From Brevinematales bacterium (GTDB lineage: Bacteria > Spirochaetota > Brevinematia > Brevinematales > GWF1-51-8), in NCBI GenBank assembly GCA_020059465.1, contig JAGVBZ010000027.1, forward strand, positions 1 to 64,000: DNA of 64,000 nt, in the 5' to 3' direction. The notes under the pieces are model-generated. The model saw nothing but the letters and a program-made list of their open reading frames with translations. It had not been told where the DNA came from and searched no databases. The position numbers and the translations under genes are program-made. Positions 1-64,000 of the stretch are shown here, one piece after another. The first letter of the stretch is position 1, and each line of letters opens with the position of its first letter.

Positions 1-566
1 AGCGAACGCAAATTCGGATCTTTCTGCTTTTCGAGCGAATAACTCCCCGGCATCAGGATACGGTCGAGGGCGAAAAATGAGCCCGAACGCTTTTTTATCA
101 CCAAGTCCCCCGGTATCAGGTACTCCTCAAACCCATTATCATGGGACGAGCCGAAAAATGTGAATCCCTGATTGAGCATGTTATCCGCAGCTAAATCGCG
201 GAAAAGGGCTGCGAACTTCTCGAAAGGCTTGATACTCAAGTATGACGGGAAAAAAAGGGTGAACGTATTCAATTCCTGCGCTACGATAAACGACGAATAG
301 ATAAACAGTTTCGGGAAGAGCATATCTGTCGGTAAATTCAGGATATTGAAATCTTCGAACATTTTATAAAATACGGGTTTTGGCGACGGGTCGATTGTAT
401 AAAAAGTGGCATCGGGGAAAAACTCTCTGAAGTAATCATAGTTCATTCTGAAAATATTATCGCTTTCCCCAATTCCGTTGGGGAAGCTTAGGAGGTCGAT
501 CGGCAAAGGAGACGGGTAAATCGGACGAAGATCGACAGGCGGATGCAGATAGAAAACGATATTCAT
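1..566 (-). CDS. Unrecognised protein, N-terminal part (runs off the left edge)
   Basis: The reading frame opens at ATG 566 behind a good ribosome site (GGGAGGA about five bases upstream) and stays open for 188 codons to the window edge, so the C-terminus is missing. The start MNIVFYLHPPVDLRPIYPSP has no signal peptide, and the visible part is a soluble-looking mixture rich in Phe, Tyr and Pro without a long hydrophobic segment. I do not recognise the family. It has its own promoter (590-617), whose -35 box overlaps the miaA stop codon, so it is probably transcribed both alone and by read-through from rpoZ-miaA. Confidence 0.8.
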   Translation of the reverse strand, partial: MNIVFYLHPPVDLRPIYPSPLPIDLLSFPNGIGESDNIFRMNYDYFREFFPDATFYTIDPSPKPVFYKMFEDFNILNLPTDMLFPKLFIYSSFIVAQELNTFTLFFPSYLSIKPFEKFAALFRDLAADNMLNQGFTFFGSSHDNGFEEYLIPGDLVIKKRSGSFFALDRILMPGSYSLEKQKDPNLRS

Positions 567-589
567 GAAATCCTCCCAATTCGACCGTT

Positions 590-617
590 ATTTTAGCATT
601 ATTTTATAAACAGTCAA
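590..617 (-). promoter_or_regulatory. Sigma70-type promoter for the gene starting at 566
   Basis: On the minus strand TTGACT (617-612), a 16-base spacer and TAAAAT (595-590) precede the ribosome site of the gene at 566. The -35 box overlaps the last codon and stop of miaA. Confidence 0.6.
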
Positions 618-1537
618 GTTTCTAAGAAGGATGAGACCGTTTCCGCAATAGTACTTAGATGGGAGGGATCGAACCAGCGGATGCCGGGGATTTTACGGAA
701 CCATGTCCATTGCCGCTTGGCATAATGACGGGTATCCTGTTTTATCATCGCAATCATGGATTCGCGGTCGATTTTCCTGTTCAGATACTCGACACAGTGA
801 CGGTATCCGATACTCTGGAGCGAATGCGCCTCCGAGCCGTATTTCTCCATCAGGCGTGCGGTCTCTTCGATCAGCCCGTTTTCGATCATTTCATCCACCC
901 GTGTGTTAATCCGTTCATACAACGCCTTTCTGTCGGGATTCAGCCCGATAATCAGCCAATCGAGCTCCATTTTACGATTGAGTTCACGCAATTTCGATAG
1001 CGGTGTGCCGGTAACATAATAGACTTCCAATGCGCGTACGATCCGCCGGGTGTCGTTCGGAGAGATTTTATCGCCGATTTCCGGGTCAATCAACTTCAGT
1101 TCGTCCAGAACGGGCGCCGTACCCTCGTTTTCGATCCTCTGTACAATCCGCGCGCGTATAATTTCATCCCGCGATGCGCCCTCGAACATCCCGAAATAAA
1201 GAGAATTGAAGTACATTCCCGTACCGCCGGATAAAATAGGCACCTTCGCGCGGGACAGGATATCCCCTATCACTTTTTCCGCAAGTTCCTTGTATTTCCA
1301 TGCGTCCACCACGGTATCCGGCGATAGAATATCGATCAGATGATGCGGAATACCTTTCATCTCATCCGGCGAAGGTTTTGCGGAACCTCTGTCCAATTCC
1401 CGGTAGATTTGAACGGAATCGCATGAGACGATCTCTCCGTTAAAACGGGAGGCTAATTCGACGGCTATAGAAGTTTTACCCGATGCGGTAGGTCCGGTGA
1501 TTGCTATGATTCGAGGTTCTGGACTGGGCTTAGTCAT
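614..1537 (-). CDS. miaA: tRNA dimethylallyltransferase MiaA
   Basis: MiaA transfers a dimethylallyl group to N6 of A37 in tRNAs that read codons starting with U; the tRNA-Leu(CAA) at 7583 is a likely substrate because it has A37. The P-loop GPTASGKT lies near the N-terminus, followed by the DSVQIYRELDRGSAKP segment (Asp and Gln that position the base) and SGGTGMYFNSL. At 307 residues it has the usual length. I chose ATG 1537 rather than the longer frame starting at 1585, because the longer form would overlap rpoZ by 56 bases and adds residues before the P-loop strand that the family lacks. The chosen start overlaps the end of rpoZ by 8 bases, which suggests translational coupling. Confidence 0.95.
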   Translation of the reverse strand: MTKPSPEPRIIAITGPTASGKTSIAVELASRFNGEIVSCDSVQIYRELDRGSAKPSPDEMKGIPHHLIDILSPDTVVDAWKYKELAEKVIGDILSRAKVPILSGGTGMYFNSLYFGMFEGASRDEIIRARIVQRIENEGTAPVLDELKLIDPEIGDKISPNDTRRIVRALEVYYVTGTPLSKLRELNRKMELDWLIIGLNPDRKALYERINTRVDEMIENGLIEETARLMEKYGSEAHSLQSIGYRHCVEYLNRKIDRESMIAMIKQDTRHYAKRQWTWFRKIPGIRWFDPSHLSTIAETVSSFLET

Positions 1538-1748
1538 CCAATATTTCTTCAACCTCATAGGAAACTTTTCCGCGCAAAATATCATTCATCGCGACAAGGG
1601 TGATCTTCTCGTTACGGTTGCGCCCTACGGGAATCTCAAGCTGATCGTCATTTTTCTGCGCTAAGAAACGGATATACTTGATGACAGCGGCAGTTTTCTC
1701 ATATTTATTACCCTCAAGCGAGAGGATTTCGTCTAAAGGAATTCCCAA
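1530..1748 (-). CDS. rpoZ: DNA-directed RNA polymerase omega subunit
   Basis: This 72-residue protein carries the omega signature: an N-terminal GNKYEKTAAVIKYIRFLAQ helix (the NKYE-AA-R pattern) and a later KITLVAMNDILRGKVSY segment matching the conserved IALREI-x-GK-V/I region. Omega helps RNA polymerase assembly and, in many bacteria, ppGpp sensing. The start is an unusual TTG at 1748, fixed by the ribosome site GGAGGA (about seven bases upstream) and by the promoter 1781-1809. It overlaps miaA by 8 bases, so omega and tRNA modification are expressed together. The small size lowers certainty slightly, but the motif order is right. Confidence 0.85.
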   Translation of the reverse strand: MGIPLDEILSLEGNKYEKTAAVIKYIRFLAQKNDDQLEIPVGRNRNEKITLVAMNDILRGKVSYEVEEILDD

Positions 1749-1780
1749 TTCTGTCCTCCGTATAAAAATATCATTCAGTT

Positions 1781-1809
1781 AGTATATACTGCTCTAAGAA
1801 TAAAGTCAA
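1781..1809 (-). promoter_or_regulatory. Sigma70 promoter of rpoZ-miaA
   Basis: On the minus strand TTGACT (1809-1804), a 17-base spacer and TATACT (1786-1781) lie 33 bases upstream of the TTG start of rpoZ. Both boxes are near consensus. Confidence 0.8.
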
Positions 1810-2003
1810 TTTATTATCATATATTCGGAGTAGTCGCGATTCTTTCGTTGCAATGATTGATATGATGCGCGGGAGAAACAATCTATATAACTCATTATAA
1901 AATAATGAAAAAAACTGCTGCGTATCTTTTCCCGAATCTGTCCGCGATAATTCAATCAGGTTTTTTCTCAGGCTGAAAATATATTCATAATTCCTTTTTC
2001 CGC

Positions 2004-2032
2004 TTGATATTTGAATCGAAATAGAGTATAAT
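2004..2032 (+). promoter_or_regulatory. Sigma70 promoter of the penicillin-binding protein operon
   Basis: TTGATA (2004-2009), 17 bases, TATAAT (2027-2032). The expected transcription start near 2039 lies downstream of the GTG at 2036, which rules out that upstream start for the PBP and supports ATG 2063. Confidence 0.8.
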
Positions 2033-2062
2033 AATGTGATTGTAAAGTTGGAGAGGGAACCA

Positions 2063-4588
2063 ATGGGAATAAAGAGCTTTTTATATAATACCCGGAAAAA
2101 TGTGCCGGTCAAACGGATGCAAAAAATATTTTTCGCTTTATTGATCATAATCGGACTTATTTCGGGTTATTTTATCGCCCAGATTATTATTTCGTTCGAT
2201 GAACTGTCGGACATCCGCCCGCTCGAGACCTATTCCATGTACTCCGTTCCGACAAAGGTTTACGATATTAACGGACGCCTGATCACTGAATTTTTCTATC
2301 AGAAACGGGAACTCGTATCATATAGCCAGCTTCCCGAATACCTGATCCAAGCATTGATTGCCACAGAAGATCAGGAATTTTATCATCATCACGGCTTCAA
2401 CCCGTGGGCGATGTTCAAGGGTGTATTTATCAATCCTCTGCTCGGAAAGGATATTGTAGGCGGTTCCGGCATCACTCAGCAGCTTGCCAAAGTGCTTTTT
2501 ACGCAGGGTGAAAAGACCGTATTCAGAAAGCTGATCGAGCTTTGGTATGCGGTTCAGATCGAGAAAAAATACTCGAAAGAGGAAATACTCGAACTTTATT
2601 TCAACCTCAATTACTTCGGACACGGGTGTTACGGAATCGAGGCGGCCGCTCAGTTCTTTTTCCAGAAAAATGTATCGGAACTCAATCTTGCAGAGGGTTC
2701 CTTTCTCGCGGGAGTTGTTCAGGCGCCGTCCCGCTATTCCCCTATTTTCCAGCCATATTTATCCCAGAAACGTCATTGGACGGTTCTGGTATCCATGGTG
2801 AATATGGGTTTTATAACACAGGACGAGGCGCAGAACGCGTTCGAGAACTTTTGGGAAAACTATACCACATCATTTAAGACTATCGGCCTGACCGCCAGTC
2901 GAAACGAAAGCAATATGGCTCCGTTTTTTACCGAGTATGTCAGACAGATACTGATCGAAAAGTACGGCGAAGAGGAAGTATACACCGGAGGTTTGCAGGT
3001 ATATACAACCCTCGATTTGGATAAACAGATTGCCGCCAACGAAGAACTCAAGAAAGGCCTCGATAAGGCTCAGACGACTTATGACGCCGAGTTTAAGCAG
3101 GCACAGGTGGCGGTAAAAAAGAATAACGAAGACCTTGTCGATATGCTCAGTCTTGTATTCGGAATAGACAGTATTACCCTGGGTCAGAAAAAGGCAAAGA
3201 TGAAACTCGAAGGTCTGATCAACGATTTTGACGATGTTGTCTATATGTCCTCATACATTTTTGGTCTCGATCAGGTAAATATAAAGATGAAACAGAGAGA
3301 TATGCTATCAACTCTCGTCTCGAAGAAACAGGATCAGATAGAAGGAGCGCTTATTTCTATCAATCCTAAGACAGGATATATCGAAGCGATGGTAGGCGGT
3401 AAGGAATTTAATTACGGGAACCAGTTTAACCGCGCCGTTCAGGCATATCGTCAGATGGGGTCGTCGTTTAAACCGCTTTACTATGCTGTCGCTATAGACG
3501 CGCGTCTGATTACTCCCGCGACTGTATTTCAGGATATGCCGATCTATTATGAAAACCAGTATGGCCAGAAGTGGATTCCCAGGAACTATTCGGGAAATTT
3601 TAAAGGCGCGTTGCGCGTACGGACCGCGCTTCAGTTCTCTGTTAATATCGTCGCCGTTCAGATATGGGATCAACTGTTAAAAGTAGTCGGATACGGGGCA
3701 ATGGTGCATAAAATCGGGCTGTTTTTCGGTCTGAATGCCGACCAGATACAGGAAAGAATCAAACCCGATATGGCGTTCTCGCTCGGTGTAGGTATATTTA
3801 GTCCTATGGAGGTTTGTCAGGCATTCGCTACATTTGCCAACAATGGACAGCAGGTTCTTCCGATCGCGATACTAAAGGTGAAAGACAGGTATGGACGAAT
3901 TAAAGACGACTTCGAGTCCCAACGCGATTTGACGGTAGGAGCCGAGCAGGTGATTTCTCCCGGGGCTGCTTGTCTGATGCAGGACCTCCTCATGACGGTA
4001 CTTTTTAACGGAACCGGCGCCGAAGCGGTCGCGCAGACCGGATTCTACGGTATTCCCGCCGGCGGAAAAACAGGTACTACCGCGAACTGGAAGGATGCGT
4101 GGTTCGCAGGATTTACCCCTAATCTTGCTACGGTTGTCTGGATGGGATTTGACGATTCTACAAAATCTTTAGGCCGTCACCAGATGGGAGGCCGGCTTGC
4201 CGCGCCTATCTGGATGAGTTATATGAAAAAAGCGATGAAATACTCGAAGGTTGAATCATTCGCTAAAGCGGGGGGTGTTCAGGCAAGTATATGCGCTGAT
4301 ACCGGACTTCTGCCGACTCCATACTGCCCTAACGTAATTGTCGAGAACTTTCTCGCGGGTACCGTACCCTCGCAAAGCTGTACTATTCATACATCAGAGG
4401 ACTATAAGCTTCAGCATGAGATAGGTATGGAGACCTTATCAGACTTCGATATTGTCACCGGGCCTGACGGTGAGAAAAAACAGGGAGATAAAAAACAGGG
4501 CGGCGATAAAAAACAGCCTGATACCCCTATCGATAAAGATAGCCTCAATCTGGGCGATCTTGACCTCAACCTCGGCATCGGGGATTAA
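2063..4588 (+). CDS. Class A penicillin-binding protein (PBP1A type), bifunctional
   Basis: Inner-membrane peptidoglycan synthase of 841 residues. A membrane anchor spans about residues 19-44. The glycosyltransferase domain (GT51) has the catalytic EDQEFYHHHG (Glu102), then GGSGITQQL and the KYSKEEILELYFN segment. The transpeptidase has SSFK (Ser467, Lys470), SVN (Ser526) and KTGTT (Lys669). Between the domains (about 325-425) is an extra Lys- and Asp-rich segment, and the C-terminus is a low-complexity tail with repeated KKQ-G-D blocks followed by Leu/Asp-rich sequence. ATG 2063 follows GGAGAGG and lies downstream of the mapped promoter. The stop TAA overlaps the ATG of the radical SAM gene by one base, so the two are co-translated. 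Confidence 0.95.
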   Translation: MGIKSFLYNTRKNVPVKRMQKIFFALLIIIGLISGYFIAQIIISFDELSDIRPLETYSMYSVPTKVYDINGRLITEFFYQKRELVSYSQLPEYLIQALIATEDQEFYHHHGFNPWAMFKGVFINPLLGKDIVGGSGITQQLAKVLFTQGEKTVFRKLIELWYAVQIEKKYSKEEILELYFNLNYFGHGCYGIEAAAQFFFQKNVSELNLAEGSFLAGVVQAPSRYSPIFQPYLSQKRHWTVLVSMVNMGFITQDEAQNAFENFWENYTTSFKTIGLTASRNESNMAPFFTEYVRQILIEKYGEEEVYTGGLQVYTTLDLDKQIAANEELKKGLDKAQTTYDAEFKQAQVAVKKNNEDLVDMLSLVFGIDSITLGQKKAKMKLEGLINDFDDVVYMSSYIFGLDQVNIKMKQRDMLSTLVSKKQDQIEGALISINPKTGYIEAMVGGKEFNYGNQFNRAVQAYRQMGSSFKPLYYAVAIDARLITPATVFQDMPIYYENQYGQKWIPRNYSGNFKGALRVRTALQFSVNIVAVQIWDQLLKVVGYGAMVHKIGLFFGLNADQIQERIKPDMAFSLGVGIFSPMEVCQAFATFANNGQQVLPIAILKVKDRYGRIKDDFESQRDLTVGAEQVISPGAACLMQDLLMTVLFNGTGAEAVAQTGFYGIPAGGKTGTTANWKDAWFAGFTPNLATVVWMGFDDSTKSLGRHQMGGRLAAPIWMSYMKKAMKYSKVESFAKAGGVQASICADTGLLPTPYCPNVIVENFLAGTVPSQSCTIHTSEDYKLQHEIGMETLSDFDIVTGPDGEKKQGDKKQGGDKKQPDTPIDKDSLNLGDLDLNLGIGD

Positions 4589-6216
4589 TGCGTTTCGCCA
4601 TCATCGACGGATATGTTGACGAGCCCACTTGCTTGGGAGTTCCGTTCTTTGTTTCGACTTATATCCGTTATACTGCGGGCGCGCTTGTGTCCGCCGGGAT
4701 ACGCGATATCAGTTATCTGACTATCGAACAAGTCCGGGCATCTGAATACGCCATAAATGGTTTCGATTATGCAGTCGTGATAGCGGGGAATCCGGTGCCG
4801 GGGAAATACCTCGGCGGGATGCCCATTAAAGCATATGAATTCGATAAAATCGCCGCCGCCAATAAAAAGACCCGTTTTATAGTCGGCGGCCCTATTCTTT
4901 TAGATCCTATCCCCTTTGATGAGGACAATATTTCCTATGCCGTAGGCGATATCGAGAAATTTCTGTTCAATTCATTCGGTGACAGCGCAGAAGGTGCAAA
5001 AACCCGTTCTATCGCGGAATTGGACAGATTTGCCGTAGCGGGTGCGTTTATCGTAGAACAGCACCCGCGTTACCCTGATATTATCTGCGAGATCGAGACC
5101 GGACGAGGATGTCCCCGTGTTATTCATTGTTCGTTCTGTATTGAAGGAACATACTCAGTTGATTTTCGTACCCCGGAAGCCGTTGTCGCGGAGATGCGGG
5201 CGCTGGAACGGCACGGTATACGCCATTATAGACTCGGCAAACAGGCGGATTTTTACGCCTACGGAAGCGACCTTTTATCGATGAACGACGGATTTCCGAA
5301 ACCCGATCCCGGTATCATAAAACGTCTCTACCTCGGAATAAAAGATAATCTCCCATCACTCGAAACCCTCCACCTCGATAATGTCAATCCCGGGACGATT
5401 GCGCGTTATCCTATGGAATCTGAGCGGATAACATGTACCATTGCTGAAAACAACTCCCCCGGCGATGTTGCCGCACTGGGAATGGAAAGCGCCGACCCGA
5501 AGGTGATCGTTTTGAACGGGCTGAAGGCATCCGCCGAACAGGTGGGATTTGCGGTAGAGATGATAAACGGGATCGGAGGTGTTCGCGGGGACGGGATACC
5601 GAAATTCCTGCCGGGAATCAATCTGATCCAGGGACTATCCGGGGAGACAAAAGGCACGTTTGAAATGAATTATCTATTCCTGAAATCCATATTGGATTCG
5701 GGTATGATGCTCCGCAGGATTAATATCCGGCAGCTGAGAATGAATTCTTCTACGGAAATATTCTCCAAGAAAAGCGATAAAAAAAATGAAAAGATTCTCG
5801 ATGCCGTTTTCCGTAACTATCGTGAGAAAATCCGCACAGAAATCGATATCCCGATGCTGAAAAAAGTTTACCCGGCGGGCACTCTTATCAGAAATGTAAT
5901 AGTCGAACAACACCGGGGGCCGTGGAGTCTTGCAAGGCCTATCGGAACTTATCCGATTGTGATCGATATCCCGAGAGAACTTCCGCTATTCTCCAAGCAT
6001 GACATATTTGTGACCGATCACCGCGAACGCTCGCTAGTCGGTCTGACCTATCCTTTTTTTCCCGAAAAGGCTTCTATTGATGAATGGAGGGTTATTCCGG
6101 GAATCGGCAGGAATGCCGGCGCGGTTATCGCGGAACGTCTTTTTTCAGCGCAGAAGCTGGCAGATTTCTCTATTCCGCCCGAGGTTTTCTTACGCCTGTT
6201 CCCTGAAAACCGCTGA
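4588..6216 (+). CDS. Radical SAM protein with C-terminal helix-hairpin-helix (COG1031 type)
   Basis: 542 residues. The iron-sulfur site has unusual spacing: RGCPRVIHCSFC is C-x5-C-x2-C instead of C-x3-C-x2-C, as in a group of uncharacterised, mainly archaeal radical SAM enzymes (COG1031) that I recall with the same RGC...CSFCIE block. The middle keeps the TIM-barrel pattern (HYRLGKQADF; LHLDNVNPG). The C-terminus, WRVIPGIGRNAGAVIAERLF, is a helix-hairpin-helix nucleic-acid-binding motif. A role on RNA or DNA is inference; the reaction is unknown. It starts on the last base of the PBP stop codon and is followed by a terminator, so it is the second gene of a two-gene operon. Confidence 0.75.
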   Translation: MRFAIIDGYVDEPTCLGVPFFVSTYIRYTAGALVSAGIRDISYLTIEQVRASEYAINGFDYAVVIAGNPVPGKYLGGMPIKAYEFDKIAAANKKTRFIVGGPILLDPIPFDEDNISYAVGDIEKFLFNSFGDSAEGAKTRSIAELDRFAVAGAFIVEQHPRYPDIICEIETGRGCPRVIHCSFCIEGTYSVDFRTPEAVVAEMRALERHGIRHYRLGKQADFYAYGSDLLSMNDGFPKPDPGIIKRLYLGIKDNLPSLETLHLDNVNPGTIARYPMESERITCTIAENNSPGDVAALGMESADPKVIVLNGLKASAEQVGFAVEMINGIGGVRGDGIPKFLPGINLIQGLSGETKGTFEMNYLFLKSILDSGMMLRRINIRQLRMNSSTEIFSKKSDKKNEKILDAVFRNYREKIRTEIDIPMLKKVYPAGTLIRNVIVEQHRGPWSLARPIGTYPIVIDIPRELPLFSKHDIFVTDHRERSLVGLTYPFFPEKASIDEWRVIPGIGRNAGAVIAERLFSAQKLADFSIPPEVFLRLFPENR

Positions 6217-6246
6217 ATATCCTAAAGGAAATCATATTTTAATTAT

Positions 6247-6275
6247 TTGCGGAATCCGCATTTTTAAGTTATAAT
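6247..6275 (+). promoter_or_regulatory. Sigma70 promoter of tig, with -35 box inside a terminator hairpin
   Basis: TTGCGG (6247-6252), 17 bases, TATAAT (6270-6275), 35 bases before the tig start. The -35 box is also the left arm of the hairpin at 6248-6260. Confidence 0.7.
6248..6265 (+). terminator. Short intrinsic terminator after the radical SAM gene
   Basis: TGCGG, AAT loop, CCGCA, then five T. The stem is only five pairs, so it may be leaky, but it lies 30 bases after the stop codon and the T-run is in place. Confidence 0.5.
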
Positions 6276-6310
6276 ATTCAGCTTTTGCTACTTACTATGA
6301 AGGAGTTGTC

Positions 6311-7582
6311 ATGGACATCTATGTAAAGAAGTATCCCGATTGTTTACGTCAGGCGTATGTAAAGGTCGGTAAAATAGAATTGAACGATGCGTTCGACCAT
6401 ACGCTTACCGAATTGGCGCAGCATGTCGATTTTCCGGGATACCGAAAGGGTAAAGTTCCCGCCGATATCATAGAAAAGAATTACCAGAACGAAGTTGCCC
6501 AATCGGTGATTGAGCATCTTGTGCATGAGTCGATTAATAAAATGAGCAGTGATGGGATCCGTCTTTACTCCAATCCCAAGTTTCAGCCTCTGGTCGGGCT
6601 TTCCCGGAACAGCGAGTTTACTTTCTCTCTGGTCTTCGAGATCGAGCCGGAATTGCTAAAAGATATCGATATTTCCAAGGCGAATGTCAGTTATGACGAA
6701 TATTTTATAGATGAAAAGATGATCGAACAGACAATGCGCCGTTCGATGGATCTGCTCGACCCTGTTACCGGGAAGATCAAGTCCGGCGATGTTGTCACTG
6801 TAAAAGTCCTGAATAAGGATTATTTCCCCGATAATAAACAAAAAGCGATGAGCGCCGAAGCGGTCGATATTCTGATCGATAAAAAGGCCGGGGATACGCT
6901 CGATATCCCGTTCGACAACCTGAAGAATTATGTGATCGATTACATAGGGGTTATCAAGGAACCTCTGAATGTGGAGATCGTTAAGGTGGAACGCCCCACT
7001 GAAAAACCCATCGACGACGAATTGGTCAAGCAGACTACCACGCATAAAACTGTAGCTGAATTGAAAGATTCCGTGAAACGCCAGCTCGAAGGGATGTCGC
7101 AGGAATTGAACGCGCATTCCAAGAGTTCCGCGCTGGTCGGGTATCTCCGCGATAATGTCGAATACGAATTCCCCAAGTCGCTTTTTATCGATCACGCGGG
7201 TAAAAGCGCATTCCATTTTGTAGAATCGAATTATTTCGTCAGCGAGACCGCTCTTTCCGATCTGCTGAAGGATGAAAAGTTAAAAACGAAAAGCGATAAG
7301 CTTTTTAAGGACGCCTTATCCGATATAGTAGTCGCGTTGTATATCGAAGATTTTGCAGAAAAGAACAATATCGAACCGTCGAAGGAAAGGATAAACTATC
7401 TTGTCGCGGTCAGAGCGCAGGAAGCGAGGATGACTGCGGACGAGTACAAGAAAAAGCTCGCGCCTGAAGAATTGGAACGAATCCAGCGCGAGGCGAAAAA
7501 AGACGAAGCCCTTTCATATATTACCCAACAGGTAAAATTCACAGTTAAGAATAAACTTCCATTGATCGAGCCTAAAAAATAA
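6311..7582 (+). CDS. tig: Trigger factor, ribosome-associated chaperone
   Basis: Trigger factor binds the ribosomal exit tunnel and shields nascent chains. The N-terminal domain carries FPGYRKGKVP (about residues 42-51), the ribosome-docking signature usually written GFRxGKxP. The middle region (about 150-230) corresponds to the FKBP-like prolyl isomerase domain but is divergent; I could not place the usual aromatic active-site residues, so isomerase activity is doubtful. The long helical C-terminal arm domain runs from about 240 to the end. 423 residues is normal. ATG 6311 follows AAGGAG. No clpP or clpX, its frequent neighbours, is here; a tRNA gene follows without a gap. Confidence 0.93.
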   Translation: MDIYVKKYPDCLRQAYVKVGKIELNDAFDHTLTELAQHVDFPGYRKGKVPADIIEKNYQNEVAQSVIEHLVHESINKMSSDGIRLYSNPKFQPLVGLSRNSEFTFSLVFEIEPELLKDIDISKANVSYDEYFIDEKMIEQTMRRSMDLLDPVTGKIKSGDVVTVKVLNKDYFPDNKQKAMSAEAVDILIDKKAGDTLDIPFDNLKNYVIDYIGVIKEPLNVEIVKVERPTEKPIDDELVKQTTTHKTVAELKDSVKRQLEGMSQELNAHSKSSALVGYLRDNVEYEFPKSLFIDHAGKSAFHFVESNYFVSETALSDLLKDEKLKTKSDKLFKDALSDIVVALYIEDFAEKNNIEPSKERINYLVAVRAQEARMTADEYKKKLAPEELERIQREAKKDEALSYITQQVKFTVKNKLPLIEPKK

Positions 7583-7666
7583 GCCCAGGTGGTGAAACTG
7601 GTAGACACGCTGGACTCAAAATCCAGTGGTAGTGATATCATGCGGGTTCGATTCCCGCCCTGGGCA
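7583..7666 (+). tRNA. tRNA-Leu, anticodon CAA
   Basis: Class II tRNA with acceptor stem GCCCAGG/CCTGGGC, discriminator A, a Leu-type D arm (GGTGAAACTGGTAGACAC), anticodon stem CTGGA/TCCAG with loop CTCAAAA (anticodon CAA, reading UUG, A37 next to it), a long variable arm, and T arm GCGGG-TTCGATT-CCCGC. The 3' CCA is not encoded. The first base of the tRNA is the base after the tig stop codon, so it must be cut from the tig mRNA or started from a promoter inside tig. Confidence 0.95.
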
Positions 7667-7669
7667 TAC

Positions 7670-7699
7670 GAAGGGCTGTTCTTACCGGAATAGCCCTTC
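7670..7699 (+). terminator. Hairpin after tRNA-Leu (possible terminator)
   Basis: GAAGGGCT (7670-7677), a 14-base loop, and AGCCCTTC (7692-7699) form an eight-pair stem, followed by ACTTTAATAACTT rather than a solid T-run. It could be a weak terminator or a processing barrier; some read-through into gcvT is likely. Confidence 0.5.
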
Positions 7700-7716
7700 A
7701 CTTTAATAACTTCCGG

Positions 7717-7731
7717 GAGTTTATAAAACTC
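7717..7731 (+). repeat. Short inverted repeat in the gcvT leader
   Basis: GAGTTT-ATA-AAACTC, six-pair arms, ends about ten bases before the GGGAGGGGG ribosome site of gcvT. It could be a small operator or hairpin. No glycine riboswitch is visible in this short leader. Confidence 0.35.
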
Positions 7732-7752
7732 TTACGGGAGGGGGACGGTAAT

Positions 7753-8844
7753 ATGAGTATTAAAAATACGCCTATCTACGATTCGCATCTACGCGCCGGC
7801 GCGAGAATGACCGACTTCGCGGGATGGAATCTGCCGATACAGTATACGGGTATTATCGACGAAGCCCTTCACTGCCGGAAATCGATCTCCTTATTCGACA
7901 CATGCCATATGGGTCAATTCACCTTCAAGGGCGATATTGCAAACTGCGGGATTGAGAACGCATTCTGCTTCCCTATATCAGATATAAAGATAGGGCGATG
8001 CCGTTACGGGTTTATCCTCAACGGTATCGGCGGGATTATCGACGATCTGATCGTTTACCGTATAGCGGCGGACGAATTGATGATAGTAGTAAACGCCGTA
8101 ACTACGGAAAACGACTTCGAGACCATCACACAGGATATCGGGGATGGGGCAGAATTTGAGAATATTTCCAGTATCACCGCGAAAATCGACGTTCAGGGGC
8201 CGCTTTCCCGCAACCTGATGGCCGAACGGTTCGGCGATGAAATCCGATCGATCCCCTATTTCGGGTTTATAAAAAAGAATATTTTAGGTAAGGATGCAAT
8301 TATCAGCCGTACGGGGTATACCGGCGAGCTGGGATACGAAATCTATATCGATGCTTACGCCGCAGCCGAATTATGGGATTCCCTCTGCGAGGACGAACGT
8401 GTGAAGCCCGCCGGACTGGGCGCGCGCGACATTCTTCGTCTTGAAATGGGGTATTGCCTCTATGGAAGCGATATAGACGATATGACGACGCCCATCGAGG
8501 CCGACCTCGGTGTATTTGTCGTAACAGACAAGGAATATCGCGGAATAAGAGGGATTCTTCAGCAGAAGGAACAGGGCGTGCCTCGTATCCGCGCGGGGTT
8601 TATCACACATTCCAGACGTTCACCGCGTCACGGATATAAAATATTCCATGATGATGTGATGTCCGGCGAGATCACAAGCGGGACATTTTCGCCAACTCTC
8701 GATTCCGGCATCGGAATGGGGTATATCGACACCGGATTGGCGAAGCCCGGCACTAAAGTCGTGCTGACCGATGGCAGAGTATCTATCGACGCTGAAATCG
8801 CCGAGTTTCCGCTCTATAAAAACGGTACCGCAAGAAATAAGTAG
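7753..8844 (+). CDS. gcvT: Glycine cleavage T protein (aminomethyltransferase)
   Basis: T protein moves the methylene group from the aminomethyl-lipoyl arm of GcvH to tetrahydrofolate and releases ammonia. The N-terminus shows DFAGWNLPIQY, a hallmark of the family, followed by FDTCHMGQF; RTGYTGELGYEIY and GLGARDILRLEMGYCLYG lie in the middle, with a barrel-type C-terminal domain ending FPLYKN. 363 residues is normal. The ribosome site GGGAGGGGG is very strong. It is the first gene of gcvT-gcvH-gcvPA-gcvPB-lipM-lipA, all on one strand with gaps of 15 bases or less. Confidence 0.95.
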   Translation: MSIKNTPIYDSHLRAGARMTDFAGWNLPIQYTGIIDEALHCRKSISLFDTCHMGQFTFKGDIANCGIENAFCFPISDIKIGRCRYGFILNGIGGIIDDLIVYRIAADELMIVVNAVTTENDFETITQDIGDGAEFENISSITAKIDVQGPLSRNLMAERFGDEIRSIPYFGFIKKNILGKDAIISRTGYTGELGYEIYIDAYAAAELWDSLCEDERVKPAGLGARDILRLEMGYCLYGSDIDDMTTPIEADLGVFVVTDKEYRGIRGILQQKEQGVPRIRAGFITHSRRSPRHGYKIFHDDVMSGEITSGTFSPTLDSGIGMGYIDTGLAKPGTKVVLTDGRVSIDAEIAEFPLYKNGTARNK

Positions 8845-8858
8845 TTTCGGAGGATAAA

Positions 8859-9251
8859 ATGTTGTATCCCGATCAGTTAAAATATTCTAAATCCCATGAA
8901 TGGGTGTCGCTTGACGGCAACACTGCGAAAATAGGCATTTCCGATTTCGCACAACATTCTCTCGGCGATATCGTCTTCATACAGCTCCCGGAAATCGGAG
9001 CAAGTGTTAAAGCGGGAGATTCCGTATGCGAAATCGAGTCCGTTAAGGCCGCGAGTTCCATCTACACTCCAGTTTCCGGAAAGATCACCGCTGTAAACGA
9101 CGCGCTTAACACCACTCCCGAACTGATCAATCAGAAACCCTATGACGCATTTATTTTCATAGTGGAAATGTCCGATCCGTCCGAGACCGGCGGTTTGCTC
9201 GACTCAAAGAAGTACGCCGAACTCTGCGAAAAGGAATCCGGTAGTCACTAA
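8859..9251 (+). CDS. gcvH: Glycine cleavage H protein (lipoyl carrier)
   Basis: GcvH carries the swinging lipoyl arm between the P, T and L proteins. The lipoylation site is the Lys in CEIESVKAASSIYTPVSG, and the fold signature HEWVSLDGNTAKIGISDFAQ is near the N-terminus. 130 residues is normal. ATG 8859 follows CGGAGGA. Its stop codon shares a base with the ATG of gcvPA. The two enzymes needed to lipoylate this lysine de novo are at the end of the same operon. Confidence 0.96.
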   Translation: MLYPDQLKYSKSHEWVSLDGNTAKIGISDFAQHSLGDIVFIQLPEIGASVKAGDSVCEIESVKAASSIYTPVSGKITAVNDALNTTPELINQKPYDAFIFIVEMSDPSETGGLLDSKKYAELCEKESGSH

Positions 9252-10588
9252 TGCGCAGTCATTATACACCGCACACGGAGCAGGATGTCAAGTCCATGCT
9301 CGAAACGATAGGCGTAAAATCTATCGAGGAGTTATTCAGCCCCATCCCGAAGGAATTGCGCGTAAAAAGTTTCAATCTCGATGCAGGTCTTTCGGAGTAC
9401 GATGCGCTGAAAAAGTTAAAAACCCTTTCCGAACGCAATAACACCCATGACGTACAGTTCATGGGGGGCGGTTTCTACGACCACTTTATACCCGCGGCAG
9501 TCGACGCTCTCGTATCACGGGGCGACTTCTATACCGCATACACCCCCTATCAGCCCGAGGCCTCGCAGGGTACCCTGCAGGCGCTGTACGAGTACCAGAC
9601 ATCGGTGTGTAACCTGATGGGTATGGATGTCTCCAACGCGTCGTTATATGACGGGGGGACTGCGCTTGCCGAGGCTGTGCTGATGGCGTTCCGCGCGACA
9701 CGTAACCGCGATACCGTGGTGATAGACGCGAATGTCAATCCGCTTTACCGTGATATCGTACGTTCTTACCTCTCGCCGCTCGGCCTGAAGATAAAAGAAA
9801 TTGACTCCAAGGATTATCAACTGGATCGAAGTGCAATGACAAACGCTATCGACGAACAGACTTCGGCGGTTGTATTACAGAACCCTAACTTTTTCGGCAC
9901 TCTTGACGATTATTCCGATATTGCCGAATCGGCTCATTCCAAGGGTGCTCTGATGATACTCTCGGCTTATCCCCTGTCGCTTGGGATGATAAAATCCCCC
10001 GGGGAGATGAACGCCGATATCGCGACCGCCGAGGGGCAATCGATGGGTATCCCGCTGAGTTTCGGCGGGCCGTATCTCGGTATCCTGACCGCGAAGGAAC
10101 AGTTTATTCGCAGTATGCCGGGTCGAATTGTCGGGCGTACGGTCGACAAGGATGAAAACGACGCGTTCGTGCTGACGCTCCAACCCCGCGAACAGCATAT
10201 TCGCCGTGAAAAAGCCACGTCGAACATCTGCAGTAATCAGGGATTATGCGCCCTTCGGGCGTTGATATACATCTCCCTTATCGGCCGTGAAGGGCTCAAG
10301 GAATTATCGAAAACCATCTATGACAAAACGCAATACGCGAAGAAGAAAATATCCGGGATAAAATCCATAAAAATCCCCGATTATCCGTGTTTCAACGAAT
10401 TTGTTGTCGAACTGCCGTCGGACGCTGATAAAATCAGAGTATCCGCTGCGAAAAAGGGTATCTCCGCGGGCATTCCGCTCGGAGGTTTTTACCCTGCGAA
10501 AAAGAACAGTTTACTCATTGCGGTAACGGAAAAACGGACGAGTGAAGAAATAGACGCTCTCGCGGATGCAATCAAGGAGGCGCTCTGA
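9251..10588 (+). CDS. gcvPA: Glycine dehydrogenase (decarboxylating) subunit 1
   Basis: This is the N-terminal half of a split P protein, which decarboxylates glycine with PLP and loads the aminomethyl group on GcvH. Recognisable family blocks are MGGGFYDHFIPAAVD, TPYQPEASQGTLQALYEYQ, SLYDGGTALAEA and SMGIPLSFGGPYLGI. The PLP lysine is in the other subunit, as expected for the two-chain form. 445 residues is the normal size. It overlaps gcvH and gcvPB by one base on each side, consistent with stoichiometric synthesis. Confidence 0.96.
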   Translation: MRSHYTPHTEQDVKSMLETIGVKSIEELFSPIPKELRVKSFNLDAGLSEYDALKKLKTLSERNNTHDVQFMGGGFYDHFIPAAVDALVSRGDFYTAYTPYQPEASQGTLQALYEYQTSVCNLMGMDVSNASLYDGGTALAEAVLMAFRATRNRDTVVIDANVNPLYRDIVRSYLSPLGLKIKEIDSKDYQLDRSAMTNAIDEQTSAVVLQNPNFFGTLDDYSDIAESAHSKGALMILSAYPLSLGMIKSPGEMNADIATAEGQSMGIPLSFGGPYLGILTAKEQFIRSMPGRIVGRTVDKDENDAFVLTLQPREQHIRREKATSNICSNQGLCALRALIYISLIGREGLKELSKTIYDKTQYAKKKISGIKSIKIPDYPCFNEFVVELPSDADKIRVSAAKKGISAGIPLGGFYPAKKNSLLIAVTEKRTSEEIDALADAIKEAL

Positions 10589-12048
10589 TGAAAACACCTT
10601 TGATCTTTGACGCATCTGTTAAGGGGCGTTGCGCGGCGACAATACCCGCATCGGGGGTACCGGAGGCATCCCCGCTTCCCGCGAATATGACTCGTATCAC
10701 CGATGCTGTTCTACCCGAATTATCGGAACTCGATGTCGTCCGGCATTTCACCAATCTTTCACGGAAGAATTTTTCGGTCGATACGCATTTTTATCCGCTC
10801 GGTTCCTGCACCATGAAATATAATATCAAGTCCTGCGAAAGCGCGGCGGCGTTGCCGGGTTTCAACGGACTTCATCCGTTCTATACCTATTTACCCGGCG
10901 GCTCGAAAGAAATTTCCGGATCGCTGGAGCTGATCTACGAAAGCGAGCGCTTATTATCCGAAATATGCGGAATGGACGGGTTTACCTGCCAGCCCATGGC
11001 CGGAGCGCACGGGGAATATGCCGGGATCCGTATGATCGAGGCCTATCATAAATCCAAGGGCAATAATAAAAAGTACGTCATTGTACCGGACACGTCGCAC
11101 GGGACTAATCCCGCGAGCGCGGCATTGGCTGGGTACGAGGTCATTACAATCCCATCGCGTCCCGACGGAGAAATGGATATCGATGCGCTGAAATCGGCGA
11201 TCACGCCCGAAGCGGCGGCGATTATGCTGACATGCCCGAATACATTGGGGCTTTTCGAGACGGGTGTCCGTGAAATCTCTGAAATAGCGCATTCCCACGA
11301 CGCTCTGATGTATTACGACGGCGCGAATCTGAACGCCATTCTCGGAAAGGTACGTCCCGGAGACATCGGATTTGATGTCGTACACGTCAACGTACATAAA
11401 ACGTTCGGCACTCCACATGGCGGGGGCGGCCCCGGGGCGGGTCCTGTCGGAGTAAAATCCGTACTACTTCCCTACCTCCCTCTCCCGAAGATCGTAAAAG
11501 AGGGCGACGGTTCGTTCTCGGTCGCTTCGGAAGACGATAAATCCATCGGAAAGATGGCGCCCTTCTTCGGTAACTTCGGCGTGCTGGTAAAAGCATATAC
11601 TTATATCCTTCTTCTGGGCAAGGAAGGACTGATTGATGTCGCGGAAAAAGCAGTCCTGAACGCAAATTACATCATGGAGAAACTCAAACCCTATTTCGAT
11701 TTACCCTATGACCGCCGCTGTATGCACGAATGCGTATTTTCCGCGTCGGCGCAAACGAAGAACGGTGTATCGGCGCTCGATATTGCAAAATTCCTGATCG
11801 ACCGTGAAATCCATCCGCCTACGGTATATTTCCCGCTGATCGTCAAAGAAGCGATGATGGTCGAACCGACGGAGACCGAGAGTAAAGAGACGATCGACCG
11901 GTTTATCGAAATCATGATAGAGGCGGCGAAACTGACGCAGACCGATCCGGCGGTATTGAAGAATTCGCCTGTCAATACCCCGATAGGCCGTCCGGACGAG
12001 ACAAAAGCCGCCCGGCAGATCGATGTCAAGATGAACTGCGGGTTGTAA
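10588..12048 (+). CDS. gcvPB: Glycine dehydrogenase (decarboxylating) subunit 2
   Basis: This is the catalytic half of the split P protein. The PLP Schiff-base lysine is in NVHKTFGTPHGGGGPG, and other hallmarks are YPLGSCTMKYN, PMAGAHGEYAG, DTSHGTNPASA and MVEPTETES. 486 residues is typical for GcvPB. ATG 10588 overlaps the gcvPA stop codon; one base separates its stop from the GTG of the next gene. A split P protein is usual in Firmicutes, Thermotogae, archaea and several anaerobic lineages, unlike the single chain of enterobacteria. Confidence 0.96.
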   Translation: MKTPLIFDASVKGRCAATIPASGVPEASPLPANMTRITDAVLPELSELDVVRHFTNLSRKNFSVDTHFYPLGSCTMKYNIKSCESAAALPGFNGLHPFYTYLPGGSKEISGSLELIYESERLLSEICGMDGFTCQPMAGAHGEYAGIRMIEAYHKSKGNNKKYVIVPDTSHGTNPASAALAGYEVITIPSRPDGEMDIDALKSAITPEAAAIMLTCPNTLGLFETGVREISEIAHSHDALMYYDGANLNAILGKVRPGDIGFDVVHVNVHKTFGTPHGGGGPGAGPVGVKSVLLPYLPLPKIVKEGDGSFSVASEDDKSIGKMAPFFGNFGVLVKAYTYILLLGKEGLIDVAEKAVLNANYIMEKLKPYFDLPYDRRCMHECVFSASAQTKNGVSALDIAKFLIDREIHPPTVYFPLIVKEAMMVEPTETESKETIDRFIEIMIEAAKLTQTDPAVLKNSPVNTPIGRPDETKAARQIDVKMNCGL

Positions 12049-12049
12049 C

Positions 12050-12838
12050 GTGGAGAAATGGCGCTTACTGGTTCACGGCTCCTTCGACGCGCCCACCAAT
12101 ATGGCTATCGACGAGGTTTTACTGAACGGCGCGTCGCCCGTATTCCGTCTCTATTCATGGCAGCCCGCCTGTTTTTCACTCGGCAGGTTCCAATCGCCTG
12201 AAAAAGTCCTGAAGGAGAATGTCCCGTTTGTCCGAAGAATGACGGGCGGCGGCGCGATCTACCATGATAAAGAAATCACGTACAGTCTGGTCTGCGAACA
12301 CCCCACCCATGAAAATATTTTATTGAAGGACGGCTACCGAAAACTCTCCGCGTTCCTTATCGCGGCATACCGGAAATTGGGTTTGGACGCACAATTTGCA
12401 TGCGAAACCGGCGGTCAAACCGAAGGAACGGTACTGGGCGTGCCGTCGGGATATTGTTTTTCAGGACGCGAGGAATTCGATATCGTGATAGACGGTAAAA
12501 AAATCGGCGGGAACGCGCAAAGGGTTGTAAAAAAACGGGTTTTTCAGCACGGTTCCATCCCTTTGCATATTATTCGCGCTCATTATTTGCCTTTCCTGAT
12601 AAATCCATCTCGTCACGATGATTATACGGCTTTGTCCGAATTACTCGGAATATTGCCCGATTCCGGACAGATTGCGGACCTCCTGATCGAATCGTTTTCC
12701 GAATGCATGGGAGTCCGGTTCGAAACGTCTGAACTTACTTCGGAGGAATGGAAAGAGGCGGAACGCCTGATCGGAGAAAAGTATTCCGACCCGGCATGGA
12801 ACTATCCGGGCACTCCGCTGAGGGCCGAAGTCTTATGA
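12050..12838 (+). CDS. lipM: Octanoyltransferase LipM-like (lipoate-protein ligase A superfamily)
   Basis: 262 residues of the LplA/LipB/biotin-ligase fold with RRMTGGGAIYHD (about 62-73) and DGKKIGGNAQ with the conserved lysine (Lys151), followed by QHGSIPL. A cysteine (Cys136 in GYCFSGREEF) sits 15 residues before that lysine, where Bacillus LipM has its acyl-thioester cysteine; LplA-type ligases do not need it. I therefore infer transfer of octanoate from acyl carrier protein to GcvH, with lipA downstream finishing the cofactor. A lipoate-scavenging ligase remains possible. It uses a GTG start at 12050, and its stop overlaps the ATG of lipA (ATGA). Confidence 0.78.
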   Translation: MEKWRLLVHGSFDAPTNMAIDEVLLNGASPVFRLYSWQPACFSLGRFQSPEKVLKENVPFVRRMTGGGAIYHDKEITYSLVCEHPTHENILLKDGYRKLSAFLIAAYRKLGLDAQFACETGGQTEGTVLGVPSGYCFSGREEFDIVIDGKKIGGNAQRVVKKRVFQHGSIPLHIIRAHYLPFLINPSRHDDYTALSELLGILPDSGQIADLLIESFSECMGVRFETSELTSEEWKEAERLIGEKYSDPAWNYPGTPLRAEVL

Positions 12839-13686
12839 GCGGGTATTCCCCGAAACCGGAATGGCTGAAAAAACGCATCGATTTCTCCGAACATATCGAG
12901 CTTAGGGCGCTCCTATCCGCCGGAGGGCTTCACACTATATGCGAGGAAGCGTTATGCCCGAATATTTCAGAATGCTGCGCTAAAAATCAGGCGAGTTTTC
13001 TTATCCTGGGGCGTTTCTGCACACGCGCGTGTGAATTCTGCAATGTAGTCAAGGGAAAGCCCCTTTCTGTAGACCCCGGCGAACCTGAAAGGATAGCGGA
13101 GGCTGTGAAGAAACTCGGCCTATCGCATGCGGTAATCACCAGTCCGACGAGGGACGATCTTCCCGACGGCGGCGCCGGAATATTCGCGGAAACCGTCCGT
13201 GCGGTACGTAAAAACAATCCAGGTACTAAGATAGAACTGCTTGTCCCTGATTTTCAGGGCGATACTGTGTCGATCGATACAGTCTGCCAAGCAGTCCCGG
13301 ACATATTCGGGCATAATATCGAAACAGTCCCGCGGCTGTATCATGTACGGAAAGGCGCCGAATACGACCGTTCGATGCAAGTCCTCTCGTATGTGCATGA
13401 ACAATATCCCGGTATCCCGGTAAAATCGGGACTGATGCTCGGGATGGGCGAAACCCGTGACGAGGTGATCGAGGTGATGAAGGAGCTACTGGAAGCTGGA
13501 TGTAAATTTTTAAGTCTGGGGCAATACCTCGCCCCGGGAAGAAGTTTTTATCCGGTGAAAGAATATATCAGACCGGAGGTGTTTGCCGAATATAAAGAAA
13601 CCGGCCTGAAGTTGGGATTCCGGCATATCGAGAGCGGCCCCTATGTCCGCAGTTCTTATCACGCATCGGAATACCTGCCCGAATAA
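12835..13686 (+). CDS. lipA: Lipoyl synthase LipA
   Basis: Radical SAM enzyme that inserts two sulfurs into octanoyl-GcvH. The auxiliary cluster ligands CEEALCPNISEC (C-x4-C-x5-C) lie near residue 40, the radical SAM motif CTRACEFC (C-x3-C-x2-C) near 65, and the C-terminal RSSYHA supplies the serine ligand of the auxiliary cluster. All elements are intact; 283 residues is normal. I chose ATG 12835, which overlaps the stop of lipM by four bases; an in-frame extension back to 12748 would lie inside lipM and adds residues not found in the family. Confidence 0.96.
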   Translation: MSGYSPKPEWLKKRIDFSEHIELRALLSAGGLHTICEEALCPNISECCAKNQASFLILGRFCTRACEFCNVVKGKPLSVDPGEPERIAEAVKKLGLSHAVITSPTRDDLPDGGAGIFAETVRAVRKNNPGTKIELLVPDFQGDTVSIDTVCQAVPDIFGHNIETVPRLYHVRKGAEYDRSMQVLSYVHEQYPGIPVKSGLMLGMGETRDEVIEVMKELLEAGCKFLSLGQYLAPGRSFYPVKEYIRPEVFAEYKETGLKLGFRHIESGPYVRSSYHASEYLPE

Positions 13687-13726
13687 CCCCTTTTCTTTTC
13701 AGGCAAAATGAGTTATATTATATATA

Positions 13727-13753
13727 TAAAACAATTTAAAAAAATACCGATTT
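13727..13753 (+). promoter_or_regulatory. Sigma28 (FliA)-like promoter upstream of fliD
   Basis: TAAA (13727-13730), 15 bases, ACCGATTT (13746-13753). The flagellar sigma28 consensus is TAAA-N15-GCCGATAA; the -35 and the CCGAT core match with exact spacing. It lies about 30 bases before the fliD start. No sigma70 pair of equal quality is seen here. Confidence 0.55.
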
Positions 13754-13784
13754 ATAGATAGAGATTGACTCCGGGTGAGGAAAA

Positions 13785-15839
13785 ATGAAAATAAAGATAT
13801 GGATTCTTCTGCTTTCTATCGGTGTATCCGGAATTGTCTATTCGGCAAAGGTCTATGCCCCACTACCCGGCGCGAGCGATAAGTTCGATACTGAAGGTAC
13901 CATTCAGAAACTACTCGAAGTCGAAAAAGCCCAGATGTATAAACTTGAGAAACAGAACAAAGACCTGAAAATTGAGGTGGAAATTCTGAAGGATTTCGAG
14001 AATTTTGTAAAAGACCTCGATAATAAGACAGCCGATCTCTATAACTATAAATCTCCATTCAAGGAAATGCTCGGCTCTTCTACCGACCCTTCCGTTATCG
14101 AGGCGATTGCGGACCGTAACTCCCTAAAAAAAGAATATAAAGTTAAAGTGATACAGACTGCGAAACCCGACTCGTTTATGAGCGAATCCGTATCGCGATA
14201 TAAAATGCTTTCCCCCGGAACATTTACTATCACAATGGGAAAAGATGTGGCTGTAATCAATTTTTACGGCGGAACCATCGATCAGTTGGCCGCAACAATT
14301 AATGAACAGGCAGGCACTTTGCTTGAGGTACGTGTTATTAAAGATACTGCGGATACATCGATTATTTATATATCGGGAAAGAAAACAGGCAAAAACTATA
14401 AAATGGTATTTCAGGGCGATTTCAAGCCCCTGAACGAACTAGGGATGCTGACCCAGGGTACCGCCAAGGTGGAGACTAAGGCAGTGAATTTCGTTCGCTT
14501 AACATCCCTCACCACTAATATTCCGATCATGGACAGCAAGCAGGTGGTGCTTAAACAGGGTACCGATGCGGAAATCGACCTTTCCGCCGACGGAATTGTG
14601 ATCGCTCCCTCGACATATATGTCATTCGAATGTATGGTCAAGGATAAAATGATTTCCGTTTCCCATCCTGACGAAACGATGCCGAAACTTCCTGAGGAAT
14701 TAATGGGTAATGTCACCGTCAGTAATCTGATCAATAAAGTTACTGTGGAAGGCCCCGGACTCATCCCGTTCTTCATGGAAAAGCAGACACCCGCTGCCGT
14801 AGTATCGAATTTTACAAGAATCATTACTATGATATTCGATGACGGAACAATTATCCCTATCAATCTATCAAAAAGCGGGAGTTATACCAATAATTTGGTG
14901 ATGCAAAGCGGGAAAAGATTAGTAAAAATAATATTAAAAAACGAAAATTCGCATCGTGAATATACGATTAAGGATATGAAATTCGTCACTGTTCTTGACG
15001 ACGGCGGGATTCAGCCGAAAAATGCTATTTCCAAAGCCTGCGACGCGATCTTAACAATCGACGGGATTAAGATTGAACGTGAAATCAATACAATTAACGA
15101 CGTAGTACAGGGCGTTACGTTCAATTTAAAACGTGAAAGTCCTTCGGAAGTACTGGTTTCCATCGACCACGATTATGAGCTGGTTAAGAAATCCATCATG
15201 GATTGGGTAGACAGTTACGATAAAGTCAAGAGCTATTTATCAATACTTACCAAACCAAATCAGGATAAGACCCCGTTAAGCGAAAGGCCCGATTCCTCTC
15301 TCGCCAACGGAATATATCAGACCGAATCAAGTTTTAATAACTTCAGCGATATGCTGAGAAAAGCGATCATGAACGCCTATGCCACATCGCTCGGGAATCA
15401 GCTTTCGGTATTAGCGCAGGTGGGAATATATACAAAAAAAGCAGGACAGGCCGGGATGAATACTGACGAATGGGAAAATGTAAAAGCCGGTATTTTAAAA
15501 GTGGATACCGCAGAACTCGAGGCGGCGTTAAAAACAAAGTTCGATGCCTTAGCAGAGTTATTCGGCAGCGATACGGATAATGATAATATAAAAGACACCG
15601 GGGTTGCGATCGCGGCAAAGAAAGTACTTGATTTCGCGCTTGGGGCCGACGGTTTTATCCGGAAGAAGATACAGAAACAAACCGATAAGATGAAAGAAAA
15701 TGAAAAGGGGATAGCTAAAGAGAAGATACATCTCGAAGATTATGAAACGGAACTCCGTATTAAATACGGAAAAATGAATCAAGCTATTATTCAATCCCAA
15801 TCTCAGCAAAAGTGGATGGAGAATAACTTTAAGCAATAA
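13785..15839 (+). CDS. fliD: Flagellar filament cap protein FliD (hook-associated protein 2), with a signal-peptide-like N-terminus
   Basis: FliD caps the growing flagellar filament and promotes flagellin assembly. At about residues 28-75 the protein has the FliD N-terminal pattern (PGASDKFDTEGTIQKLLEVE and a heptad helix). The last 200 residues match FliD_C: VGIYTKKAG, LKVDTAELEAALKTKFDALA, LFG, and a final coiled coil YETELRIKYGKMNQAIIQSQ. 684 residues is in the range of large FliD proteins. The odd feature is the start, MKIKIWILLLSIGVSGIVYSA, which looks like a Sec signal peptide; FliD is normally exported by the flagellar type III system without one. The gene stands alone behind a sigma28-like promoter. 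Confidence 0.85.
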   Translation: MKIKIWILLLSIGVSGIVYSAKVYAPLPGASDKFDTEGTIQKLLEVEKAQMYKLEKQNKDLKIEVEILKDFENFVKDLDNKTADLYNYKSPFKEMLGSSTDPSVIEAIADRNSLKKEYKVKVIQTAKPDSFMSESVSRYKMLSPGTFTITMGKDVAVINFYGGTIDQLAATINEQAGTLLEVRVIKDTADTSIIYISGKKTGKNYKMVFQGDFKPLNELGMLTQGTAKVETKAVNFVRLTSLTTNIPIMDSKQVVLKQGTDAEIDLSADGIVIAPSTYMSFECMVKDKMISVSHPDETMPKLPEELMGNVTVSNLINKVTVEGPGLIPFFMEKQTPAAVVSNFTRIITMIFDDGTIIPINLSKSGSYTNNLVMQSGKRLVKIILKNENSHREYTIKDMKFVTVLDDGGIQPKNAISKACDAILTIDGIKIEREINTINDVVQGVTFNLKRESPSEVLVSIDHDYELVKKSIMDWVDSYDKVKSYLSILTKPNQDKTPLSERPDSSLANGIYQTESSFNNFSDMLRKAIMNAYATSLGNQLSVLAQVGIYTKKAGQAGMNTDEWENVKAGILKVDTAELEAALKTKFDALAELFGSDTDNDNIKDTGVAIAAKKVLDFALGADGFIRKKIQKQTDKMKENEKGIAKEKIHLEDYETELRIKYGKMNQAIIQSQSQQKWMENNFKQ

Positions 15840-15875
15840 GTTTCAGCATTTCCAAAAAATAATAATTCTTTTCTA

Positions 15876-15903
15876 TTGACAAAATTTGAATCATCGTTAA
15901 AAT
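15876..15903 (+). promoter_or_regulatory. Sigma70 promoter of the PC4-like gene
   Basis: TTGACA (15876-15881), 16 bases, TAAAAT (15898-15903), 24 bases upstream of the start codon. Confidence 0.7.
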
Positions 15904-15927
15904 AATGGAAAATTAATTGAGAATTCT

Positions 15928-16152
15928 ATGGAAGAGAAGACTGAAGTTATTGGGGAGATTAAATCCGGAAACATCCGCATCACGGTAAACCAATTCGGTA
16001 AAAGTATGTTACTCGATATCAGAAAATACTTTAAAACCGAAGACGGTCAATCCGCGCCCACAAAAAAAGGTATATCCCTCAGTAAAGAACAATTCTTAGA
16101 AATTTTAGAAATTTTAAATCAAAAAAAAGATGATATTTCCAAGCTGCTGTGA
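15928..16152 (+). CDS. PC4/YdbC-like single-stranded-DNA-binding protein
   Basis: This 74-residue protein matches the PC4 (transcriptional coactivator p15) fold: GEIKSGNIRITVNQFGKSML strands, LDIRKYFKTEDGQ, the hallmark TKKGISLSKEQFLEILEIL and a C-terminal helix. In eukaryotes PC4 binds melted DNA at promoters; bacterial YdbC-type relatives bind single-stranded DNA or RNA, probably as dimers. The target here is unknown. It has its own promoter and ends 85 bases before the ABC permeases, which have a separate promoter, so it is a one-gene unit. Spacing to fliD (88 bases) gives no firm functional link. Confidence 0.8.
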   Translation: MEEKTEVIGEIKSGNIRITVNQFGKSMLLDIRKYFKTEDGQSAPTKKGISLSKEQFLEILEILNQKKDDISKLL

Positions 16153-16169
16153 AATATTGAATTTTATTA

Positions 16170-16197
16170 TTGACAGAAAATATATATCTGATACAAT
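16170..16197 (+). promoter_or_regulatory. Sigma70 promoter of the sugar ABC permease operon
   Basis: TTGACA (16170-16175), 16 bases, TACAAT (16192-16197). It lies 40 bases before the start codon, with a 17-base palindrome immediately downstream. Confidence 0.7.
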
Positions 16198-16204
16198 ATT
16201 TTAT

Positions 16205-16221
16205 ATAGAATTTAATTCTAT
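16205..16221 (+). promoter_or_regulatory. Perfect 17-base palindrome in the permease leader, candidate operator
   Basis: ATAGAATTTAATTCTAT has eight-pair arms around one central base. It covers the expected transcription start, between the -10 box and the CGGAGG ribosome site, where a repressor would block initiation. Its size and position suit a dimeric regulator; which one is unknown. Confidence 0.5.
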
Positions 16222-16236
16222 CTCGGAGGCTTTGGT

Positions 16237-17931
16237 ATGGCAGAAAACGAGAGAGTAAAATTTGATGTAAAAAACATCAAGTCGATGAACAAAAAATACC
16301 AGCGGGAAAAACACATTAAAGAGGCTTTTACCGCTTGGCTTTTTTTACTACCTAACTTTTTGGGGTTTTTACTTGTTACCTTTTTCCCGATTTTCGCTAC
16401 TTTGATACTATCCTTTTCAGAATGGGACGGTCTCTCTTATGCGAAACCCTCTGAGATCACACTCAAGTTTTATTCCGATCAGCCCGCGGCTGAGGATATT
16501 AAACTAGAAAAGGGTACTGTATTATATCTTAACACGACAAAAACAACTTTCCGTGATGAGATTGTTACGATACCCTATTCTATCAATGAAGATATTCAAA
16601 TTCCCGATAATTCGCTTCAATACGGATTATTCAACATATCCTACCTGAAGAACTGGAAAGACCCTCGTAATATCCTATCTGACGGTACTTTAATCATTCA
16701 GCCGTTGATAGAAAAGATAGAAACGAATTATCAGAAATACATTCGACCCGAAGAAGTGTATTTTGACGATCAGAACATTTCTGCCATGAATATCCGTTTC
16801 GAGCAGCCTCAGGGCGGCATGAGTCTTTCATATAACGGGACTCCTCAATTTTCCGGAAAGGAAATCGTTATAACTAAGAAAACGAAACAGGCTTTGGTTA
16901 TCGCCAAGGGAACTATTATTCTTGCCGATTTATCGATAAAAACGCCTACCAAACAGGAAACAAAAACATGGACGTATACTCTGAAAAATGATCTCGTATT
17001 AAAAAAGGGTGAAACGAATATCAAAGGTATTACCGCCCTTACCGCAAACGAAACCGGACAGCTCGGCAAAGGGCCAAATCAGATCATCAATAATCCTAAA
17101 AACGCCGAAGGTGTTTTAATGACGTTGATGGACGGCAAACCCCTTCCCTTTAAGATTAAAGTAGCTCAAATTCCAAATATTGGTAACTTTGGACTTCAAT
17201 TAATAGGTTTCGGCAATTTCGAAGAGCTTATTCTTCGGGACAGCCGTTTCAGAATGTACTTTCTCAATACTCTATTCTTTTTACTTGAAATTCCCATCGG
17301 TATGATTATGTCGCTGATTATGGCGTTGGCGATGAACCAGCCGCTGAAGGGTATCGTTGTATTCCGTGTTCTTTTCTTCCTGCCGGTTATCTCAAACATT
17401 GTGGCTATCGCTCTTCTTTGGAGATGGATTCTCAATTCGGATTACGGATTCCTGAACGAATTATTGCGGGCGATAGGTATTTCCAATCCTCCGCAATGGT
17501 TCGGTGATAAAACATGGGCTAAGATCGCGATTATTATCATGGATGTATGGAAAGGTGCCGGTTATAATATGATGCTTTATCTTGCAGGACTGCAGGGTAT
17601 TCCTCACTTCCTCTATGAAGCCGCGGATATCGACGGCGCTTCCGGATGGCAGCAGTTTATGAATATCACATGGCCTCTCCTATCATCGACTAACTTTTTT
17701 ATACTAATTATGGGTATCATTGGTGGTTTCCAGGCTTTCGGCACACAGTATGTTATGACAAGCGGCGGTCCTGCCGGTTCTACAACTACTCTCGTGTACT
17801 ATATTTACAATAATGCATATCAATGGAGTAACATGGGATACGCTACCGCTATAGCCGTAATACTGTTTGTATTCGTTATGGTTATCACAATTATCAATAT
17901 GCGACTTACTCAAGGGAAAGTCGAGTACTAA
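16237..17931 (+). CDS. Sugar ABC transporter permease, MalF/UgpA type, with a large insert after the first membrane helix
   Basis: Inner-membrane subunit of a carbohydrate importer. TM1 is at about residues 33-57. The five remaining helices lie in the last 230 residues, with the EAA coupling loop EAADIDGASGWQQFMNITWP (about 462-481) that contacts the ATPase. Between TM1 and TM2 is a 270-residue extracytoplasmic insert (about 65-335), predicted beta-rich, for example KEIVITKKTKQALVIAKGTI. MalF of E. coli also has a periplasmic domain, but between TM3 and TM4, so this insert is placed differently. It probably touches the binding protein. The ribosome site is CGGAGG. Neither the binding protein nor the ATPase is adjacent. 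Confidence 0.85.
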   Translation: MAENERVKFDVKNIKSMNKKYQREKHIKEAFTAWLFLLPNFLGFLLVTFFPIFATLILSFSEWDGLSYAKPSEITLKFYSDQPAAEDIKLEKGTVLYLNTTKTTFRDEIVTIPYSINEDIQIPDNSLQYGLFNISYLKNWKDPRNILSDGTLIIQPLIEKIETNYQKYIRPEEVYFDDQNISAMNIRFEQPQGGMSLSYNGTPQFSGKEIVITKKTKQALVIAKGTIILADLSIKTPTKQETKTWTYTLKNDLVLKKGETNIKGITALTANETGQLGKGPNQIINNPKNAEGVLMTLMDGKPLPFKIKVAQIPNIGNFGLQLIGFGNFEELILRDSRFRMYFLNTLFFLLEIPIGMIMSLIMALAMNQPLKGIVVFRVLFFLPVISNIVAIALLWRWILNSDYGFLNELLRAIGISNPPQWFGDKTWAKIAIIIMDVWKGAGYNMMLYLAGLQGIPHFLYEAADIDGASGWQQFMNITWPLLSSTNFFILIMGIIGGFQAFGTQYVMTSGGPAGSTTTLVYYIYNNAYQWSNMGYATAIAVILFVFVMVITIINMRLTQGKVEY

Positions 17932-17947
17932 TTAGAGGAGAAATAAA

Positions 17948-18952
17948 ATGGCAACAACATATCTTCGTAAAAAATATCAGCCAACCGGAGGGCAGAAACC
18001 CTCGGCTGAGGCTGCCAAAGAGACTGCGTGGAATCTCCAGGAGCAAAGGCGCTGGTCGAGAATCCTGTCTAATGCCGTAGCGTATATAGTGTTGATTTTA
18101 GTTTCCTTGTTTTTCGTAATGCCTCTGTTCTATACGATCAGCACTTCTTTAAAGTATGAAACCGATGTGTTCGACGGTAAGATCGTTCCCGATCCCGTCA
18201 TACAGCCGGTCTTATATAATTTCTTCGGAAAAGCGGGTACTGAAAAAGACTTGACCTACGACGGCGCTTTCTTTGCCGGCATGGGCAGTACCGGGCAGTT
18301 TCCTCCATTTTCCGTATATTACTTTAACTCAATCTTCGTAAGTTCGATGATAACTTTTCTCCAACTGCTAACTTGTTCCCTTGCCGCTTATGCGTTTTCA
18401 CGATTGACATGGCCGGGGAGGGATAAAATCTTCCTTGCCTATCTGGGTACTCTCATGGTACCCGGACAGGTCACTATGATTCCGATTTATATTCTGTTTA
18501 AACTGGTGGATGAGTATTTACATATAAAAATACTCGATACCTATGTGGCCCTTATCTTGCCGGGCGCATTTTCCGCCTACGGGACTTTTATGCTCCGTCA
18601 GTACTTCCTCTCTATTCCTAAAGAACTTGAAGAGGCCGCTATTATTGACGGTGCGACCAAACTTCAGATTCTCCGGCAGATTATTATGCCTCTTTCAAAG
18701 ACCGCTCTCTCCACGATGGCCATCTTTACTTTCCTGTATGCATGGAACGACTTTATGTGGCCTTTGATCGTAGTAAACAGCGAGAGCATGAAGACGCTGC
18801 CGATTGGATTGCAGGCGTTCCAGAGCAGTTACGGAGCGCAATGGCATCTGATCATGGCCGCCTCGCTAATCGTTCTTGTTCCGGTTATTCTGATCTTTAT
18901 CTTCGGTCAGAAGTACATCACACGCGGTATTATGATGACAGGTATGAAATAA
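17948..18952 (+). CDS. Sugar ABC transporter permease, MalG/UgpE type
   Basis: Partner of the preceding permease, 16 bases downstream behind TTAGAGGAG. It has 334 residues with a cytoplasmic N-terminus of about 38 residues, TM1 (VAYIVLILVSLFFVMPLFY), and a 55-residue extracytoplasmic segment before TM2, longer than in most MalG-type subunits. The EAA loop EEAAIIDGATKLQILRQIIM lies at about 223-242 and the C-terminus ends RGIMMTGMK, as is usual for this family. The transported sugar cannot be told from the permeases alone. A terminator follows directly. Confidence 0.9.
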   Translation: MATTYLRKKYQPTGGQKPSAEAAKETAWNLQEQRRWSRILSNAVAYIVLILVSLFFVMPLFYTISTSLKYETDVFDGKIVPDPVIQPVLYNFFGKAGTEKDLTYDGAFFAGMGSTGQFPPFSVYYFNSIFVSSMITFLQLLTCSLAAYAFSRLTWPGRDKIFLAYLGTLMVPGQVTMIPIYILFKLVDEYLHIKILDTYVALILPGAFSAYGTFMLRQYFLSIPKELEEAAIIDGATKLQILRQIIMPLSKTALSTMAIFTFLYAWNDFMWPLIVVNSESMKTLPIGLQAFQSSYGAQWHLIMAASLIVLVPVILIFIFGQKYITRGIMMTGMK

Positions 18953-18972
18953 AAAAAAACAAACCGCTTTAT

Positions 18973-18999
18973 AAGCCGTTCCGTAAATCGGGACGGCTT
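18973..18999 (+). terminator. Intrinsic terminator after the ABC permeases
   Basis: AAGCCGTTCCG, TAAAT loop, CGGGACGGCTT: an 11-pair stem with one G-T pair, followed by TATTATTTG, 20 bases after the stop codon. Confidence 0.75.
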
Positions 19000-19018
19000 T
19001 ATTATTTGCAAAAAATAA

Positions 19019-19040
19019 CGGCTGTCCATTAGGACAGCCG
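19019..19040. terminator. Terminator hairpin between convergent operons, likely bidirectional
   Basis: CGGCTGTCC, ATTA loop, GGACAGCCG, a perfect nine-pair stem. On the minus strand it is followed by TTATTTTTTG, 22 bases after the acyl-CoA dehydrogenase stop, so it should end the long minus-strand operon. On the plus strand AGTTTTATTATT follows. Confidence 0.8.
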
Positions 19041-19061
19041 AGTTTTATTATTGATTTCTTT

Positions 19062-20789
19062 TTACGCTTCGATTTTCTCGTTCAAGATAGCGGCGCTTCT
19101 TTCAAGTAATGTCTTGGTATTGTTCACTATGATATCGTGTTTCATCTTGTTCTCAGGAACTGCGAAATCGATGAAGAACTGCGCGATATCTTTCTTTCTC
19201 TCGGAATACTTCGCGTCGCGTATCATCAGATAGCCGATAATTGTATTCATCGACATCTCGACCAGTCTGCGGGCATGATATTCCTGATAGTCTTCATCGG
19301 CTTTCTCTTTTACAAAATGTATTGCGTCAAGCGTCAGCTTATGCAGTTCACGAACCTTCTTGTGAAGCTCCTCGACCTCAGCAAAATCAATCTCCTTTTC
19401 ATATTTCGCGGTCAGTTCCTCAAACACGCCCTTAACCACACCTCCAATAGCGGCGACGACCTGCAGTTGTGTCGTTCCTTCGTAGATATTGGTGATACGC
19501 GCATCGCGTGCAAAACGTTCGACCTTGAATTCACGCATAAATCCTGTTCCGCCATGAACCTGAATCGCGTCATAGGCGACCTGGTTTGCGATTTCTGTGG
19601 AGTATGCTTTCGACATCGGGGTCATGAGTGCCGCAAACTGAGTATAAAGTTTCGTAGCATCGCGAAGCTCTTTTTCCTTCTCAGGGTGCTTCTCTGCCAT
19701 ATGTTCCAATCCGTCTTTTATATCGACGATAACCGAGGTTTCGTACAGAAGCGTACGGGCAGCCTCGACCTTCATTTTCATATTGGCGAGCATTTCCTTC
19801 ACAGCCATAAACTCGCGTATCGATCTCTTGAACTGGATACGTTCCGTCGCGTATTTATTCGCTTCACGGTATGCCGCTTCCGCTATACCCACTCCCTGAG
19901 CGGAAATTGCAAGACGAGCGCCGTTCATGAGCGACATGACATACTTGATCAAACCGTATTTACGCTTGCCGACTAAAATGGCCGGCGCGTCATCGAATTG
20001 CAACTCGCAGGTCGGCGACCCGTGAATACCGTATTTATGTTCGATACGGCGGATCTTCATATGCTTATCGCGCTCGTAAACGAACATCGAGAGACCACGT
20101 CCGTCGGATGTGCCTTCCTCGCTGCGCGCGAGAACAAGTGAAATCTCACCGCACCCATTTGTGATAAAGCGTTTGACGCCCTTCAGACGCCACTGGCCCT
20201 TATCGTCCTGATATGCCTTGAGATTGACAGCCTGCAGGTCGCTTCCGGCATCGGGTTCGGTAAGCGCCATCGAGCCGGTCACTTCCCCGGAGCAGAAACG
20301 CGGGAGAAATTTCATCTTGATGTCTTCATCGGCGAATTTATTGATAGTTTCCGCGATATCCTGTAGTCCGAAAAGGTTCATCAGCGCTGCGTCAGCGCGG
20401 GAAACTATCTCGATCGCAATTGAGTAGATCGTAATCGGACAGTTCAGTCCTCCGTATTTACGGGGAAGCGTAAAACCCATCAGATCGGCTTGTTTCAGCC
20501 GGTCCATCGCTTCCTGAGTACCCTTGGCATAACGGACTTCACCATGTTCGAACTGTGCTTCCTCGAGATCAACATCGGTAGCGCGCGGATCGATAAAATT
20601 CCCAGCAAGATCGCCTACAATATCTAAGATTTTATCATAAGAATCTAAGGCATCCGCGGAATTTACAGGAGCATAATCGATTTTACCCTTTTCAGCAAAC
20701 CCATCTTCTTTCAGATCTATAACCTGATTCAAATCGATATGCTTCATATGGAACAGAATGTCATCATTATCACGATAAAAATTCGGCAT
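19062..20789 (-). CDS. Acyl-CoA dehydrogenase (long form with C-terminal extension)
   Basis: FAD enzyme that oxidises an acyl-CoA to the enoyl-CoA, or runs in reverse with a suitable donor, passing electrons to the EtfAB pair encoded just upstream. Visible blocks are MALTEPDAGSD, VKRFITNGCGE, the RIQFKRSIREF region, and IQVHGGTGFMRE then RITNIYEGTTQLQ; the Glu in IYEGT is the usual catalytic base of short-chain enzymes. 575 residues is longer than the usual 380: about 120 extra helical residues follow at the C-terminus, as in several 560-600-residue bacterial relatives. ATG 20789 has an excellent AAGGAGG ribosome site; the frame upstream of it overlaps etfA. It is the last gene of an 11-gene run. 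Confidence 0.93.
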   Translation of the reverse strand: MPNFYRDNDDILFHMKHIDLNQVIDLKEDGFAEKGKIDYAPVNSADALDSYDKILDIVGDLAGNFIDPRATDVDLEEAQFEHGEVRYAKGTQEAMDRLKQADLMGFTLPRKYGGLNCPITIYSIAIEIVSRADAALMNLFGLQDIAETINKFADEDIKMKFLPRFCSGEVTGSMALTEPDAGSDLQAVNLKAYQDDKGQWRLKGVKRFITNGCGEISLVLARSEEGTSDGRGLSMFVYERDKHMKIRRIEHKYGIHGSPTCELQFDDAPAILVGKRKYGLIKYVMSLMNGARLAISAQGVGIAEAAYREANKYATERIQFKRSIREFMAVKEMLANMKMKVEAARTLLYETSVIVDIKDGLEHMAEKHPEKEKELRDATKLYTQFAALMTPMSKAYSTEIANQVAYDAIQVHGGTGFMREFKVERFARDARITNIYEGTTQLQVVAAIGGVVKGVFEELTAKYEKEIDFAEVEELHKKVRELHKLTLDAIHFVKEKADEDYQEYHARRLVEMSMNTIIGYLMIRDAKYSERKKDIAQFFIDFAVPENKMKHDIIVNNTKTLLERSAAILNEKIEA

Positions 20790-20799
20790 CGCTTCCTCC

Positions 20800-21813
20800 T
20801 TACTTCTTGAGTGATTTATATACATCAATGAAGCGAGGGATCACTTCATTGAGGTCGCCGACAATCCCATAATGAGCGAGCTTGAATATAGGCGCTTCGG
20901 GATCATTATTGATCGCGATAACGCGGTTAGATTCGCTCATCCCTGCCATATGCTGTATAGAACCGGAAATACCGATTGCGATATAAAGCTTAGGCCGAAC
21001 TGTAGTTCCGGTCTGACCCACCTGATGGTCTTTCGGAATATACCCGGCATCCACAGCAGCACGGGATGCACCGACTTCCGCACCGAGAATATGCGCAAGG
21101 TCGTAGATAAGCTTGAAGTTTTCCTTGGAACCTACGCCAATACCGCCTGATACAATAATATGCGCACCCTTGAGGTTGACACTCTTCTCATGCTGAATTC
21201 TTTTCAACACTTCGGTTCTAATAATATCTTTTGCGATAGTAGGTGTAAATTCGACTACCTCGCCCTTGCGGGATTTATCGACCGAATTCATCTTCATCAC
21301 ACCCTCGCGAACTGTCGCCATCTGGGGACGGTGCTCAGGGCTTACAATAGTTGCGATAATATTACCGCCGAACGCAGGGCGAATCTGATAAAGGATGTTT
21401 TTATACTGCTTGTCTTTACGTGTGTAGTCGCCGATCTTGAGGTTGGTACAGTCTGCGGTGAGTCCCACGCGGATTTCAGACGCGATACGGGGCGCGAGGT
21501 CGCGTCCGGTAACAGTCGCGCCGTATAAAACGATTTGCGGCTGATACTGTTTTATCATATCCGACATCGTTTTCGCATACGGCAGAGTAGTATAACGCGC
21601 GAGAGCGGGATCTTCTGCCACATAGACAACATCAGCGCCATAGCTGAACAATAACGGCGCAAGGTCCTTGACCTTTCCGCCGGGAATTACCGCGCCGGTC
21701 TTTACATTCAACGTTTTCCCGAGATCGCATCCCTTACCTAAAAGCTCAAGACTTACGTCGGCGATCTTTCCATCATGCTGTTCTATAAATACCCATACTT
21801 CATTCGTGCTCAT
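20800..21813 (-). CDS. etfA: Electron transfer flavoprotein alpha subunit
   Basis: EtfA binds the FAD that shuttles electrons from acyl-CoA dehydrogenases. The C-terminal FAD domain shows VSGGIGVGSKENF, GASRAAVDAGYI, QVGQTGTTVRPKLYIAIGIS, GSIQHMAGM and INNDPEAPIF, in the standard order. 337 residues is normal. I chose ATG 21813 behind AGGGGG; a longer start at 21831 would overlap etfB and lacks a ribosome site. No N-terminal ferredoxin domain is present, so this is not a two-cluster EtfA. Confidence 0.95.
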   Translation of the reverse strand: MSTNEVWVFIEQHDGKIADVSLELLGKGCDLGKTLNVKTGAVIPGGKVKDLAPLLFSYGADVVYVAEDPALARYTTLPYAKTMSDMIKQYQPQIVLYGATVTGRDLAPRIASEIRVGLTADCTNLKIGDYTRKDKQYKNILYQIRPAFGGNIIATIVSPEHRPQMATVREGVMKMNSVDKSRKGEVVEFTPTIAKDIIRTEVLKRIQHEKSVNLKGAHIIVSGGIGVGSKENFKLIYDLAHILGAEVGASRAAVDAGYIPKDHQVGQTGTTVRPKLYIAIGISGSIQHMAGMSESNRVIAINNDPEAPIFKLAHYGIVGDLNEVIPRFIDVYKSLKK

Positions 21814-21823
21814 TTCGGGCCCC

Positions 21824-22693
21824 CTAGCCAATGATATGTTCGGTCATGAGTTCCCGGATAAGAGACTCAATGCCGTCTTTCGATTTATCAATATTTTTGA
21901 AATCGCGCGCTTCTAAAACAACGCTCTCGATTTCTTTCACCATTGTGGGAGAACCGGCTAATCCGCACTGTTCCGGAGCGGCGCCGAGATCTTCATGTCC
22001 CCATAATTTAATAATAACATTGGAGTTTTTCTCTCCGGCGTTGACATAATCGTCATCGTTGGATTGTGCTTCGAGAGGGGTCATCGCACGCTTAAACGCA
22101 AGCACTTTCTTAGCGGCGGAAGGACGGGGATCATTTGCCTCGTCAGTCACCGTTAGAAGTACCGGCAATGTGGCCGCGACCTCTTCATATCCGCCCTCAA
22201 TCGATCTTTCAATAGTAATCTTCTTGTCCTTGATATCGATGATTTTATCGACGTAGGAGACCTGATTGACGCCGAGTTTTTCAGCAGTCTGAGGCCCGAC
22301 CTGAGCGGTATCACCGTCGATCGCCTGGCGTCCGCAGAGGATGATATCAAATTCGCCGACCTTTTTTACCGCCAATGAAAGAGCGTAAGAGGTGGCGAGC
22401 GTATCGGCGCCGGCAAATATTTTATCAGACAGCAGGATCACATCGTCCGCACCTTTGAACAGACTTTCGCGTAAAATTTCCGCGGCACGGGGTGGGCCCA
22501 TTGTTATCACTGTGACCTTTCCGCCGTACTTATCTTTGATTTTCAACGCTTCTTCGAGCGCGTTCAGATCCTCAGGATTAAAGATCGCCGGGAGCTTTGC
22601 ACGGTTGACCGTCCCTTCAGGGGTCATTGCGTCGCCGGTGATATTCTGAGTGTCCGGAACCTGTTTGACCAATACAATCATGTTGTATTTCAC
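21824..22693 (-). CDS. etfB: Electron transfer flavoprotein beta subunit
   Basis: EtfB pairs with EtfA. The N-terminal MIVLVKQVPDTQ, NPEDLNALEEAL and VTVITMGPP, then LCGRQAIDGDTAQVGPQ and the ETF beta signature around LPVLLTVTDEANDPR-P are all present. 289 residues is slightly long. The ribosome site GGAGG at 22699-22703 lies five bases from a GTG at 22693 and 17 bases from the ATG at 22681, so I take the GTG. Whether the ETF bifurcates electrons or only carries them cannot be read from motifs I can verify. Confidence 0.95.
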   Translation of the reverse strand: MKYNMIVLVKQVPDTQNITGDAMTPEGTVNRAKLPAIFNPEDLNALEEALKIKDKYGGKVTVITMGPPRAAEILRESLFKGADDVILLSDKIFAGADTLATSYALSLAVKKVGEFDIILCGRQAIDGDTAQVGPQTAEKLGVNQVSYVDKIIDIKDKKITIERSIEGGYEEVAATLPVLLTVTDEANDPRPSAAKKVLAFKRAMTPLEAQSNDDDYVNAGEKNSNVIIKLWGHEDLGAAPEQCGLAGSPTMVKEIESVVLEARDFKNIDKSKDGIESLIRELMTEHIIG

Positions 22694-22705
22694 GTTCACC
22701 TCCAC

Positions 22706-23722
22706 CTATGAATTTACAATATTTTTTATACGCTGCAGTTCATTATTTGCATCGGAAATCAAGTCGTCTATCACTTTTCTGATAGGCTTAATATCATGGA
22801 ACAAACCTACGCTCTGCCCAGCCATCAAGGAACCGTTATCGACATCACCGTCTACTGCGGCCTTACGTAACGCGCCGATCCAGAAACTTTCCACCTCGTA
22901 CTGAGCCTGTTCCTTGGTGACTTTTCCTTCCTCCAGGTCGCGGATCAGTTTAAGCTGAATCTTTCCGAATTCCTCTGATCCTTTATTTTTGATCGCGCGT
23001 ACCGCAACTACCGGAATACGCGGGTCGTACTGAGGAGCGGCTATCGCATGCCGCGCATGCGCGCGGATAAACGCTTTCTTAAAGTTGGGATGCACCTGAC
23101 ACTCGTCCGTCAGTACAAAACGGGTTCCCAACTGTACACCCGCAGCACCCATTAGAACGATATTTGCCATCATTTTCCCGGTTCCGATACCTCCGGCAAC
23201 AAAAACCGGTACCTGATCGAACTGATAAAGCACCTGCTGAAGCAAAATCATGGTAGATACATAACCGATATGCCCGCCGGCTTCATTGCCCTCGAGCACT
23301 AAAGCGTCAATCCCGTAACGTATCTGCTGATGCGCACTGGTATCGTTGGAGGCGAACGCTATGGTCTTTTTACCGGCGTCCTTCATACCCACAACATCTT
23401 CCCGTTTAGGAAAGTTGCCGGCGAAAACTACGAAAGGCACGTCTTTTTTCTTAACGATTTCATATTGTGCTTTGAAATTGGGAGCAATTGTTATCAGGTT
23501 TACGGCAAAGGGTTTCTTGATATTTGCGATACATTTATCAAGTTCCTGTCCGAGCATTTCCGGGGGCATATTTCCGCCGGCAAGAATCCCGAACGCGCCG
23601 TTATCGGATACAGCTTTTACAAGATCGTAGGTACTCACCCATGTCATCGCACCGCAGAGTATTGGATACTCGACACCTAAGAAATCCTTTCCCCTCTTCC
23701 ATAACTTGTCTAATAAGTTCAC
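22706..23722 (-). CDS. FMN-dependent enoyl reductase/nitronate monooxygenase family protein (FabK-like)
   Basis: 338 residues of the TIM-barrel NMO/FabK family: YPILCGAMTWVS at the N-terminus, VLEGNEAGGHIG (the family active-site His region), PVFVAGGIGTGKMMA and GAAGVQLGTRFVLTDEC (phosphate and FMN binding), and AGQSVGLFHDI near the end, which resembles FabK enoyl-ACP reductases. Family members either reduce enoyl-ACP or oxidise nitronates and cannot be told apart safely by eye. Its place between acyl-CoA/ETF genes and accD argues for a fatty-acyl substrate. It is 12 bases upstream of etfB and 19 bases downstream of the acetyltransferase gene. Confidence 0.85.
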   Translation of the reverse strand: MNLLDKLWKRGKDFLGVEYPILCGAMTWVSTYDLVKAVSDNGAFGILAGGNMPPEMLGQELDKCIANIKKPFAVNLITIAPNFKAQYEIVKKKDVPFVVFAGNFPKREDVVGMKDAGKKTIAFASNDTSAHQQIRYGIDALVLEGNEAGGHIGYVSTMILLQQVLYQFDQVPVFVAGGIGTGKMMANIVLMGAAGVQLGTRFVLTDECQVHPNFKKAFIRAHARHAIAAPQYDPRIPVVAVRAIKNKGSEEFGKIQLKLIRDLEEGKVTKEQAQYEVESFWIGALRKAAVDGDVDNGSLMAGQSVGLFHDIKPIRKVIDDLISDANNELQRIKNIVNS

Positions 23723-23741
23723 GAATTACCTCCGCTATTTA

Positions 23742-24212
23742 TTACTGTATTGATTTCTCCATCGCAATTTCGTCACATTCCATTAAGAACGGACAACTCG
23801 TACAATCCCTCCAGATTTTCTGCGGAAAACTTGTTTTAGGTACTTCCAAATATCCGAGTTTTTTGAAGAACTCCGGGGTTCTTGTCAGCACAAAAGACCG
23901 TTTCACTCCCTCGTCGCGAAGTATGCCCTCAGCATAAGCAATCAGCATTTTCCCGACACCCTTTTTCTGTAAAGACGAATCAACAGCGACCGAACGAATC
24001 TCGGCAAGTTCGGTTGTGAAGAATGAAATTGCACAGCACGCGATAATTATTCCGTTCGATTCAGCAACGATAAAATTCCTGATATTCGAGATCACACTTT
24101 CAACAGACCTCTCCAGCATCAGGTTTTTTTTTGCGAATATGTTGATTAATTCCGCGATTTTTTCAGCATCCCCAACCTTCGGGATTTTTATCTTTATATC
24201 ATCAGAGGGCAT
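23742..24212 (-). CDS. GNAT acetyltransferase, short N-acetylglutamate-synthase-like type
   Basis: 156 residues with the GNAT acetyl-CoA loop (VAVDSSLQKKGVGKMLIAYA; Q/K-x-x-G-x-G), preceded by CCAISFF and ELAEIRSV strands. The C-terminal FFKKLGYLEVPKTSFPQKIW followed by DCTSCPFLMEC is typical of short ArgA-like N-acetyltransferases, which keep this cysteine-rich end. N-acetylation of glutamate for arginine synthesis is the family's usual role, but no arg gene is nearby, so substrate is inferred only. The start ATG 24212 overlaps the end of trxA by 11 bases. Confidence 0.8.
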   Translation of the reverse strand: MPSDDIKIKIPKVGDAEKIAELINIFAKKNLMLERSVESVISNIRNFIVAESNGIIIACCAISFFTTELAEIRSVAVDSSLQKKGVGKMLIAYAEGILRDEGVKRSFVLTRTPEFFKKLGYLEVPKTSFPQKIWRDCTSCPFLMECDEIAMEKSIQ

Positions 24213-24525
24213 TGTTTATCATATCTGTAATTTTATTTTTTGCGACCGCGCCGACAATTTTCTCAAACGGAGTACCGTTCTTAAAAAGAATTAAAGTCGG
24301 GATTCCGGTTATCCCATACTGTGCAGGGGTTTCCGGATTCGCATCAACATCCATTTTACCGACTTTAATCTTTCCGCTGTATTCGGCAGAAACCTGTTCG
24401 ACTAAGGGCGCAATCATTCGGCAGGGAGCGCACCATTCGGCCCAAAAATCCACCAAAACAGGAACAGGCGATTCCAGTACTTCGCTTTTAAAATTATTAT
24501 CGTTAATCTCGGTGTAATTCCCCAT
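24202..24525 (-). CDS. trxA: Thioredoxin
   Basis: A classical 107-residue thioredoxin: active site WAEWCAPCRMI, then VGKMDVDANPETPAQYGI, the cis-proline GIPTLILFKNG and the C-terminal helix. It has no signal peptide, so it works in the cytoplasm as a disulfide reductant. The start ATG 24525 lies 12 bases downstream of the DnaJ-like gene, and its end overlaps the GNAT gene. No thioredoxin reductase is in the window. Confidence 0.96.
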   Translation of the reverse strand: MGNYTEINDNNFKSEVLESPVPVLVDFWAEWCAPCRMIAPLVEQVSAEYSGKIKVGKMDVDANPETPAQYGITGIPTLILFKNGTPFEKIVGAVAKNKITDMINNAL

Positions 24526-24536
24526 AATGCACCTTC

Positions 24537-25175
24537 CTAAATTGTATTTATTCGAATTCTAATCCGTTTCATCTTTAAATTCCAATAATTCATCTTATTC
24601 CGCAAATCATTAAAATCTATTTCATAAATTTCGTTATTTTTTGCGTCACAAGGTATCATAAACTGAAACTTTTCCACCGTTTTTACAAAGCCCAATCCAT
24701 CACACCGGTAGCATGATGAAACCTGTCCCATACAGACCGGGCAAATCGAACGCGACGGAATATCAATAATTCCCATCGAGCCGGAATGAATCTCATTCCT
24801 CGTGACATTTATAATAATATCCTGTTCGATCTGCTTTGCCATATCGGAAAAAATAATGCGTTTATCGGTTTTCACTCCCGCCTGAAGCAGCGCCTTCATC
24901 GAAAGGCAATACTCGACACGGTTGGGTGGAATACGGTAAAAACCTTCCGTATTGCTTTTTATTTGAATACCGATCGCCCTATTATACTCTTCTCGTTTTG
25001 TATCGTCTACTAAAGTCTTATATGCCTCTATAATCAGTCTATAATCAGCCTCGGAATCACGATTGATATCCGGGTGATGCTTCATGGATAGCTTCCGAAA
25101 ACTCTCTTTAATCATATTCTTATCCGCCGAACAATCGATCAGCAGTATATCATAAAAAGTCTGTTCTTTTTTCAT
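24537..25175 (-). CDS. J-domain protein with reduced zinc-finger region
   Basis: 212 residues. The N-terminal J domain (about 5-66) has the HPD triad in LSMKHHPDINRD and the FYDIL...KESFRKLS helices that stimulate DnaK ATPase. The usual Gly/Phe linker is missing. Instead of four CxxCxGxG repeats only one pair is left, CPVCMGQVSSCYRCDGLGF. The middle resembles a shortened client-binding domain (ADMAKQIEQDIIINVTRNEI). So this is a DnaJ relative with an unusual short architecture, not the housekeeping DnaJ. It lies in the ctpA-to-acd run, between lptB and trxA. Confidence 0.8.
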   Translation of the reverse strand: MKKEQTFYDILLIDCSADKNMIKESFRKLSMKHHPDINRDSEADYRLIIEAYKTLVDDTKREEYNRAIGIQIKSNTEGFYRIPPNRVEYCLSMKALLQAGVKTDKRIIFSDMAKQIEQDIIINVTRNEIHSGSMGIIDIPSRSICPVCMGQVSSCYRCDGLGFVKTVEKFQFMIPCDAKNNEIYEIDFNDLRNKMNYWNLKMKRIRIRINTI

Positions 25176-25196
25176 TTTTTTACTTTCTTGAATATT

Positions 25197-25964
25197 TTAC
25201 ATAGAAAAATCTCTGCCTAAATAAATTCTCCTCGCTTCATCGTTTGCCAGCAAATCGTCATTGTTTCCGCTGACAAGTATCTTGCCTTCGTGAATGACAT
25301 AGGCGCGGTCTACAATCTTCAATGTTTCCCGGACATTATGATCGGTTATTAGGATTCCTAAACCTCTCTCGGTTTTCAGGTGGATAATTATTTTCTGGAT
25401 ATCGGCAATAGCGATAGGGTCAATTCCCGTAAACGGTTCGTCCAGAAGAAGAAACCGCGGGTGAATTGCCAGTATTCTAGCTACCTCCGTTCTTCTTTTC
25501 TCGCCGCCGGATAACGTATACCCGAGCTGTTTCCTGATCTTATAAAGTCCCAATTCATTGATGAGTTCATCGGTAGTTTTATTAATTTCCTCCGTAGATT
25601 TCCCCTGAATATCTAAGACCGCTTTTATATTATCCTCGACACTGAGTTTACGAAAGATGGACGTCTCCTGGGGAAGATACCCTATCCCCATTCTCGCCCG
25701 TTGAAACATCGGCCGGTAAACAATATCCTTCCCGTCTAAAAGAACCTTTCCGTCTTCAGGGCGCACCAATCCGACAATCATATAGAAAGTAGTGGTCTTT
25801 CCCGCGCCGTTCGGACCCAGCAGCCCGACGACCTCACCCTGTTTGATATGAAAATTTACCCCGTTTACAACCCGGCGTTTTTTATAAACCTTGACCAGAT
25901 TATCAGCGACAATTCCTTCGCCAGAAAGAAATTGGGTAACATCTTCCTTTTCCTTTAGAAACAT
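25197..25964 (-). CDS. lptB: LPS export ABC transporter ATPase LptB
   Basis: LptB powers lipopolysaccharide extraction from the inner membrane by LptFG. It has Walker A GPNGAGKTT, the Q-loop GYLPQETSIFRKLSVEDNI that is characteristic of LptB, signature LSGGEKRR, Walker B FLLLDEPFTGIDP and H-loop ITDHNVRETL. 255 residues; about 15 extra residues precede the ABC core. The normal neighbours lptA, lptC and kdsC are absent; instead accD lies ten bases upstream. Its presence argues for an LPS-bearing or otherwise Lpt-dependent outer membrane. Confidence 0.93.
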   Translation of the reverse strand: MFLKEKEDVTQFLSGEGIVADNLVKVYKKRRVVNGVNFHIKQGEVVGLLGPNGAGKTTTFYMIVGLVRPEDGKVLLDGKDIVYRPMFQRARMGIGYLPQETSIFRKLSVEDNIKAVLDIQGKSTEEINKTTDELINELGLYKIRKQLGYTLSGGEKRRTEVARILAIHPRFLLLDEPFTGIDPIAIADIQKIIIHLKTERGLGILITDHNVRETLKIVDRAYVIHEGKILVSGNNDDLLANDEARRIYLGRDFSM

Positions 25965-25973
25965 AAATATCCC

Positions 25974-26813
25974 TTAATGAGTATAGTTTATCAATTCATA
26001 TAAAGTTTTTTTCATTTCTTTACGTCTCACAATAATATCGACAAATCCATGATCCTGCAGGAAAGCTGCCCGCTGAAATCCGGGCGGGAGTTTCTGGCGG
26101 ATTGTTTGTTCGATAACACGCGGACCCGCAAAACCTATCAATGCATCGGGCTCGGAAATGATAATATCTCCCAACATGGCAAAAGAGGCAGTGACGCCTC
26201 CGGTTGTGGGGTTTGTCAGAACCGAGATAAAAAAACCGCCCGCGTCCGACAGACGCTTGAGTGCCGCGGAAGTTTTCGCCATCTGCATCAGGGATAATAT
26301 TCCCTCATGCATACGCGCCCCGCCGGATGCGCTAAATATGATCATCGTTCTTTTGTGCTTAATCGCTTCCTCTATCGCAAGGGTGATCTTCTCGCCGACC
26401 ACAGATCCCATGCTTCCGCCTAAGAAAGAAAAATCCATCACAGCCAACTGCACAGACAAACCGTTCAGCTTTCCATGACCGATTACAACAGCTTCCTTCA
26501 GCATAGTCTTTTCCATCGCTTCATGCACTTTCAATTCATAACGGATTTTACCGTCATTAAAATCCAAAGGGTTTACGGATACAATATTGTTATTCGTCTC
26601 GATGAATGTTCCGGGATCGATCAAAGATTGGATGCGTTCGAATGCGTTCAGTTTATCGTGGAAATCGCAATTCGGGCATACCTTAAAATTCTCTTCCCAA
26701 TCCTTGCTATAGATCATCGAATTACATGTTGGGCACTTATGCCATAAACCGTCCTGAACAGGATTATGCAACCCTTTCTTAATATTATATTTTGGTTTTA
26801 AAAACCACGCCAT
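25974..26813 (-). CDS. accD: Acetyl-CoA carboxylase carboxyltransferase beta subunit
   Basis: AccD with AccA transfers carboxyl from biotin to acetyl-CoA, the first committed step of fatty acid synthesis. The N-terminal zinc ribbon is CPTCNSMIYSKDWEENFKVC followed by PNCDF (four Cys). The crotonase-fold half shows SGGARMHEGILSLMQMAKTS, TNPTTGGVTASFAMLGDI, GFAGPRVIEQTI and a C-terminal HGFVDIIVRR block. 279 residues is normal. The alpha subunit gene is not in the window. Confidence 0.96.
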   Translation of the reverse strand: MAWFLKPKYNIKKGLHNPVQDGLWHKCPTCNSMIYSKDWEENFKVCPNCDFHDKLNAFERIQSLIDPGTFIETNNNIVSVNPLDFNDGKIRYELKVHEAMEKTMLKEAVVIGHGKLNGLSVQLAVMDFSFLGGSMGSVVGEKITLAIEEAIKHKRTMIIFSASGGARMHEGILSLMQMAKTSAALKRLSDAGGFFISVLTNPTTGGVTASFAMLGDIIISEPDALIGFAGPRVIEQTIRQKLPPGFQRAAFLQDHGFVDIIVRRKEMKKTLYELINYTH

Positions 26814-26835
26814 CTCAGCACCTCCGACCTTCAGT

Positions 26836-27501
26836 TCAAATCTTTAACGCTTCTTTTAAAATCGTAACCGAACCGCTCGAGCCGATTCGATTGGCTCCCG
26901 CTTCGATCAAATTTAACGTACTTTCAAGGGTTTTTATACCTCCAGAAGCTTTAATACGGATGCTGCTGCCTCCTATTCTTTTCATTAGTTGAATATCTTC
27001 GACAGTCGCGCCGCCAGATCCAAATCCAGTTGAAGTTTTTACAAAATCGCAGCCGGCATCGACACATAACTTGACCGCTGTTTCTTTTTCCGCATCTGTA
27101 AGGAAACATGTCTCGATAATTACCTTCAATACCTTATCACCTGCGGCTTTTTTACAACGTGTGAGTTCATCTTTAATATAACTGATTTTTTTATCTTTCA
27201 ACTTGCTGATATTGATCACCATATCCACTTCTTCTGCGCCGTCGGCAATCGCTCTTTTTATCTCGCTTGCCTTAATCAGATTGCGGTTCGCCCCCAAAGG
27301 AAAGCCGATGACCGTACATACTTTTACACCGGATTCCTTTAGCCAACGCGCACAGCTTTTAACCCATGCCGGATTGACACACACCGAGTAGAACCCGTGC
27401 TCTTTCGCTTCAGCGCATAACTTTTTTATTTCCTTCTCACGGCAATCGGCCTTGAGATTTGTATGGTCGAAATATTTCGCTAAATTATTTGGGATTGTCA
27501 T
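26836..27501 (-). CDS. deoC: Deoxyribose-phosphate aldolase
   Basis: DeoC splits 2-deoxyribose 5-phosphate into acetaldehyde and glyceraldehyde 3-phosphate during nucleoside catabolism. DHTNLKA at the N-terminus, VCVNPAWV, EVDMVINISKLKD, KVIIETCFL (catalytic lysine) and DFVKTSTGFGSGGAT (Schiff-base lysine) and IKASGGIKT are all present. 221 residues is normal. The start overlaps the end of ctpA by 17 bases, suggesting coupled translation. No deoA, deoB or deoD is nearby. Confidence 0.96.
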   Translation of the reverse strand: MTIPNNLAKYFDHTNLKADCREKEIKKLCAEAKEHGFYSVCVNPAWVKSCARWLKESGVKVCTVIGFPLGANRNLIKASEIKRAIADGAEEVDMVINISKLKDKKISYIKDELTRCKKAAGDKVLKVIIETCFLTDAEKETAVKLCVDAGCDFVKTSTGFGSGGATVEDIQLMKRIGGSSIRIKASGGIKTLESTLNLIEAGANRIGSSGSVTILKEALKI

Positions 27502-28978
27502 AAACCTTCACCTTTTTAGCATAATTTTGAAAATTCTCGAGTATACTGAGAGCCTTTACCAACTGATCGTCAAACTGTAAATCGAATACTTTCGGCATAT
27601 CGGTTTCATGCAATTTCATATTGACCAGCCATTTTATTGAAATCATGGATACCTTAAAGTTTAATTTATCCATATCCAAACGGAACTGGTTCAGGTCCTG
27701 ATCGGTGGGTTTGGGATTTTTAGCAAGAAAATCTTTAATATAATTAGTCGATTGGAGCTTATAAAGATCATTCTTCTCTTCGTTATCGATTTTTTCATAC
27801 CAGTTTTTCTCTTCGACATCCGGCTGAAGTCCGATTTTATCGATCAAATTTCCAGCGGGAGTAAAATACTTCGCTACAGTATATTTCATAATAGAACTAT
27901 CTTCCGGGAAATCAAAAGGCTTCTGAACGGAACCCTTCCCGAACGATTTCATCCCGACCAGTACGGCACGTCCCGTATCTTTCATCGCCCCCGCAAATAT
28001 TTCCGATGCGCTCGCGCTTCCCTGATCGATCATAACAATGAGCGGTAGATTTAGCGGAACTATTGAATTATCCTTCTTTGCATAAAACTCGGAATTATTC
28101 TCTGACAAACGTCCGCGGGTATAAACAATCAGGCCTTCATCGAGGAAATAATCCACACAGTATACAACTACATTTAATAATCCGCCCGGATTACCGCGGA
28201 GGTCGATGATCAGGCCGGAAGGTTTTTTTGAAAGAACTTCATTCAGATGCTTTTTTAACTCATCAGCAGTAGGCATACTGAATTCGCTGATACGGACATA
28301 CCCGTATTTTTTATTCTTCTGTTCAATGACAGCCGATTTGACAGTTTTTATAATTATTTCTTCCCTGACGAGAGTAACTTTAAAGGGTTCATCAATTCCC
28401 ATACGGGCGACGGTAATCGTTACTTTTGTGCCGGGCTTTCCGCGCAGTTTTGCAATCGCTTCCATCACAGTAATATCCCTTGTGGTAACACCGTCTATCT
28501 CGATGATTTTATCGTTGGGCTTTAGGCCTGCCTTCCATGCTGGAGTATCTTCGATAGGCGCAATTATTGTCAGCCAACCGTCACGGATATCGATATGAAT
28601 ACCTAAACCGCCGAACTTCGCGCTCATATCGATATTAAATTCCTTCGCAAGCTTGGGTTCCATAAAAACGGAATAAGGATCGCCCAGAGCCATCAGCATT
28701 CCTCTGATCGCGCCGTAGAATAGATTTTTCGCGGTGACTTTGTCTTTATCGTAAAATTCTTTTTTCAATGTGTAGTACGCTTTTTTAAACATGGGAAAGT
28801 ACTTGAAGTAATTATCGTCTTCAGGGTCCGCAATCTCGGACATCGCGTTAGTAGAAGGAGAACCGCCATAAGCGAGATTATTCATGAAGAAGATCCGATT
28901 TGCGGTAATGAGGCCGATCCCGAAAACAAAAACCACTATAAAAACTATCAAAGCCTGATTCTTCTTATTCAAATTCAT
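27485..28978 (-). CDS. ctpA: Carboxyl-terminal processing protease, S41 family
   Basis: Periplasmic serine protease that trims envelope proteins. A signal anchor occupies about residues 9-29. The PDZ domain follows (GGLGIHIDIRDGWLTIIAPI; AGLKPNDKIIEIDG; about 120-205). The S41 core has DLRGNPGGLL, the nucleophile Ser323 in GSASASEIFAGAM and Lys348 in FGKGSVQ. After the core, about 90 extra residues form a helical tail. ATG 28978 follows AGGAG with a seven-base spacer. It heads the 11-gene minus-strand run under promoter 29014-29042. Confidence 0.93.
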   Translation of the reverse strand: MNLNKKNQALIVFIVVFVFGIGLITANRIFFMNNLAYGGSPSTNAMSEIADPEDDNYFKYFPMFKKAYYTLKKEFYDKDKVTAKNLFYGAIRGMLMALGDPYSVFMEPKLAKEFNIDMSAKFGGLGIHIDIRDGWLTIIAPIEDTPAWKAGLKPNDKIIEIDGVTTRDITVMEAIAKLRGKPGTKVTITVARMGIDEPFKVTLVREEIIIKTVKSAVIEQKNKKYGYVRISEFSMPTADELKKHLNEVLSKKPSGLIIDLRGNPGGLLNVVVYCVDYFLDEGLIVYTRGRLSENNSEFYAKKDNSIVPLNLPLIVMIDQGSASASEIFAGAMKDTGRAVLVGMKSFGKGSVQKPFDFPEDSSIMKYTVAKYFTPAGNLIDKIGLQPDVEEKNWYEKIDNEEKNDLYKLQSTNYIKDFLAKNPKPTDQDLNQFRLDMDKLNFKVSMISIKWLVNMKLHETDMPKVFDLQFDDQLVKALSILENFQNYAKKVKVYDNPK

Positions 28979-29013
28979 GACCAATCTCCTGAAGCCTGAT
29001 TTTTGTTCGATAT

Positions 29014-29042
29014 ATTATAGACTAAGATATCGATATACACAA
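29014..29042 (-). promoter_or_regulatory. Sigma70 promoter of the ctpA-to-acyl-CoA-dehydrogenase run
   Basis: On the minus strand TTGTGT (29042-29037), 17 bases, TATAAT (29019-29014), 35 bases upstream of the ctpA ATG. It is divergent from the promoter at 29131-29159. Confidence 0.65.
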
Positions 29043-29130
29043 AGTTTTTTCTATATTTTTTCTCCATGAAAAGTTAGAAACCAACCGGAAATATTTGTTT
29101 ATAAAATATAAAAAACTACCCTTCAAAGAC

Positions 29131-29159
29131 TTGCGGGAAACCGAAAAAAGTACTATCAT
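29131..29159 (+). promoter_or_regulatory. Sigma70-type promoter of the 29187 gene
   Basis: TTGCGG (29131-29136), 17 bases, TATCAT (29154-29159), 27 bases before the ATG. Confidence 0.5.
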
Positions 29160-29186
29160 TTTATTAATTGGAATCTGGAGAATGAT

Positions 29187-30101
29187 ATGCCGTTTGCTTT
29201 AGATTATGAAAACAACTCGATCACAGTAAAAAGCGAGAACGTAATGTCACTATGGAGTCTTCTTAAGGAATTGGTTGACACTCCGTATCTGAAAAGCTAC
29301 GTGATTGAGAATTACGAAGGCGGAAACACTTTAGTACCCCGTTCCGCATGGGAAGACGACGGTGTGATGTACCGTGAAATATCGGAGGATATATTTCTAT
29401 TTCCCTATGAATCCATCGGGTTTATTCTGGACGATACCGTAAATAATGTCGATATCTATGTGATCGATAATTATTCTGCTGGTATGAATTATAAAACTGA
29501 TTTTCTTGTCTCGTTCACTGTCAGGAATGTCGATCGGTTTACCATGAAAATGCGCGATCGTTCTAAGATTTCCTATATTCTCGCATATTATCTGCTCTCA
29601 TATATGAAAATGAATTTCGACACCGGATTTGTTTATACGTTCGAAATGCTGCTTCGATCGTCGGTAAGTTTTAGAAAACAGGTATTCGAACTCCTTCCCT
29701 CGACAGTTACATTAGGTTTGAGTGAAATGCAATTTGTTCTGAGAACTACCGACGATAATAATAAAACCCAGTTCGTCCAGTTAGTTTGCGGAAAAAAATG
29801 TAAAAAACGTATTGTCAGTGAAAAAGAAATCGTCAATCTCGGTTATATAAAAAAAAAATTATTTAGTCAGATAGTTCTGCTGAAATATCTATACTATTCA
29901 CTCCTCGCGGCTTTGCCATTCGGGTTATATTTTCTGATGGAAAAAGTACTGAAGATCAGTAAAATAAGAGTGTTTCTCATCTTCGGGGTTTTTATACTTA
30001 TAATAATCGGAAAGTTTATCTATTCGATATACAAAAGAAAGAATATCTTTAAACACTATTCGAAAAAGATACAATTGGAGCAATTTAAAGAGGAAACCTA
30101 A
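29187..30101 (+). CDS. Unrecognised protein with two C-terminal membrane helices
   Basis: I do not recognise this 304-residue protein. About 225 soluble residues (mixed alpha/beta, opening MPFALDYENNSITVKSENVM) are followed by two membrane helices (about 233-251 and 258-278) and a short basic tail, so the large domain and the tail are on the same side, probably the cytoplasm since there is no signal peptide. Ribosome site CTGGAG. Its stop codon overlaps the ATG of the 7TM chemoreceptor-like gene by one base, so the two products are made together and may form a complex; that is inference from coupling only. Confidence 0.75.
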   Translation: MPFALDYENNSITVKSENVMSLWSLLKELVDTPYLKSYVIENYEGGNTLVPRSAWEDDGVMYREISEDIFLFPYESIGFILDDTVNNVDIYVIDNYSAGMNYKTDFLVSFTVRNVDRFTMKMRDRSKISYILAYYLLSYMKMNFDTGFVYTFEMLLRSSVSFRKQVFELLPSTVTLGLSEMQFVLRTTDDNNKTQFVQLVCGKKCKKRIVSEKEIVNLGYIKKKLFSQIVLLKYLYYSLLAALPFGLYFLMEKVLKISKIRVFLIFGVFILIIIGKFIYSIYKRKNIFKHYSKKIQLEQFKEET

Positions 30102-31957
30102 TGCAGCATTTGGGTATAAAAGTCAACACGTTCCTCAATTTTTCCTTATCGCAACTCGTCGTTGCATTCATGATATTTTTTCTTTTATCGGTGTTCTTTT
30201 TTCTCTATAACCGGCTGTCCGATAACGCGGTTTGGGAGCAGAAGAGTGAAATCAAACGGAATGTTCTATTTAGCGGATTTCTTACATTATTTTCTCTTTT
30301 ACAATTTATAATATTTTTCACTTCCAATCCGGTATTGTTATTCTGGCTGACAAAATTTCAGTACGCCCTCACGCCGTTATTTTTCCTGTTTCTTTTTATC
30401 GTTCTGTCTCATAATATCGAATTGAAGTATCAGAATACTCTAAGAACTGTCTTTTATATCACCGGCGGGATTTACGCAATTTTCGCAATTTTTTCCTTGT
30501 TTTCAAATCTATTATTGGATGTTCCAAAAACCCCTGACGCAGCAAACCCGATTATAATTACCCCTATATTTAGAACTGTTTACATGTTTTTACAGATTTC
30601 TTTTCTGTTCATTCAGGGTGTGACAGCTTTTTTCCTTGTTCGTTCAAATTTATCAAAAAACAAACGCTACTCCATGTTTGCCGCGCTCAGCGTGAGTTTT
30701 ATCGTAGTATTGCTGGATATTTTTATCAATCTAAAGGTCTTTAATATTCGCGTGTTTAACATCAGTTTTAGCGGTATTGTACTTGTCGAGCTTGTTGGCA
30801 CTATCACATTTTTTATCGAGTATTATTATTTTCAGGTAAATGTCCGGAAACAGGAAGGTTTATTATCCTCCATTCTGGAAAAGCTGAAAAATATAATTCA
30901 TAACGGTCAGTCAACCATTTATGACCTTCAAAAAGGTTCATCCGATATAAAAACTCTTTCAATCGAGATTCAGTCCAACGCTAAAGAAAACGAGCATTCA
31001 ATCGATGAGACATTAAACTATACCAATAATGAAAAATCGCATATCAAGAATTTTTCCACCATGGTTATCAGTAATATCAGTACTTTTGAAAATATTCTCG
31101 ACTCTATGATGGTACAGAATAAGAAAGTCGAGGATTTTTCCGTAATTTTTAAAAAAGTAATCGAAATAATCGAAGACATCTCTTCAAAGGGAAGAATTGT
31201 ATCCAGCGGTGTCGTCAATCTGAGTGCGGTTATCAAGGAAGCGAAGGAAAAAGCGATAGACAATCATGGAATTATTAACGAGATTCACACCCACATCAGA
31301 AACATTCAGAATGTTAATAAGACTATAGACAAAATCTCCGATGACGCGAATGTTCTTGCGATGAATGCAGCGATCGAGAGTGCGAATAATGCTGCGTTCG
31401 GCTCGGGTTTTATGGTCGTCGCGGAGGATCTTAAGGAGCTTTCCGTAAAAACAAAGCAGGAGACTGCTGAAATCGAGCAAATATTAAACTATTTGCAAAG
31501 AGATATCAATCTGGGCATCGATGCCGCGTTTAGCGTGATGGAATTTTTCTCCAAACTTGAAAACACAATCGATATCGTTTTTAATTATATTATCAATATT
31601 GTTGATCATACGAAGACTCTGATGGACGAGATTGAAAAGTCCAATGCCAGTCTTTCGTCACTTGTCGAGATAACATCTGAGATTGCATCCCACGGTATTC
31701 AGCAGAAGGACTTAAATAACGAACTAAACGAGAGTATTATCGAAGTCAAGTTTATGATAGAAAGCATACGCCGCGCTATGGAAAATGAAAAGGAGCTGAT
31801 TAAGAATTCCTTCCAGTTTTCGGAATTTATCAGCCAGTCGTCCAACACGAACGATATTTACACATTTGAATTGTATACGGTTTTTAACGAGATTCAGACG
31901 GAAATCCAGCAAACCGGAGAGGCAACTTCCAATTCGGATATGAAACTCGTAGAATAA
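30101..31957 (+). CDS. Methyl-accepting chemotaxis-like protein with seven N-terminal membrane helices
   Basis: 618 residues. Seven hydrophobic helices fill about residues 18-240 in place of the usual two helices with a periplasmic sensor. A long helical cytoplasmic region follows, whose hairpin tip reads DDANVLAMNAAIESANNAAF then GSGFMVVAEDLKELS, the divergent form of the chemoreceptor LLALNAAIEAARAGE-GFAVVA tip that binds CheA and CheW. There is no HAMP domain and I see no clear methylation motifs. So the protein probably senses a membrane-soluble or intramembrane signal and feeds a chemotaxis array, or a CheA-like kinase elsewhere. It is translationally coupled to the preceding unknown gene and its stop abuts the convergent gene. 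Confidence 0.83.
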   Translation: MQHLGIKVNTFLNFSLSQLVVAFMIFFLLSVFFFLYNRLSDNAVWEQKSEIKRNVLFSGFLTLFSLLQFIIFFTSNPVLLFWLTKFQYALTPLFFLFLFIVLSHNIELKYQNTLRTVFYITGGIYAIFAIFSLFSNLLLDVPKTPDAANPIIITPIFRTVYMFLQISFLFIQGVTAFFLVRSNLSKNKRYSMFAALSVSFIVVLLDIFINLKVFNIRVFNISFSGIVLVELVGTITFFIEYYYFQVNVRKQEGLLSSILEKLKNIIHNGQSTIYDLQKGSSDIKTLSIEIQSNAKENEHSIDETLNYTNNEKSHIKNFSTMVISNISTFENILDSMMVQNKKVEDFSVIFKKVIEIIEDISSKGRIVSSGVVNLSAVIKEAKEKAIDNHGIINEIHTHIRNIQNVNKTIDKISDDANVLAMNAAIESANNAAFGSGFMVVAEDLKELSVKTKQETAEIEQILNYLQRDINLGIDAAFSVMEFFSKLENTIDIVFNYIINIVDHTKTLMDEIEKSNASLSSLVEITSEIASHGIQQKDLNNELNESIIEVKFMIESIRRAMENEKELIKNSFQFSEFISQSSNTNDIYTFELYTVFNEIQTEIQQTGEATSNSDMKLVE

Positions 31958-32803
31958 TTATCTTTTCCCGATCGCTTTTTTCTTCTGAGATTTAGCTTCT
32001 TCCTCTTTCTTTTTAAGGTCGTTTTCCAATTTTTCCTTCCATTTTTCTATGGTCTTCTTCGTTTCCTGCGCCATCGGCTGTTCATTGAGTATAATATAAA
32101 TCTTAACATTCATGTTCATAAAATCTATAGCTCTGTTCATATCTCCGACCTGCATGGAAGAAAGCTCGTATTTCATTCTGAATTTTTGGGCGGCCGTGTC
32201 AGCGACACGTTTTATCAGCTGTATCAGCGCGTTGATATCGGAATAAAATTCGTCACGCGGGTCGTACATCTTAGCGACACATTCCTTGAAATTGATCATG
32301 TTTTTACTAAGGGCGGCAAATTTTCCATAGAGTTCCACAAAATTCCATTTCCACTTGGAGGTCGGCCCTTCTTCGTACTCAACAAGGGTAATATCGTATT
32401 CCAGCATCTGAAGAAGATGAAGAATACGGCGGGGATTGAGCAGACTGAGACCGGTTAAAATATCGACGTTCTCCGTGAGAGTGGAATCTACATCAACCCC
32501 AACAATTCCCTCCAATAATTTTATCGCCTGGTAGATATTTTTTCGTGCATTCCCGAGATAAGCGTCATTTTTAATATTCATGATTTCGACGCTTTTATCG
32601 TTCATTTCACAGTACAAACCGACAGTTTTTAAATAGGTCATTGCGGCGATTATTTTTTTATAGTTCGTATTCGGGCCGCTTCCGACTCGGGATTCGCGTT
32701 CGTACTTTTCGGCTTTTTTATTAGTTTGATCTACACGCTCTTTGTATTCCTTTACTACCAGATTATATGCCTCTTTTTTCTGCTTGGTAATTCTTTGTAT
32801 CAT
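31958..32803 (-). CDS. Unrecognised cytosolic, mainly helical protein
   Basis: 281 residues without signal peptide or membrane helix. It is almost all helix: a basic N-terminal coiled-coil-like stretch (MIQRITKQKKEAYNLVVKEY...), a middle with SLLNPRRILHLLQMLEYDIT, and a Lys/Glu-rich C-terminal coiled coil (about 245-281). I know no family for it. It has its own promoter, divergent from the histidine kinase gene, and its stop codon touches the stop codon of the chemoreceptor-like gene. A structural or adaptor role is only a guess. Confidence 0.75.
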   Translation of the reverse strand: MIQRITKQKKEAYNLVVKEYKERVDQTNKKAEKYERESRVGSGPNTNYKKIIAAMTYLKTVGLYCEMNDKSVEIMNIKNDAYLGNARKNIYQAIKLLEGIVGVDVDSTLTENVDILTGLSLLNPRRILHLLQMLEYDITLVEYEEGPTSKWKWNFVELYGKFAALSKNMINFKECVAKMYDPRDEFYSDINALIQLIKRVADTAAQKFRMKYELSSMQVGDMNRAIDFMNMNVKIYIILNEQPMAQETKKTIEKWKEKLENDLKKKEEEAKSQKKKAIGKR

Positions 32804-32818
32804 TGAGTTTCCTTTTAT

Positions 32819-32847
32819 TTGTTATTTTATTCTAAATCACTTATATT
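32819..32847 (+). promoter_or_regulatory. Possible sigma70 promoter of the histidine kinase gene
   Basis: TTGTTA (32819-32824), 17 bases, TATATT (32842-32847), in very AT-rich DNA; chance matches are likely here. Confidence 0.35.
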
Positions 32848-32874
32848 ATATATTATCGACAAAATAAATACCAA
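32845..32874 (-). promoter_or_regulatory. Possible sigma70 promoter of the 281-residue protein
   Basis: On the minus strand TTGGTA (32874-32869), 18 bases, TATAAT (32850-32845). It overlaps the divergent kinase promoter, so the two genes may compete for polymerase. Confidence 0.45.
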
Positions 32875-32889
32875 AATAAAAGTCAGTGG

Positions 32890-34074
32890 ATGAAACAGAA
32901 AAAATTTTTTGAAAAATTCCTACAAAACATCACAAAAATCGATGAATTTAACCTAAAAAATATCATCGAGTTATTGGAATCCGAACGAAGGACATTCCAT
33001 GAGGTCCTCGACTGGTTAAGCGAAGGAATCATCGTATTTGAAAAAGAAAATGTTCTTTTTATTAATCAGGAGGCTCTTAATATTCTGCGCATTCCCCAGA
33101 CCGATTTTCCAGTAACATTTCAGGAACTTGAGAAAAATGTGTTCAATCGTGATCTATACAGCCTTATCCTTAAATCAAAAGAAAGCATAGGCACTTTATC
33201 CTACTCCGCTCAGAACTCCGGCGATATCATCGAGTACTACGACCTCGAATTCAGCGGGAGAGAGTTTCCAACCCGAATCCTGAAAATATGCGACTCAACT
33301 TCTCAGAAACAGTTGGAATTTCAGCTTAAAAACCTCGAGAGTATTGGCGCATTGAATACTCTTGCCGCAGGGATCGCCCACGAGATCAAAAATCCCCTCT
33401 CTGCTATCGATCTGCATACCCAATTGATCCGGAAGGGTATCGATAAGGGCATGATACAGGTTCCCGATGAAGTCTTGAGATATACCCAGATAATACAGGA
33501 AGAGACTAAACGTCTCAACAATATACTCAACGATTTCCTGATCTCGACCCGCAAACGGGAACTGAAACTCTCTTTTGCCGATCTCAATCCGTTTCTTAAA
33601 GAAGTGATCGGACTATTTCAGCCCGAGTTTGACCTTCATCAGATCAAGGTGGAGACGGATTTTGGTCATATTCACCGTATCTTTTTCGACAGGGATTATC
33701 TCAAACAGGCAATTGTAAATTTACTGAAAAACGCGATAGAAGCTATTGAAGAATCCCCTCAAAAAATCATCAGAATAAAAACTAAATATGATATAGGTAA
33801 GGATGCAATTCTAATCGAGATCATGGATTCGGGCGCAGGGATCAATAAAAAAGACCTTCATAAGATATTCGATCCCTATTTTACTACTCATGAAAACGGA
33901 ACCGGGCTTGGGCTTACCATAGTGTATAAAATAGTTAAGGAACACGGAGGGGAAATCGCAGTTGACAGCAGAAGTATAAATGAAAAATTCCGTATTCCGA
34001 AACCGCTGAACACAGTGTTTAGCATCATGATTCCCGCTAACCGCGGAACGAAGATGCTCCCCAAATCCGATTAA
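32890..34074 (+). CDS. Cytosolic PAS-domain histidine kinase (NtrB/AtoS type), orphan
   Basis: 394 residues with no membrane helix. A PAS-like sensor domain occupies about 35-135 (SEGIIVFEKENVLFINQEAL). The HisKA box is LAAGIAHEIKNPLSAI with phospho-acceptor His164. The ATPase domain has QAIVNLLKNAIEAI (N box), EIMDSGAGI (G1), FDPYFTTHENGTGLGL (F and G2 boxes). All catalytic motifs are intact, in contrast to the degenerate kinase at 58492. No response regulator is adjacent, so its partner is elsewhere. The first residues (MKQKKFFEKFLQNITK) are basic and amphipathic and might touch the membrane. Its stop overlaps that of the TPR gene. Confidence 0.92.
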   Translation: MKQKKFFEKFLQNITKIDEFNLKNIIELLESERRTFHEVLDWLSEGIIVFEKENVLFINQEALNILRIPQTDFPVTFQELEKNVFNRDLYSLILKSKESIGTLSYSAQNSGDIIEYYDLEFSGREFPTRILKICDSTSQKQLEFQLKNLESIGALNTLAAGIAHEIKNPLSAIDLHTQLIRKGIDKGMIQVPDEVLRYTQIIQEETKRLNNILNDFLISTRKRELKLSFADLNPFLKEVIGLFQPEFDLHQIKVETDFGHIHRIFFDRDYLKQAIVNLLKNAIEAIEESPQKIIRIKTKYDIGKDAILIEIMDSGAGINKKDLHKIFDPYFTTHENGTGLGLTIVYKIVKEHGGEIAVDSRSINEKFRIPKPLNTVFSIMIPANRGTKMLPKSD

Positions 34075-36197
34075 TAATCGATCTGAAAGATATTTTTCAG
34101 ATACTTTTTCGCGTCTACACTGCCTAAATCGGTGGCCATCATCAGGTCCCTGATTGCCAATTTCTTGATGCCCATATTTTTATACGCGAATGCACGGCCG
34201 ATATATGCATTGATGAATTTAGGATTCAGCGTTATAGTCTTATTAAAATCCTTAATTCCGTTTTTATACTTTTTCAGCATACTAAATGCAAGCGCCCGAT
34301 GATAGAGTGCAATATGATTCTTAGGATCCTTTTTTATCACTAGATTCAGGTCGTTCAGCGCCGCGTTGTATTGCTTCATTTCAATATAAACAATTGCCCT
34401 GCCGAAGTAGGCTTCCATTGAATCGGGAAATGACTTAATCACAATATTAAAATCAGCAAGGGCATTATCATATTTTTTCAATGAAAAATATAGATTTCCG
34501 CGTGATAACAGTAATTCTTTCTTTGAATACTGTATTCCCCAATTTTTATTGATCGCATCCGCTTTATTGTACTTTACCAATGCGATTTCCTTTTTTCCCA
34601 TTTGTTCAAGTATCAGACCGTAAATATAGTATGCTTTCGAGAATTCATTCTTCAGATCGATGGTCTTTTTGATATTATTCACTGCGCTCTTATATTCCCC
34701 CATTTTATAATACACCAGACTAAGATTACAATAGGCGTATGAGTACTTGGGGTCGATCTTGATAGCGCGGGTGAGGACTTCTATAGCGTCCTTATAATAC
34801 TTACCCGACAGGCAGTATGCAAGTCCGAGTGAGTTAAGTGTTTCTACATTATCAGGGCTTAGGGTCATCGATAATTGCAAATTGGAGATTGCCTGAGAAT
34901 ACTCCTGCGCGGCCAGCAGTTTCGCTCCTTCTTTGAAGAACTTGACCGCCTGTTCCTTTGGAGCGTCATAGAGAAGGTCGGGCTTTAGGACTGTCTGTAC
35001 TTCTGGCATAATCGATACCGGTTCGATAATTTTGTCCTGATCGAAAGTATTGGTATTGACATTATCAGGCTGAATAACATCGGTGAGCACAACTTCGTTT
35101 GTTTCTTCGTCTTCGTAGTCAGTATCAGCACCGTATAAACCGTTTGTTTCCGGTGAAGTATCGTCAAGCACAGGGTTTGTCTCCACACGTCCGGTGGATA
35201 TGGTATTCGTCATCTTTACGGAAATTTTATTGTCAACCGGAGAGGAATCGGCATCTAAAAAATCCATCTGAAAAGTTTCAATATCTGAGCTCAGGTTCTT
35301 TGCAATTTTAATATCCACATTGGCTTCGGCAGTCTTTCCGATCGCAAGAAACGCCTGCGAACGATGATAATACGCCTGCGCGTTTTCCGGCCCAAGTTCG
35401 ATTGCCTTTGTCAGATCGTCGATCGCCTTTTTAAATTCCTCTTTCTGTAAATATGCAACCCCGCGAAGGTAAAAAGCCTCTTCGCTGCCGGAATCAAACG
35501 AGATTGCTTGATTGAAGTTTTCAATAGCCAGCGAATAATCCGTCTTTTTCAGGTAGACTTTCCCTAAAATATAGTATGCCTGTTGGTATTCCGGGTCATA
35601 TTTTAGAGCGTTCTTGAGCATGACGATCGCTTGGTCATAATCCTTTTTACCGATTAAGACCGAAGCGTAGTTTTTATAGATTCTCGATGAAGTGCTGTCA
35701 AGCGCAAGCGCCTTTTTGCTTGCGTCTGCCGCCTCATCGAATAAATTGAGAAGACTGTACGTATATGCAAGATTGACATATGCGTTGGTATAGTCAGGCT
35801 TTAGGTTTATCACCTTTTTATAATTTGAAATAGCGTCGCTATACTTGCCGAGGTCCAGATAAATAAACCCCAAATAATAATATGCATCCGGCTGATTCGG
35901 TGCAACAGATATTGCTTTTTGGTAGTCCGCGGCGGCACTGGTATAATCATCATTATCGACAAATGCGTTTCCGCGGGAATTATATGCCAATACCAGGCTA
36001 TCCATCCCGTCAGTCTTTTTATTCCAAAGATTGATGGCTTTCGTATAAAGCTCGATGGCTTTTTCATATTCCTCATTATAATATTCGACATCCCCTTTCG
36101 CCATCAATATATCAAAACCCTCGCCGCCTTGCGCGAAAGATGAAATTGTGAATACGGCGATGAATACAAGCGCTATAAATCGCTTTAAATGGTACAT
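34071..36197 (-). CDS. Secreted tetratricopeptide-repeat protein
   Basis: 708 residues with a signal peptide (MYHLKRFIALVFIAVFTISSFAQ). Two blocks of 34-residue TPR units, about seven each by eye, lie at about 25-320 and 420-705, for example SAAADYQKAISVAPNQPDAY and NALKYDPEYQQAYYILGK. They are joined by an Asp/Thr/Asn-rich linker (about 320-410) with no predicted structure. TPR arrays hold protein complexes together, here in the periplasm. I chose ATG 36197, since the upstream GTG lacks separate support. The gene follows the oppD-like gene by 59 bases. No specific partner can be named. Confidence 0.87.
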   Translation of the reverse strand: MYHLKRFIALVFIAVFTISSFAQGGEGFDILMAKGDVEYYNEEYEKAIELYTKAINLWNKKTDGMDSLVLAYNSRGNAFVDNDDYTSAAADYQKAISVAPNQPDAYYYLGFIYLDLGKYSDAISNYKKVINLKPDYTNAYVNLAYTYSLLNLFDEAADASKKALALDSTSSRIYKNYASVLIGKKDYDQAIVMLKNALKYDPEYQQAYYILGKVYLKKTDYSLAIENFNQAISFDSGSEEAFYLRGVAYLQKEEFKKAIDDLTKAIELGPENAQAYYHRSQAFLAIGKTAEANVDIKIAKNLSSDIETFQMDFLDADSSPVDNKISVKMTNTISTGRVETNPVLDDTSPETNGLYGADTDYEDEETNEVVLTDVIQPDNVNTNTFDQDKIIEPVSIMPEVQTVLKPDLLYDAPKEQAVKFFKEGAKLLAAQEYSQAISNLQLSMTLSPDNVETLNSLGLAYCLSGKYYKDAIEVLTRAIKIDPKYSYAYCNLSLVYYKMGEYKSAVNNIKKTIDLKNEFSKAYYIYGLILEQMGKKEIALVKYNKADAINKNWGIQYSKKELLLSRGNLYFSLKKYDNALADFNIVIKSFPDSMEAYFGRAIVYIEMKQYNAALNDLNLVIKKDPKNHIALYHRALAFSMLKKYKNGIKDFNKTITLNPKFINAYIGRAFAYKNMGIKKLAIRDLMMATDLGSVDAKKYLKNIFQIDY

Positions 36198-36256
36198 CTT
36201 ACCCACCTTCGATTTACTGCTTTATTTATCGGATTTTTTCTTTTTAGTATAAGGAT

Positions 36257-37219
36257 TTAGAGGTTTACCGGGAAATAACATGCGGCCGCGCTTCCATCCC
36301 GGAATGATACGGGTTCCGGTTCGATTGCGGTACATTTTTCCTGCATGTAGCCGCATCTGGGATGGAATTTACAGCCCGCGGGCAGGTCGAGCGGATTCGG
36401 AACATTTCCGGGAATGATTTCGAGACGCGCGATATCCCGGTCGATCCGGGGAATTGAATTCCAGAGCTTAAACGTATACGGATGATGCGGGCAATTGACG
36501 ATCTTCTCCGTACTCCCCACTTCCGCGATACGGCCGGCGTACATGACGATAATCCGGCCGCATATATTTTTCGCCACCGACAGATCGTGGGTGATAAATA
36601 CGATGGACATCCCTATGCTCTGGTTTAAATCTTTCAGGAGTTTCAGTATTTCCGACTGTACGGTTACGTCGAGGGACGTGGTGGGTTCGTCGGCGATCAG
36701 GATATCCGGAGAATTGGATAACGCGATCGCTATCATGACACGCTGCTTCATTCCGCCGCTAAGCTGGTGTGGATACGAACCGAGCCATATTTCAGGATTG
36801 TTTATTTTTACCTTATTCATCAATTCGACAGCGCGTTTATCGGCGTTTTCACGTGAAAGGGACTTGTCTTTAATCATTATTCCTTCGGTGATCTGGTCGC
36901 CGATAGTCAGGACAGGATTGAGGCTGGCTTGCGGGTCTTGGAAAATATATGCGATACGGCTGCCGCGGATCTGTAGAAGTGAGTTTTCATCCGGATTAGT
37001 GATATCCGTTTCACCAGCGATTATTTTATCTGCGGAAATGATAGCGTTATCGGAAAGGAGACGGCATATAGCAAGCATAGCGGTGGTTTTCCCGCATCCC
37101 GATTCGCCGACCAGCCCCACAATCTCGCCCTTCGAGATGAAAAGGTCGATTCCGCGAACCGCGTGAACTTCCCCGCGCATGCTTTTTATACGGACATGGA
37201 GATTTTTCACTTCCAGCAA
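36257..37219 (-). CDS. Oligopeptide/dipeptide ABC transporter ATPase (OppD/DppD type)
   Basis: 320 residues: Walker [14 protein letters not shown]-loop [12 protein letters not shown], signature LSGGMKQRV, Walker [14 protein letters not shown]-loop FITHDLSV. The C-terminal oligopeptide-transporter motif [20 protein letters not shown] with further cysteines (the iron-sulfur or zinc-binding element of OppD/OppF) identifies the family. It would energise the OppB-like permease at 38764. The second ATPase (OppF), the second permease (OppC) and the binding protein are absent from this cluster. Confidence 0.93.
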
Positions 37220-37234
37220 ACCGTTTCCCTCCCG

Positions 37235-37882
37235 CTATTGCAGATATTTCTGTAATGATTTCATCTTGAGTTTGACCAGCACCTGTTTGACCAAATCCAT
37301 CCATCGTTCGGTTTTTTTCTTAGCGTCATAGGATTTTTTAAATACGATATCGATCTTTATCATCAGGCCGTTTTTTATTTCGGCATTAGCCGTCTCGAAG
37401 GGATAATACGCAAACGCTTTATCGTTTTCTCTGACGATATTAAAAACAGTATCGCCGTTGGTATAAGCGAGCTTCTCATAACCCGCCGAGGACTTCAGGT
37501 AATCCATGCTGATATAAAGGTTGTTGATACGGTTCAATTCGAACAGCGAATTGTCGAACATGATTTGTACCGAGGCTTCGCTGTTATCCATTGTTTTCCA
37601 TAACTGGAAAGAATGGGATACGCTTCCGAGATCGCTGGAGAACTGGTAAAAATAATTCGTTTCCCTTGTTTTAAAATCCTTTAGTTCTGGCAGATACTTG
37701 ATTATCGTATCGAGCATTCTCTTGTACATCACGTCCAGCGCTTCTACACCGTTTTTGATCGCCGTACCGTAATTCGCTATAACATAGTTGTCCTTACTGA
37801 TTTTCAATTTATCCGTAGCGGCGTCGGCAAAAAAGATGTTATACGAACTTAAAAAAGCAATGATAAGTAATACTTTTTTCAT
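37235..37882 (-). CDS. Unrecognised secreted protein
   Basis: 215 residues. MKKVLLIIAFLSSYNIFFADA is a signal peptide cleaved near residue 21; there is no lipobox cysteine. The mature part is alpha/beta and reads like an envelope lipoprotein-type unknown: it contains QLWKTMDNSEASVQIMFDNS and NAEIKNGLMIKIDIVFKKSY and ends in a basic helix (KQVLVKLKMKSLQKYLQ). I find no catalytic pattern. It lies two bases after the phosphoesterase gene and 15 bases before the oppD-like gene, so it belongs to the peptide-transport operon and may serve it. Confidence 0.75.
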   Translation of the reverse strand: MKKVLLIIAFLSSYNIFFADAATDKLKISKDNYVIANYGTAIKNGVEALDVMYKRMLDTIIKYLPELKDFKTRETNYFYQFSSDLGSVSHSFQLWKTMDNSEASVQIMFDNSLFELNRINNLYISMDYLKSSAGYEKLAYTNGDTVFNIVRENDKAFAYYPFETANAEIKNGLMIKIDIVFKKSYDAKKKTERWMDLVKQVLVKLKMKSLQKYLQ

Positions 37883-37883
37883 T

Positions 37884-38753
37884 CTATCCCTCCTGAATTA
37901 GGATGCGGTTAATCTCGGGTCGCGCGAAAAACCTGAACGGCAGATAACGGCTCGATCCGCACCCGCGCGATACATATAACCAGCTTCCGTTGTGCAGCGT
38001 CAGCCCTACGGCGCGTTTCCCCTTTATCCTGCTGCTGGTCACGAACGGGATACCGAAGAATGTCACCTGCCCGCCGTGGGTATGACCGGAAAATACAATA
38101 TCCGCCTTCGACGCGAACTGTAAAATCGCATCGGGATAATGCGACAGCAGAATTTTTAAACCTTCGCCTCCGGGGATCTTCAGCTTTTCAGCGAGACGTT
38201 TCTTGATCGTCCACGGTTCCGCGCCGGTAATGTAAACATCATCCCCATTTATTCTTATCTCTGCGGTCTCATCCCTCAATACGGCAACTCCAAATTCTTC
38301 CAATAAACCGATCACCTTCGATGTATCGGTTTTCCTTCGATCGAGAACACCGAATATCCTGAAAATGTGCAATATATTATACACTAAAAAATCATGATTT
38401 CCCAGTACTGCAAATTTACCGTACTTCGCCTTCAGGCAGGAGAGCAATTCCCTCAGCCGGGACGCGCCGTCTTCATGGTCGAGGTAATCCCCGGTCAGAA
38501 AAATAATATCCGGGGTCTTCTCCTCAATCGTTTTTCGGATATTATTCACGATCCGTTCATAGCGGTTTTTATTCATATTCCGGTAGAGATGCAGGTCGCT
38601 GATCTGCAGGATATCAATCTCTCCATGCACTTTATCCGAATTAATAATCTTCATGGAAATACCGCAGGTGTTCGCCTCATTATAACTTATTATCATTATA
38701 ACAATTACAGCGATAGAGAAAATCAGTATAAGCACATGATACCATTCTATCAT
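37884..38753 (-). CDS. Membrane-anchored metallophosphoesterase (YkuE/YaeI-like)
   Basis: Calcineurin-like phosphoesterase of 289 residues with an N-terminal membrane anchor (about 6-24). Metal-binding motifs are in order: ISDLHLY, FLTGDYLDH, VLGNHDF, LLSHYPD and FSGHTHGGQ. The spacing and the SRGCGSSRYLPFRFFARPEI end match YaeI/YkuE proteins, which act on phospholipid or UDP-sugar pyrophosphate substrates in some bacteria; the substrate here is not known. It sits between the OppB-like and OppD-like transport genes, an unusual place. Confidence 0.88.
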   Translation of the reverse strand: MIEWYHVLILIFSIAVIVIMIISYNEANTCGISMKIINSDKVHGEIDILQISDLHLYRNMNKNRYERIVNNIRKTIEEKTPDIIFLTGDYLDHEDGASRLRELLSCLKAKYGKFAVLGNHDFLVYNILHIFRIFGVLDRRKTDTSKVIGLLEEFGVAVLRDETAEIRINGDDVYITGAEPWTIKKRLAEKLKIPGGEGLKILLSHYPDAILQFASKADIVFSGHTHGGQVTFFGIPFVTSSRIKGKRAVGLTLHNGSWLYVSRGCGSSRYLPFRFFARPEINRILIQEG

Positions 38754-38763
38754 TGCAGCGGCC

Positions 38764-39738
38764 TTAATCGTATTTTATACGCGGGTCTACCACCGCATAC
38801 AGGATATCCGATAACAGCAAGCCGATCAGGGTCAACACCGCCGATATGGTAGTCAATCCCATGATGACAAACCAGTCGCGCGATGTTACTGCGCGGAAAA
38901 AGAGCCGCCCCATTCCGTCAATCTGGAATATCTCCTCGACGATCACGCTGCCGCTGATTAATGTCGGAAGTATCGCCCCGAAAATCGTAATAAGCGGTAT
39001 CAGCGCGTTTGAAAAAGCATGCTTGCGCATGACAATTTTGCGCGGAAGGCCCTTTGACTTTGCGGTAATGATGTATTCCTGCCCGAGTACTTCGAGTATC
39101 GATCCACGGGTAATCCGAGTCAGAAACGCCAACCCCGAGTAACTCATCACCGTAACAGGAAGGATCGAGTGCCGGATAACGTCCCATACTTGTCCGAAAA
39201 ACGGCAGGTATTCAAATCCTTCGGATACGATACCGGATAACGGCAGCAGATTGAGCCTGATACTGAAAATCGATATAAGAAATATCGCAACCCACGGAAC
39301 AAATAGTGAATAGAGAATAAAAAAGAGTACGCCGGTACTTTTATCGAATATGCCGTCCCGTTTTACAGCGGAACGTATCCCTACAGGAATGGAAATAAGA
39401 AATATAACAATGATCTCCATAATGTTTAAAAACAAGGTTACCGGCATCTTTTCTGAAATAATCTGGATAACCGGGCGTTTTTCCATCAGCGAATCGCCGA
39501 AATCGAGCATGACCATCTTTCCTACCCATATCCCGTACTGCACGATTAACGGTTTATCAAAGCCGTAATAGGACATGAACTTATCATGCGCGGCTTTGGA
39601 GTACTTGGTCGCCATCCCTCCGCTCATGAATTGGACAGGGTCACCCGGCGCAAGACGCATGATAAAAAAAGTGATTAATGTGATTCCCAGCAACGTGGGA
39701 ATACTGATAAGAATTCGTTTTAAGATATACTTCAGCAT
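38764..39738 (-). CDS. Oligopeptide/dipeptide ABC transporter permease (OppB/DppB type)
   Basis: 324 residues with six membrane helices. The N-terminal MLKYILKRILISIPTLLGIT followed by FFIMRLAPGDPVQ is the family hallmark. The coupling loop EYIITAKSKGLPRKIVMRKH lies near residue 220, and the C-terminus has FQIDGMGRLFFRAVTSRDW and LLSDILYAVVDPRIKYD. It opens the five-gene minus-strand cluster under promoter 39766-39794. OppC would normally follow; here a phosphoesterase follows instead. Confidence 0.93.
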   Translation of the reverse strand: MLKYILKRILISIPTLLGITLITFFIMRLAPGDPVQFMSGGMATKYSKAAHDKFMSYYGFDKPLIVQYGIWVGKMVMLDFGDSLMEKRPVIQIISEKMPVTLFLNIMEIIVIFLISIPVGIRSAVKRDGIFDKSTGVLFFILYSLFVPWVAIFLISIFSIRLNLLPLSGIVSEGFEYLPFFGQVWDVIRHSILPVTVMSYSGLAFLTRITRGSILEVLGQEYIITAKSKGLPRKIVMRKHAFSNALIPLITIFGAILPTLISGSVIVEEIFQIDGMGRLFFRAVTSRDWFVIMGLTTISAVLTLIGLLLSDILYAVVDPRIKYD

Positions 39739-39765
39739 AACTCTGCCTTATTTTAATGCCGAAGT

Positions 39766-39794
39766 ATTGTAACACTAAAACACAAGTCCTTCAA
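39766..39794 (-). promoter_or_regulatory. Sigma70 promoter of the OppB-like operon
   Basis: On the minus strand TTGAAG (39794-39789), 17 bases, TACAAT (39771-39766), 27 bases upstream of the start codon. Confidence 0.6.
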
Positions 39795-39818
39795 GTTTCC
39801 TGACGGCAGGGTTTATTG

Positions 39819-42800
39819 TTATTCTTCCTGCAGGAACCCTAGATTGTATAATTCCGATTTCTGGAAATGAGTGGGTTCTTTCTGGCCTTTTTCGCGTCCG
39901 TATATTCCGATACCCTTGATTTCATCCCCTTTAATAACAGGCACAATCATGATTTCCTCGAGACTTGCAAGATCGTCTATATCAAAACGGTCTCTGAGGT
40001 ACTGCGCCTTGGTTAAATCGCCGCGAATATCGAGACTCTTTTTACGGCTGAGGTATTTCACATATATCGGATCGTCCATAGAGAAAGATATTTCTTTTTT
40101 GAATCCATTATTCATCAGTTCGCCGAATTCTTCACCGGATTTCTTTACAACCGATATTTTCTTGAAATTTAGACTATTCTGGGCTACATCCATGGCAACA
40201 TCGGCATAGGATTCGACATGTCCAATCGTGCTGGTCTTAACCGGGGGTTCCATAAAGACTTTGTTAAAATCGATATGCTTCGCAGGCTCGATATCCTTCA
40301 ACACACTTTCCTTCACTGCCGGAGCTTCCCCGACTTCTGCGGGAGCAATTTCCACTGGTAATTCATCAGCCGTCACTGAAGATTCTGCGGGTGAAACCTC
40401 ATCATCGATATCAAGGTCGATCGCTGATAATTCGCTCATATCGAGAGTGATGCTATCGTCATCATCCGAACCGGATTCAGCAGAAGGAACATCCATGATC
40501 ATGGAGTCAAGATCGAATTCGGGGATATCCTGGCCTTCGGGCAAATCGAAATCGCTATCAACATCATTCAGCGGCTGTGCAGAAGCAGAAGGGTCTTCAG
40601 GAATCTCCAATTCCCCCAACGGTTCTTCTATCGCCGCATCGGAAATCTCAAGCGGTTCCTCAATTTCGACAAAATTTTCTTCCATAACCGATTCGGTCTG
40701 TTCTGCCTCTTCGGATAAATCGACATCAATGGCCGCCAGTTCATCCAGATCAAGGGTTATACTGTCGTCTTCCTCACTTGATAACGCATCAGGTACATCC
40801 GCAATCATCGAATCAATATCAATTTCAGGAATTTCCATTCCGGAAGTAATGTTTTCCAGCATATCTTCGTTTTCAGGAGTTTCCGCCGACGCGAATACAG
40901 GCACACCGTCATCAGATTCGTCAATAGGCGCTTTTTCCTGCGGTATCTCGAATTCATCCAAATCCATGGCGGGTTCCGAGGGTATCTCAATACTAGCCAT
41001 ACCGTTTGAGGATTCCGCCTCTACTTCATATTGCGAGATATCCTCGCTGGTATCCCCGGGAATTTCTATTTCTTGTGTTTCAGGTGTTTCCTCAGTCTGC
41101 ATAGCGCCCATATCGAACTCAGGTGTTTCTTCAGTCTGCATAGCGCCCATATCGAACCCAGGCGTTTCCTCAGTCTGCACAGCGCCCATATCGAACCCGG
41201 GCGTTTCTTCAGTCTGCATAGCGCCCATATCGAACCCGGGCGTTTCCTCAGTCTGCATAGCGCCCATATCGAACTCTGGTGTTTCCTCAGTCTGCATAGC
41301 GCCCATATCGAACTCGGGCGTTTCTTCAGTGATCACACCGCCAATCTGGAATTGGGGAGAATCATCGCCCGCAGCTTCACCCTCGGGTTCAATACTTGAC
41401 GAATCCTGGCCGAAATCAAAGTCCTGCCCGATGTCAGTCAGTGAAATTTCAGCAGAACCCGTCGGAGATGCTGCAGGTTCTTCTTCCACCGGCAGAGAAG
41501 CGGAAACTTCATCGAGCTGTCCGATCGAGTCCTCGTCGAATGTAACGATGTTTTCTTCTATACTACCTATTCCAGCCATCATATCTTCTTGCTTAATATC
41601 GCTCTCGTCTATCTCTTCTGAAAATGCAAAATCATCTTCATTTACAGAATCCATCTGAGGTTCTATCTCAGAACCGGTTAGTTCCTGAATTCCGGCATCC
41701 GAAGGAATTTCAACGTTTTCATCGATAATTAACTCGTTTTCGCTTTCGGATAGCATATCGAAAACAGGTTCGCCCGATTCTTTTGATAATTCGTCCGGTT
41801 CGGTCATCATATCGAACGAGAAATCCTCACCCGCAGGCGCCGCGTCAAATTCACCCTGATCTTCAACGCCTTGAAGGATTCTATCCTGCTCCGCAAACAT
41901 TTCCGTACTTGTGGGCTGAGGTTCTGCATCAAAAGAAGGCTCGCTCCATTCTGGAACAGCCGATTCTTCGGATGCAATAGGTTCATCAAATTCAGGGGCT
42001 GTAATTTCCTCGGGCATTTCGGGGGCTTCCCAATCCGGAATATCGGATTCTTCCTCAGACTCCAAAGAACCGAAACTTTCACGGGTAAACTCGGTTTCCC
42101 CCGGCGCTTCATACATCGACGAAGGAAGCTCGTCATCTTCGGATGCCGACCACTTTTCTGTAGACGGCATCTCAGTCAGATCGTCCGAACTGGACATAAT
42201 CATATGCTCGATACCGTTGCTTGCCACATTTTTGCTGTAGGGTTTATTCTGTTCGATATCCTCAACAAGGTCCTGAATCTCGTCGTTAGATGGAATACTG
42301 AATTTTTTCGACGGCGCTATAACTTCCTCGTCCATATCCTCTTCCATAGCCGAGAATTGCTCGTCGGCGGAAAAAGCCTTGGGTATATAGTAATTTTCCT
42401 CCGTGGCCTCACGTCCGGATTGGACAAGCGCGAAAACAAGTAATCCTAAGAGAATGATATTGATGATAATGAACAGAATTGCTTCCCATGGTAAAAACTG
42501 GTCGTCTTTTGCCATATGTACAATATTCAAACCCATCAGACGCGAAATAACTCCGATTGTCGGGCCCTTCGCAGGATCTTTGCTCTTCATGGTAGAAGGA
42601 GAATCGAAATAATTGATTATTTTATTTATTGAGTTTGTATCAACGTTCTTAGATGAAAGAAAAAGATAATTGTCCGCAGAGAATGGAATCATCAGATTTT
42701 TTTCATTGATTCCATTTAGCAGTCTTTCAGTCTTGTAATATAGAAATACATATCCTTGAGGAGGAGATTCCGGAGTACCATCATATGTCGGGTAAATAGA

Positions 42801-43271
42801 AATAAATTCGGAGTTGTTTACAAAATAATAGAACGGGACTTTTGCAGATGTGAAGTGAGTTTTTATTTCGGTTAGGAGCTGGTCTTTGATTTTTTTCGCT
42901 ATTATTTCAGATTCGACGGTTGAAAAATTTACAGTACCCGAATCATCGATAAGCTGAATCTTTTTACATGCTTTTATATGTTTTCTGATTTCTTCAAACT
43001 GGGGAATATATTGACGAATATCGTCTCCCATCGCCTGACTGAAGAAAACATTTTTAACCAGTTTTTCTTTCGCAAGAGTAGTCGCTTCCGTACTTACATC
43101 ATTGAGATTACTGACTATAGCGGCATTAATAGGCATCGTTTTATTCGATATGAAGTTATCGTAGGACTTACTGAAAATCCCCATACGATTGCGCGCGAAA
43201 TAGACAATCACAAACAGAGAGGCAATGGCAAAGACAAGTAAAACGATTAAGAGAATTCTCTTATATACCAT
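39819..43271 (-). CDS. Large membrane protein: extracytoplasmic sensor-like domain, acidic repeat linker, GAF-like C-terminus
   Basis: 1150 residues, not a named family. TM1 is at about 5-27 and TM2 at about 266-288. The 235 residues between them look like a Cache-type sensor (SNLNDVSTEATTLAKEKLVK, then QLIDDSGTVNFSTV and YVFLYYKTERLLNGI). From about 300 to 1010 the chain is highly acidic and probably disordered, rich in Glu, Asp, Ser and Pro. It includes six 13-residue repeats (core TEETPEFDMGAMQ) and two longer repeats around IPEIDIDSMIADVP/DDSITLDLDELAAID. The last 130 residues form a GAF-like domain (EEIMIVPVIKGDEIKGIGIY). No enzyme or methyl-accepting motif is visible. It follows nifJ behind a terminator, so probably has its own promoter. 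Confidence 0.8.
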   Translation of the reverse strand: MVYKRILLIVLLVFAIASLFVIVYFARNRMGIFSKSYDNFISNKTMPINAAIVSNLNDVSTEATTLAKEKLVKNVFFSQAMGDDIRQYIPQFEEIRKHIKACKKIQLIDDSGTVNFSTVESEIIAKKIKDQLLTEIKTHFTSAKVPFYYFVNNSEFISIYPTYDGTPESPPQGYVFLYYKTERLLNGINEKNLMIPFSADNYLFLSSKNVDTNSINKIINYFDSPSTMKSKDPAKGPTIGVISRLMGLNIVHMAKDDQFLPWEAILFIIINIILLGLLVFALVQSGREATEENYYIPKAFSADEQFSAMEEDMDEEVIAPSKKFSIPSNDEIQDLVEDIEQNKPYSKNVASNGIEHMIMSSSDDLTEMPSTEKWSASEDDELPSSMYEAPGETEFTRESFGSLESEEESDIPDWEAPEMPEEITAPEFDEPIASEESAVPEWSEPSFDAEPQPTSTEMFAEQDRILQGVEDQGEFDAAPAGEDFSFDMMTEPDELSKESGEPVFDMLSESENELIIDENVEIPSDAGIQELTGSEIEPQMDSVNEDDFAFSEEIDESDIKQEDMMAGIGSIEENIVTFDEDSIGQLDEVSASLPVEEEPAASPTGSAEISLTDIGQDFDFGQDSSSIEPEGEAAGDDSPQFQIGGVITEETPEFDMGAMQTEETPEFDMGAMQTEETPGFDMGAMQTEETPGFDMGAVQTEETPGFDMGAMQTEETPEFDMGAMQTEETPETQEIEIPGDTSEDISQYEVEAESSNGMASIEIPSEPAMDLDEFEIPQEKAPIDESDDGVPVFASAETPENEDMLENITSGMEIPEIDIDSMIADVPDALSSEEDDSITLDLDELAAIDVDLSEEAEQTESVMEENFVEIEEPLEISDAAIEEPLGELEIPEDPSASAQPLNDVDSDFDLPEGQDIPEFDLDSMIMDVPSAESGSDDDDSITLDMSELSAIDLDIDDEVSPAESSVTADELPVEIAPAEVGEAPAVKESVLKDIEPAKHIDFNKVFMEPPVKTSTIGHVESYADVAMDVAQNSLNFKKISVVKKSGEEFGELMNNGFKKEISFSMDDPIYVKYLSRKKSLDIRGDLTKAQYLRDRFDIDDLASLEEIMIVPVIKGDEIKGIGIYGREKGQKEPTHFQKSELYNLGFLQEE
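41081..41314 (-). repeat. Six tandem 39-base repeats inside the coding sequence
   Basis: Six contiguous 39-base units start at 41081, 41120, 41159, 41198, 41237 and 41276, with a partial seventh to about 41330. They differ by a few substitutions each and code for 13-residue units with the core TEETPEFDMGAMQ (variants PGFDMG and GAVQ). Units stay in frame, so copy number can change without breaking the protein. Confidence 0.95.
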
Positions 43272-43374
43272 GAAAAACCCCTACATAATCGGAACTGTGC
43301 GGAAAAGACTTGTTTGTTTTTCGGCAGTCAGTATATATAAACTAAAAGCCTTTAATAAGTATTTTAAATATCAA

Positions 43375-43397
43375 AAGTGGGGGACAAGCCCCCACTT
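43375..43397 (-). terminator. Strong terminator after nifJ
   Basis: On the minus strand AAGTGGGGG, CTTGT loop, CCCCCACTT, a nine-pair GC-rich stem followed by TTGATATTT, 14 bases after the nifJ stop. Confidence 0.8.
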
Positions 43398-43410
43398 CGA
43401 TATCATTCAT

Positions 43411-46400
43411 TTACTTTGAGAAATCCATTCCCGCGAGACGTTTATAAGTTAAATAACGTTCCTTCGCGTGCCTTTCAGCGGCTTTGAAGAGTTCCTGAGA
43501 TTCTCCGGGGAACGTTTTCGCGAGAGAAGAGAATCTGACCTCGCTCTTGATAAAGTCCTGGAAATTCCCAGTCGGTTCAGCCGAATCGAGTGTAAACGGG
43601 TTTTTCCCTTCATCCGCGAGCATCGGATTATAACGGAACAGATGCCAGTAACCGGCCTCGACCGCCTTCTTCTCTTCTTCCTGCGATTTTCCCATACCCC
43701 CGCGCAGACCGTGGTTGATACATGGGGAGTATGCGATAATCAACGAAGGCCCGCGATATGCTTCAGCCTCCATCAGGGCTTTATGGAAATGATTCTTATT
43801 CGATCCCATTGAGACCTGCGCTACATAAACATAGCCGTAGCTCATAGCCATCATACCGAGGTCTTTCTTCCTGACACGTTTACCTGCGGCGGCAAATTTT
43901 GCCACAGCGGCGGTCGGCGTCGATTTTGAAGACTGTCCTCCGGTATTGGAATATACTTCCGTATCCAGTACAATGACGTTGATATCGTCGCCGGACGCAA
44001 GCACATGGTCCAATCCGCCGTAACCGATGTCATAAGCCCACCCGTCTCCGCCCACTACCCATATCGAGCGTTTTACCAGATACTGCGAGAGACGCTTAAT
44101 CTCTTCTATCGCTTCGCCCTTCTCCTTCTTGATTGCGTCCTTTACTTTATCAGACGCGATAACAGATGCTTCGGCGTTTTCCTTATTCGCAATCCATTCT
44201 TTGAACACTTCGGCGGTCGCAGGGGAAACGGAGCCCATAACAGTCTCCATTAGATTAGCGATCTTGTTCCGAAGCTGGCTGACTGCGAGAAGAAATCCGT
44301 AACCGTATTCCGCGTTATCCTCGAACAATGAGTTCGCCCATACAGGGCCGCACCCCTTTGCGTTCGGGCGATAAGGCGTTGAGGGAGCGGAACCGCCGTA
44401 AATTGAGGAACAACCCGTAGCGTTTGCGATCATCATACGATCGCCGTACATCTGGGTGATCACCTTCAGATAAGGAGTTTCTCCGCATCCTGCACATGCG
44501 CCGTGGAACTCAAAAAGCGACTGCGCAAACTGACTCCCCTTAACCGTGCTCTTGGTCATCAGGGTATCTTTATAGGTAACGTTTTTAGAAATGATGTCCC
44601 AATTTTCGCTTTCCTTCAACTGGGATTCCAGCGGTTTCATGACAAGAGCGTGCATGGTTTCGCCGGTCTCTTTGTTCTTCCTTCCGGGGCATATATCTGC
44701 GCAGTTTCCGCATCCGGTACAGTCGAGTACGCTGACCTGTATCATGAATTCCAATCCGGTCAATTCCTTCCCGAGCGCCGGAAGAGTCGCTTTATCGGCG
44801 GGTATCTTCTTCTTCTCATCGGCATCTGCCAAAAACGGACGGATAACCGCATGGGGACATACATAGGCGCACTGGTTACACTGGATACAGTTTTCAGGCA
44901 CCCACTCCGGTACATTGATCGCAATACCTCGTTTCTCGAACTGGGTAGTTCCCGCAGGGAATGTACCGTTCTCGCGTCCTACAAAAGCGCTGACAGGAAG
45001 ACTATCGCCTTCGTTTAAATTCATGACATGCGCGACTTTCTTGTAAAACTCGGGATAATCCGCGGGAGCTTCGTTTACAAATCCGCTCTTGAGGTTTTTC
45101 CACGATGGGTCGATATCGATTTTTATCAGAGCATCGCTTCCGCGGTCGACGGCTTTATTATTCATCTCGACAATCTTATCGCCCTTGGAACCGTAGCTAT
45201 CCTTGATCGCGCCCTTCATATACTTGACGGCCTCTTCAAACGGAATAACATTGGAAAGTTTAAAAAAGGCTGACTGCATAATAGTATTCGAACGGTTTCC
45301 GAGACCGAGTTCCTCGGCAATCTCGGTAGCGTTGATAATATAGAAGTTAATATCCTTATCCGCCATATATTTCTTCATATAGTCAGGGATATGATTCTTC
45401 ACCTCATCCTTATCCCAGATGCTGTTCAGGAGGAAAGTACCTCCCTTCTTCAAACCCTTCAGGAGATCGTATTTCCCAAGATACGCAGGAACGGAACATG
45501 CTACGAAATTCGCCTGATTCACAAAGAACGGAAGCTGAATAGGTTTTTTCCCGAAACGGAGGTGGGAAATGGTAATACCGCCCGATTTCTTGGAATCGTA
45601 GGCAAAATATCCCTGCGCGTATAAATCCGTATGATCGCCGATGATCTTTATTGAGTTCTTATTCGCGCCGACAGTGCCGTCAGAACCTAAACCCCAGAAT
45701 TTACATTCTGTCGTTCCGGCAGGGGTGACGTCTATTGTATCGCCGAGAGGCAGAGAAAGGAATGTCACATCGTCTGTTATACCGATGGTGAAATGATTTT
45801 TCGGCTCCTTCATCTTGAGATTATCATAGACGGCAACGATCTGCTCGGGAGTGGTGTCCTTGGAGGAAAGACCGTATCGCCCGCCGACGATCAGAGGGGC
45901 ATTCTCTTTATCGTAGAACATACTGCGGACATCGAGGTATAACGGTTCACCCTCGGCTCCGGGTTCCTTTGTCCGCTCGAGTACGGTAATCTTTTTAACC
46001 GATTTAGGAAATACTTTAAAGAAGTACTTCGATGAGAACGGGCGGTAAAGGTGCACAGTAATCAAACCGACTTTCTCACCCTTAGATGCGAGATAATCGA
46101 TGGTCGAACGGATGGTGTCCGTGACGGAACCCATCGCGATGATGATATTCTCAGCGTTGGGGTCGCCGTAATAGGTAAACGGATGATACTCGCGGCCAGT
46201 TAGTTTAGATATCTTCTGCATGTACTCTTCAACAAGATCAGGAATTTTTTCATAAAAAGGATTGCAGGCTTCGCGGGCCTGAAAGAATATATCAGGGTTT
46301 TGAGCGGTGCCGCGCGTTACCGGGCTTTCCGGGTTTAATGCGCACTTTCTGAAATTATTCAGCGCATCCTGATCGACAAGCGTCGCATAGTCCGTATAAT

Positions 46401-46959
46401 CCAGAACTTCAGCCTTTTGGACTTCGCTCGATGTACGGAAACCGTCGAAAAAGTGCAGAAACGGAATTCTTGACTTTATCGCCACAGCATGCGCGATAGG
46501 AGCGATATCGGCAATTTCCTGAACCGAACTGCTCGCGAGTAGCGCAAAACCGGTCTGACGGGTCGCCATAACATCGGAATGATCCCCGAAGATGGACAAT
46601 GCATGCGACGCGACTGTTCTCGCGCTGACATGCAGTACGCCCGGCAGGAGTTCGCCCGCCATTTTATACATATTAGGGATCATCAGCAGCAAACCCTGCG
46701 ACGCGGTAAACGTCGATGTCAACGCGCCGCCCTGCAGAGACCCGTGCATCGCTCCCGACGCGCCCGCTTCGGACTGCATTTCCACCACTCTTAATACATT
46801 ACCCCACATATTCTTTTTCCCTTCAGCCGCCCACTCGTCGCAGTTTTCTGCCATAGTCGACGAGGGGGTGATGGGATAAATAGCCGCGACTTCGGAGAAC
46901 GCATACGCCACATAAGCGGCGGCGTAGTTCCCGTCCATAGTCTTCATAGACTTACCCAT
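43411..46959 (-). CDS. nifJ: Pyruvate:ferredoxin (flavodoxin) oxidoreductase, single chain
   Basis: 1182 residues, the fused anaerobic form. It oxidatively decarboxylates pyruvate to acetyl-CoA and CO2 and reduces ferredoxin. Order: pyrimidine-binding domain (AAIYPITPSSTMAE; MQSEAGASGAMHG), the CoA and gamma-type regions, a two-cluster ferredoxin domain (CIQCNQCAYVCP and CTGCGNCADICP), then the TPP domain (GACAGCGETPY; VVGGDGWAYDIGYGG; VYSNTGGQSSKSTP). ATG 46959 has AGGAGG five bases upstream. It lies 28 bases after recR, so may be transcribed with dnaX-ybaB-recR, and ends at a strong terminator. Confidence 0.97.
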   Translation of the reverse strand: MGKSMKTMDGNYAAAYVAYAFSEVAAIYPITPSSTMAENCDEWAAEGKKNMWGNVLRVVEMQSEAGASGAMHGSLQGGALTSTFTASQGLLLMIPNMYKMAGELLPGVLHVSARTVASHALSIFGDHSDVMATRQTGFALLASSSVQEIADIAPIAHAVAIKSRIPFLHFFDGFRTSSEVQKAEVLDYTDYATLVDQDALNNFRKCALNPESPVTRGTAQNPDIFFQAREACNPFYEKIPDLVEEYMQKISKLTGREYHPFTYYGDPNAENIIIAMGSVTDTIRSTIDYLASKGEKVGLITVHLYRPFSSKYFFKVFPKSVKKITVLERTKEPGAEGEPLYLDVRSMFYDKENAPLIVGGRYGLSSKDTTPEQIVAVYDNLKMKEPKNHFTIGITDDVTFLSLPLGDTIDVTPAGTTECKFWGLGSDGTVGANKNSIKIIGDHTDLYAQGYFAYDSKKSGGITISHLRFGKKPIQLPFFVNQANFVACSVPAYLGKYDLLKGLKKGGTFLLNSIWDKDEVKNHIPDYMKKYMADKDINFYIINATEIAEELGLGNRSNTIMQSAFFKLSNVIPFEEAVKYMKGAIKDSYGSKGDKIVEMNNKAVDRGSDALIKIDIDPSWKNLKSGFVNEAPADYPEFYKKVAHVMNLNEGDSLPVSAFVGRENGTFPAGTTQFEKRGIAINVPEWVPENCIQCNQCAYVCPHAVIRPFLADADEKKKIPADKATLPALGKELTGLEFMIQVSVLDCTGCGNCADICPGRKNKETGETMHALVMKPLESQLKESENWDIISKNVTYKDTLMTKSTVKGSQFAQSLFEFHGACAGCGETPYLKVITQMYGDRMMIANATGCSSIYGGSAPSTPYRPNAKGCGPVWANSLFEDNAEYGYGFLLAVSQLRNKIANLMETVMGSVSPATAEVFKEWIANKENAEASVIASDKVKDAIKKEKGEAIEEIKRLSQYLVKRSIWVVGGDGWAYDIGYGGLDHVLASGDDINVIVLDTEVYSNTGGQSSKSTPTAAVAKFAAAGKRVRKKDLGMMAMSYGYVYVAQVSMGSNKNHFHKALMEAEAYRGPSLIIAYSPCINHGLRGGMGKSQEEEKKAVEAGYWHLFRYNPMLADEGKNPFTLDSAEPTGNFQDFIKSEVRFSSLAKTFPGESQELFKAAERHAKERYLTYKRLAGMDFSK

Positions 46960-46987
46960 TATATCCTCCTAACTTTTTTTTATCGTA

Positions 46988-47584
46988 TCACTTCATTTCT
47001 TCTCTATTCCTGATCGCCTGCGCGAGACTTCCCTTCCCTGCATACTGTATATCAGTCCCCACAGGTATTCCTCTCGCCGGGAGTGTTATCTTTAATCCTT
47101 TATCCTGCAGCATTTGCGCTATATAAAGCGCTGTCGCGTCACCCTCGGTAGTAGAACTCAATGCTACTACTACTTCCAGCGCCGCTCCGGCAGTCGCCCG
47201 CATGAGCAACGATTTGAGCGCAAGGTCGTCCGGTGTGACACCGTTCAGCGGGGAAATCACTCCGCCAAGAACATGATATATTCCCTTGTAGCTTGCGGTC
47301 TCCTCGATGTAAAAAATATCGATTGCGGTCTCGACCACACAGATGACCGTTTCGTCACGCGAGGTATCGCTGCAAATCGCGCAGGGGTCTTTATCGGTAA
47401 TATTTCCGCAGACCGAGCAAAGCCGCATATCGGATTTTAGCCTGATTATCGAATCGGCCAACTCTCCTGCGAATTCATCGGGCTGTGAGAGTAAGAAAAA
47501 ACTCAGACGCTCCGATGTTTTCCTGCCGATACCCGGAAGACGCGAAAATTCGCGGACAAACCGTTCTATATTTTCCGGAAGCAT
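46988..47584 (-). CDS. recR: Recombination protein RecR
   Basis: RecR with RecO loads RecA at single-strand gaps. 198 residues with the helix-hairpin-helix start (REFSRLPGIGRKTSERLSFF), a four-cysteine zinc finger (CSVCGNITDKDPCAIC), a Toprim domain (VICVVETAIDIFYIEE) and the C-terminal ARGIPVGTDIQYAGKGSLAQA. All match the family at full length. It sits four bases after ybaB, in the classical dnaX-ybaB-recR order. Confidence 0.97.
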   Translation of the reverse strand: MLPENIERFVREFSRLPGIGRKTSERLSFFLLSQPDEFAGELADSIIRLKSDMRLCSVCGNITDKDPCAICSDTSRDETVICVVETAIDIFYIEETASYKGIYHVLGGVISPLNGVTPDDLALKSLLMRATAGAALEVVVALSSTTEGDATALYIAQMLQDKGLKITLPARGIPVGTDIQYAGKGSLAQAIRNREEMK

Positions 47585-47588
47585 AGGA

Positions 47589-47894
47589 TCATTGCTTACC
47601 CATCAGCATATTTGCAAGCCCGGAATTTTTAAACTGTTTCTTGAGCATCTTATCTATCTCTTTAACCGCTACGCTATGCGCCTCTTTAGTTAATTTTGCA
47701 AGTTCCTCCCGCGGAAGATTTGCGGTATCCTCACTGAATTCGATACTCCTGATAGCTTTATCCCCGTCAAGCGTAATAGTGACATACCCGCGTTTCGAAC
47801 GTCCGGTAGCGCGCAGACTTTCGGTCTCTTTTTTTGCATCGTCCGCCATTTTCTTGATACGTCCGACTTCCTTAAAATTATCCATGATACCCAT
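47589..47894 (-). CDS. ybaB: YbaB/EbfC nucleoid-associated protein
   Basis: 101 residues. YbaB dimers bind DNA as curved pincers and influence nucleoid structure. The family pattern is visible: an N-terminal helix with KKMADDAKKETESL, the strand pair YVTITLDGDKAIRSIEF, and a helical end EIDKMLKKQ...GLANMLMGK. ATG 47894 follows GGAGG with a six-base spacer; an internal ATG at 47885 is less well placed. It lies between dnaX and recR, its usual place. Confidence 0.93.
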   Translation of the reverse strand: MGIMDNFKEVGRIKKMADDAKKETESLRATGRSKRGYVTITLDGDKAIRSIEFSEDTANLPREELAKLTKEAHSVAVKEIDKMLKKQFKNSGLANMLMGKQ

Positions 47895-47907
47895 TTTATT
47901 CCTCCGC

Positions 47908-49590
47908 TTATTTGTCTATTTTTGCGTCAAATTTATCCTTCAATAGCCCGCTGACTGAAAAAAGTCCGCTATCTTTGCCTGTCTCGTTCGGCCCCTGATT
48001 TACTTCTTTAGACTTATCTAATTCATCAGGGATACAATCATCCGTTTTTTCAGGAGCGCCCCTGGGAACACCCGGATCCGCCGTAGAATTTACAAATATG
48101 AAATTGTATGCTTTCCCCGTTTCTGTTTCAAGATCTTTAGATAATTCCGCAGCGCGGGCGTTGAAAAACTCCACCGAATGCGCGCTCCCAATTCGTACAC
48201 GGATATTATTTTCTACCGCATCGATGGATGCCAGTTCGGCAGACATACTTTTCCTGAGCGGTGTTCTATGCAGTATCCTGCGAACTGTTTCATTCAGGTT
48301 ATCCGCGGATTTCGGCGCGGCAGGCGCAGTTTCACGAGCGATCGGCTCAAGCTTTTTATAGGCAATAGGTTTGTTTTCAGCGGGCGGAATTTCCGCCGGG
48401 GCGGTCGTTTTCATCGGAGGCAGCTCATGCGGAATACTCGAACCTGTATTTCCCGCCGCAAGACGGACGATCTCGTTCCGGATTTCCGATAGCGGAATCA
48501 TATTTTTATAGTCAAGCGCCTTGAATAAAGCGTTCTCCAGAACGAAGCGCTCCAGCAGATCGCTCCGCAGGCCAGTGTAACAGTTCACCATGATCTGAAT
48601 GATCCGCGTTATTTCCTCGTTCGAGAATGACTGAAATACATCCAATATGCCGTTATATTTTTTTTCTGACAGGTCGACCATCTCATGATCTCGCGGAAGA
48701 TTCCGCACAAGAAGCCCCTTTTTCAGGTAATCGATGAAGTGTTTCACGAAAAGCGGGATATCCCCGAAATTCTCAAGATAATCGTGTACTACCTCTAGCA
48801 CGCGTACGGAATCAGACTGACTAATGGCAGCGGTAATATTTTTAAAATAATCCTCGTCCGGGATGCCGAGTACTTCAATCACCGTCTTTTCGGTGATATT
48901 GCCGTCGGAGTACAGCACAATCTGGTCGTAGATGCTTTGACCGTCGCGCATCGATCCGTCTGCGGCGTCGGCGATCAGGAACAACCCTTCCTCAGTCGCG
49001 TGAATATTTTCCTTCCCCGATATGTTTTTCAGCTGCGACACAATTACAGAGGAGGGAATTTTTTTGAAAACATAGTGCTGACAGCGCGAGCGGATAGTGG
49101 GAATAACCTTATGCGGTTCGGTAGTTGCGAGCATAAAAACGACATGCTCCGGGGGTTCCTCGAGGGTCTTGAGGAGTGCGTTTGACGCTTCTAAAGTCAG
49201 CATATGAACTTCGTCGATTATATAAATCTTATAGCGGCCCTTCAACGGCATATAAGCGACCGTATCGCGCACTTCGCGGATATTATCGATACCCCGGTTG
49301 GATGCGCCGTCGATCTCGCGGACATCGAGCGAGTTCCCGCTCATGATATCCTCGCAGACCGGGCATTTATTGCACGGATCGGCAGTTATACCGGTATCGC
49401 AGTTCAAGGCTTTAGCGAGAATCCGCGCGGTAGTAGTCTTTCCTACTCCTCTGGGACCGGAGAATAGAAAGGCATGCGGTATTTTACCCGACGAAATAGC
49501 GTTGGTTAATGCGCGCGTGACATGTTCCTGTCCGATGACTTCGCTGAAAGTCTGAGGCCGCCATTTTCTGGCGGTTACTTGATATTCCAT
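47908..49590 (-). CDS. dnaX: DNA polymerase III subunits gamma/tau
   Basis: Clamp-loader ATPase, 560 residues. RKWRPQTFSEVIGQEH starts the domain; Walker A GPRGVGKTT; zinc module with four Cys (CDTGITADPCNKCPVC); Walker B IIDEVHML; sensor 1 LATTEPHKV; arginine finger IRSRCQHY. From about 375 onward a low-complexity Pro/Ala/Glu linker leads to a short domain V-like end. I chose ATG 49590 (MEYQVTARKW), since the family begins here; an upstream TTG adds seven residues without support. I saw no slippery A-run needed for programmed frameshifting. Confidence 0.95.
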   Translation of the reverse strand: MEYQVTARKWRPQTFSEVIGQEHVTRALTNAISSGKIPHAFLFSGPRGVGKTTTARILAKALNCDTGITADPCNKCPVCEDIMSGNSLDVREIDGASNRGIDNIREVRDTVAYMPLKGRYKIYIIDEVHMLTLEASNALLKTLEEPPEHVVFMLATTEPHKVIPTIRSRCQHYVFKKIPSSVIVSQLKNISGKENIHATEEGLFLIADAADGSMRDGQSIYDQIVLYSDGNITEKTVIEVLGIPDEDYFKNITAAISQSDSVRVLEVVHDYLENFGDIPLFVKHFIDYLKKGLLVRNLPRDHEMVDLSEKKYNGILDVFQSFSNEEITRIIQIMVNCYTGLRSDLLERFVLENALFKALDYKNMIPLSEIRNEIVRLAAGNTGSSIPHELPPMKTTAPAEIPPAENKPIAYKKLEPIARETAPAAPKSADNLNETVRRILHRTPLRKSMSAELASIDAVENNIRVRIGSAHSVEFFNARAAELSKDLETETGKAYNFIFVNSTADPGVPRGAPEKTDDCIPDELDKSKEVNQGPNETGKDSGLFSVSGLLKDKFDAKIDK

Positions 49591-49665
49591 TAGGATAGCG
49601 CTCCGAAACAACGGTCACATTATTTTAAGCCATTTTATAGAAAAACGGAAATTTTATCTCGATAG

Positions 49666-49687
49666 ATTCGTGAAATAATTCACGAAT
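49666..49687. repeat. Perfect inverted repeat between the nuclease gene and dnaX
   Basis: ATTCGTGAA, ATAA, TTCACGAAT: nine-pair arms, 76 bases upstream of the dnaX start and 33 bases after the nuclease stop. No T-run follows on either strand, so a protein-binding operator is more likely than a terminator. Confidence 0.6.
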
Positions 49688-49719
49688 AGTATGGGTAAGT
49701 TATTTTATTATAAGGAAAT

Positions 49720-50328
49720 CTATTGTCGCCAGCGGGTGTTCCACTTCTTTTTCTTTTTCGCCCATCCCGCGCGCAGGATTAAGCGGATTATAATTAACAG
49801 TACGGACGCTGCCCCGAAGATGATCGCATATGCAAGCGGATCGTTAGGTTCTGCTGTTTTTTTCGGTGTTGTCTTCCGGTATTCCCACGGGGGTATCGGG
49901 TTTTGAGATTCCCAAAGCCCTATTCCCGCGCTCTCCGCTAACTCCTGCAGCTTTTCCCATTCCTTGCAGACCGGCTTATTACAGTACTGCTTATATACCC
50001 ATGCCCATCCGGCGCGAATCAGTTCCTCGTTCAGACATAAATCCCCGGCGTAGACCATTCCAACCGTTCTTCCGTACTGGTCGGTGTCAATGGTTTCGAT
50101 CTCAAGAATACCGCCTCGTACAAAATCCGCTGCAAAAAGGTATGCACCGTTGCCGTATTCCTGCGTCGATTCGGGACAATCGATACCCCAGATCCGCACG
50201 GTCACGGCAGTACCGTTTGAAAGAACTTCTATCGTATCGCCATCCTTTACATGAACGACTTCCGCTTTCCAGGAAAACGAAATATATGGAATAAAAAGGA
50301 GCATGATCGCGGTGATAATAAATTTCAC
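49720..50328 (-). CDS. Secreted thermonuclease (SNase-like) with C-terminal membrane helix
   Basis: 202 residues. A signal peptide (MKFIITAIMLLFIPYISFSW) precedes a staphylococcal-nuclease domain with VVHVKDGDTIEV, VRIWGIDCPESTQ (catalytic Arg and Asp region), DQYGRTVGMVYAG and LIRAGWAWVYKQY. After about residue 150 come a linker, a membrane helix (about 170-188) and a basic tail (RAGWAKKKKKWNTRWRQ), so the enzyme is likely held at the inner membrane facing the periplasm. The start lies 10 bases after the GH57 gene on the same strand. Confidence 0.87.
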   Translation of the reverse strand: MKFIITAIMLLFIPYISFSWKAEVVHVKDGDTIEVLSNGTAVTVRIWGIDCPESTQEYGNGAYLFAADFVRGGILEIETIDTDQYGRTVGMVYAGDLCLNEELIRAGWAWVYKQYCNKPVCKEWEKLQELAESAGIGLWESQNPIPPWEYRKTTPKKTAEPNDPLAYAIIFGAASVLLIIIRLILRAGWAKKKKKWNTRWRQ

Positions 50329-50338
50329 GTATTCCCCG

Positions 50339-51934
50339 TTAGCCGTAGACCCTGAAATCGATTTCCGGGAAAATATTATCCCTGTACTCGGTTTCGGTGA
50401 GCCATTTCTTATCGATCTTTTTACTCAGAACCATATTGCATATCTTGTTAAACCGCCCGATATGGTCGCGGGTGCGTTTCTGGGCGTATTCCACCATCGT
50501 GTTTGTTTTCATGATAAACGCCCAGTCCGAAGACTGCGCGAGAAGAAGCTCTCTCGCCGCCTGGTTCAACGCCCTGTTGATCAGCGGATCGTTGGTATTT
50601 TTATACTTCATCGTGATTTCAACCATTTTTTCATCGGCTTTATGAAGATGACGGTATATCCAGTCGTTGGTATCGTTCAGCCAGAACTCGTTATACCCCA
50701 TATATCCCCAACTGCACATCGGAGGAGTGGCCGTCTGATTTTCAGGGAAACGCTGCATATACTCGGGAGGCGTAATAGATGTAATTATCGACGAATTATG
50801 CATCGCCTTCAGGAGATTATAGATAAAGTCCGGGCCTTCGTACCACCAGTGACCGAACAATTCGGCGTCATACATGGATACGATACACGGTTCGCGGTCC
50901 ATCTGCTCGGAAAGGTACTCGACCTGTCGTTCGCGGTTATAGACAAAGTTTATCCCATGCTCGATCGTACGACCGTATGCGACCTCCGGATCGTAAAAAT
51001 GCTTATGTTCCATCGGAGTGTCTTTACTTGTCACACGATGATACTTAATACCCGTCGCGATACGCAGACCGCTCTCGTGGATATAAGGCTTGATATACTC
51101 GTAATCGAGGTCGAAGCCGATGTCGCGGTAGAATTCCCTATAATTCGGGTCGCCCGGATACCCCTCGTCGGCGCTCCACACCGAGTTGGATGTTTCAATA
51201 TCGCGTGCGAAGTACGACAATTTATTGGGTGTCACCATCGGGGCGAAAACCCCGTATTTCGGACGGTGATCGGCGTGCAGGATACCGTGAGTGTCTACAA
51301 AAAAGTACTTGATATCGCTCTCGGCGAGGATATTCTCAAGGCCCGGATAGTAACCGCATTCCCCATTCCACATACCGCGCGGGGGTCGTCCGAAATGACG
51401 TTCGTAATCTTTAACTGCGGTAACCACCTGTCCGCGGACGGCGTTGGGATACATATCCATCAGCGGGAGAAAGCCGTGCGTCGCGCCGCAAGTGACAATC
51501 TCAAGCTTACCGAGATCCTGAAACTTCTTGAATCCCAGCAGTAAATTCTTATGGTATTTATTCACAAACGTATCGTATGCTTTTTTAAATTTGTACTGAT
51601 AGCTTTTCGCCGCTTTATGAAGCTCGGGCTGGTACATTGTGCGGATGATTTCTTTTTCGGAAAGTTCCATCAGAAGATCAAGATGATGCACATAACGTTC
51701 CTGCAGTAAAGGGTCGGCGAGCATATTCGCGAGAGGCGGTGTAATCGACATTGTGATCCTGAAATCCGAACCTTCTTCTATCAGCCGTTCATATACTTCC
51801 AATAACGGGATATAGGTTTCAGTGATGGCTTCATATAGCCAGCGTTCCTCGAGGGCGTCTTTATATTCCGGGTGACGTACAAACGGAAGGTGCGCGTGAA
51901 GTACAAGCATCCAATAGCCGCGCGGATTTCCCAT
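50339..51934 (-). CDS. GH57 family 1,4-alpha-glucan branching enzyme
   Basis: 531 residues. The N-terminal YWMLVLHAHLPFVRHPEY is the GH57 signature. The probable nucleophile is Glu192 in RGMWNGECGYYPG and the acid is Asp356 in MYDAELFGHWWYEGP; TCGATHGFLPL lies between. The C-terminal helical region (about 400-531) matches branching enzymes (DUF1957-type), which make alpha-1,6 branches in glycogen. No signal peptide, so it acts in the cytoplasm. No other glycogen gene is in the window. A promoter lies directly upstream; the nuclease gene follows by 10 bases. Confidence 0.93.
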   Translation of the reverse strand: MGNPRGYWMLVLHAHLPFVRHPEYKDALEERWLYEAITETYIPLLEVYERLIEEGSDFRITMSITPPLANMLADPLLQERYVHHLDLLMELSEKEIIRTMYQPELHKAAKSYQYKFKKAYDTFVNKYHKNLLLGFKKFQDLGKLEIVTCGATHGFLPLMDMYPNAVRGQVVTAVKDYERHFGRPPRGMWNGECGYYPGLENILAESDIKYFFVDTHGILHADHRPKYGVFAPMVTPNKLSYFARDIETSNSVWSADEGYPGDPNYREFYRDIGFDLDYEYIKPYIHESGLRIATGIKYHRVTSKDTPMEHKHFYDPEVAYGRTIEHGINFVYNRERQVEYLSEQMDREPCIVSMYDAELFGHWWYEGPDFIYNLLKAMHNSSIITSITPPEYMQRFPENQTATPPMCSWGYMGYNEFWLNDTNDWIYRHLHKADEKMVEITMKYKNTNDPLINRALNQAARELLLAQSSDWAFIMKTNTMVEYAQKRTRDHIGRFNKICNMVLSKKIDKKWLTETEYRDNIFPEIDFRVYG

Positions 51935-51963
51935 ATGACTCTCCTCATTTATTACTCAGATTA

Positions 51964-51991
51964 ATATTAATGCAAGAAATATAAAAGTCAA
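51964..51991 (-). promoter_or_regulatory. Sigma70 promoter of the GH57 gene
   Basis: On the minus strand TTGACT (51991-51986), 16 bases, TAATAT (51969-51964), 30 bases upstream of the start codon. Confidence 0.55.
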
Positions 51992-52048
51992 TACTTTTTA
52001 TTATCCATGCAATAAAAGGCATATATGGAAATGAGTTATAGTTCTACT

Positions 52049-52077
52049 TTGACTATTCTGCCCTTTCATATTATAAT
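52049..52077 (+). promoter_or_regulatory. Sigma70 promoter of the DUF4015 gene
   Basis: TTGACT (52049-52054), 17 bases, TATAAT (52072-52077), 30 bases before the ATG. It is divergent from the GH57 promoter. Confidence 0.8.
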
Positions 52078-52107
52078 TATCGCTATATTAACACCGAGGA
52101 GCTTCTG

Positions 52108-54156
52108 ATGATTTTACGTCTGGCTTTTTTTATTCTTCTATTATTCCCTTTTATAGGTTTTGGTCAAAACGCAACCGTGAACGATCCGGATAATCTTATT
52201 CTCGTCGGGTCGTCCAAGGGATTGTTTTATTGGGACGGCAAAAACTCGCCTAAGCCGTTGTGGACATTAACCGATGTGACAAGAATCCTTAAGGTTTCCT
52301 ATGGATACTTTTTCCTGACATCCCTGGGAATCGTGTATTCCAAGGACCTGAAAAAGTACGAGTTCCGTAACGATGGGTTTCACGCGCAGGTACTGAAGCT
52401 TTATCATAACGGGAAGAAAAGCTTCACGAATATTTTCAAGCCTCTCAGCGATTTAAAGGCCGATCCGGAAAATCCCATGAACCTCGTAGCTTCCTCTAAG
52501 GACGGGGTCTATTATTCCACAGACGGCGGAAAAAACTGGAAATTCATCGATAACATCAACTCATTTACAGGTATCCAGTCGGCTGCCATATTCACCGACC
52601 CCGATCTGAAAATCATTATGGCGCACCCGTTTAAGGGGGTGTATCTGAAAAATATCACTAAGAACGGTAAGTGGGAGAACATATCCAAGGGACTGCACGG
52701 GTATTTTATCGGGTACGAAGAAATTTCTGATTTTGTCGTCGTCCCGAACGGGAAGGATATCGAGATCATCGCGAGCCAGAACTTTTTTCCCGCGATTTTT
52801 AAGATGAGCCTGAAAACGAAAAAATGGACTGGAGTATATTATCCGGGGGATACATCGCAGGATTATATCGACGCTATCGACGGGCTTTTCCTGAATGACG
52901 GCAATCTATACTTCAATATGACAAAGGGCATAAAAAAACTTCCATTATACCCGGCGGTAAAAACCAACATGGTCTCCCCGGTTTTCGACCTGAACTTCCA
53001 GAGCAAGCTGGAAAACGAACTACAGGCGCGGATAGACAGTATTCTATGGGTCGAGCAGGGAGAGGTTAAATTCAATATGAGCGAACTATGGATGTATTCC
53101 AAGTTCAATAAAAAGAAATATTTCGATACCGCAAAGAATAAAAAAGGTATTTACCTTCCCTACTTTTTCGCTCGCAGTTCTTCAAAAATGGAAGAAATAA
53201 ACGGTATCATGAAAAAAACCGGGCTGAATACCATCGTAATCGATATGAAGGACGATTTCGGTATACTGCGTTTCAATCCGGCCGACCCCCTTCTGAAAAA
53301 AATCGGGAAAGTGTCGAACCCGGTCGATCTGGAGACATTTATCCCGAAGATGAAAAAAATGGGAATATACATGATCGCCCGTATCGTCGTTTTCAAGGAT
53401 CAGGTATTATTTAAGTATAACGGATATGAATACTCTGTGAAGAACAAAGGATCGAAGAATCCTTGGATAGGCCTTGAGATCGATAAAAAGTCGAAAAAAA
53501 CCAACCAGACGATGGAGTATTGGGTCGATCCGTATTGCGAGAAGGTGTGGGAATACAATGTCGCAATCGCGAACGATTTGATAGACGCGGGCTTTGACGA
53601 GATTCAATTCGATTATATCCGTTTCCCCACCGACGGATACAATATCTACAGCGCCTCATTTTCCTATAAAGAGTTAGGAATGGATAAGGACAGCGCCTTA
53701 ATGTCGTTTTTAAATTATGCGCGCGAGAACATTAAAGCCCCGATATCTATCGATGTTTACGGCGCGAACGGATGGTACCGTTCCGGCCTGTTCACCGGAC
53801 AGGATGTAGAAACTCTCGGTAAATATATCGACGCAATCTCGCCGATGTTCTACCCTTCGCACTTCGAGCAGAACTTTCTCAGTTATAGCCCGGCGGAGCT
53901 TCGCCCGTACCGTATCTATAAATTTGGAGGCTTTCGTACATACTTTATTTCAAAATATTCGCTGGTCGTACGTCCGTTCGTGCAGGCATTCAAGATCGGG
54001 GTCAGCTATGATTTAAAGTATTACGGGCCGCGTTATGTATGGTATGAAATCAAAGGTTTGCAGGATTCGATCGATCAGGGTTATCTGTATTGGAACGCGG
54101 CAGGAAAGTACCAGGACCTCCTGAAGGTCTATACCCCGGAAATAATGAAACAGTAA
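52108..54156 (+). CDS. Secreted putative glycoside hydrolase (DUF4015) with N-terminal propeller-like domain
   Basis: 682 residues. A signal peptide ends near residue 20 (FPFIGFGQN). Residues about 25-300 repeat strands of the sort seen in beta-propellers, with sialidase/BNR-like DGVYYSTDGGKNW and LILVGSSKGLFYWDG. The C-terminal 330 residues are a TIM-barrel of the DUF4015 (PF13200) kind: GIYLPYFFARSS, TIVIDMKDDFGILRF, YMIARIVVFKD, WVDPYCEKVWEYNVAIANDL, GFDEIQFDYIRFPTDG and PISIDVYGANGW. Asp and Glu at strand ends (DEIQFDYIRFP) are candidate catalytic residues. The substrate is unknown; an envelope or extracellular polysaccharide is likely. Its stop abuts that of ldhA. Confidence 0.85.
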   Translation: MILRLAFFILLLFPFIGFGQNATVNDPDNLILVGSSKGLFYWDGKNSPKPLWTLTDVTRILKVSYGYFFLTSLGIVYSKDLKKYEFRNDGFHAQVLKLYHNGKKSFTNIFKPLSDLKADPENPMNLVASSKDGVYYSTDGGKNWKFIDNINSFTGIQSAAIFTDPDLKIIMAHPFKGVYLKNITKNGKWENISKGLHGYFIGYEEISDFVVVPNGKDIEIIASQNFFPAIFKMSLKTKKWTGVYYPGDTSQDYIDAIDGLFLNDGNLYFNMTKGIKKLPLYPAVKTNMVSPVFDLNFQSKLENELQARIDSILWVEQGEVKFNMSELWMYSKFNKKKYFDTAKNKKGIYLPYFFARSSSKMEEINGIMKKTGLNTIVIDMKDDFGILRFNPADPLLKKIGKVSNPVDLETFIPKMKKMGIYMIARIVVFKDQVLFKYNGYEYSVKNKGSKNPWIGLEIDKKSKKTNQTMEYWVDPYCEKVWEYNVAIANDLIDAGFDEIQFDYIRFPTDGYNIYSASFSYKELGMDKDSALMSFLNYARENIKAPISIDVYGANGWYRSGLFTGQDVETLGKYIDAISPMFYPSHFEQNFLSYSPAELRPYRIYKFGGFRTYFISKYSLVVRPFVQAFKIGVSYDLKYYGPRYVWYEIKGLQDSIDQGYLYWNAAGKYQDLLKVYTPEIMKQ

Positions 54157-55206
54157 TCAGAAGCACTTTCCGGTAATTTTTTTATTGCACGATTCCGCGC
54201 CGCATTTATAACATATTTCGTTTACGAGCGGTTTGCCGTCGATGAAATCGCGGATATTCGACAATGTGGTATGCGCGATATTATGCAGCGCCTCCCGCGT
54301 AAAGAACGCCTGATGGGACGTCACGAGAACATTCGGAAAAGTGAGAAGGCGCGCGAGAATATCGTCGTCGATGATATTTCCCGAAAAATCTTCAAAGAAG
54401 TATTCGCTTTCTTCCTCGTAGACATCAAGGCCGGCCGAGCCTACTTTTTTCGCCTTCAGACCCTCGATCAGCGCGACCGTATCGATCAGCGCTCCCCGGC
54501 TCGTGTTAATAATCATTACGCTGTCCTTCATCTTCTTTATCGCATCCTCGTTGATCAGATGGTATGTTTCCTTCACCAGAGGGCAATGCAGCGAGATGAT
54601 ATCGCACTTGCTATATATGGTATCCAAATCGGTGTACTCAAATCCCTGTTCCCCTGCAGCTTCAGGATTCGGATATGAATCGAAAGCGAGTATTTTCATA
54701 CCGAATCCCTTCAGGATATCGATCAATACCCTGCCGATCTTTCCGGTACCGATAATCCCGGCAGTCTTTCCGTGCATATCGAAACCGAGAAATCCGTTTA
54801 TATTGAAGTTATTATCGCGGGTACGATAGTATGCCTTGTGAATCTTTCGATTGAGGGCCAGTATCAGTCCTACCGCATGCTCGGCAACCGCATAGGGTGA
54901 GTATGCCGGAACCCTTACGACATGGATTTTTTTATACACCGCGTGCAGATTGACGTTATTGTACCCGGCGCACCTGAGCGCGATTAGTTTTACGCCTTGA
55001 TCGTAAAGAATCTCCACGACATCCTTGTCTATAATATCGTTTACGAATGCACAGACAAATTCACTACCGGAGGCGAGAATCGCCGTATCGAGACCCAGAC
55101 GGGAATGGTGATATTTAATTTCATAGCCGAATTCGCCGTTAACCGCTTTAAACGATTCCTCGTCATACGGCTTTGCGTCATAAAAAGCTATTTTTCGAAT
55201 GTTCAT
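54157..55206 (-). CDS. ldhA: D-lactate dehydrogenase (D-isomer 2-hydroxyacid dehydrogenase) with cysteine-rich tail
   Basis: NADH-dependent reduction of pyruvate to D-lactate, the fermentation outlet matching nifJ. The N-terminal catalytic half has LIALRCAGYNNVNL and VPAYSPYAVAEHAVGLILAL; the Rossmann motif is GIIGTGKIGRVLI; the catalytic Arg/Glu/His set lies in INTSRGALIDT, AGLDVYEEESEYF and LVTSHQAFFT. The sequence is closest to the E. coli LdhA type. The odd feature is the last 18 residues, CYKCGAESCNKKITGKCF, with four cysteines (C-x2-C-x4-C-x7-C), suggesting a metal site or redox tail. Promoter 55235-55263. Confidence 0.9.
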   Translation of the reverse strand: MNIRKIAFYDAKPYDEESFKAVNGEFGYEIKYHHSRLGLDTAILASGSEFVCAFVNDIIDKDVVEILYDQGVKLIALRCAGYNNVNLHAVYKKIHVVRVPAYSPYAVAEHAVGLILALNRKIHKAYYRTRDNNFNINGFLGFDMHGKTAGIIGTGKIGRVLIDILKGFGMKILAFDSYPNPEAAGEQGFEYTDLDTIYSKCDIISLHCPLVKETYHLINEDAIKKMKDSVMIINTSRGALIDTVALIEGLKAKKVGSAGLDVYEEESEYFFEDFSGNIIDDDILARLLTFPNVLVTSHQAFFTREALHNIAHTTLSNIRDFIDGKPLVNEICYKCGAESCNKKITGKCF

Positions 55207-55234
55207 ATAACGCTCCCGATTTATTTATACAGGT

Positions 55235-55263
55235 AATATAATACCAATATACATATATAGCAA
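55235..55263 (-). promoter_or_regulatory. Sigma70 promoter of ldhA
   Basis: On the minus strand TTGCTA (55263-55258), 17 bases, TATATT (55240-55235), about 29 bases upstream of the ATG. Confidence 0.5.
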
Positions 55264-55272
55264 GTTTTTTGA

Positions 55273-55665
55273 TTAGGAGCGCATCTGGCATAAAACTTCG
55301 AGACTCTTCTTTTCGCCTTCAAGTTTCGCGATGATCTTATGCGCGTCCGTCAGTCTGCGGGAGATTTTTTTAATCAGCATAATACCGAAATCAGGATCGT
55401 TCTTGATCTGCTCGAATACGCTTTCTTTATCGAGAGCAAGCAATTCCGTATCCTCAAGCGCGTCCAGCGAAGCGGTTCTTTTTGTTCCGAGAAACAGGCT
55501 CATTTCACCGACACAGTCGTTCGCACCGATAATTCCCAGTTCAACCAGTTCGGCATTCATCATCTTGTAAACACGGATTTTTCCTTTTCTTACGACATAC
55601 ATTTCATCGGCGGGTGTGCCCTCCTGACAAATAACCTGATTTTTTAGAACCTTTAGAATCCTCAT
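55273..55665 (-). CDS. Stand-alone cyclic-nucleotide-binding domain protein
   Basis: 130 residues. A CRP-type beta-roll: VICQEGTPADEMYVVRKGKI, GANDCVGEMSLFLGTKRTAS (phosphate-binding cassette with G-E-x-S and R-T-A) and LLALDKESVFEQI, then a helix. There is no helix-turn-helix, so it is not a DNA-binding regulator; it may bind cAMP, cGMP or another ligand and act through a partner. The C-terminal helix (KIIAKLEGEKKSLEVL) could dimerise. Single-gene unit with its own promoter; it is 66 bases upstream of ldhA on the same strand, and ldhA has its own promoter too. Confidence 0.85.
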   Translation of the reverse strand: MRILKVLKNQVICQEGTPADEMYVVRKGKIRVYKMMNAELVELGIIGANDCVGEMSLFLGTKRTASLDALEDTELLALDKESVFEQIKNDPDFGIMLIKKISRRLTDAHKIIAKLEGEKKSLEVLCQMRS

Positions 55666-55696
55666 TGGATTCCCTCCTTTAAATTCACCCCATCAT

Positions 55697-55725
55697 AATA
55701 TAAAAGAGCTTGCCGGAAAGTACAA
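55697..55725 (-). promoter_or_regulatory. Sigma70 promoter of the cNMP-binding gene
   Basis: On the minus strand TTGTAC (55725-55720), 17 bases, TATATT (55702-55697), 31 bases before the start, with AAGGAGG as ribosome site. Confidence 0.5.
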
Positions 55726-55739
55726 ATTTTGTTATTATA

Positions 55740-55748
55740 TGGTATAAT
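55740..55748 (+). promoter_or_regulatory. Extended -10 promoter of the glutaredoxin-like gene
   Basis: TGGTATAAT fits the extended -10 form TG-N-TATAAT, 19 bases before the start codon; no good -35 is 17 bases upstream, as is common with extended -10 promoters. It is divergent from the cNMP gene promoter. Confidence 0.5.
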
Positions 55749-55767
55749 AATATTAGGGAGATATAAT

Positions 55768-56022
55768 ATGTTAAACGTATATTGCGTGGATTGGTGTCCC
55801 GACTGCAGAAGGACTTTTAATTACCTGAACGGAAAGAGTATTCCATATCAGTATATCAATATTGAATCAATCCCCCGTGACGTGATGGATCAGGTGATTC
55901 AGGCCAACGACGGGAAGGAGTGGGTATCGCCTACCTTCGAATTAAACGGTAAGTGGATGGCATTCAGCACAGTCAGTCATGAACAGCTTCCCGGCATCAT
56001 GAAGGAACTCGGTGTCGGTTAA
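55768..56022 (+). CDS. Glutaredoxin-like protein
   Basis: 84 residues, cytoplasmic. The thioredoxin-fold redox site is VDWCPDCRRTFNYL (C-P-D-C), followed by IPYQYINIESIP and the cis-proline segment WVSPTFELNGKWM. This matches small glutaredoxin-like proteins (NrdH/YruB style) that reduce disulfides. I chose ATG 55768, preceded by GGGAGATATA and downstream of the -10 box; the frame extends upstream to 55729, but that start lies before the promoter. Its stop abuts the stop of the convergent lipoprotein gene. Confidence 0.85.
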   Translation: MLNVYCVDWCPDCRRTFNYLNGKSIPYQYINIESIPRDVMDQVIQANDGKEWVSPTFELNGKWMAFSTVSHEQLPGIMKELGVG

Positions 56023-56709
56023 TTATTTCCCGATATCGAAGGAGAAATATTTCGAGGCCTCCCCCATGACTTCTGTATATGCATATTTTTCAGGCAGATA
56101 GAATACCGGCTTTTTATTGTTTTCTATCAGGAAATAGCCGTACTTATTGGAAACAAATCCGAGGGTGGGTTTCATGTACTCGCTCAAGTCGAAAGCATAT
56201 GCGGGATACTTCGGATCCCCAATTTTCACGCACTTTTCAGTACCCTCTTTCACATGAGCTATATATACCGTATTCTGGTTCACATTCGCCTTAGTATCCA
56301 TAATCACCCTCACCCACTCGATGTTTTTCGATTTTGATTCCATCCCGGGATTCTTCGGTTCGTAGAATACTATTATCCTCCAATGATTATCCTGCGAAAC
56401 CGGTTCTTTTCTGATTGTCGCGGAATAGATCCATCCATAGGTATCATCCGCAAACCGTTTAACTTTCACCCAGTTCGTATTGAAATCGATGCAGCGAATA
56501 TTAATGGCTGTCAATATTTCGCTCTTTTCACCGAAATAAATAACTTTTTCACCTTTTTCCAGTTGGGTGATCACCTTACTGTCCAATCCGGGAGCCTCGC
56601 GGAAACTTACGTTTTCCACCCATGTGTAATAAGCTTCGGGTTTGGCGCATCCGTTTACTGAGATGACAACGCTTATTACTGCAGAAAGAACCATAACGAA
56701 TGTTTTCAT
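56023..56709 (-). CDS. Lipoprotein with SH3-like domain and a shared novel domain (family copy 1)
   Basis: 228 residues. Signal peptide with a lipobox ending VNGC (Cys21), so lipid-anchored. An SH3-like segment occupies about 28-97 (ENVSFREAPGLDSKVITQLE then WVKVKRFADDTYGWIYS). The rest (about 105-225) is the domain shared with the next two genes: IIVFYEPKNPG, CVKIGDPKYPAYAFDLSEYM, GFVSNKYGYFLIENNKKPVF and ASKYFSFD. I know no named family for it. It is the last gene of a three-lipoprotein operon, nine bases after copy 2. Confidence 0.83.
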   Translation of the reverse strand: MKTFVMVLSAVISVVISVNGCAKPEAYYTWVENVSFREAPGLDSKVITQLEKGEKVIYFGEKSEILTAINIRCIDFNTNWVKVKRFADDTYGWIYSATIRKEPVSQDNHWRIIVFYEPKNPGMESKSKNIEWVRVIMDTKANVNQNTVYIAHVKEGTEKCVKIGDPKYPAYAFDLSEYMKPTLGFVSNKYGYFLIENNKKPVFYLPEKYAYTEVMGEASKYFSFDIGK

Positions 56710-56718
56710 TTTATCCCC

Positions 56719-57837
56719 CTATCTGTTAGTTTTCCCGAAATTCTTAATATCAAGTATTTCCTCATCCAGTTTTATCTGGTAATACCCCTCAATCATTTTC
56801 TGATATTCCTGATTCTCCATGACGCGGATATAGATAGGCGTGTTATTTCTATAGAAAAAGAAGAAGCCGGGACGATAGAAAAATCCGGAAAGATGATAAA
56901 AATTCGTCAGTGCTAATGTTAAATTCCCGCTCACGGCGGATTTAAGAACAACCGACCCCTCGTTCCGCGAGTTCGCCTGAAATACTGGTATACCCGCCTT
57001 TCCCGCAAGCATTATCATCTCATCGGACGCTGTTACCCATAGATCGTTGGTTTCTTCCGGATGGGGATTATACGCGATAATAAAACGCTGGAAATTCTGA
57101 AATATTTTTTGCAGTTCGGGAGTAACATACCCGCCGCTTGAAAACACATCGAAATAATTGTAGACCGCTTGTACATCGCTGTCCGATTCAATATCGAGGG
57201 GAATAAATTTGGGCTGCTTTCCCAATTCGATAACCAGATACCCGGGTTTAGTATTCGAAAACCCGTAGTCTTCCCTGAGATAGAGACTAATCAAAAGGGA
57301 TCCGGACGGGAAAGGACCGTCCCCAATTGGAACGCAGTCAGGTGTCGCCCCCAAATCCTGCGCACGGTCGACTATCTTATAATAAATACCGTACTGTTTG
57401 AACGAATCCATCGATGAGACCAGCGCATCATGAATAGTGGAGGTGTTATAGTTCGAATACCCGTTGATAAACTGATTATATCCGATAACGATTTTATCAT
57501 ACACAGGCAGAACGATCTTCTGAGTCGAAAGAGTTCCGCCGTGAACCCACCCGATCTTTCCATCCATCTTCCTGATGACCTCATACCACGGTGAATTAAA
57601 CTCCTGACAACGATAGATCATATCCATATTAATGTTGGAAAACTTCCCTGTATAGACAAGTTCCTCGCCTACTCTCAGTTTCTCGATTACGGCGGATTGA
57701 ATAGAGGGTTCCTTCTGGAGGTTTACTGTTATCCATGGATAGCAGATAGTATTGGATAAGGAATTTCCGCTTCCGGTACCGTTTCCTCCGCATCCGACGA
57801 TTAAAAGAAGTAAAAAAATAAGCAGAATATTTTTCAT
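56719..57837 (-). CDS. Lipoprotein with SH3-like domain and two copies of the shared novel domain (family copy 2)
   Basis: 372 residues. Signal peptide with lipobox LIVGC (Cys16). An SH3-like segment follows at about 33-105 (TVNLQKEPSIQSAVIEKLRV; WYEVIRKMDGKIGWVHGG). The first domain copy (about 110-235) has IVIGYNQF, DCVPIGDGPFPSGSLLISLY, GFSNTKPGYLVIELGKQPKF and VYNYFDVF, clearly related to copy 1. The second (about 245-360) opens FQNFQRFIIAYNPHPEETND, related to copy 3. So the protein looks like a fusion of the other two architectures. Its start overlaps the end of copy 3 by four bases. Confidence 0.83.
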   Translation of the reverse strand: MKNILLIFLLLLIVGCGGNGTGSGNSLSNTICYPWITVNLQKEPSIQSAVIEKLRVGEELVYTGKFSNINMDMIYRCQEFNSPWYEVIRKMDGKIGWVHGGTLSTQKIVLPVYDKIVIGYNQFINGYSNYNTSTIHDALVSSMDSFKQYGIYYKIVDRAQDLGATPDCVPIGDGPFPSGSLLISLYLREDYGFSNTKPGYLVIELGKQPKFIPLDIESDSDVQAVYNYFDVFSSGGYVTPELQKIFQNFQRFIIAYNPHPEETNDLWVTASDEMIMLAGKAGIPVFQANSRNEGSVVLKSAVSGNLTLALTNFYHLSGFFYRPGFFFFYRNNTPIYIRVMENQEYQKMIEGYYQIKLDEEILDIKNFGKTNR

Positions 57838-58370
57838 TGGACCTTTTCCTGATTAGTATTGTAAAGATCTATAGAGAAAAAACGATTCATCGCAAGACCA
57901 GCGTCCAGCCCGGACTTGTCCACAAAAAACAAATTATAACCGGTATCCGATGAATTCGGATACCCCACTAAGATATAACCTTTTTTTGAGGTTAGTCCTG
58001 CCGATTCGAGCAGAAGCGGTGTAATATCCAGCAGGTGCTTTCCTATTTTCGCCGATTTCGGATTCTTAACACTGAAAAAAGCTATTTTATGCTCGCTCAA
58101 ACCAACCGAAAAAAATTCGTTATCGTAGAACCATCTCTGATCATTGACGTTTTCCGGGTCGTATGCGATCACAAGCTGAATATAATTAGAATATATCTTC
58201 TCTAAAACCCTATCCAAATCGGGATTTTTCGTTTCCCTGTCATCGACATAATAGTCATGCACCATGAATGAATCTTTTTTATTAGTCGAGACGCCCTGCG
58301 AACCGTTTTGCCCGCCCTGCGCGCATGAAATAATAATTATTAAAACAAATGCCATCAAGAATAGCCGCAT
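57834..58370 (-). CDS. Small lipoprotein of the same family, without SH3 domain (family copy 3)
   Basis: 178 residues. Signal peptide with lipobox IIISC (Cys16), then a Gly/Ser/Gln-rich linker. A single domain follows: YSNYIQLVIAYDPENVNDQRW, IAFFSVKNPKSAKIG, LTSKKGYILVGYPNSSD and MNRFFSIDLY, in the same order as in the other two proteins. The cysteine of CVxIGD is missing in this copy. It is the first gene of the operon, behind promoter 58388-58415, divergent from the degenerate kinase gene at 58492. Confidence 0.8.
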   Translation of the reverse strand: MRLFLMAFVLIIIISCAQGGQNGSQGVSTNKKDSFMVHDYYVDDRETKNPDLDRVLEKIYSNYIQLVIAYDPENVNDQRWFYDNEFFSVGLSEHKIAFFSVKNPKSAKIGKHLLDITPLLLESAGLTSKKGYILVGYPNSSDTGYNLFFVDKSGLDAGLAMNRFFSIDLYNTNQEKVQ

Positions 58371-58387
58371 AAATCACCTCAGTAAAT

Positions 58388-58415
58388 ATTATATCGAAGA
58401 ATTGAAAAAATTCAA
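58388..58415 (-). promoter_or_regulatory. Sigma70 promoter of the three-lipoprotein operon
   Basis: On the minus strand TTGAAT (58415-58410), 16 bases, TATAAT (58393-58388), 17 bases from the start codon. The -35 lies within a small inverted repeat, ATTGAA-AAAA-TTCAAT. Confidence 0.6.
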
Positions 58416-58426
58416 TACTTTTACTA

Positions 58427-58454
58427 TTGCGCTATTTTTTTTTATTTTTATAAT
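58427..58454 (+). promoter_or_regulatory. Possible sigma70 promoter of the degenerate kinase gene
   Basis: TTGCGC (58427-58432), 16 bases, TATAAT (58449-58454), 37 bases before the ATG, in a T-rich tract. It is divergent from the lipoprotein promoter with only 11 bases between the -35 boxes. Confidence 0.5.
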
Positions 58455-58491
58455 TTCATTATACTAATAATACTTAAAAAGAGCGGAAAAC

Positions 58492-59934
58492 ATGAAAATT
58501 CCAGAAATCTTTATTAATCCGTTAAAAAAACTCACCCCTGCCGAAAGGGGGGAGTTTCAATCCAAGATCAATTCGGAAAATATGAAAAGGCTTTTCTGGC
58601 TGAATATCATCGTTGCACTGATGACGCTTGCGCCGGTTATCAGTATTATCCTATTTCAGTCGAAGGGGCAATGGAGCGATTCCCCGGTATATTATTATTA
58701 CCTTATGCTTTATATTTCCAGAATTATATTCTGTTTGTCGATTACCCTGATATCGTTTATTTTTCTGAAGAATCCGAATAAAATGAACCGCTTATCGCGG
58801 ACTCTCATTGCATGGGTATTTGCCGGATACTTTATTCTTGACGGATGCGCAAATAGTATTATGGTGCAGACCCTTCAGGGCGGGATAACGGTATATGTTA
58901 TCGTGGTTCTCGTTATTTCAACCGTTCTATACTATCCCATTGTCTTTAATAGTATTCTTCTCACGGCGGGATACCTCATTCTTTCATTCGGCATCCTCCT
59001 AATTCAACCCAATACCCGGCTGATTATCGGCGATATTATTAACGCATCTTTCACAACTTCTGTCGGGTGGTTTATCTCTCGGATGCTTTTCCGGTCGAAA
59101 GTTACGGATTATATCAATCATCTGACAATCAGGAAACAAGCTCAGGAACTGGAATACGCAAATTCTATATTGCAGACTAATGCAGAAGATCACTCATCCA
59201 AACTGGAAAACACCCATAACAGGCTTCATGATGAAGTACGAAAAAAGATCTCTTCCGAAAAACGAATCAAACGTTATCATGATGATCTGCAGGAAGTTTT
59301 CCGTGTCTCATTTTTCTTTCTCAAAGTTCCGCTGCAGAAGGTTATTTCTTATTTCAACCATCTGGTGGAAAACCCTGAAAAGATCGAACCGGATAAGGGG
59401 TCGTTTATTATCTGTCTTGACGAGATCAGAAAGGCCGAGCGCTCACTGCTGATTCTGCTCGATAATATAGGGATTTATATGAACGAAAACCCTTTTTCCC
59501 CGGTTGACCTTAATTATGTACTGGAGCAGGTTATTGAAAACAACTCCTTTGAAATCAGGGAAAAGAAACTGGATATTAAGCTTTCCAAACTTCCTGTAAT
59601 AATGGGGGATAAGCACCAGTTTTTCCGGCTCTTCCAGGGATTTATCGAGTATAGTGTCTGCGGGGAAAATATTCTTCCATATCCTGAGATTCATTTCGGG
59701 TATGAATCCTCCGATGGAATTATACAGTTCTATGTCCAGACCAATAAGCCTATTTCGGACATCGATGCGCAGGGGATTTTTTCTATCGAGCATCTGCTGA
59801 CGATGGGGGAGCATGGAAATTCAGTCAACCTGACCGGTTGCAAAAGAATTATCGAGCATCACGGTGGAGAGATGTGGATAGAAAGCGGAAAAGAACCGGG
59901 AGTGCGAATCGGGTTCACCCTTCCGAAACCCTAA
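58492..59934 (+). CDS. Membrane pseudo-histidine kinase (catalytic motifs lost)
   Basis: 480 residues. About six membrane helices fill residues 34-200, then a coiled coil (about 205-262) and a histidine-kinase module. The module aligns with the phytochrome-like kinase class (ending HHGGEMWIESGKEPG and GFTLPKP), but the key residues are gone: the phospho-acceptor His is Phe274 (VSFFFLKVPL for VSHDLKAPL), the N-box asparagines are Gly383 and Tyr387, the D-x-G-x-G box reads TNKPI, and the second glycine box reads GNSVNL. The frame is intact and the fold-forming hydrophobics are kept, so it is a maintained pseudo-kinase, not a decaying gene. It likely acts as a ligand-bound scaffold or partner. 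It is divergent from the lipoprotein trio. Confidence 0.85.
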   Translation: MKIPEIFINPLKKLTPAERGEFQSKINSENMKRLFWLNIIVALMTLAPVISIILFQSKGQWSDSPVYYYYLMLYISRIIFCLSITLISFIFLKNPNKMNRLSRTLIAWVFAGYFILDGCANSIMVQTLQGGITVYVIVVLVISTVLYYPIVFNSILLTAGYLILSFGILLIQPNTRLIIGDIINASFTTSVGWFISRMLFRSKVTDYINHLTIRKQAQELEYANSILQTNAEDHSSKLENTHNRLHDEVRKKISSEKRIKRYHDDLQEVFRVSFFFLKVPLQKVISYFNHLVENPEKIEPDKGSFIICLDEIRKAERSLLILLDNIGIYMNENPFSPVDLNYVLEQVIENNSFEIREKKLDIKLSKLPVIMGDKHQFFRLFQGFIEYSVCGENILPYPEIHFGYESSDGIIQFYVQTNKPISDIDAQGIFSIEHLLTMGEHGNSVNLTGCKRIIEHHGGEMWIESGKEPGVRIGFTLPKP

Positions 59935-59935
59935 C

Positions 59936-60721
59936 TTACGGTTTCGGGACTTTTTTCATTATTTCCAGCGCATTGGAATAGATCAGCGGATTTGCCGCGA
60001 GAATTGTGGAATTCTCCGGCGAGTATTCCCCGCCGTAGTAATCCGAGACAATCCCGCCCGATTCGGTCACTATGAGACTGCCTGCGGCTGTATCCCACGG
60101 TTTCAGCCCCTCTTCGTAAAACACCTCGCCCATGCCGCACGCTATATACGCCATATCGATCGCGGCGGAGCCAAGCCGCCGGAACGCCTCGTACTTCTCT
60201 ACAAACGTTTTCATAGGTTTCATAATTTCATCGACACGGTCGCGCTTATAGGGAAACCCGGTAATTACAAGCGCTTTTTCAGGATCGGATATCCCCGACA
60301 CACGGATCGGCTGCCCGTTATGGAACGCGCCGTTCCCCGCCGAGGCCTCGTACATATCGTTCAAAATTGGATTGTAGATAACTCCCGCTTTTATTTTCCC
60401 CTCGACTTCAACAGCGATCGAAATCGCGATCAGGGGGATACTGTGGGTAAAGTTGACTGTCCCGTCCAAAGGATCGATGATCCATCTGATTCCGTAACCG
60501 GTATTAATATCGGTAGCTTCCTCGCCAAGTATATCATGACCGGGGTATTCCTTGCGGATCGCGCCGACAATTAATTCCTCGGAGCGTCGGTCGAATTCAG
60601 TAACCGGATCGCCTATCCCCTTGAAATCGACTTTTTTTACCCGATTGAATCCCTCGCGGATGATTTCACCTGCGTAAAGCGCGCATTTCTTCGCAAATGA
60701 CAATAACCCGGACTGCGACAT
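59936..60721 (-). CDS. suhB: Inositol monophosphatase family protein (SuhB-like)
   Basis: 261 residues. Metal-binding motifs are complete: ILGEEATD, WIIDPLDGTVNFTHSIP and LKPWDTAAGSLIVTESGG. The enzyme dephosphorylates inositol 1-phosphate or related sugar phosphates; bacterial SuhB also works in rRNA transcription antitermination, which cannot be judged here. Length is typical. It is the last gene of the run scpA-scpB-HDOD-pheA-suhB, 40 bases after pheA. Its stop codon is one base from that of the pseudo-kinase gene on the other strand. Confidence 0.92.
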   Translation of the reverse strand: MSQSGLLSFAKKCALYAGEIIREGFNRVKKVDFKGIGDPVTEFDRRSEELIVGAIRKEYPGHDILGEEATDINTGYGIRWIIDPLDGTVNFTHSIPLIAISIAVEVEGKIKAGVIYNPILNDMYEASAGNGAFHNGQPIRVSGISDPEKALVITGFPYKRDRVDEIMKPMKTFVEKYEAFRRLGSAAIDMAYIACGMGEVFYEEGLKPWDTAAGSLIVTESGGIVSDYYGGEYSPENSTILAANPLIYSNALEIMKKVPKP

Positions 60722-60761
60722 CTATTCCTCTCCCGAACAATTTACTGATAGAATGAAACAA

Positions 60762-61847
60762 TTATAGTTCGCCCTTTGGGTACGATCCGAGGATTTTCAG
60801 GAATATCGAGTCTTCCTTTATCTTTTCTATCGCTTTACCGACATCCCCGCTCTGAATACTGCCGTCGATATCGATAAAGAACAGATAGTCCCATGGACGG
60901 CGTCTTGACGGGCGGGATTCGATCTTTGATAGATTGAGGCCGAACACCTGAAACGGCGATAACAGTCTGAGAAGGGCGCCGGGCTTATCCTTCACGGATA
61001 CCAGGATAGTTGTTTTCTCCGGGTTCTTCACGGGATTGCTTTCGGGCGCAATAATCCAGAAACGTGTATAGTTTTCAGGATTGTCTTCTATATTCCGTTC
61101 GATGATATGCAGTCCGTATCGGTCTGCGGCGATTTCCCCGGCGATTGCGGCGGAAAACTTATCCCACGGCACCTGACTCGCGGCTTTAGAATTGCTCGAC
61201 GTCTCGATCTTCTCGACATTCGGCATATGAGTCTCAAGCCAGATACGGCACTGCGCGAAGCTCTGGGGATGCGAATAAATCCGTTTGATCTGCGACTTGT
61301 CCTCGACCATACCCATTAGATTATGGTTGATGGTCAGGAAAGTCTCCGAGACAATCCTAAGCGGGGAATCAACAAATTCGTCGAGAGTCTGATAGACTGT
61401 GCCGCCGAGGGTGTTCTCGATCGGGACTATGCCATAATGGAGCTTTCCGTTCTCAATCTCGCGGAATATATCTGAGGTTCCGGGAAGCGGATGGAAATTC
61501 ACCGAACTCCCGAAATGCTTGATCGCGGCTTGTTCGGTATAGGAACCTTCAGGCCCCAGAAAACCTATCTCCAACGGTGCTTCGAGGGAACGCGCCGCCG
61601 ATACTATCTCTGTAAAAATATGCATCAGCGCTTTAGGCGGAAACTCGTTCTTCGCGGCGGCCAATACACGTTCCTTGACATCTTTCTCCCGGTCCGGCTG
61701 ATAGATCGGGAGATTTTTACTCTTTTTATACTCGCCGATATCTTTTACCAGCTTCGCCCGGTCATCCAATAGATTAACAATCTGAATATCGACCGAGTTG
61801 ATTTTTTTCCTCAATTGCTCGAGGAGTTCCTGATCCTGTTTGTCCAT
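60762..61847 (-). CDS. pheA: Chorismate mutase/prephenate dehydratase (P-protein)
   Basis: Bifunctional phenylalanine biosynthesis enzyme of 361 residues. The AroQ chorismate mutase is at about 1-90 (LRKKINSVDIQIVNLLDDRA, then REKDVKERVL). The dehydratase follows (IGFLGPEGSYTEQAA; GIVPIENTLGGTVYQTLD; RIYSHPQSFAQCR; DNPENYTRFWII, with the family Thr-Arg-Phe). The ACT regulatory domain covers about 275-355 (SVKDKPGALLRLLSPF; SKIESRPSRRRPWDY), so feedback inhibition by phenylalanine is expected. No trp- or phe-leader is visible in the 17-base gap upstream. Confidence 0.96.
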   Translation of the reverse strand: MDKQDQELLEQLRKKINSVDIQIVNLLDDRAKLVKDIGEYKKSKNLPIYQPDREKDVKERVLAAAKNEFPPKALMHIFTEIVSAARSLEAPLEIGFLGPEGSYTEQAAIKHFGSSVNFHPLPGTSDIFREIENGKLHYGIVPIENTLGGTVYQTLDEFVDSPLRIVSETFLTINHNLMGMVEDKSQIKRIYSHPQSFAQCRIWLETHMPNVEKIETSSNSKAASQVPWDKFSAAIAGEIAADRYGLHIIERNIEDNPENYTRFWIIAPESNPVKNPEKTTILVSVKDKPGALLRLLSPFQVFGLNLSKIESRPSRRRPWDYLFFIDIDGSIQSGDVGKAIEKIKEDSIFLKILGSYPKGEL

Positions 61848-61864
61848 ATGACGCGCGACCTCCG

Positions 61865-62707
61865 TTAAAATTTCATGCTCTGGAGACTGGTTTTTATCGT
61901 CTCCAGGTTTGCCTCAATATCTGCGACCGTCAGTCCGAGTTTTCCGTATTCGGCCGGATTAACGGTCTTATTGACTTTATAATCGGTACCGCTTCCCCGC
62001 GCAATCGAGTACGCGAGACGGTCTGAAATATCGATAATATAGGCGTCCTTTTTATAGATATCCGGCGCCCGCTTCACCGAGTGGTGATAGCACACTACGT
62101 TCTCCAGAAAGCTGGGGAGATTCCATTGCTCGATCAGTTTCGACCCGATGAACGCATGGTCGAACCCGAGGAGCATCTCTTCGGCTTCGCTGAAATCCAG
62201 CCCCCCTTCGTTCACTTGCGCCTTAAGCTTCTCGACATTATCGAGAAGATAGATATCCAGCAGGAGTTTCCCGGTGTCATGCAGTAACCCGCTGACAAAA
62301 TATCTCTCCACATTAGCGAGACGCATCAGTTTCGCAATCGAGCGCGCGATCATCGCTACCGTGATCGAATGCTCCCATAACTCGCCGCGTTTCAGTCCGT
62401 AGGTGTCCAATCCCTTCGAGAGCATCTGACGGGTAAGAAGCGACAGGACGAGACTTTTCAGCGTATCCAATCCCAGAATGACAATCGCTTCCTTGACGCT
62501 GATTATTTCTCGCGGATAACCGTAGTATGCAGAATTGGCGAGTTTGAGTATTTTCAGTGTCAGTACCTGATCGTTCTCGATAATGCTCTGGAAATCGGCC
62601 GGAATCGAGTTTTCCGAGTCGATCAGTGTCAGAATTTCCATCGCGATGTGCGGTAAAACCGGCAGATCGTCTGCCTTCCCTAAAATCTTTTCAATTAGGT
62701 CTGCCAT
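61865..62707 (-). CDS. HDOD-domain protein
   Basis: 280 residues, a single HDOD domain with a short C-terminal extension. Visible are LPVLPHIAMEILTL, ILKLANSAYYGYPREIISVK, VILGLDTLKSLVLSL, and the HD pair in VSGLLHDTGKLL, then FDHAFIGSKLIEQWNLP. HDOD proteins are linked to cyclic-di-GMP, stress or motility signalling and often lack phosphodiesterase activity; here the HD residues remain. I chose ATG 62707; a GTG six bases upstream is also possible. It lies between scpB and pheA with 15- and 17-base gaps, so it shares their mRNA. Confidence 0.9.
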   Translation of the reverse strand: MADLIEKILGKADDLPVLPHIAMEILTLIDSENSIPADFQSIIENDQVLTLKILKLANSAYYGYPREIISVKEAIVILGLDTLKSLVLSLLTRQMLSKGLDTYGLKRGELWEHSITVAMIARSIAKLMRLANVERYFVSGLLHDTGKLLLDIYLLDNVEKLKAQVNEGGLDFSEAEEMLLGFDHAFIGSKLIEQWNLPSFLENVVCYHHSVKRAPDIYKKDAYIIDISDRLAYSIARGSGTDYKVNKTVNPAEYGKLGLTVADIEANLETIKTSLQSMKF

Positions 62708-62722
62708 AAACACCCCTTTCCC

Positions 62723-63355
62723 TTAGGATATTAAATTCAAATCATCGCTTTCTTCGGCATCTTCATTCTGCGGTAGTTCCTCATCGTCGACTGGATTGTC
62801 CGGTTCGTCGAACGCTAAATTGTCCAGCACGGGAAGATCGTCTATATCCTTCAATTTGAACAGTTCCAGAAAGCGCTTGGTGGTCGAATATACCGGGGAC
62901 TGAACGACTCCCTCGGTGTAGCCGGAAATATTTATCAGTTTATATCCCAGTAACGTATTGATACTCCTCGTACTGGAAACCCCGCGTACCTTATCGACCT
63001 CCTCTTTCGAGATAGGTTGTTTATACGAGATCACAGCAAGGGTCTCGAGGACGCTGCGGGTCAGCCGGTTATCGTTCCGTCGTCCGAACAGTTCGGTCAG
63101 TTCATCCTTGTATACAGGATTGGTGACCATCTGGTAGCCTCCCGCAACCTGAATCACGTTCAGTCCGGAGCGGCGTTCGCTATAATCTTCATTCAGTTCG
63201 TCAGTAAGTTTTTTTATCTCGTTTTTTGATACATCGAAAATATCGGTCAGTTCGTCGACCGCGACCGGCTTTCCGCTCACGAATAAAACTGACTCTAACA
63301 GTCCTTTTAATTCATTTCTGGAATATGTTTTATTGATGAATAACGAACCCTTCAT
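62723..63355 (-). CDS. scpB: Segregation and condensation protein B
   Basis: ScpB binds the kleisin ScpA in the Smc chromosome-condensation complex. Two winged-helix domains are recognisable: LKGLLESVLFVSGKPVAVDE with GLNVIQVAGGYQMVTNP, and TRSVLETLAVISYKQPISKE followed by VRGVSSTRSINTLL and the GYTEGVVQSPVYSTTKRFLE end. A 45-residue acidic C-terminal tail (PVDDEELPQNEDAEESDD) extends past the core. 210 residues is normal. It lies 14 bases after scpA. Confidence 0.95.
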   Translation of the reverse strand: MKGSLFINKTYSRNELKGLLESVLFVSGKPVAVDELTDIFDVSKNEIKKLTDELNEDYSERRSGLNVIQVAGGYQMVTNPVYKDELTELFGRRNDNRLTRSVLETLAVISYKQPISKEEVDKVRGVSSTRSINTLLGYKLINISGYTEGVVQSPVYSTTKRFLELFKLKDIDDLPVLDNLAFDEPDNPVDDEELPQNEDAEESDDLNLIS

Positions 63356-63369
63356 TTTCCATTCCCCCG

Positions 63370-64000
63370 TTATGAAAGCCGCACTTCTTCGCGTTCCTGA
63401 ATATCTATATCGCCGAAAAGCTGCATCTGGTGCAGAAGCACTTTTTGACGGAAACTCAGCTCGGTCGAACCGACAAACGATGCGATAGAATCGATTTTAT
63501 TTTTATCATTTTTAGTCAATTCGCTGAACTTCAGGATTTTTTTCACTTTCAGTAAGCTCATAATCAGTTCCATCTTCTCCTCGACCTTCACCTCGCGCCG
63601 TTTAATAGGAATCGCTTTCTTGACAAACGCTCCCTTATACCTGCGCAGGACATTAATCAGGTCGCCCAGATAGATCTCATCGAGAGCAACCGACCCGGTA
63701 TCTGCAAACGGATTACGAAGAAAGCCTCGCGGGTAATAGATATCCCCATTCTCCTTCATCTCTTCGAGGATTCTCGCGGCATTCCGGAATAGTTTGTATT
63801 CTTTCAGTTTCTCTATCAGATCGATACCCTCAAGAAGTTCCTCGTCCTCTACTTTCAGGTTCGGCAGCAGTTTCTTGGTTTTCATATATACAAGCGTCGC
63901 GGCGACCACAAAAAACTCACTCGCGAGGTCGATATTAAATAACTGCATCGTTTTCAGATAATGAAGGTATTGATCGGTTACCACCGATATGGAAATCTCG
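63370..64000 (-). CDS. scpA: Segregation and condensation protein A, C-terminal part (runs off the right edge)
   Basis: Kleisin of the Smc-ScpAB complex. At the right edge the frame still reads EISISVVTDQYLHYL, matching the conserved segment E-I-P-I-x-x-I-T-x-Q-Y-L about 45 residues into ScpA, so the N-terminus with its GPLDLLL motif is outside the window and the GTG at 63984 is not the true start. The visible 209 residues include EFFVVAATLVYMKTKKLLP and the C-terminal winged helix (FVGSTELSFRQKVLLHQMQL), which binds the Smc head. It is upstream of scpB in the same operon. Confidence 0.93.
   Translation of the reverse strand, partial: EISISVVTDQYLHYLKTMQLFNIDLASEFFVVAATLVYMKTKKLLPNLKVEDEELLEGIDLIEKLKEYKLFRNAARILEEMKENGDIYYPRGFLRNPFADTGSVALDEIYLGDLINVLRRYKGAFVKKAIPIKRREVKVEEKMELIMSLLKVKKILKFSELTKNDKNKIDSIASFVGSTELSFRQKVLLHQMQLFGDIDIQEREEVRLS

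Follow-up and report, generated by a model that had tools for sequence, protein, structure and literature searches.

A conserved histidine kinase homologue with an open frame, a six-helix membrane domain and no catalytic motifs in Brevinematales

Can a membrane histidine kinase that has lost the residues of its chemistry still be a maintained gene and, if so, what could it do? The question is raised by an open reading frame in a 64,000-nucleotide stretch of Brevinematales DNA (the window; genome G000 below). A sequence-only reading had proposed that every catalytic motif of this kinase is gone, that fold-forming residues remain in an undamaged 480-codon frame, and that the product is a kept pseudo-kinase with six membrane helices, serving as sensor or scaffold and perhaps forming one envelope-sensing system with three divergent lipoprotein genes. 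The gene and its parts are listed here.

58492..59934 (+): pseudo-histidine kinase frame, 480 aa; orthologues in G002 (C40, 66% identity) and G003 (C22, 40%)
58492..59196 (+): N-terminal six-TM sensor domain, aa 1-235, including the start of the signalling helix (AlphaFold pLDDT 90.5)
59107..59265 (+): signalling helix or coiled coil, aa 206-258 (alignment and model); its TI-x-x-Q-x-x-E-L motif is common to many other fusions
59266..59481 (+): DHp-like two-helix dimerisation domain, aa 259-330 (model m84743bfb3ad7, Foldseek)
59314..59319 (+): F275-F276, replacing the phospho-acceptor His and the next Asp (H in 36/36, D/E in 35/36 intact relatives)
59494..59931 (+): CA (HATPase_c-like) domain, aa 335-480 (sub-threshold Pfam match; Foldseek matches HK853, ZraS, DivL, RetS)
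59638..59652 (+): degenerate N-box, G383..Y387 for N..N (N in 36/36 intact relatives)
59740..59754 (+): degenerate G1 box TNKPI, one residue deleted (D-x-G-x-G in relatives; G003 keeps D-T-G)
59815..59832 (+): degenerate G2 box GNSVNL, where relatives have G-x-G-x-G-L; all three orthologues share S444 and N446

Catalytic motifs and fold of the kinase half

The frame begins with an ATG, has a plausible ribosome-binding site and contains no internal stop. Its sole Pfam match was to the tail of HATPase_c (aa 436-479, E 5e-4), which at 21.0 bits missed the required gathering score of 26.4; HisKA found no match in it. A phmmer search against the PDB aligned residues 258-478 with the bacteriophytochrome kinase 8f71 (E 4e-7), placing the phospho-accepting His opposite a Phe. 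The C-terminal half was then compared in an alignment of 39 rows, made of the three pseudo-kinase orthologues and 36 intact kinases from the same phylum. The intact kinases keep the His and both N-box Asn without exception, and the G boxes in nearly all cases. The orthologues read F/F/F at the His and F/Y/Y at the following acid, G/G/G at the first N-box Asn and Y/Y/F at the second, and have S-x-N (444, 446) for the G-x-G of the second glycine box, where all intact rows have G. The G1 box is T-N-K-P in the G000 copy, with one residue deleted before the Pro, and D-T-G-V-I in G003, which alone still has the D-x-G. Since the most divergent orthologue (locus L033) thus retains part of the G1 box, the catalytic motifs must have gone in more than one step; its D-x-G may allow residual nucleotide binding in G003.

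The G000 protein has thus lost His 275 (F), the next acid (F), N383 (G), N387 (Y) and K390, along with D417 (T), G420 (P), G444 (S) and G446 (N), which are conserved in essentially all 36 intact rows. At 12 positions altogether, a residue kept by 85% or more of the intact rows is missing from the three orthologues. Because most of these are catalytic while fold positions are kept (P280, L323, D373, F430, L447, G459, G470, P478), the losses are selective, and both the motif loss and the survival of fold-forming residues claimed by the sequence-only reading held in the full alignment. Misplacement of the motifs was ruled out, as the profile alignment and the structure model agreed with their placement.

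An AlphaFold model of residues 215-480 (pLDDT 86) comprised a complete two-helix DHp and an alpha/beta CA domain. Foldseek matched it to HK853, ZraS, DivL (4q20) and RetS (6dk7) with E-values of about 1e-12 to 1e-10; HK853 scored E 9e-13 and ZraS TM 0.70. In a maximum-likelihood tree the three pseudo-kinases grouped together with 100/100 support, their long stem nested among intact kinases. The pseudo-kinase is therefore derived from intact spirochaetal kinases.

The DHp is also where the protein is best conserved: identity to the G003 orthologue is 50% there, against 42% in the CA domain and 37% in the membrane part. It holds 14 residues that do not vary among the three orthologues and hardly occur in intact kinases, among them K283, H290, E311, N325 and a Phe patch at 274-275; the CA domain, twice as long, holds 12. 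The HisKA-type phosphatase positions are lost as well, and the residues present predict a protein devoid of autokinase and phosphatase activity. The docking residues of DivL are R553 and Y562 (PMC4211667). At these positions the pseudo-kinase retains a basic residue, K278 (+3), and a Tyr, Y287 (+12), a suggestive fit with binding of a response regulator or a kinase partner.

Purifying selection on both halves of the protein

A search of 100 relatives, then of 393 genomes of the phylum Spirochaetota, found full-length orthologues only in two congeneric genomes, G002 and G003. Both are syntenic and open and, in the comparison that the sequence-only reading had put forward, equally dead at the His and N-box: the His site reads VSFFYLK and VSFFYIK, and the N-box Asn are gone in both. 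The His and N-box losses therefore predate the species split. A fourth member of the genus, G001, has no copy; its absence there is uninformative because the genome is 73% complete and the flanking suhB and dehydrogenase orthologues are missing too. With three orthologues from one genus, the conservation covers a narrow clade.

Selection was measured by NG86 dN, by maximum likelihood for the G000-G002 kinase pair and by codon-position counts. For that pair dN was 0.23, far below a saturated dS, and the ML dN/dS was about 0.09, a ratio only approximate since synonymous sites are saturated. Differences reached 0.58 at third codon positions versus 0.22 at first and 0.18 at second positions, with a similar asymmetry across N-domain, linker, DHp and CA. 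In neutral simulations at 0.23 substitutions per site the frame acquired a mean of 8.8 stops and never zero, versus none observed in the three orthologues; the C-terminal half alone stayed free of stops in 1.3% of runs. Both halves of the pseudo-kinase are thus under purifying selection in the three species, as the dN/dS comparison suggested by the earlier reading would have it for a kept gene. The stop simulation and the codon-position asymmetry rule out a decaying pseudogene. The protein evolves faster than its neighbours (66% vs 78-96% identity), which is compatible with partly relaxed constraint.

The six-helix membrane domain and the neighbouring lipoproteins

In the AlphaFold model the N-terminal part forms six long helices, in line with the six of the sequence-only reading, joined by short loops; the last continues as an exit helix directly into the signalling helix. 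Residues 1-235 matched no Pfam or NCBIfam family, and Pfam MASE profiles matched none of 20 members of the domain. The domain was found in 44 of the 393 Spirochaetota genomes and in 24 of 168 genera, attached to SpoIIE phosphatase, GGDEF, class III cyclase and MCP signalling outputs, to PAS with intact HisKA/HATPase_c, and to hybrid kinases with receiver and Hpt domains. Four members consist simply of the six-TM part and a kinase whose motifs are intact, so that among fusions of this kind the dead kinase stands out as an exception.

Foldseek likened the six-TM model to the membrane domains of two human adenylyl cyclases, AC8 and AC9 (probability 0.80-0.98, TM 0.46-0.66), and, with a lower probability (0.54), to AC5; E-values were 0.4-2 overall, none significant. 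As the domain had no sequence match among PDB entries, this likeness is a lead only. An earlier proposal (PMC4821796) links six-TM cyclase anchors, spirochaetal ones included, to CqsS receptor kinases. It is conceivable, if rather doubtful, that an adenylyl-cyclase-type receptor domain, represented here by the six-TM region, became attached to many output classes across Spirochaetota and was joined in this genus to a fully dead histidine kinase, now a pure protein-binding receptor that might control an intact kinase or the SpoIIE phosphatases with paralogous six-TM domains.

Loci with the domain are 58492-59196 of the window and L016, L026, L030, L035, L038-L042, L049, L057, L059-L061, L068 and L101-L116. 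One of them, L042 (G056:C6:124000-138000), presents a local expansion: three large proteins, each with this six-TM domain ahead of PAS or hybrid-kinase modules, are encoded within about 10 kb of one another.

The lipoprotein genes lie on the other side of a short intergenic region.

56023..56709 (-): lipoprotein 3, 228 aa, SH3_3 (Pfam)
56719..57837 (-): lipoprotein 2, 372 aa, SH3_3-like just below threshold (Pfam)
57834..58370 (-): lipoprotein 1, 178 aa, no family
58371..58491 (no strand): intergenic region from which the lipoprotein operon and the pseudo-kinase gene diverge; no better conserved than other intergenic regions

All three products have lipobox signal peptides by eye, so "three novel lipoproteins" was right as to lipoproteins and too generous as to novelty, since one passes Pfam SH3_3 and another falls just under it. 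Likewise, the 11 bases said to separate the two -35 boxes are correct as arithmetic (TTGAAT, 58415-58410, minus strand; TTGCGC, 58427-58432, plus strand), but the plus-strand box matches at only 3 of 6 positions and was not listed by the scan. The orthologues do adjoin the lipoproteins in 3/3 genomes, but so are all other neighbours over 16 kb conserved (DUF4015, dehydrogenase, cNMP-binding, glutaredoxin-like, suhB, pheA, HDOD and scpAB genes); because all flanking genes are equally syntenic, the adjacency does not discriminate. Across the 121-bp intergenic region G000 and G002 share 81% identity, 29 bp of it in one unbroken stretch; the G003 sequence aligns poorly. As a control, two other intergenic regions were 82% identical, the one upstream of the DUF4015 gene having a 34-bp identical run. 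A shared operator for the divergent pair was therefore rejected, the 29-bp block not standing above other intergenic regions, and inverted repeats in the region were rejected as an operator, being AT-rich and not conserved to G003. Elsewhere in these genomes, paralogues of the lipoproteins sit beside unrelated genes and not beside six-TM sensors. The proposed single envelope-sensing system thus found nothing beyond adjacency to recommend it, and a functional link between pseudo-kinase and lipoproteins is possible but unsupported.

The genes at 56023-57837 belong, with loci L117-L123, to an SH3_3-type lipoprotein family. Each genome of this genus carries several of its paralogues, and some of these paralogues lie beside a conserved NAD-epimerase-like / MBL-fold / lipoprotein cluster. 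Further off in the window, a 39-bp tandem repeat of 6.4 copies (41080-41330) lies inside the frame 39819-43271 (-), where it encodes EETPEFDMGAMQT-type repeats; these are part of a long acidic region that follows a membrane segment at the N-terminus.

Proposed function and comparison with known systems

The protein combines a histidine-kinase fold and lost catalytic residues with an intact gene conserved in its orthologues. Of the properties of an active histidine kinase it has the DHp and CA fold, and lacks the His-D/E pair, the N-box, the G1 and G2 boxes and a passing Pfam score. Fold, orthologue conservation and selection accordingly agree with the earlier idea of a kept pseudo-kinase with six membrane helices. 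We consider it probably a DivL-like pseudo-histidine kinase, that is, a six-TM receptor that keeps the DHp and CA fold, performs no phosphorylation and acts through dimerisation or partner binding. The six-TM domain would sense a membrane or lipophilic cue, which would move the exit helix, be passed on by the long signalling helix to the dimeric DHp and alter how the DHp surface is offered to a partner. The remodelled DHp surface (the F274-F275-F/Y276 patch, K283, H290, E311 and D324-N325) would bind a partner, presumably a response regulator or an intact kinase, and this partner might be held, released or allosterically switched, as by DivL with DivK~P/CckA or by RetS with GacS. There is no partner gene adjacent to the pseudo-kinase. 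Two candidates lie in the same window: a membrane protein that ends in an MCP-like region (30101-31957) and, nearby, a soluble histidine kinase whose His, N and G motifs look intact by eye (32890-34074).

Other roles for the dead half can be imagined. It could be a structural dimerisation stalk, the signal passing within the membrane through heterodimers with six-TM SpoIIE phosphatases; each pseudo-kinase genome does encode one or two such phosphatases with the same six-TM type (G000:C17; G002:C1 and C25; G003:C3). However, their six-TM domains are distant from that of the pseudo-kinase (about 19% identity) and do not group with it in the tree, and the CA domain, superfluous in a mere stalk, is nearly as conserved as the DHp, which makes this unlikely. 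We hold it just as unlikely that the pseudo-kinase and the lipoproteins are co-regulated from a shared divergent promoter region as one envelope-sensing system: against their arrangement in all three genomes and the 29-bp block stand the general synteny, the equal conservation of other intergenic regions, the poor alignment in G003 and the separate paralogues described above, and the pseudo-kinase has no large periplasmic domain with which to bind a lipoprotein.

Phosphotransferases with degenerate CA domains exist, ChpT being one, and H290 (+15, helix 1), invariant in the three orthologues and absent from the 36 intact relatives, might similarly take phosphate from another kinase in a relocated, Hpt/ChpT-like domain. 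That only three sequences carry this His, displaced by about four helix turns and with no known phospho-His context conserved around it, leaves the idea very improbable. There is equally little to be said for a recently inactivated gene drifting toward loss: its faster evolution and the progressive loss of G1 from G003 to G000/G002 would fit, but the His and N-box were already gone when the species split, stops are missing from all three orthologues and the codon-position asymmetry is strong in both halves.

To our knowledge, few conserved natural pseudo-histidine kinases have been described, DivL being the best-known model. The pseudo-kinase presented here is more completely inactivated than DivL (His, next acid, both N-box Asn, G1 and G2), yet conserved, and therefore separates the scaffold function of the histidine-kinase fold from nucleotide chemistry. 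Its six-TM domain is of wider import as a sensor module that neither Pfam nor NCBIfam contains and that is present in about one tenth of the Spirochaetota genomes searched. Being common to cyclases, phosphatases, diguanylate cyclases, chemoreceptors and kinases, it offers a natural swap series for finding what adenylyl-cyclase-like membrane domains sense.

With the intact HisKA/HATPase_c kinases of Spirochaetota (e.g., G000:C25, L036) the protein shares common ancestry and about 17-28% identity over DHp and CA. In having six TM helices without large loops that lead into a signalling helix, it resembles receptors of the AC/CqsS type (Rv1625c/Cya, mammalian ACs; PMC4821796, PMC9433096, PMC11606603), and its six-TM family is also fused to class III cyclases in Spirochaetota; unlike in those receptors, the outputs of the family are far more varied, and the likeness comes with the high Foldseek E-values and lack of PDB sequence match given above. 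Like MASE1, MASE2 and MASE3, the domain is an N-terminal polytopic sensor on interchangeable cytoplasmic outputs, but it has no Pfam MASE match.

LvrB was dropped as a spirochaetal precedent for a pseudo-kinase; the available part of its description presents a Rec-controlled kinase with an activation mechanism (PMC13269768). Non-catalytic signalling of one histidine kinase on another is known from RetS of Pseudomonas (PDB 6dk7), which is also a fold match, and from a ChrS variant that, though inactivated, continues to promote signalling by its paralogue HrrS (PMC9491836). RetS differs in being a hybrid kinase with a different sensor domain, and the ChrS variant in being a laboratory frameshift and no conserved natural family. 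In Caulobacter, DivL uses its Tyr-bearing DHp to sense DivK~P and to control CckA, and needs no kinase activity for this (PMC4211667). Like DivL (PDB 4q20), the pseudo-kinase keeps the histidine-kinase fold, has an aromatic residue for the phospho-His, is expected to have neither kinase nor phosphatase activity and presumably binds a response regulator or a kinase through its DHp. DivL has a Tyr, PAS domains and a CA domain in which weak binding of an ATP analogue persists, whereas the protein described here, 12% identical to it, has a Phe, a six-TM sensor and N- and G-boxes that are lost as well.
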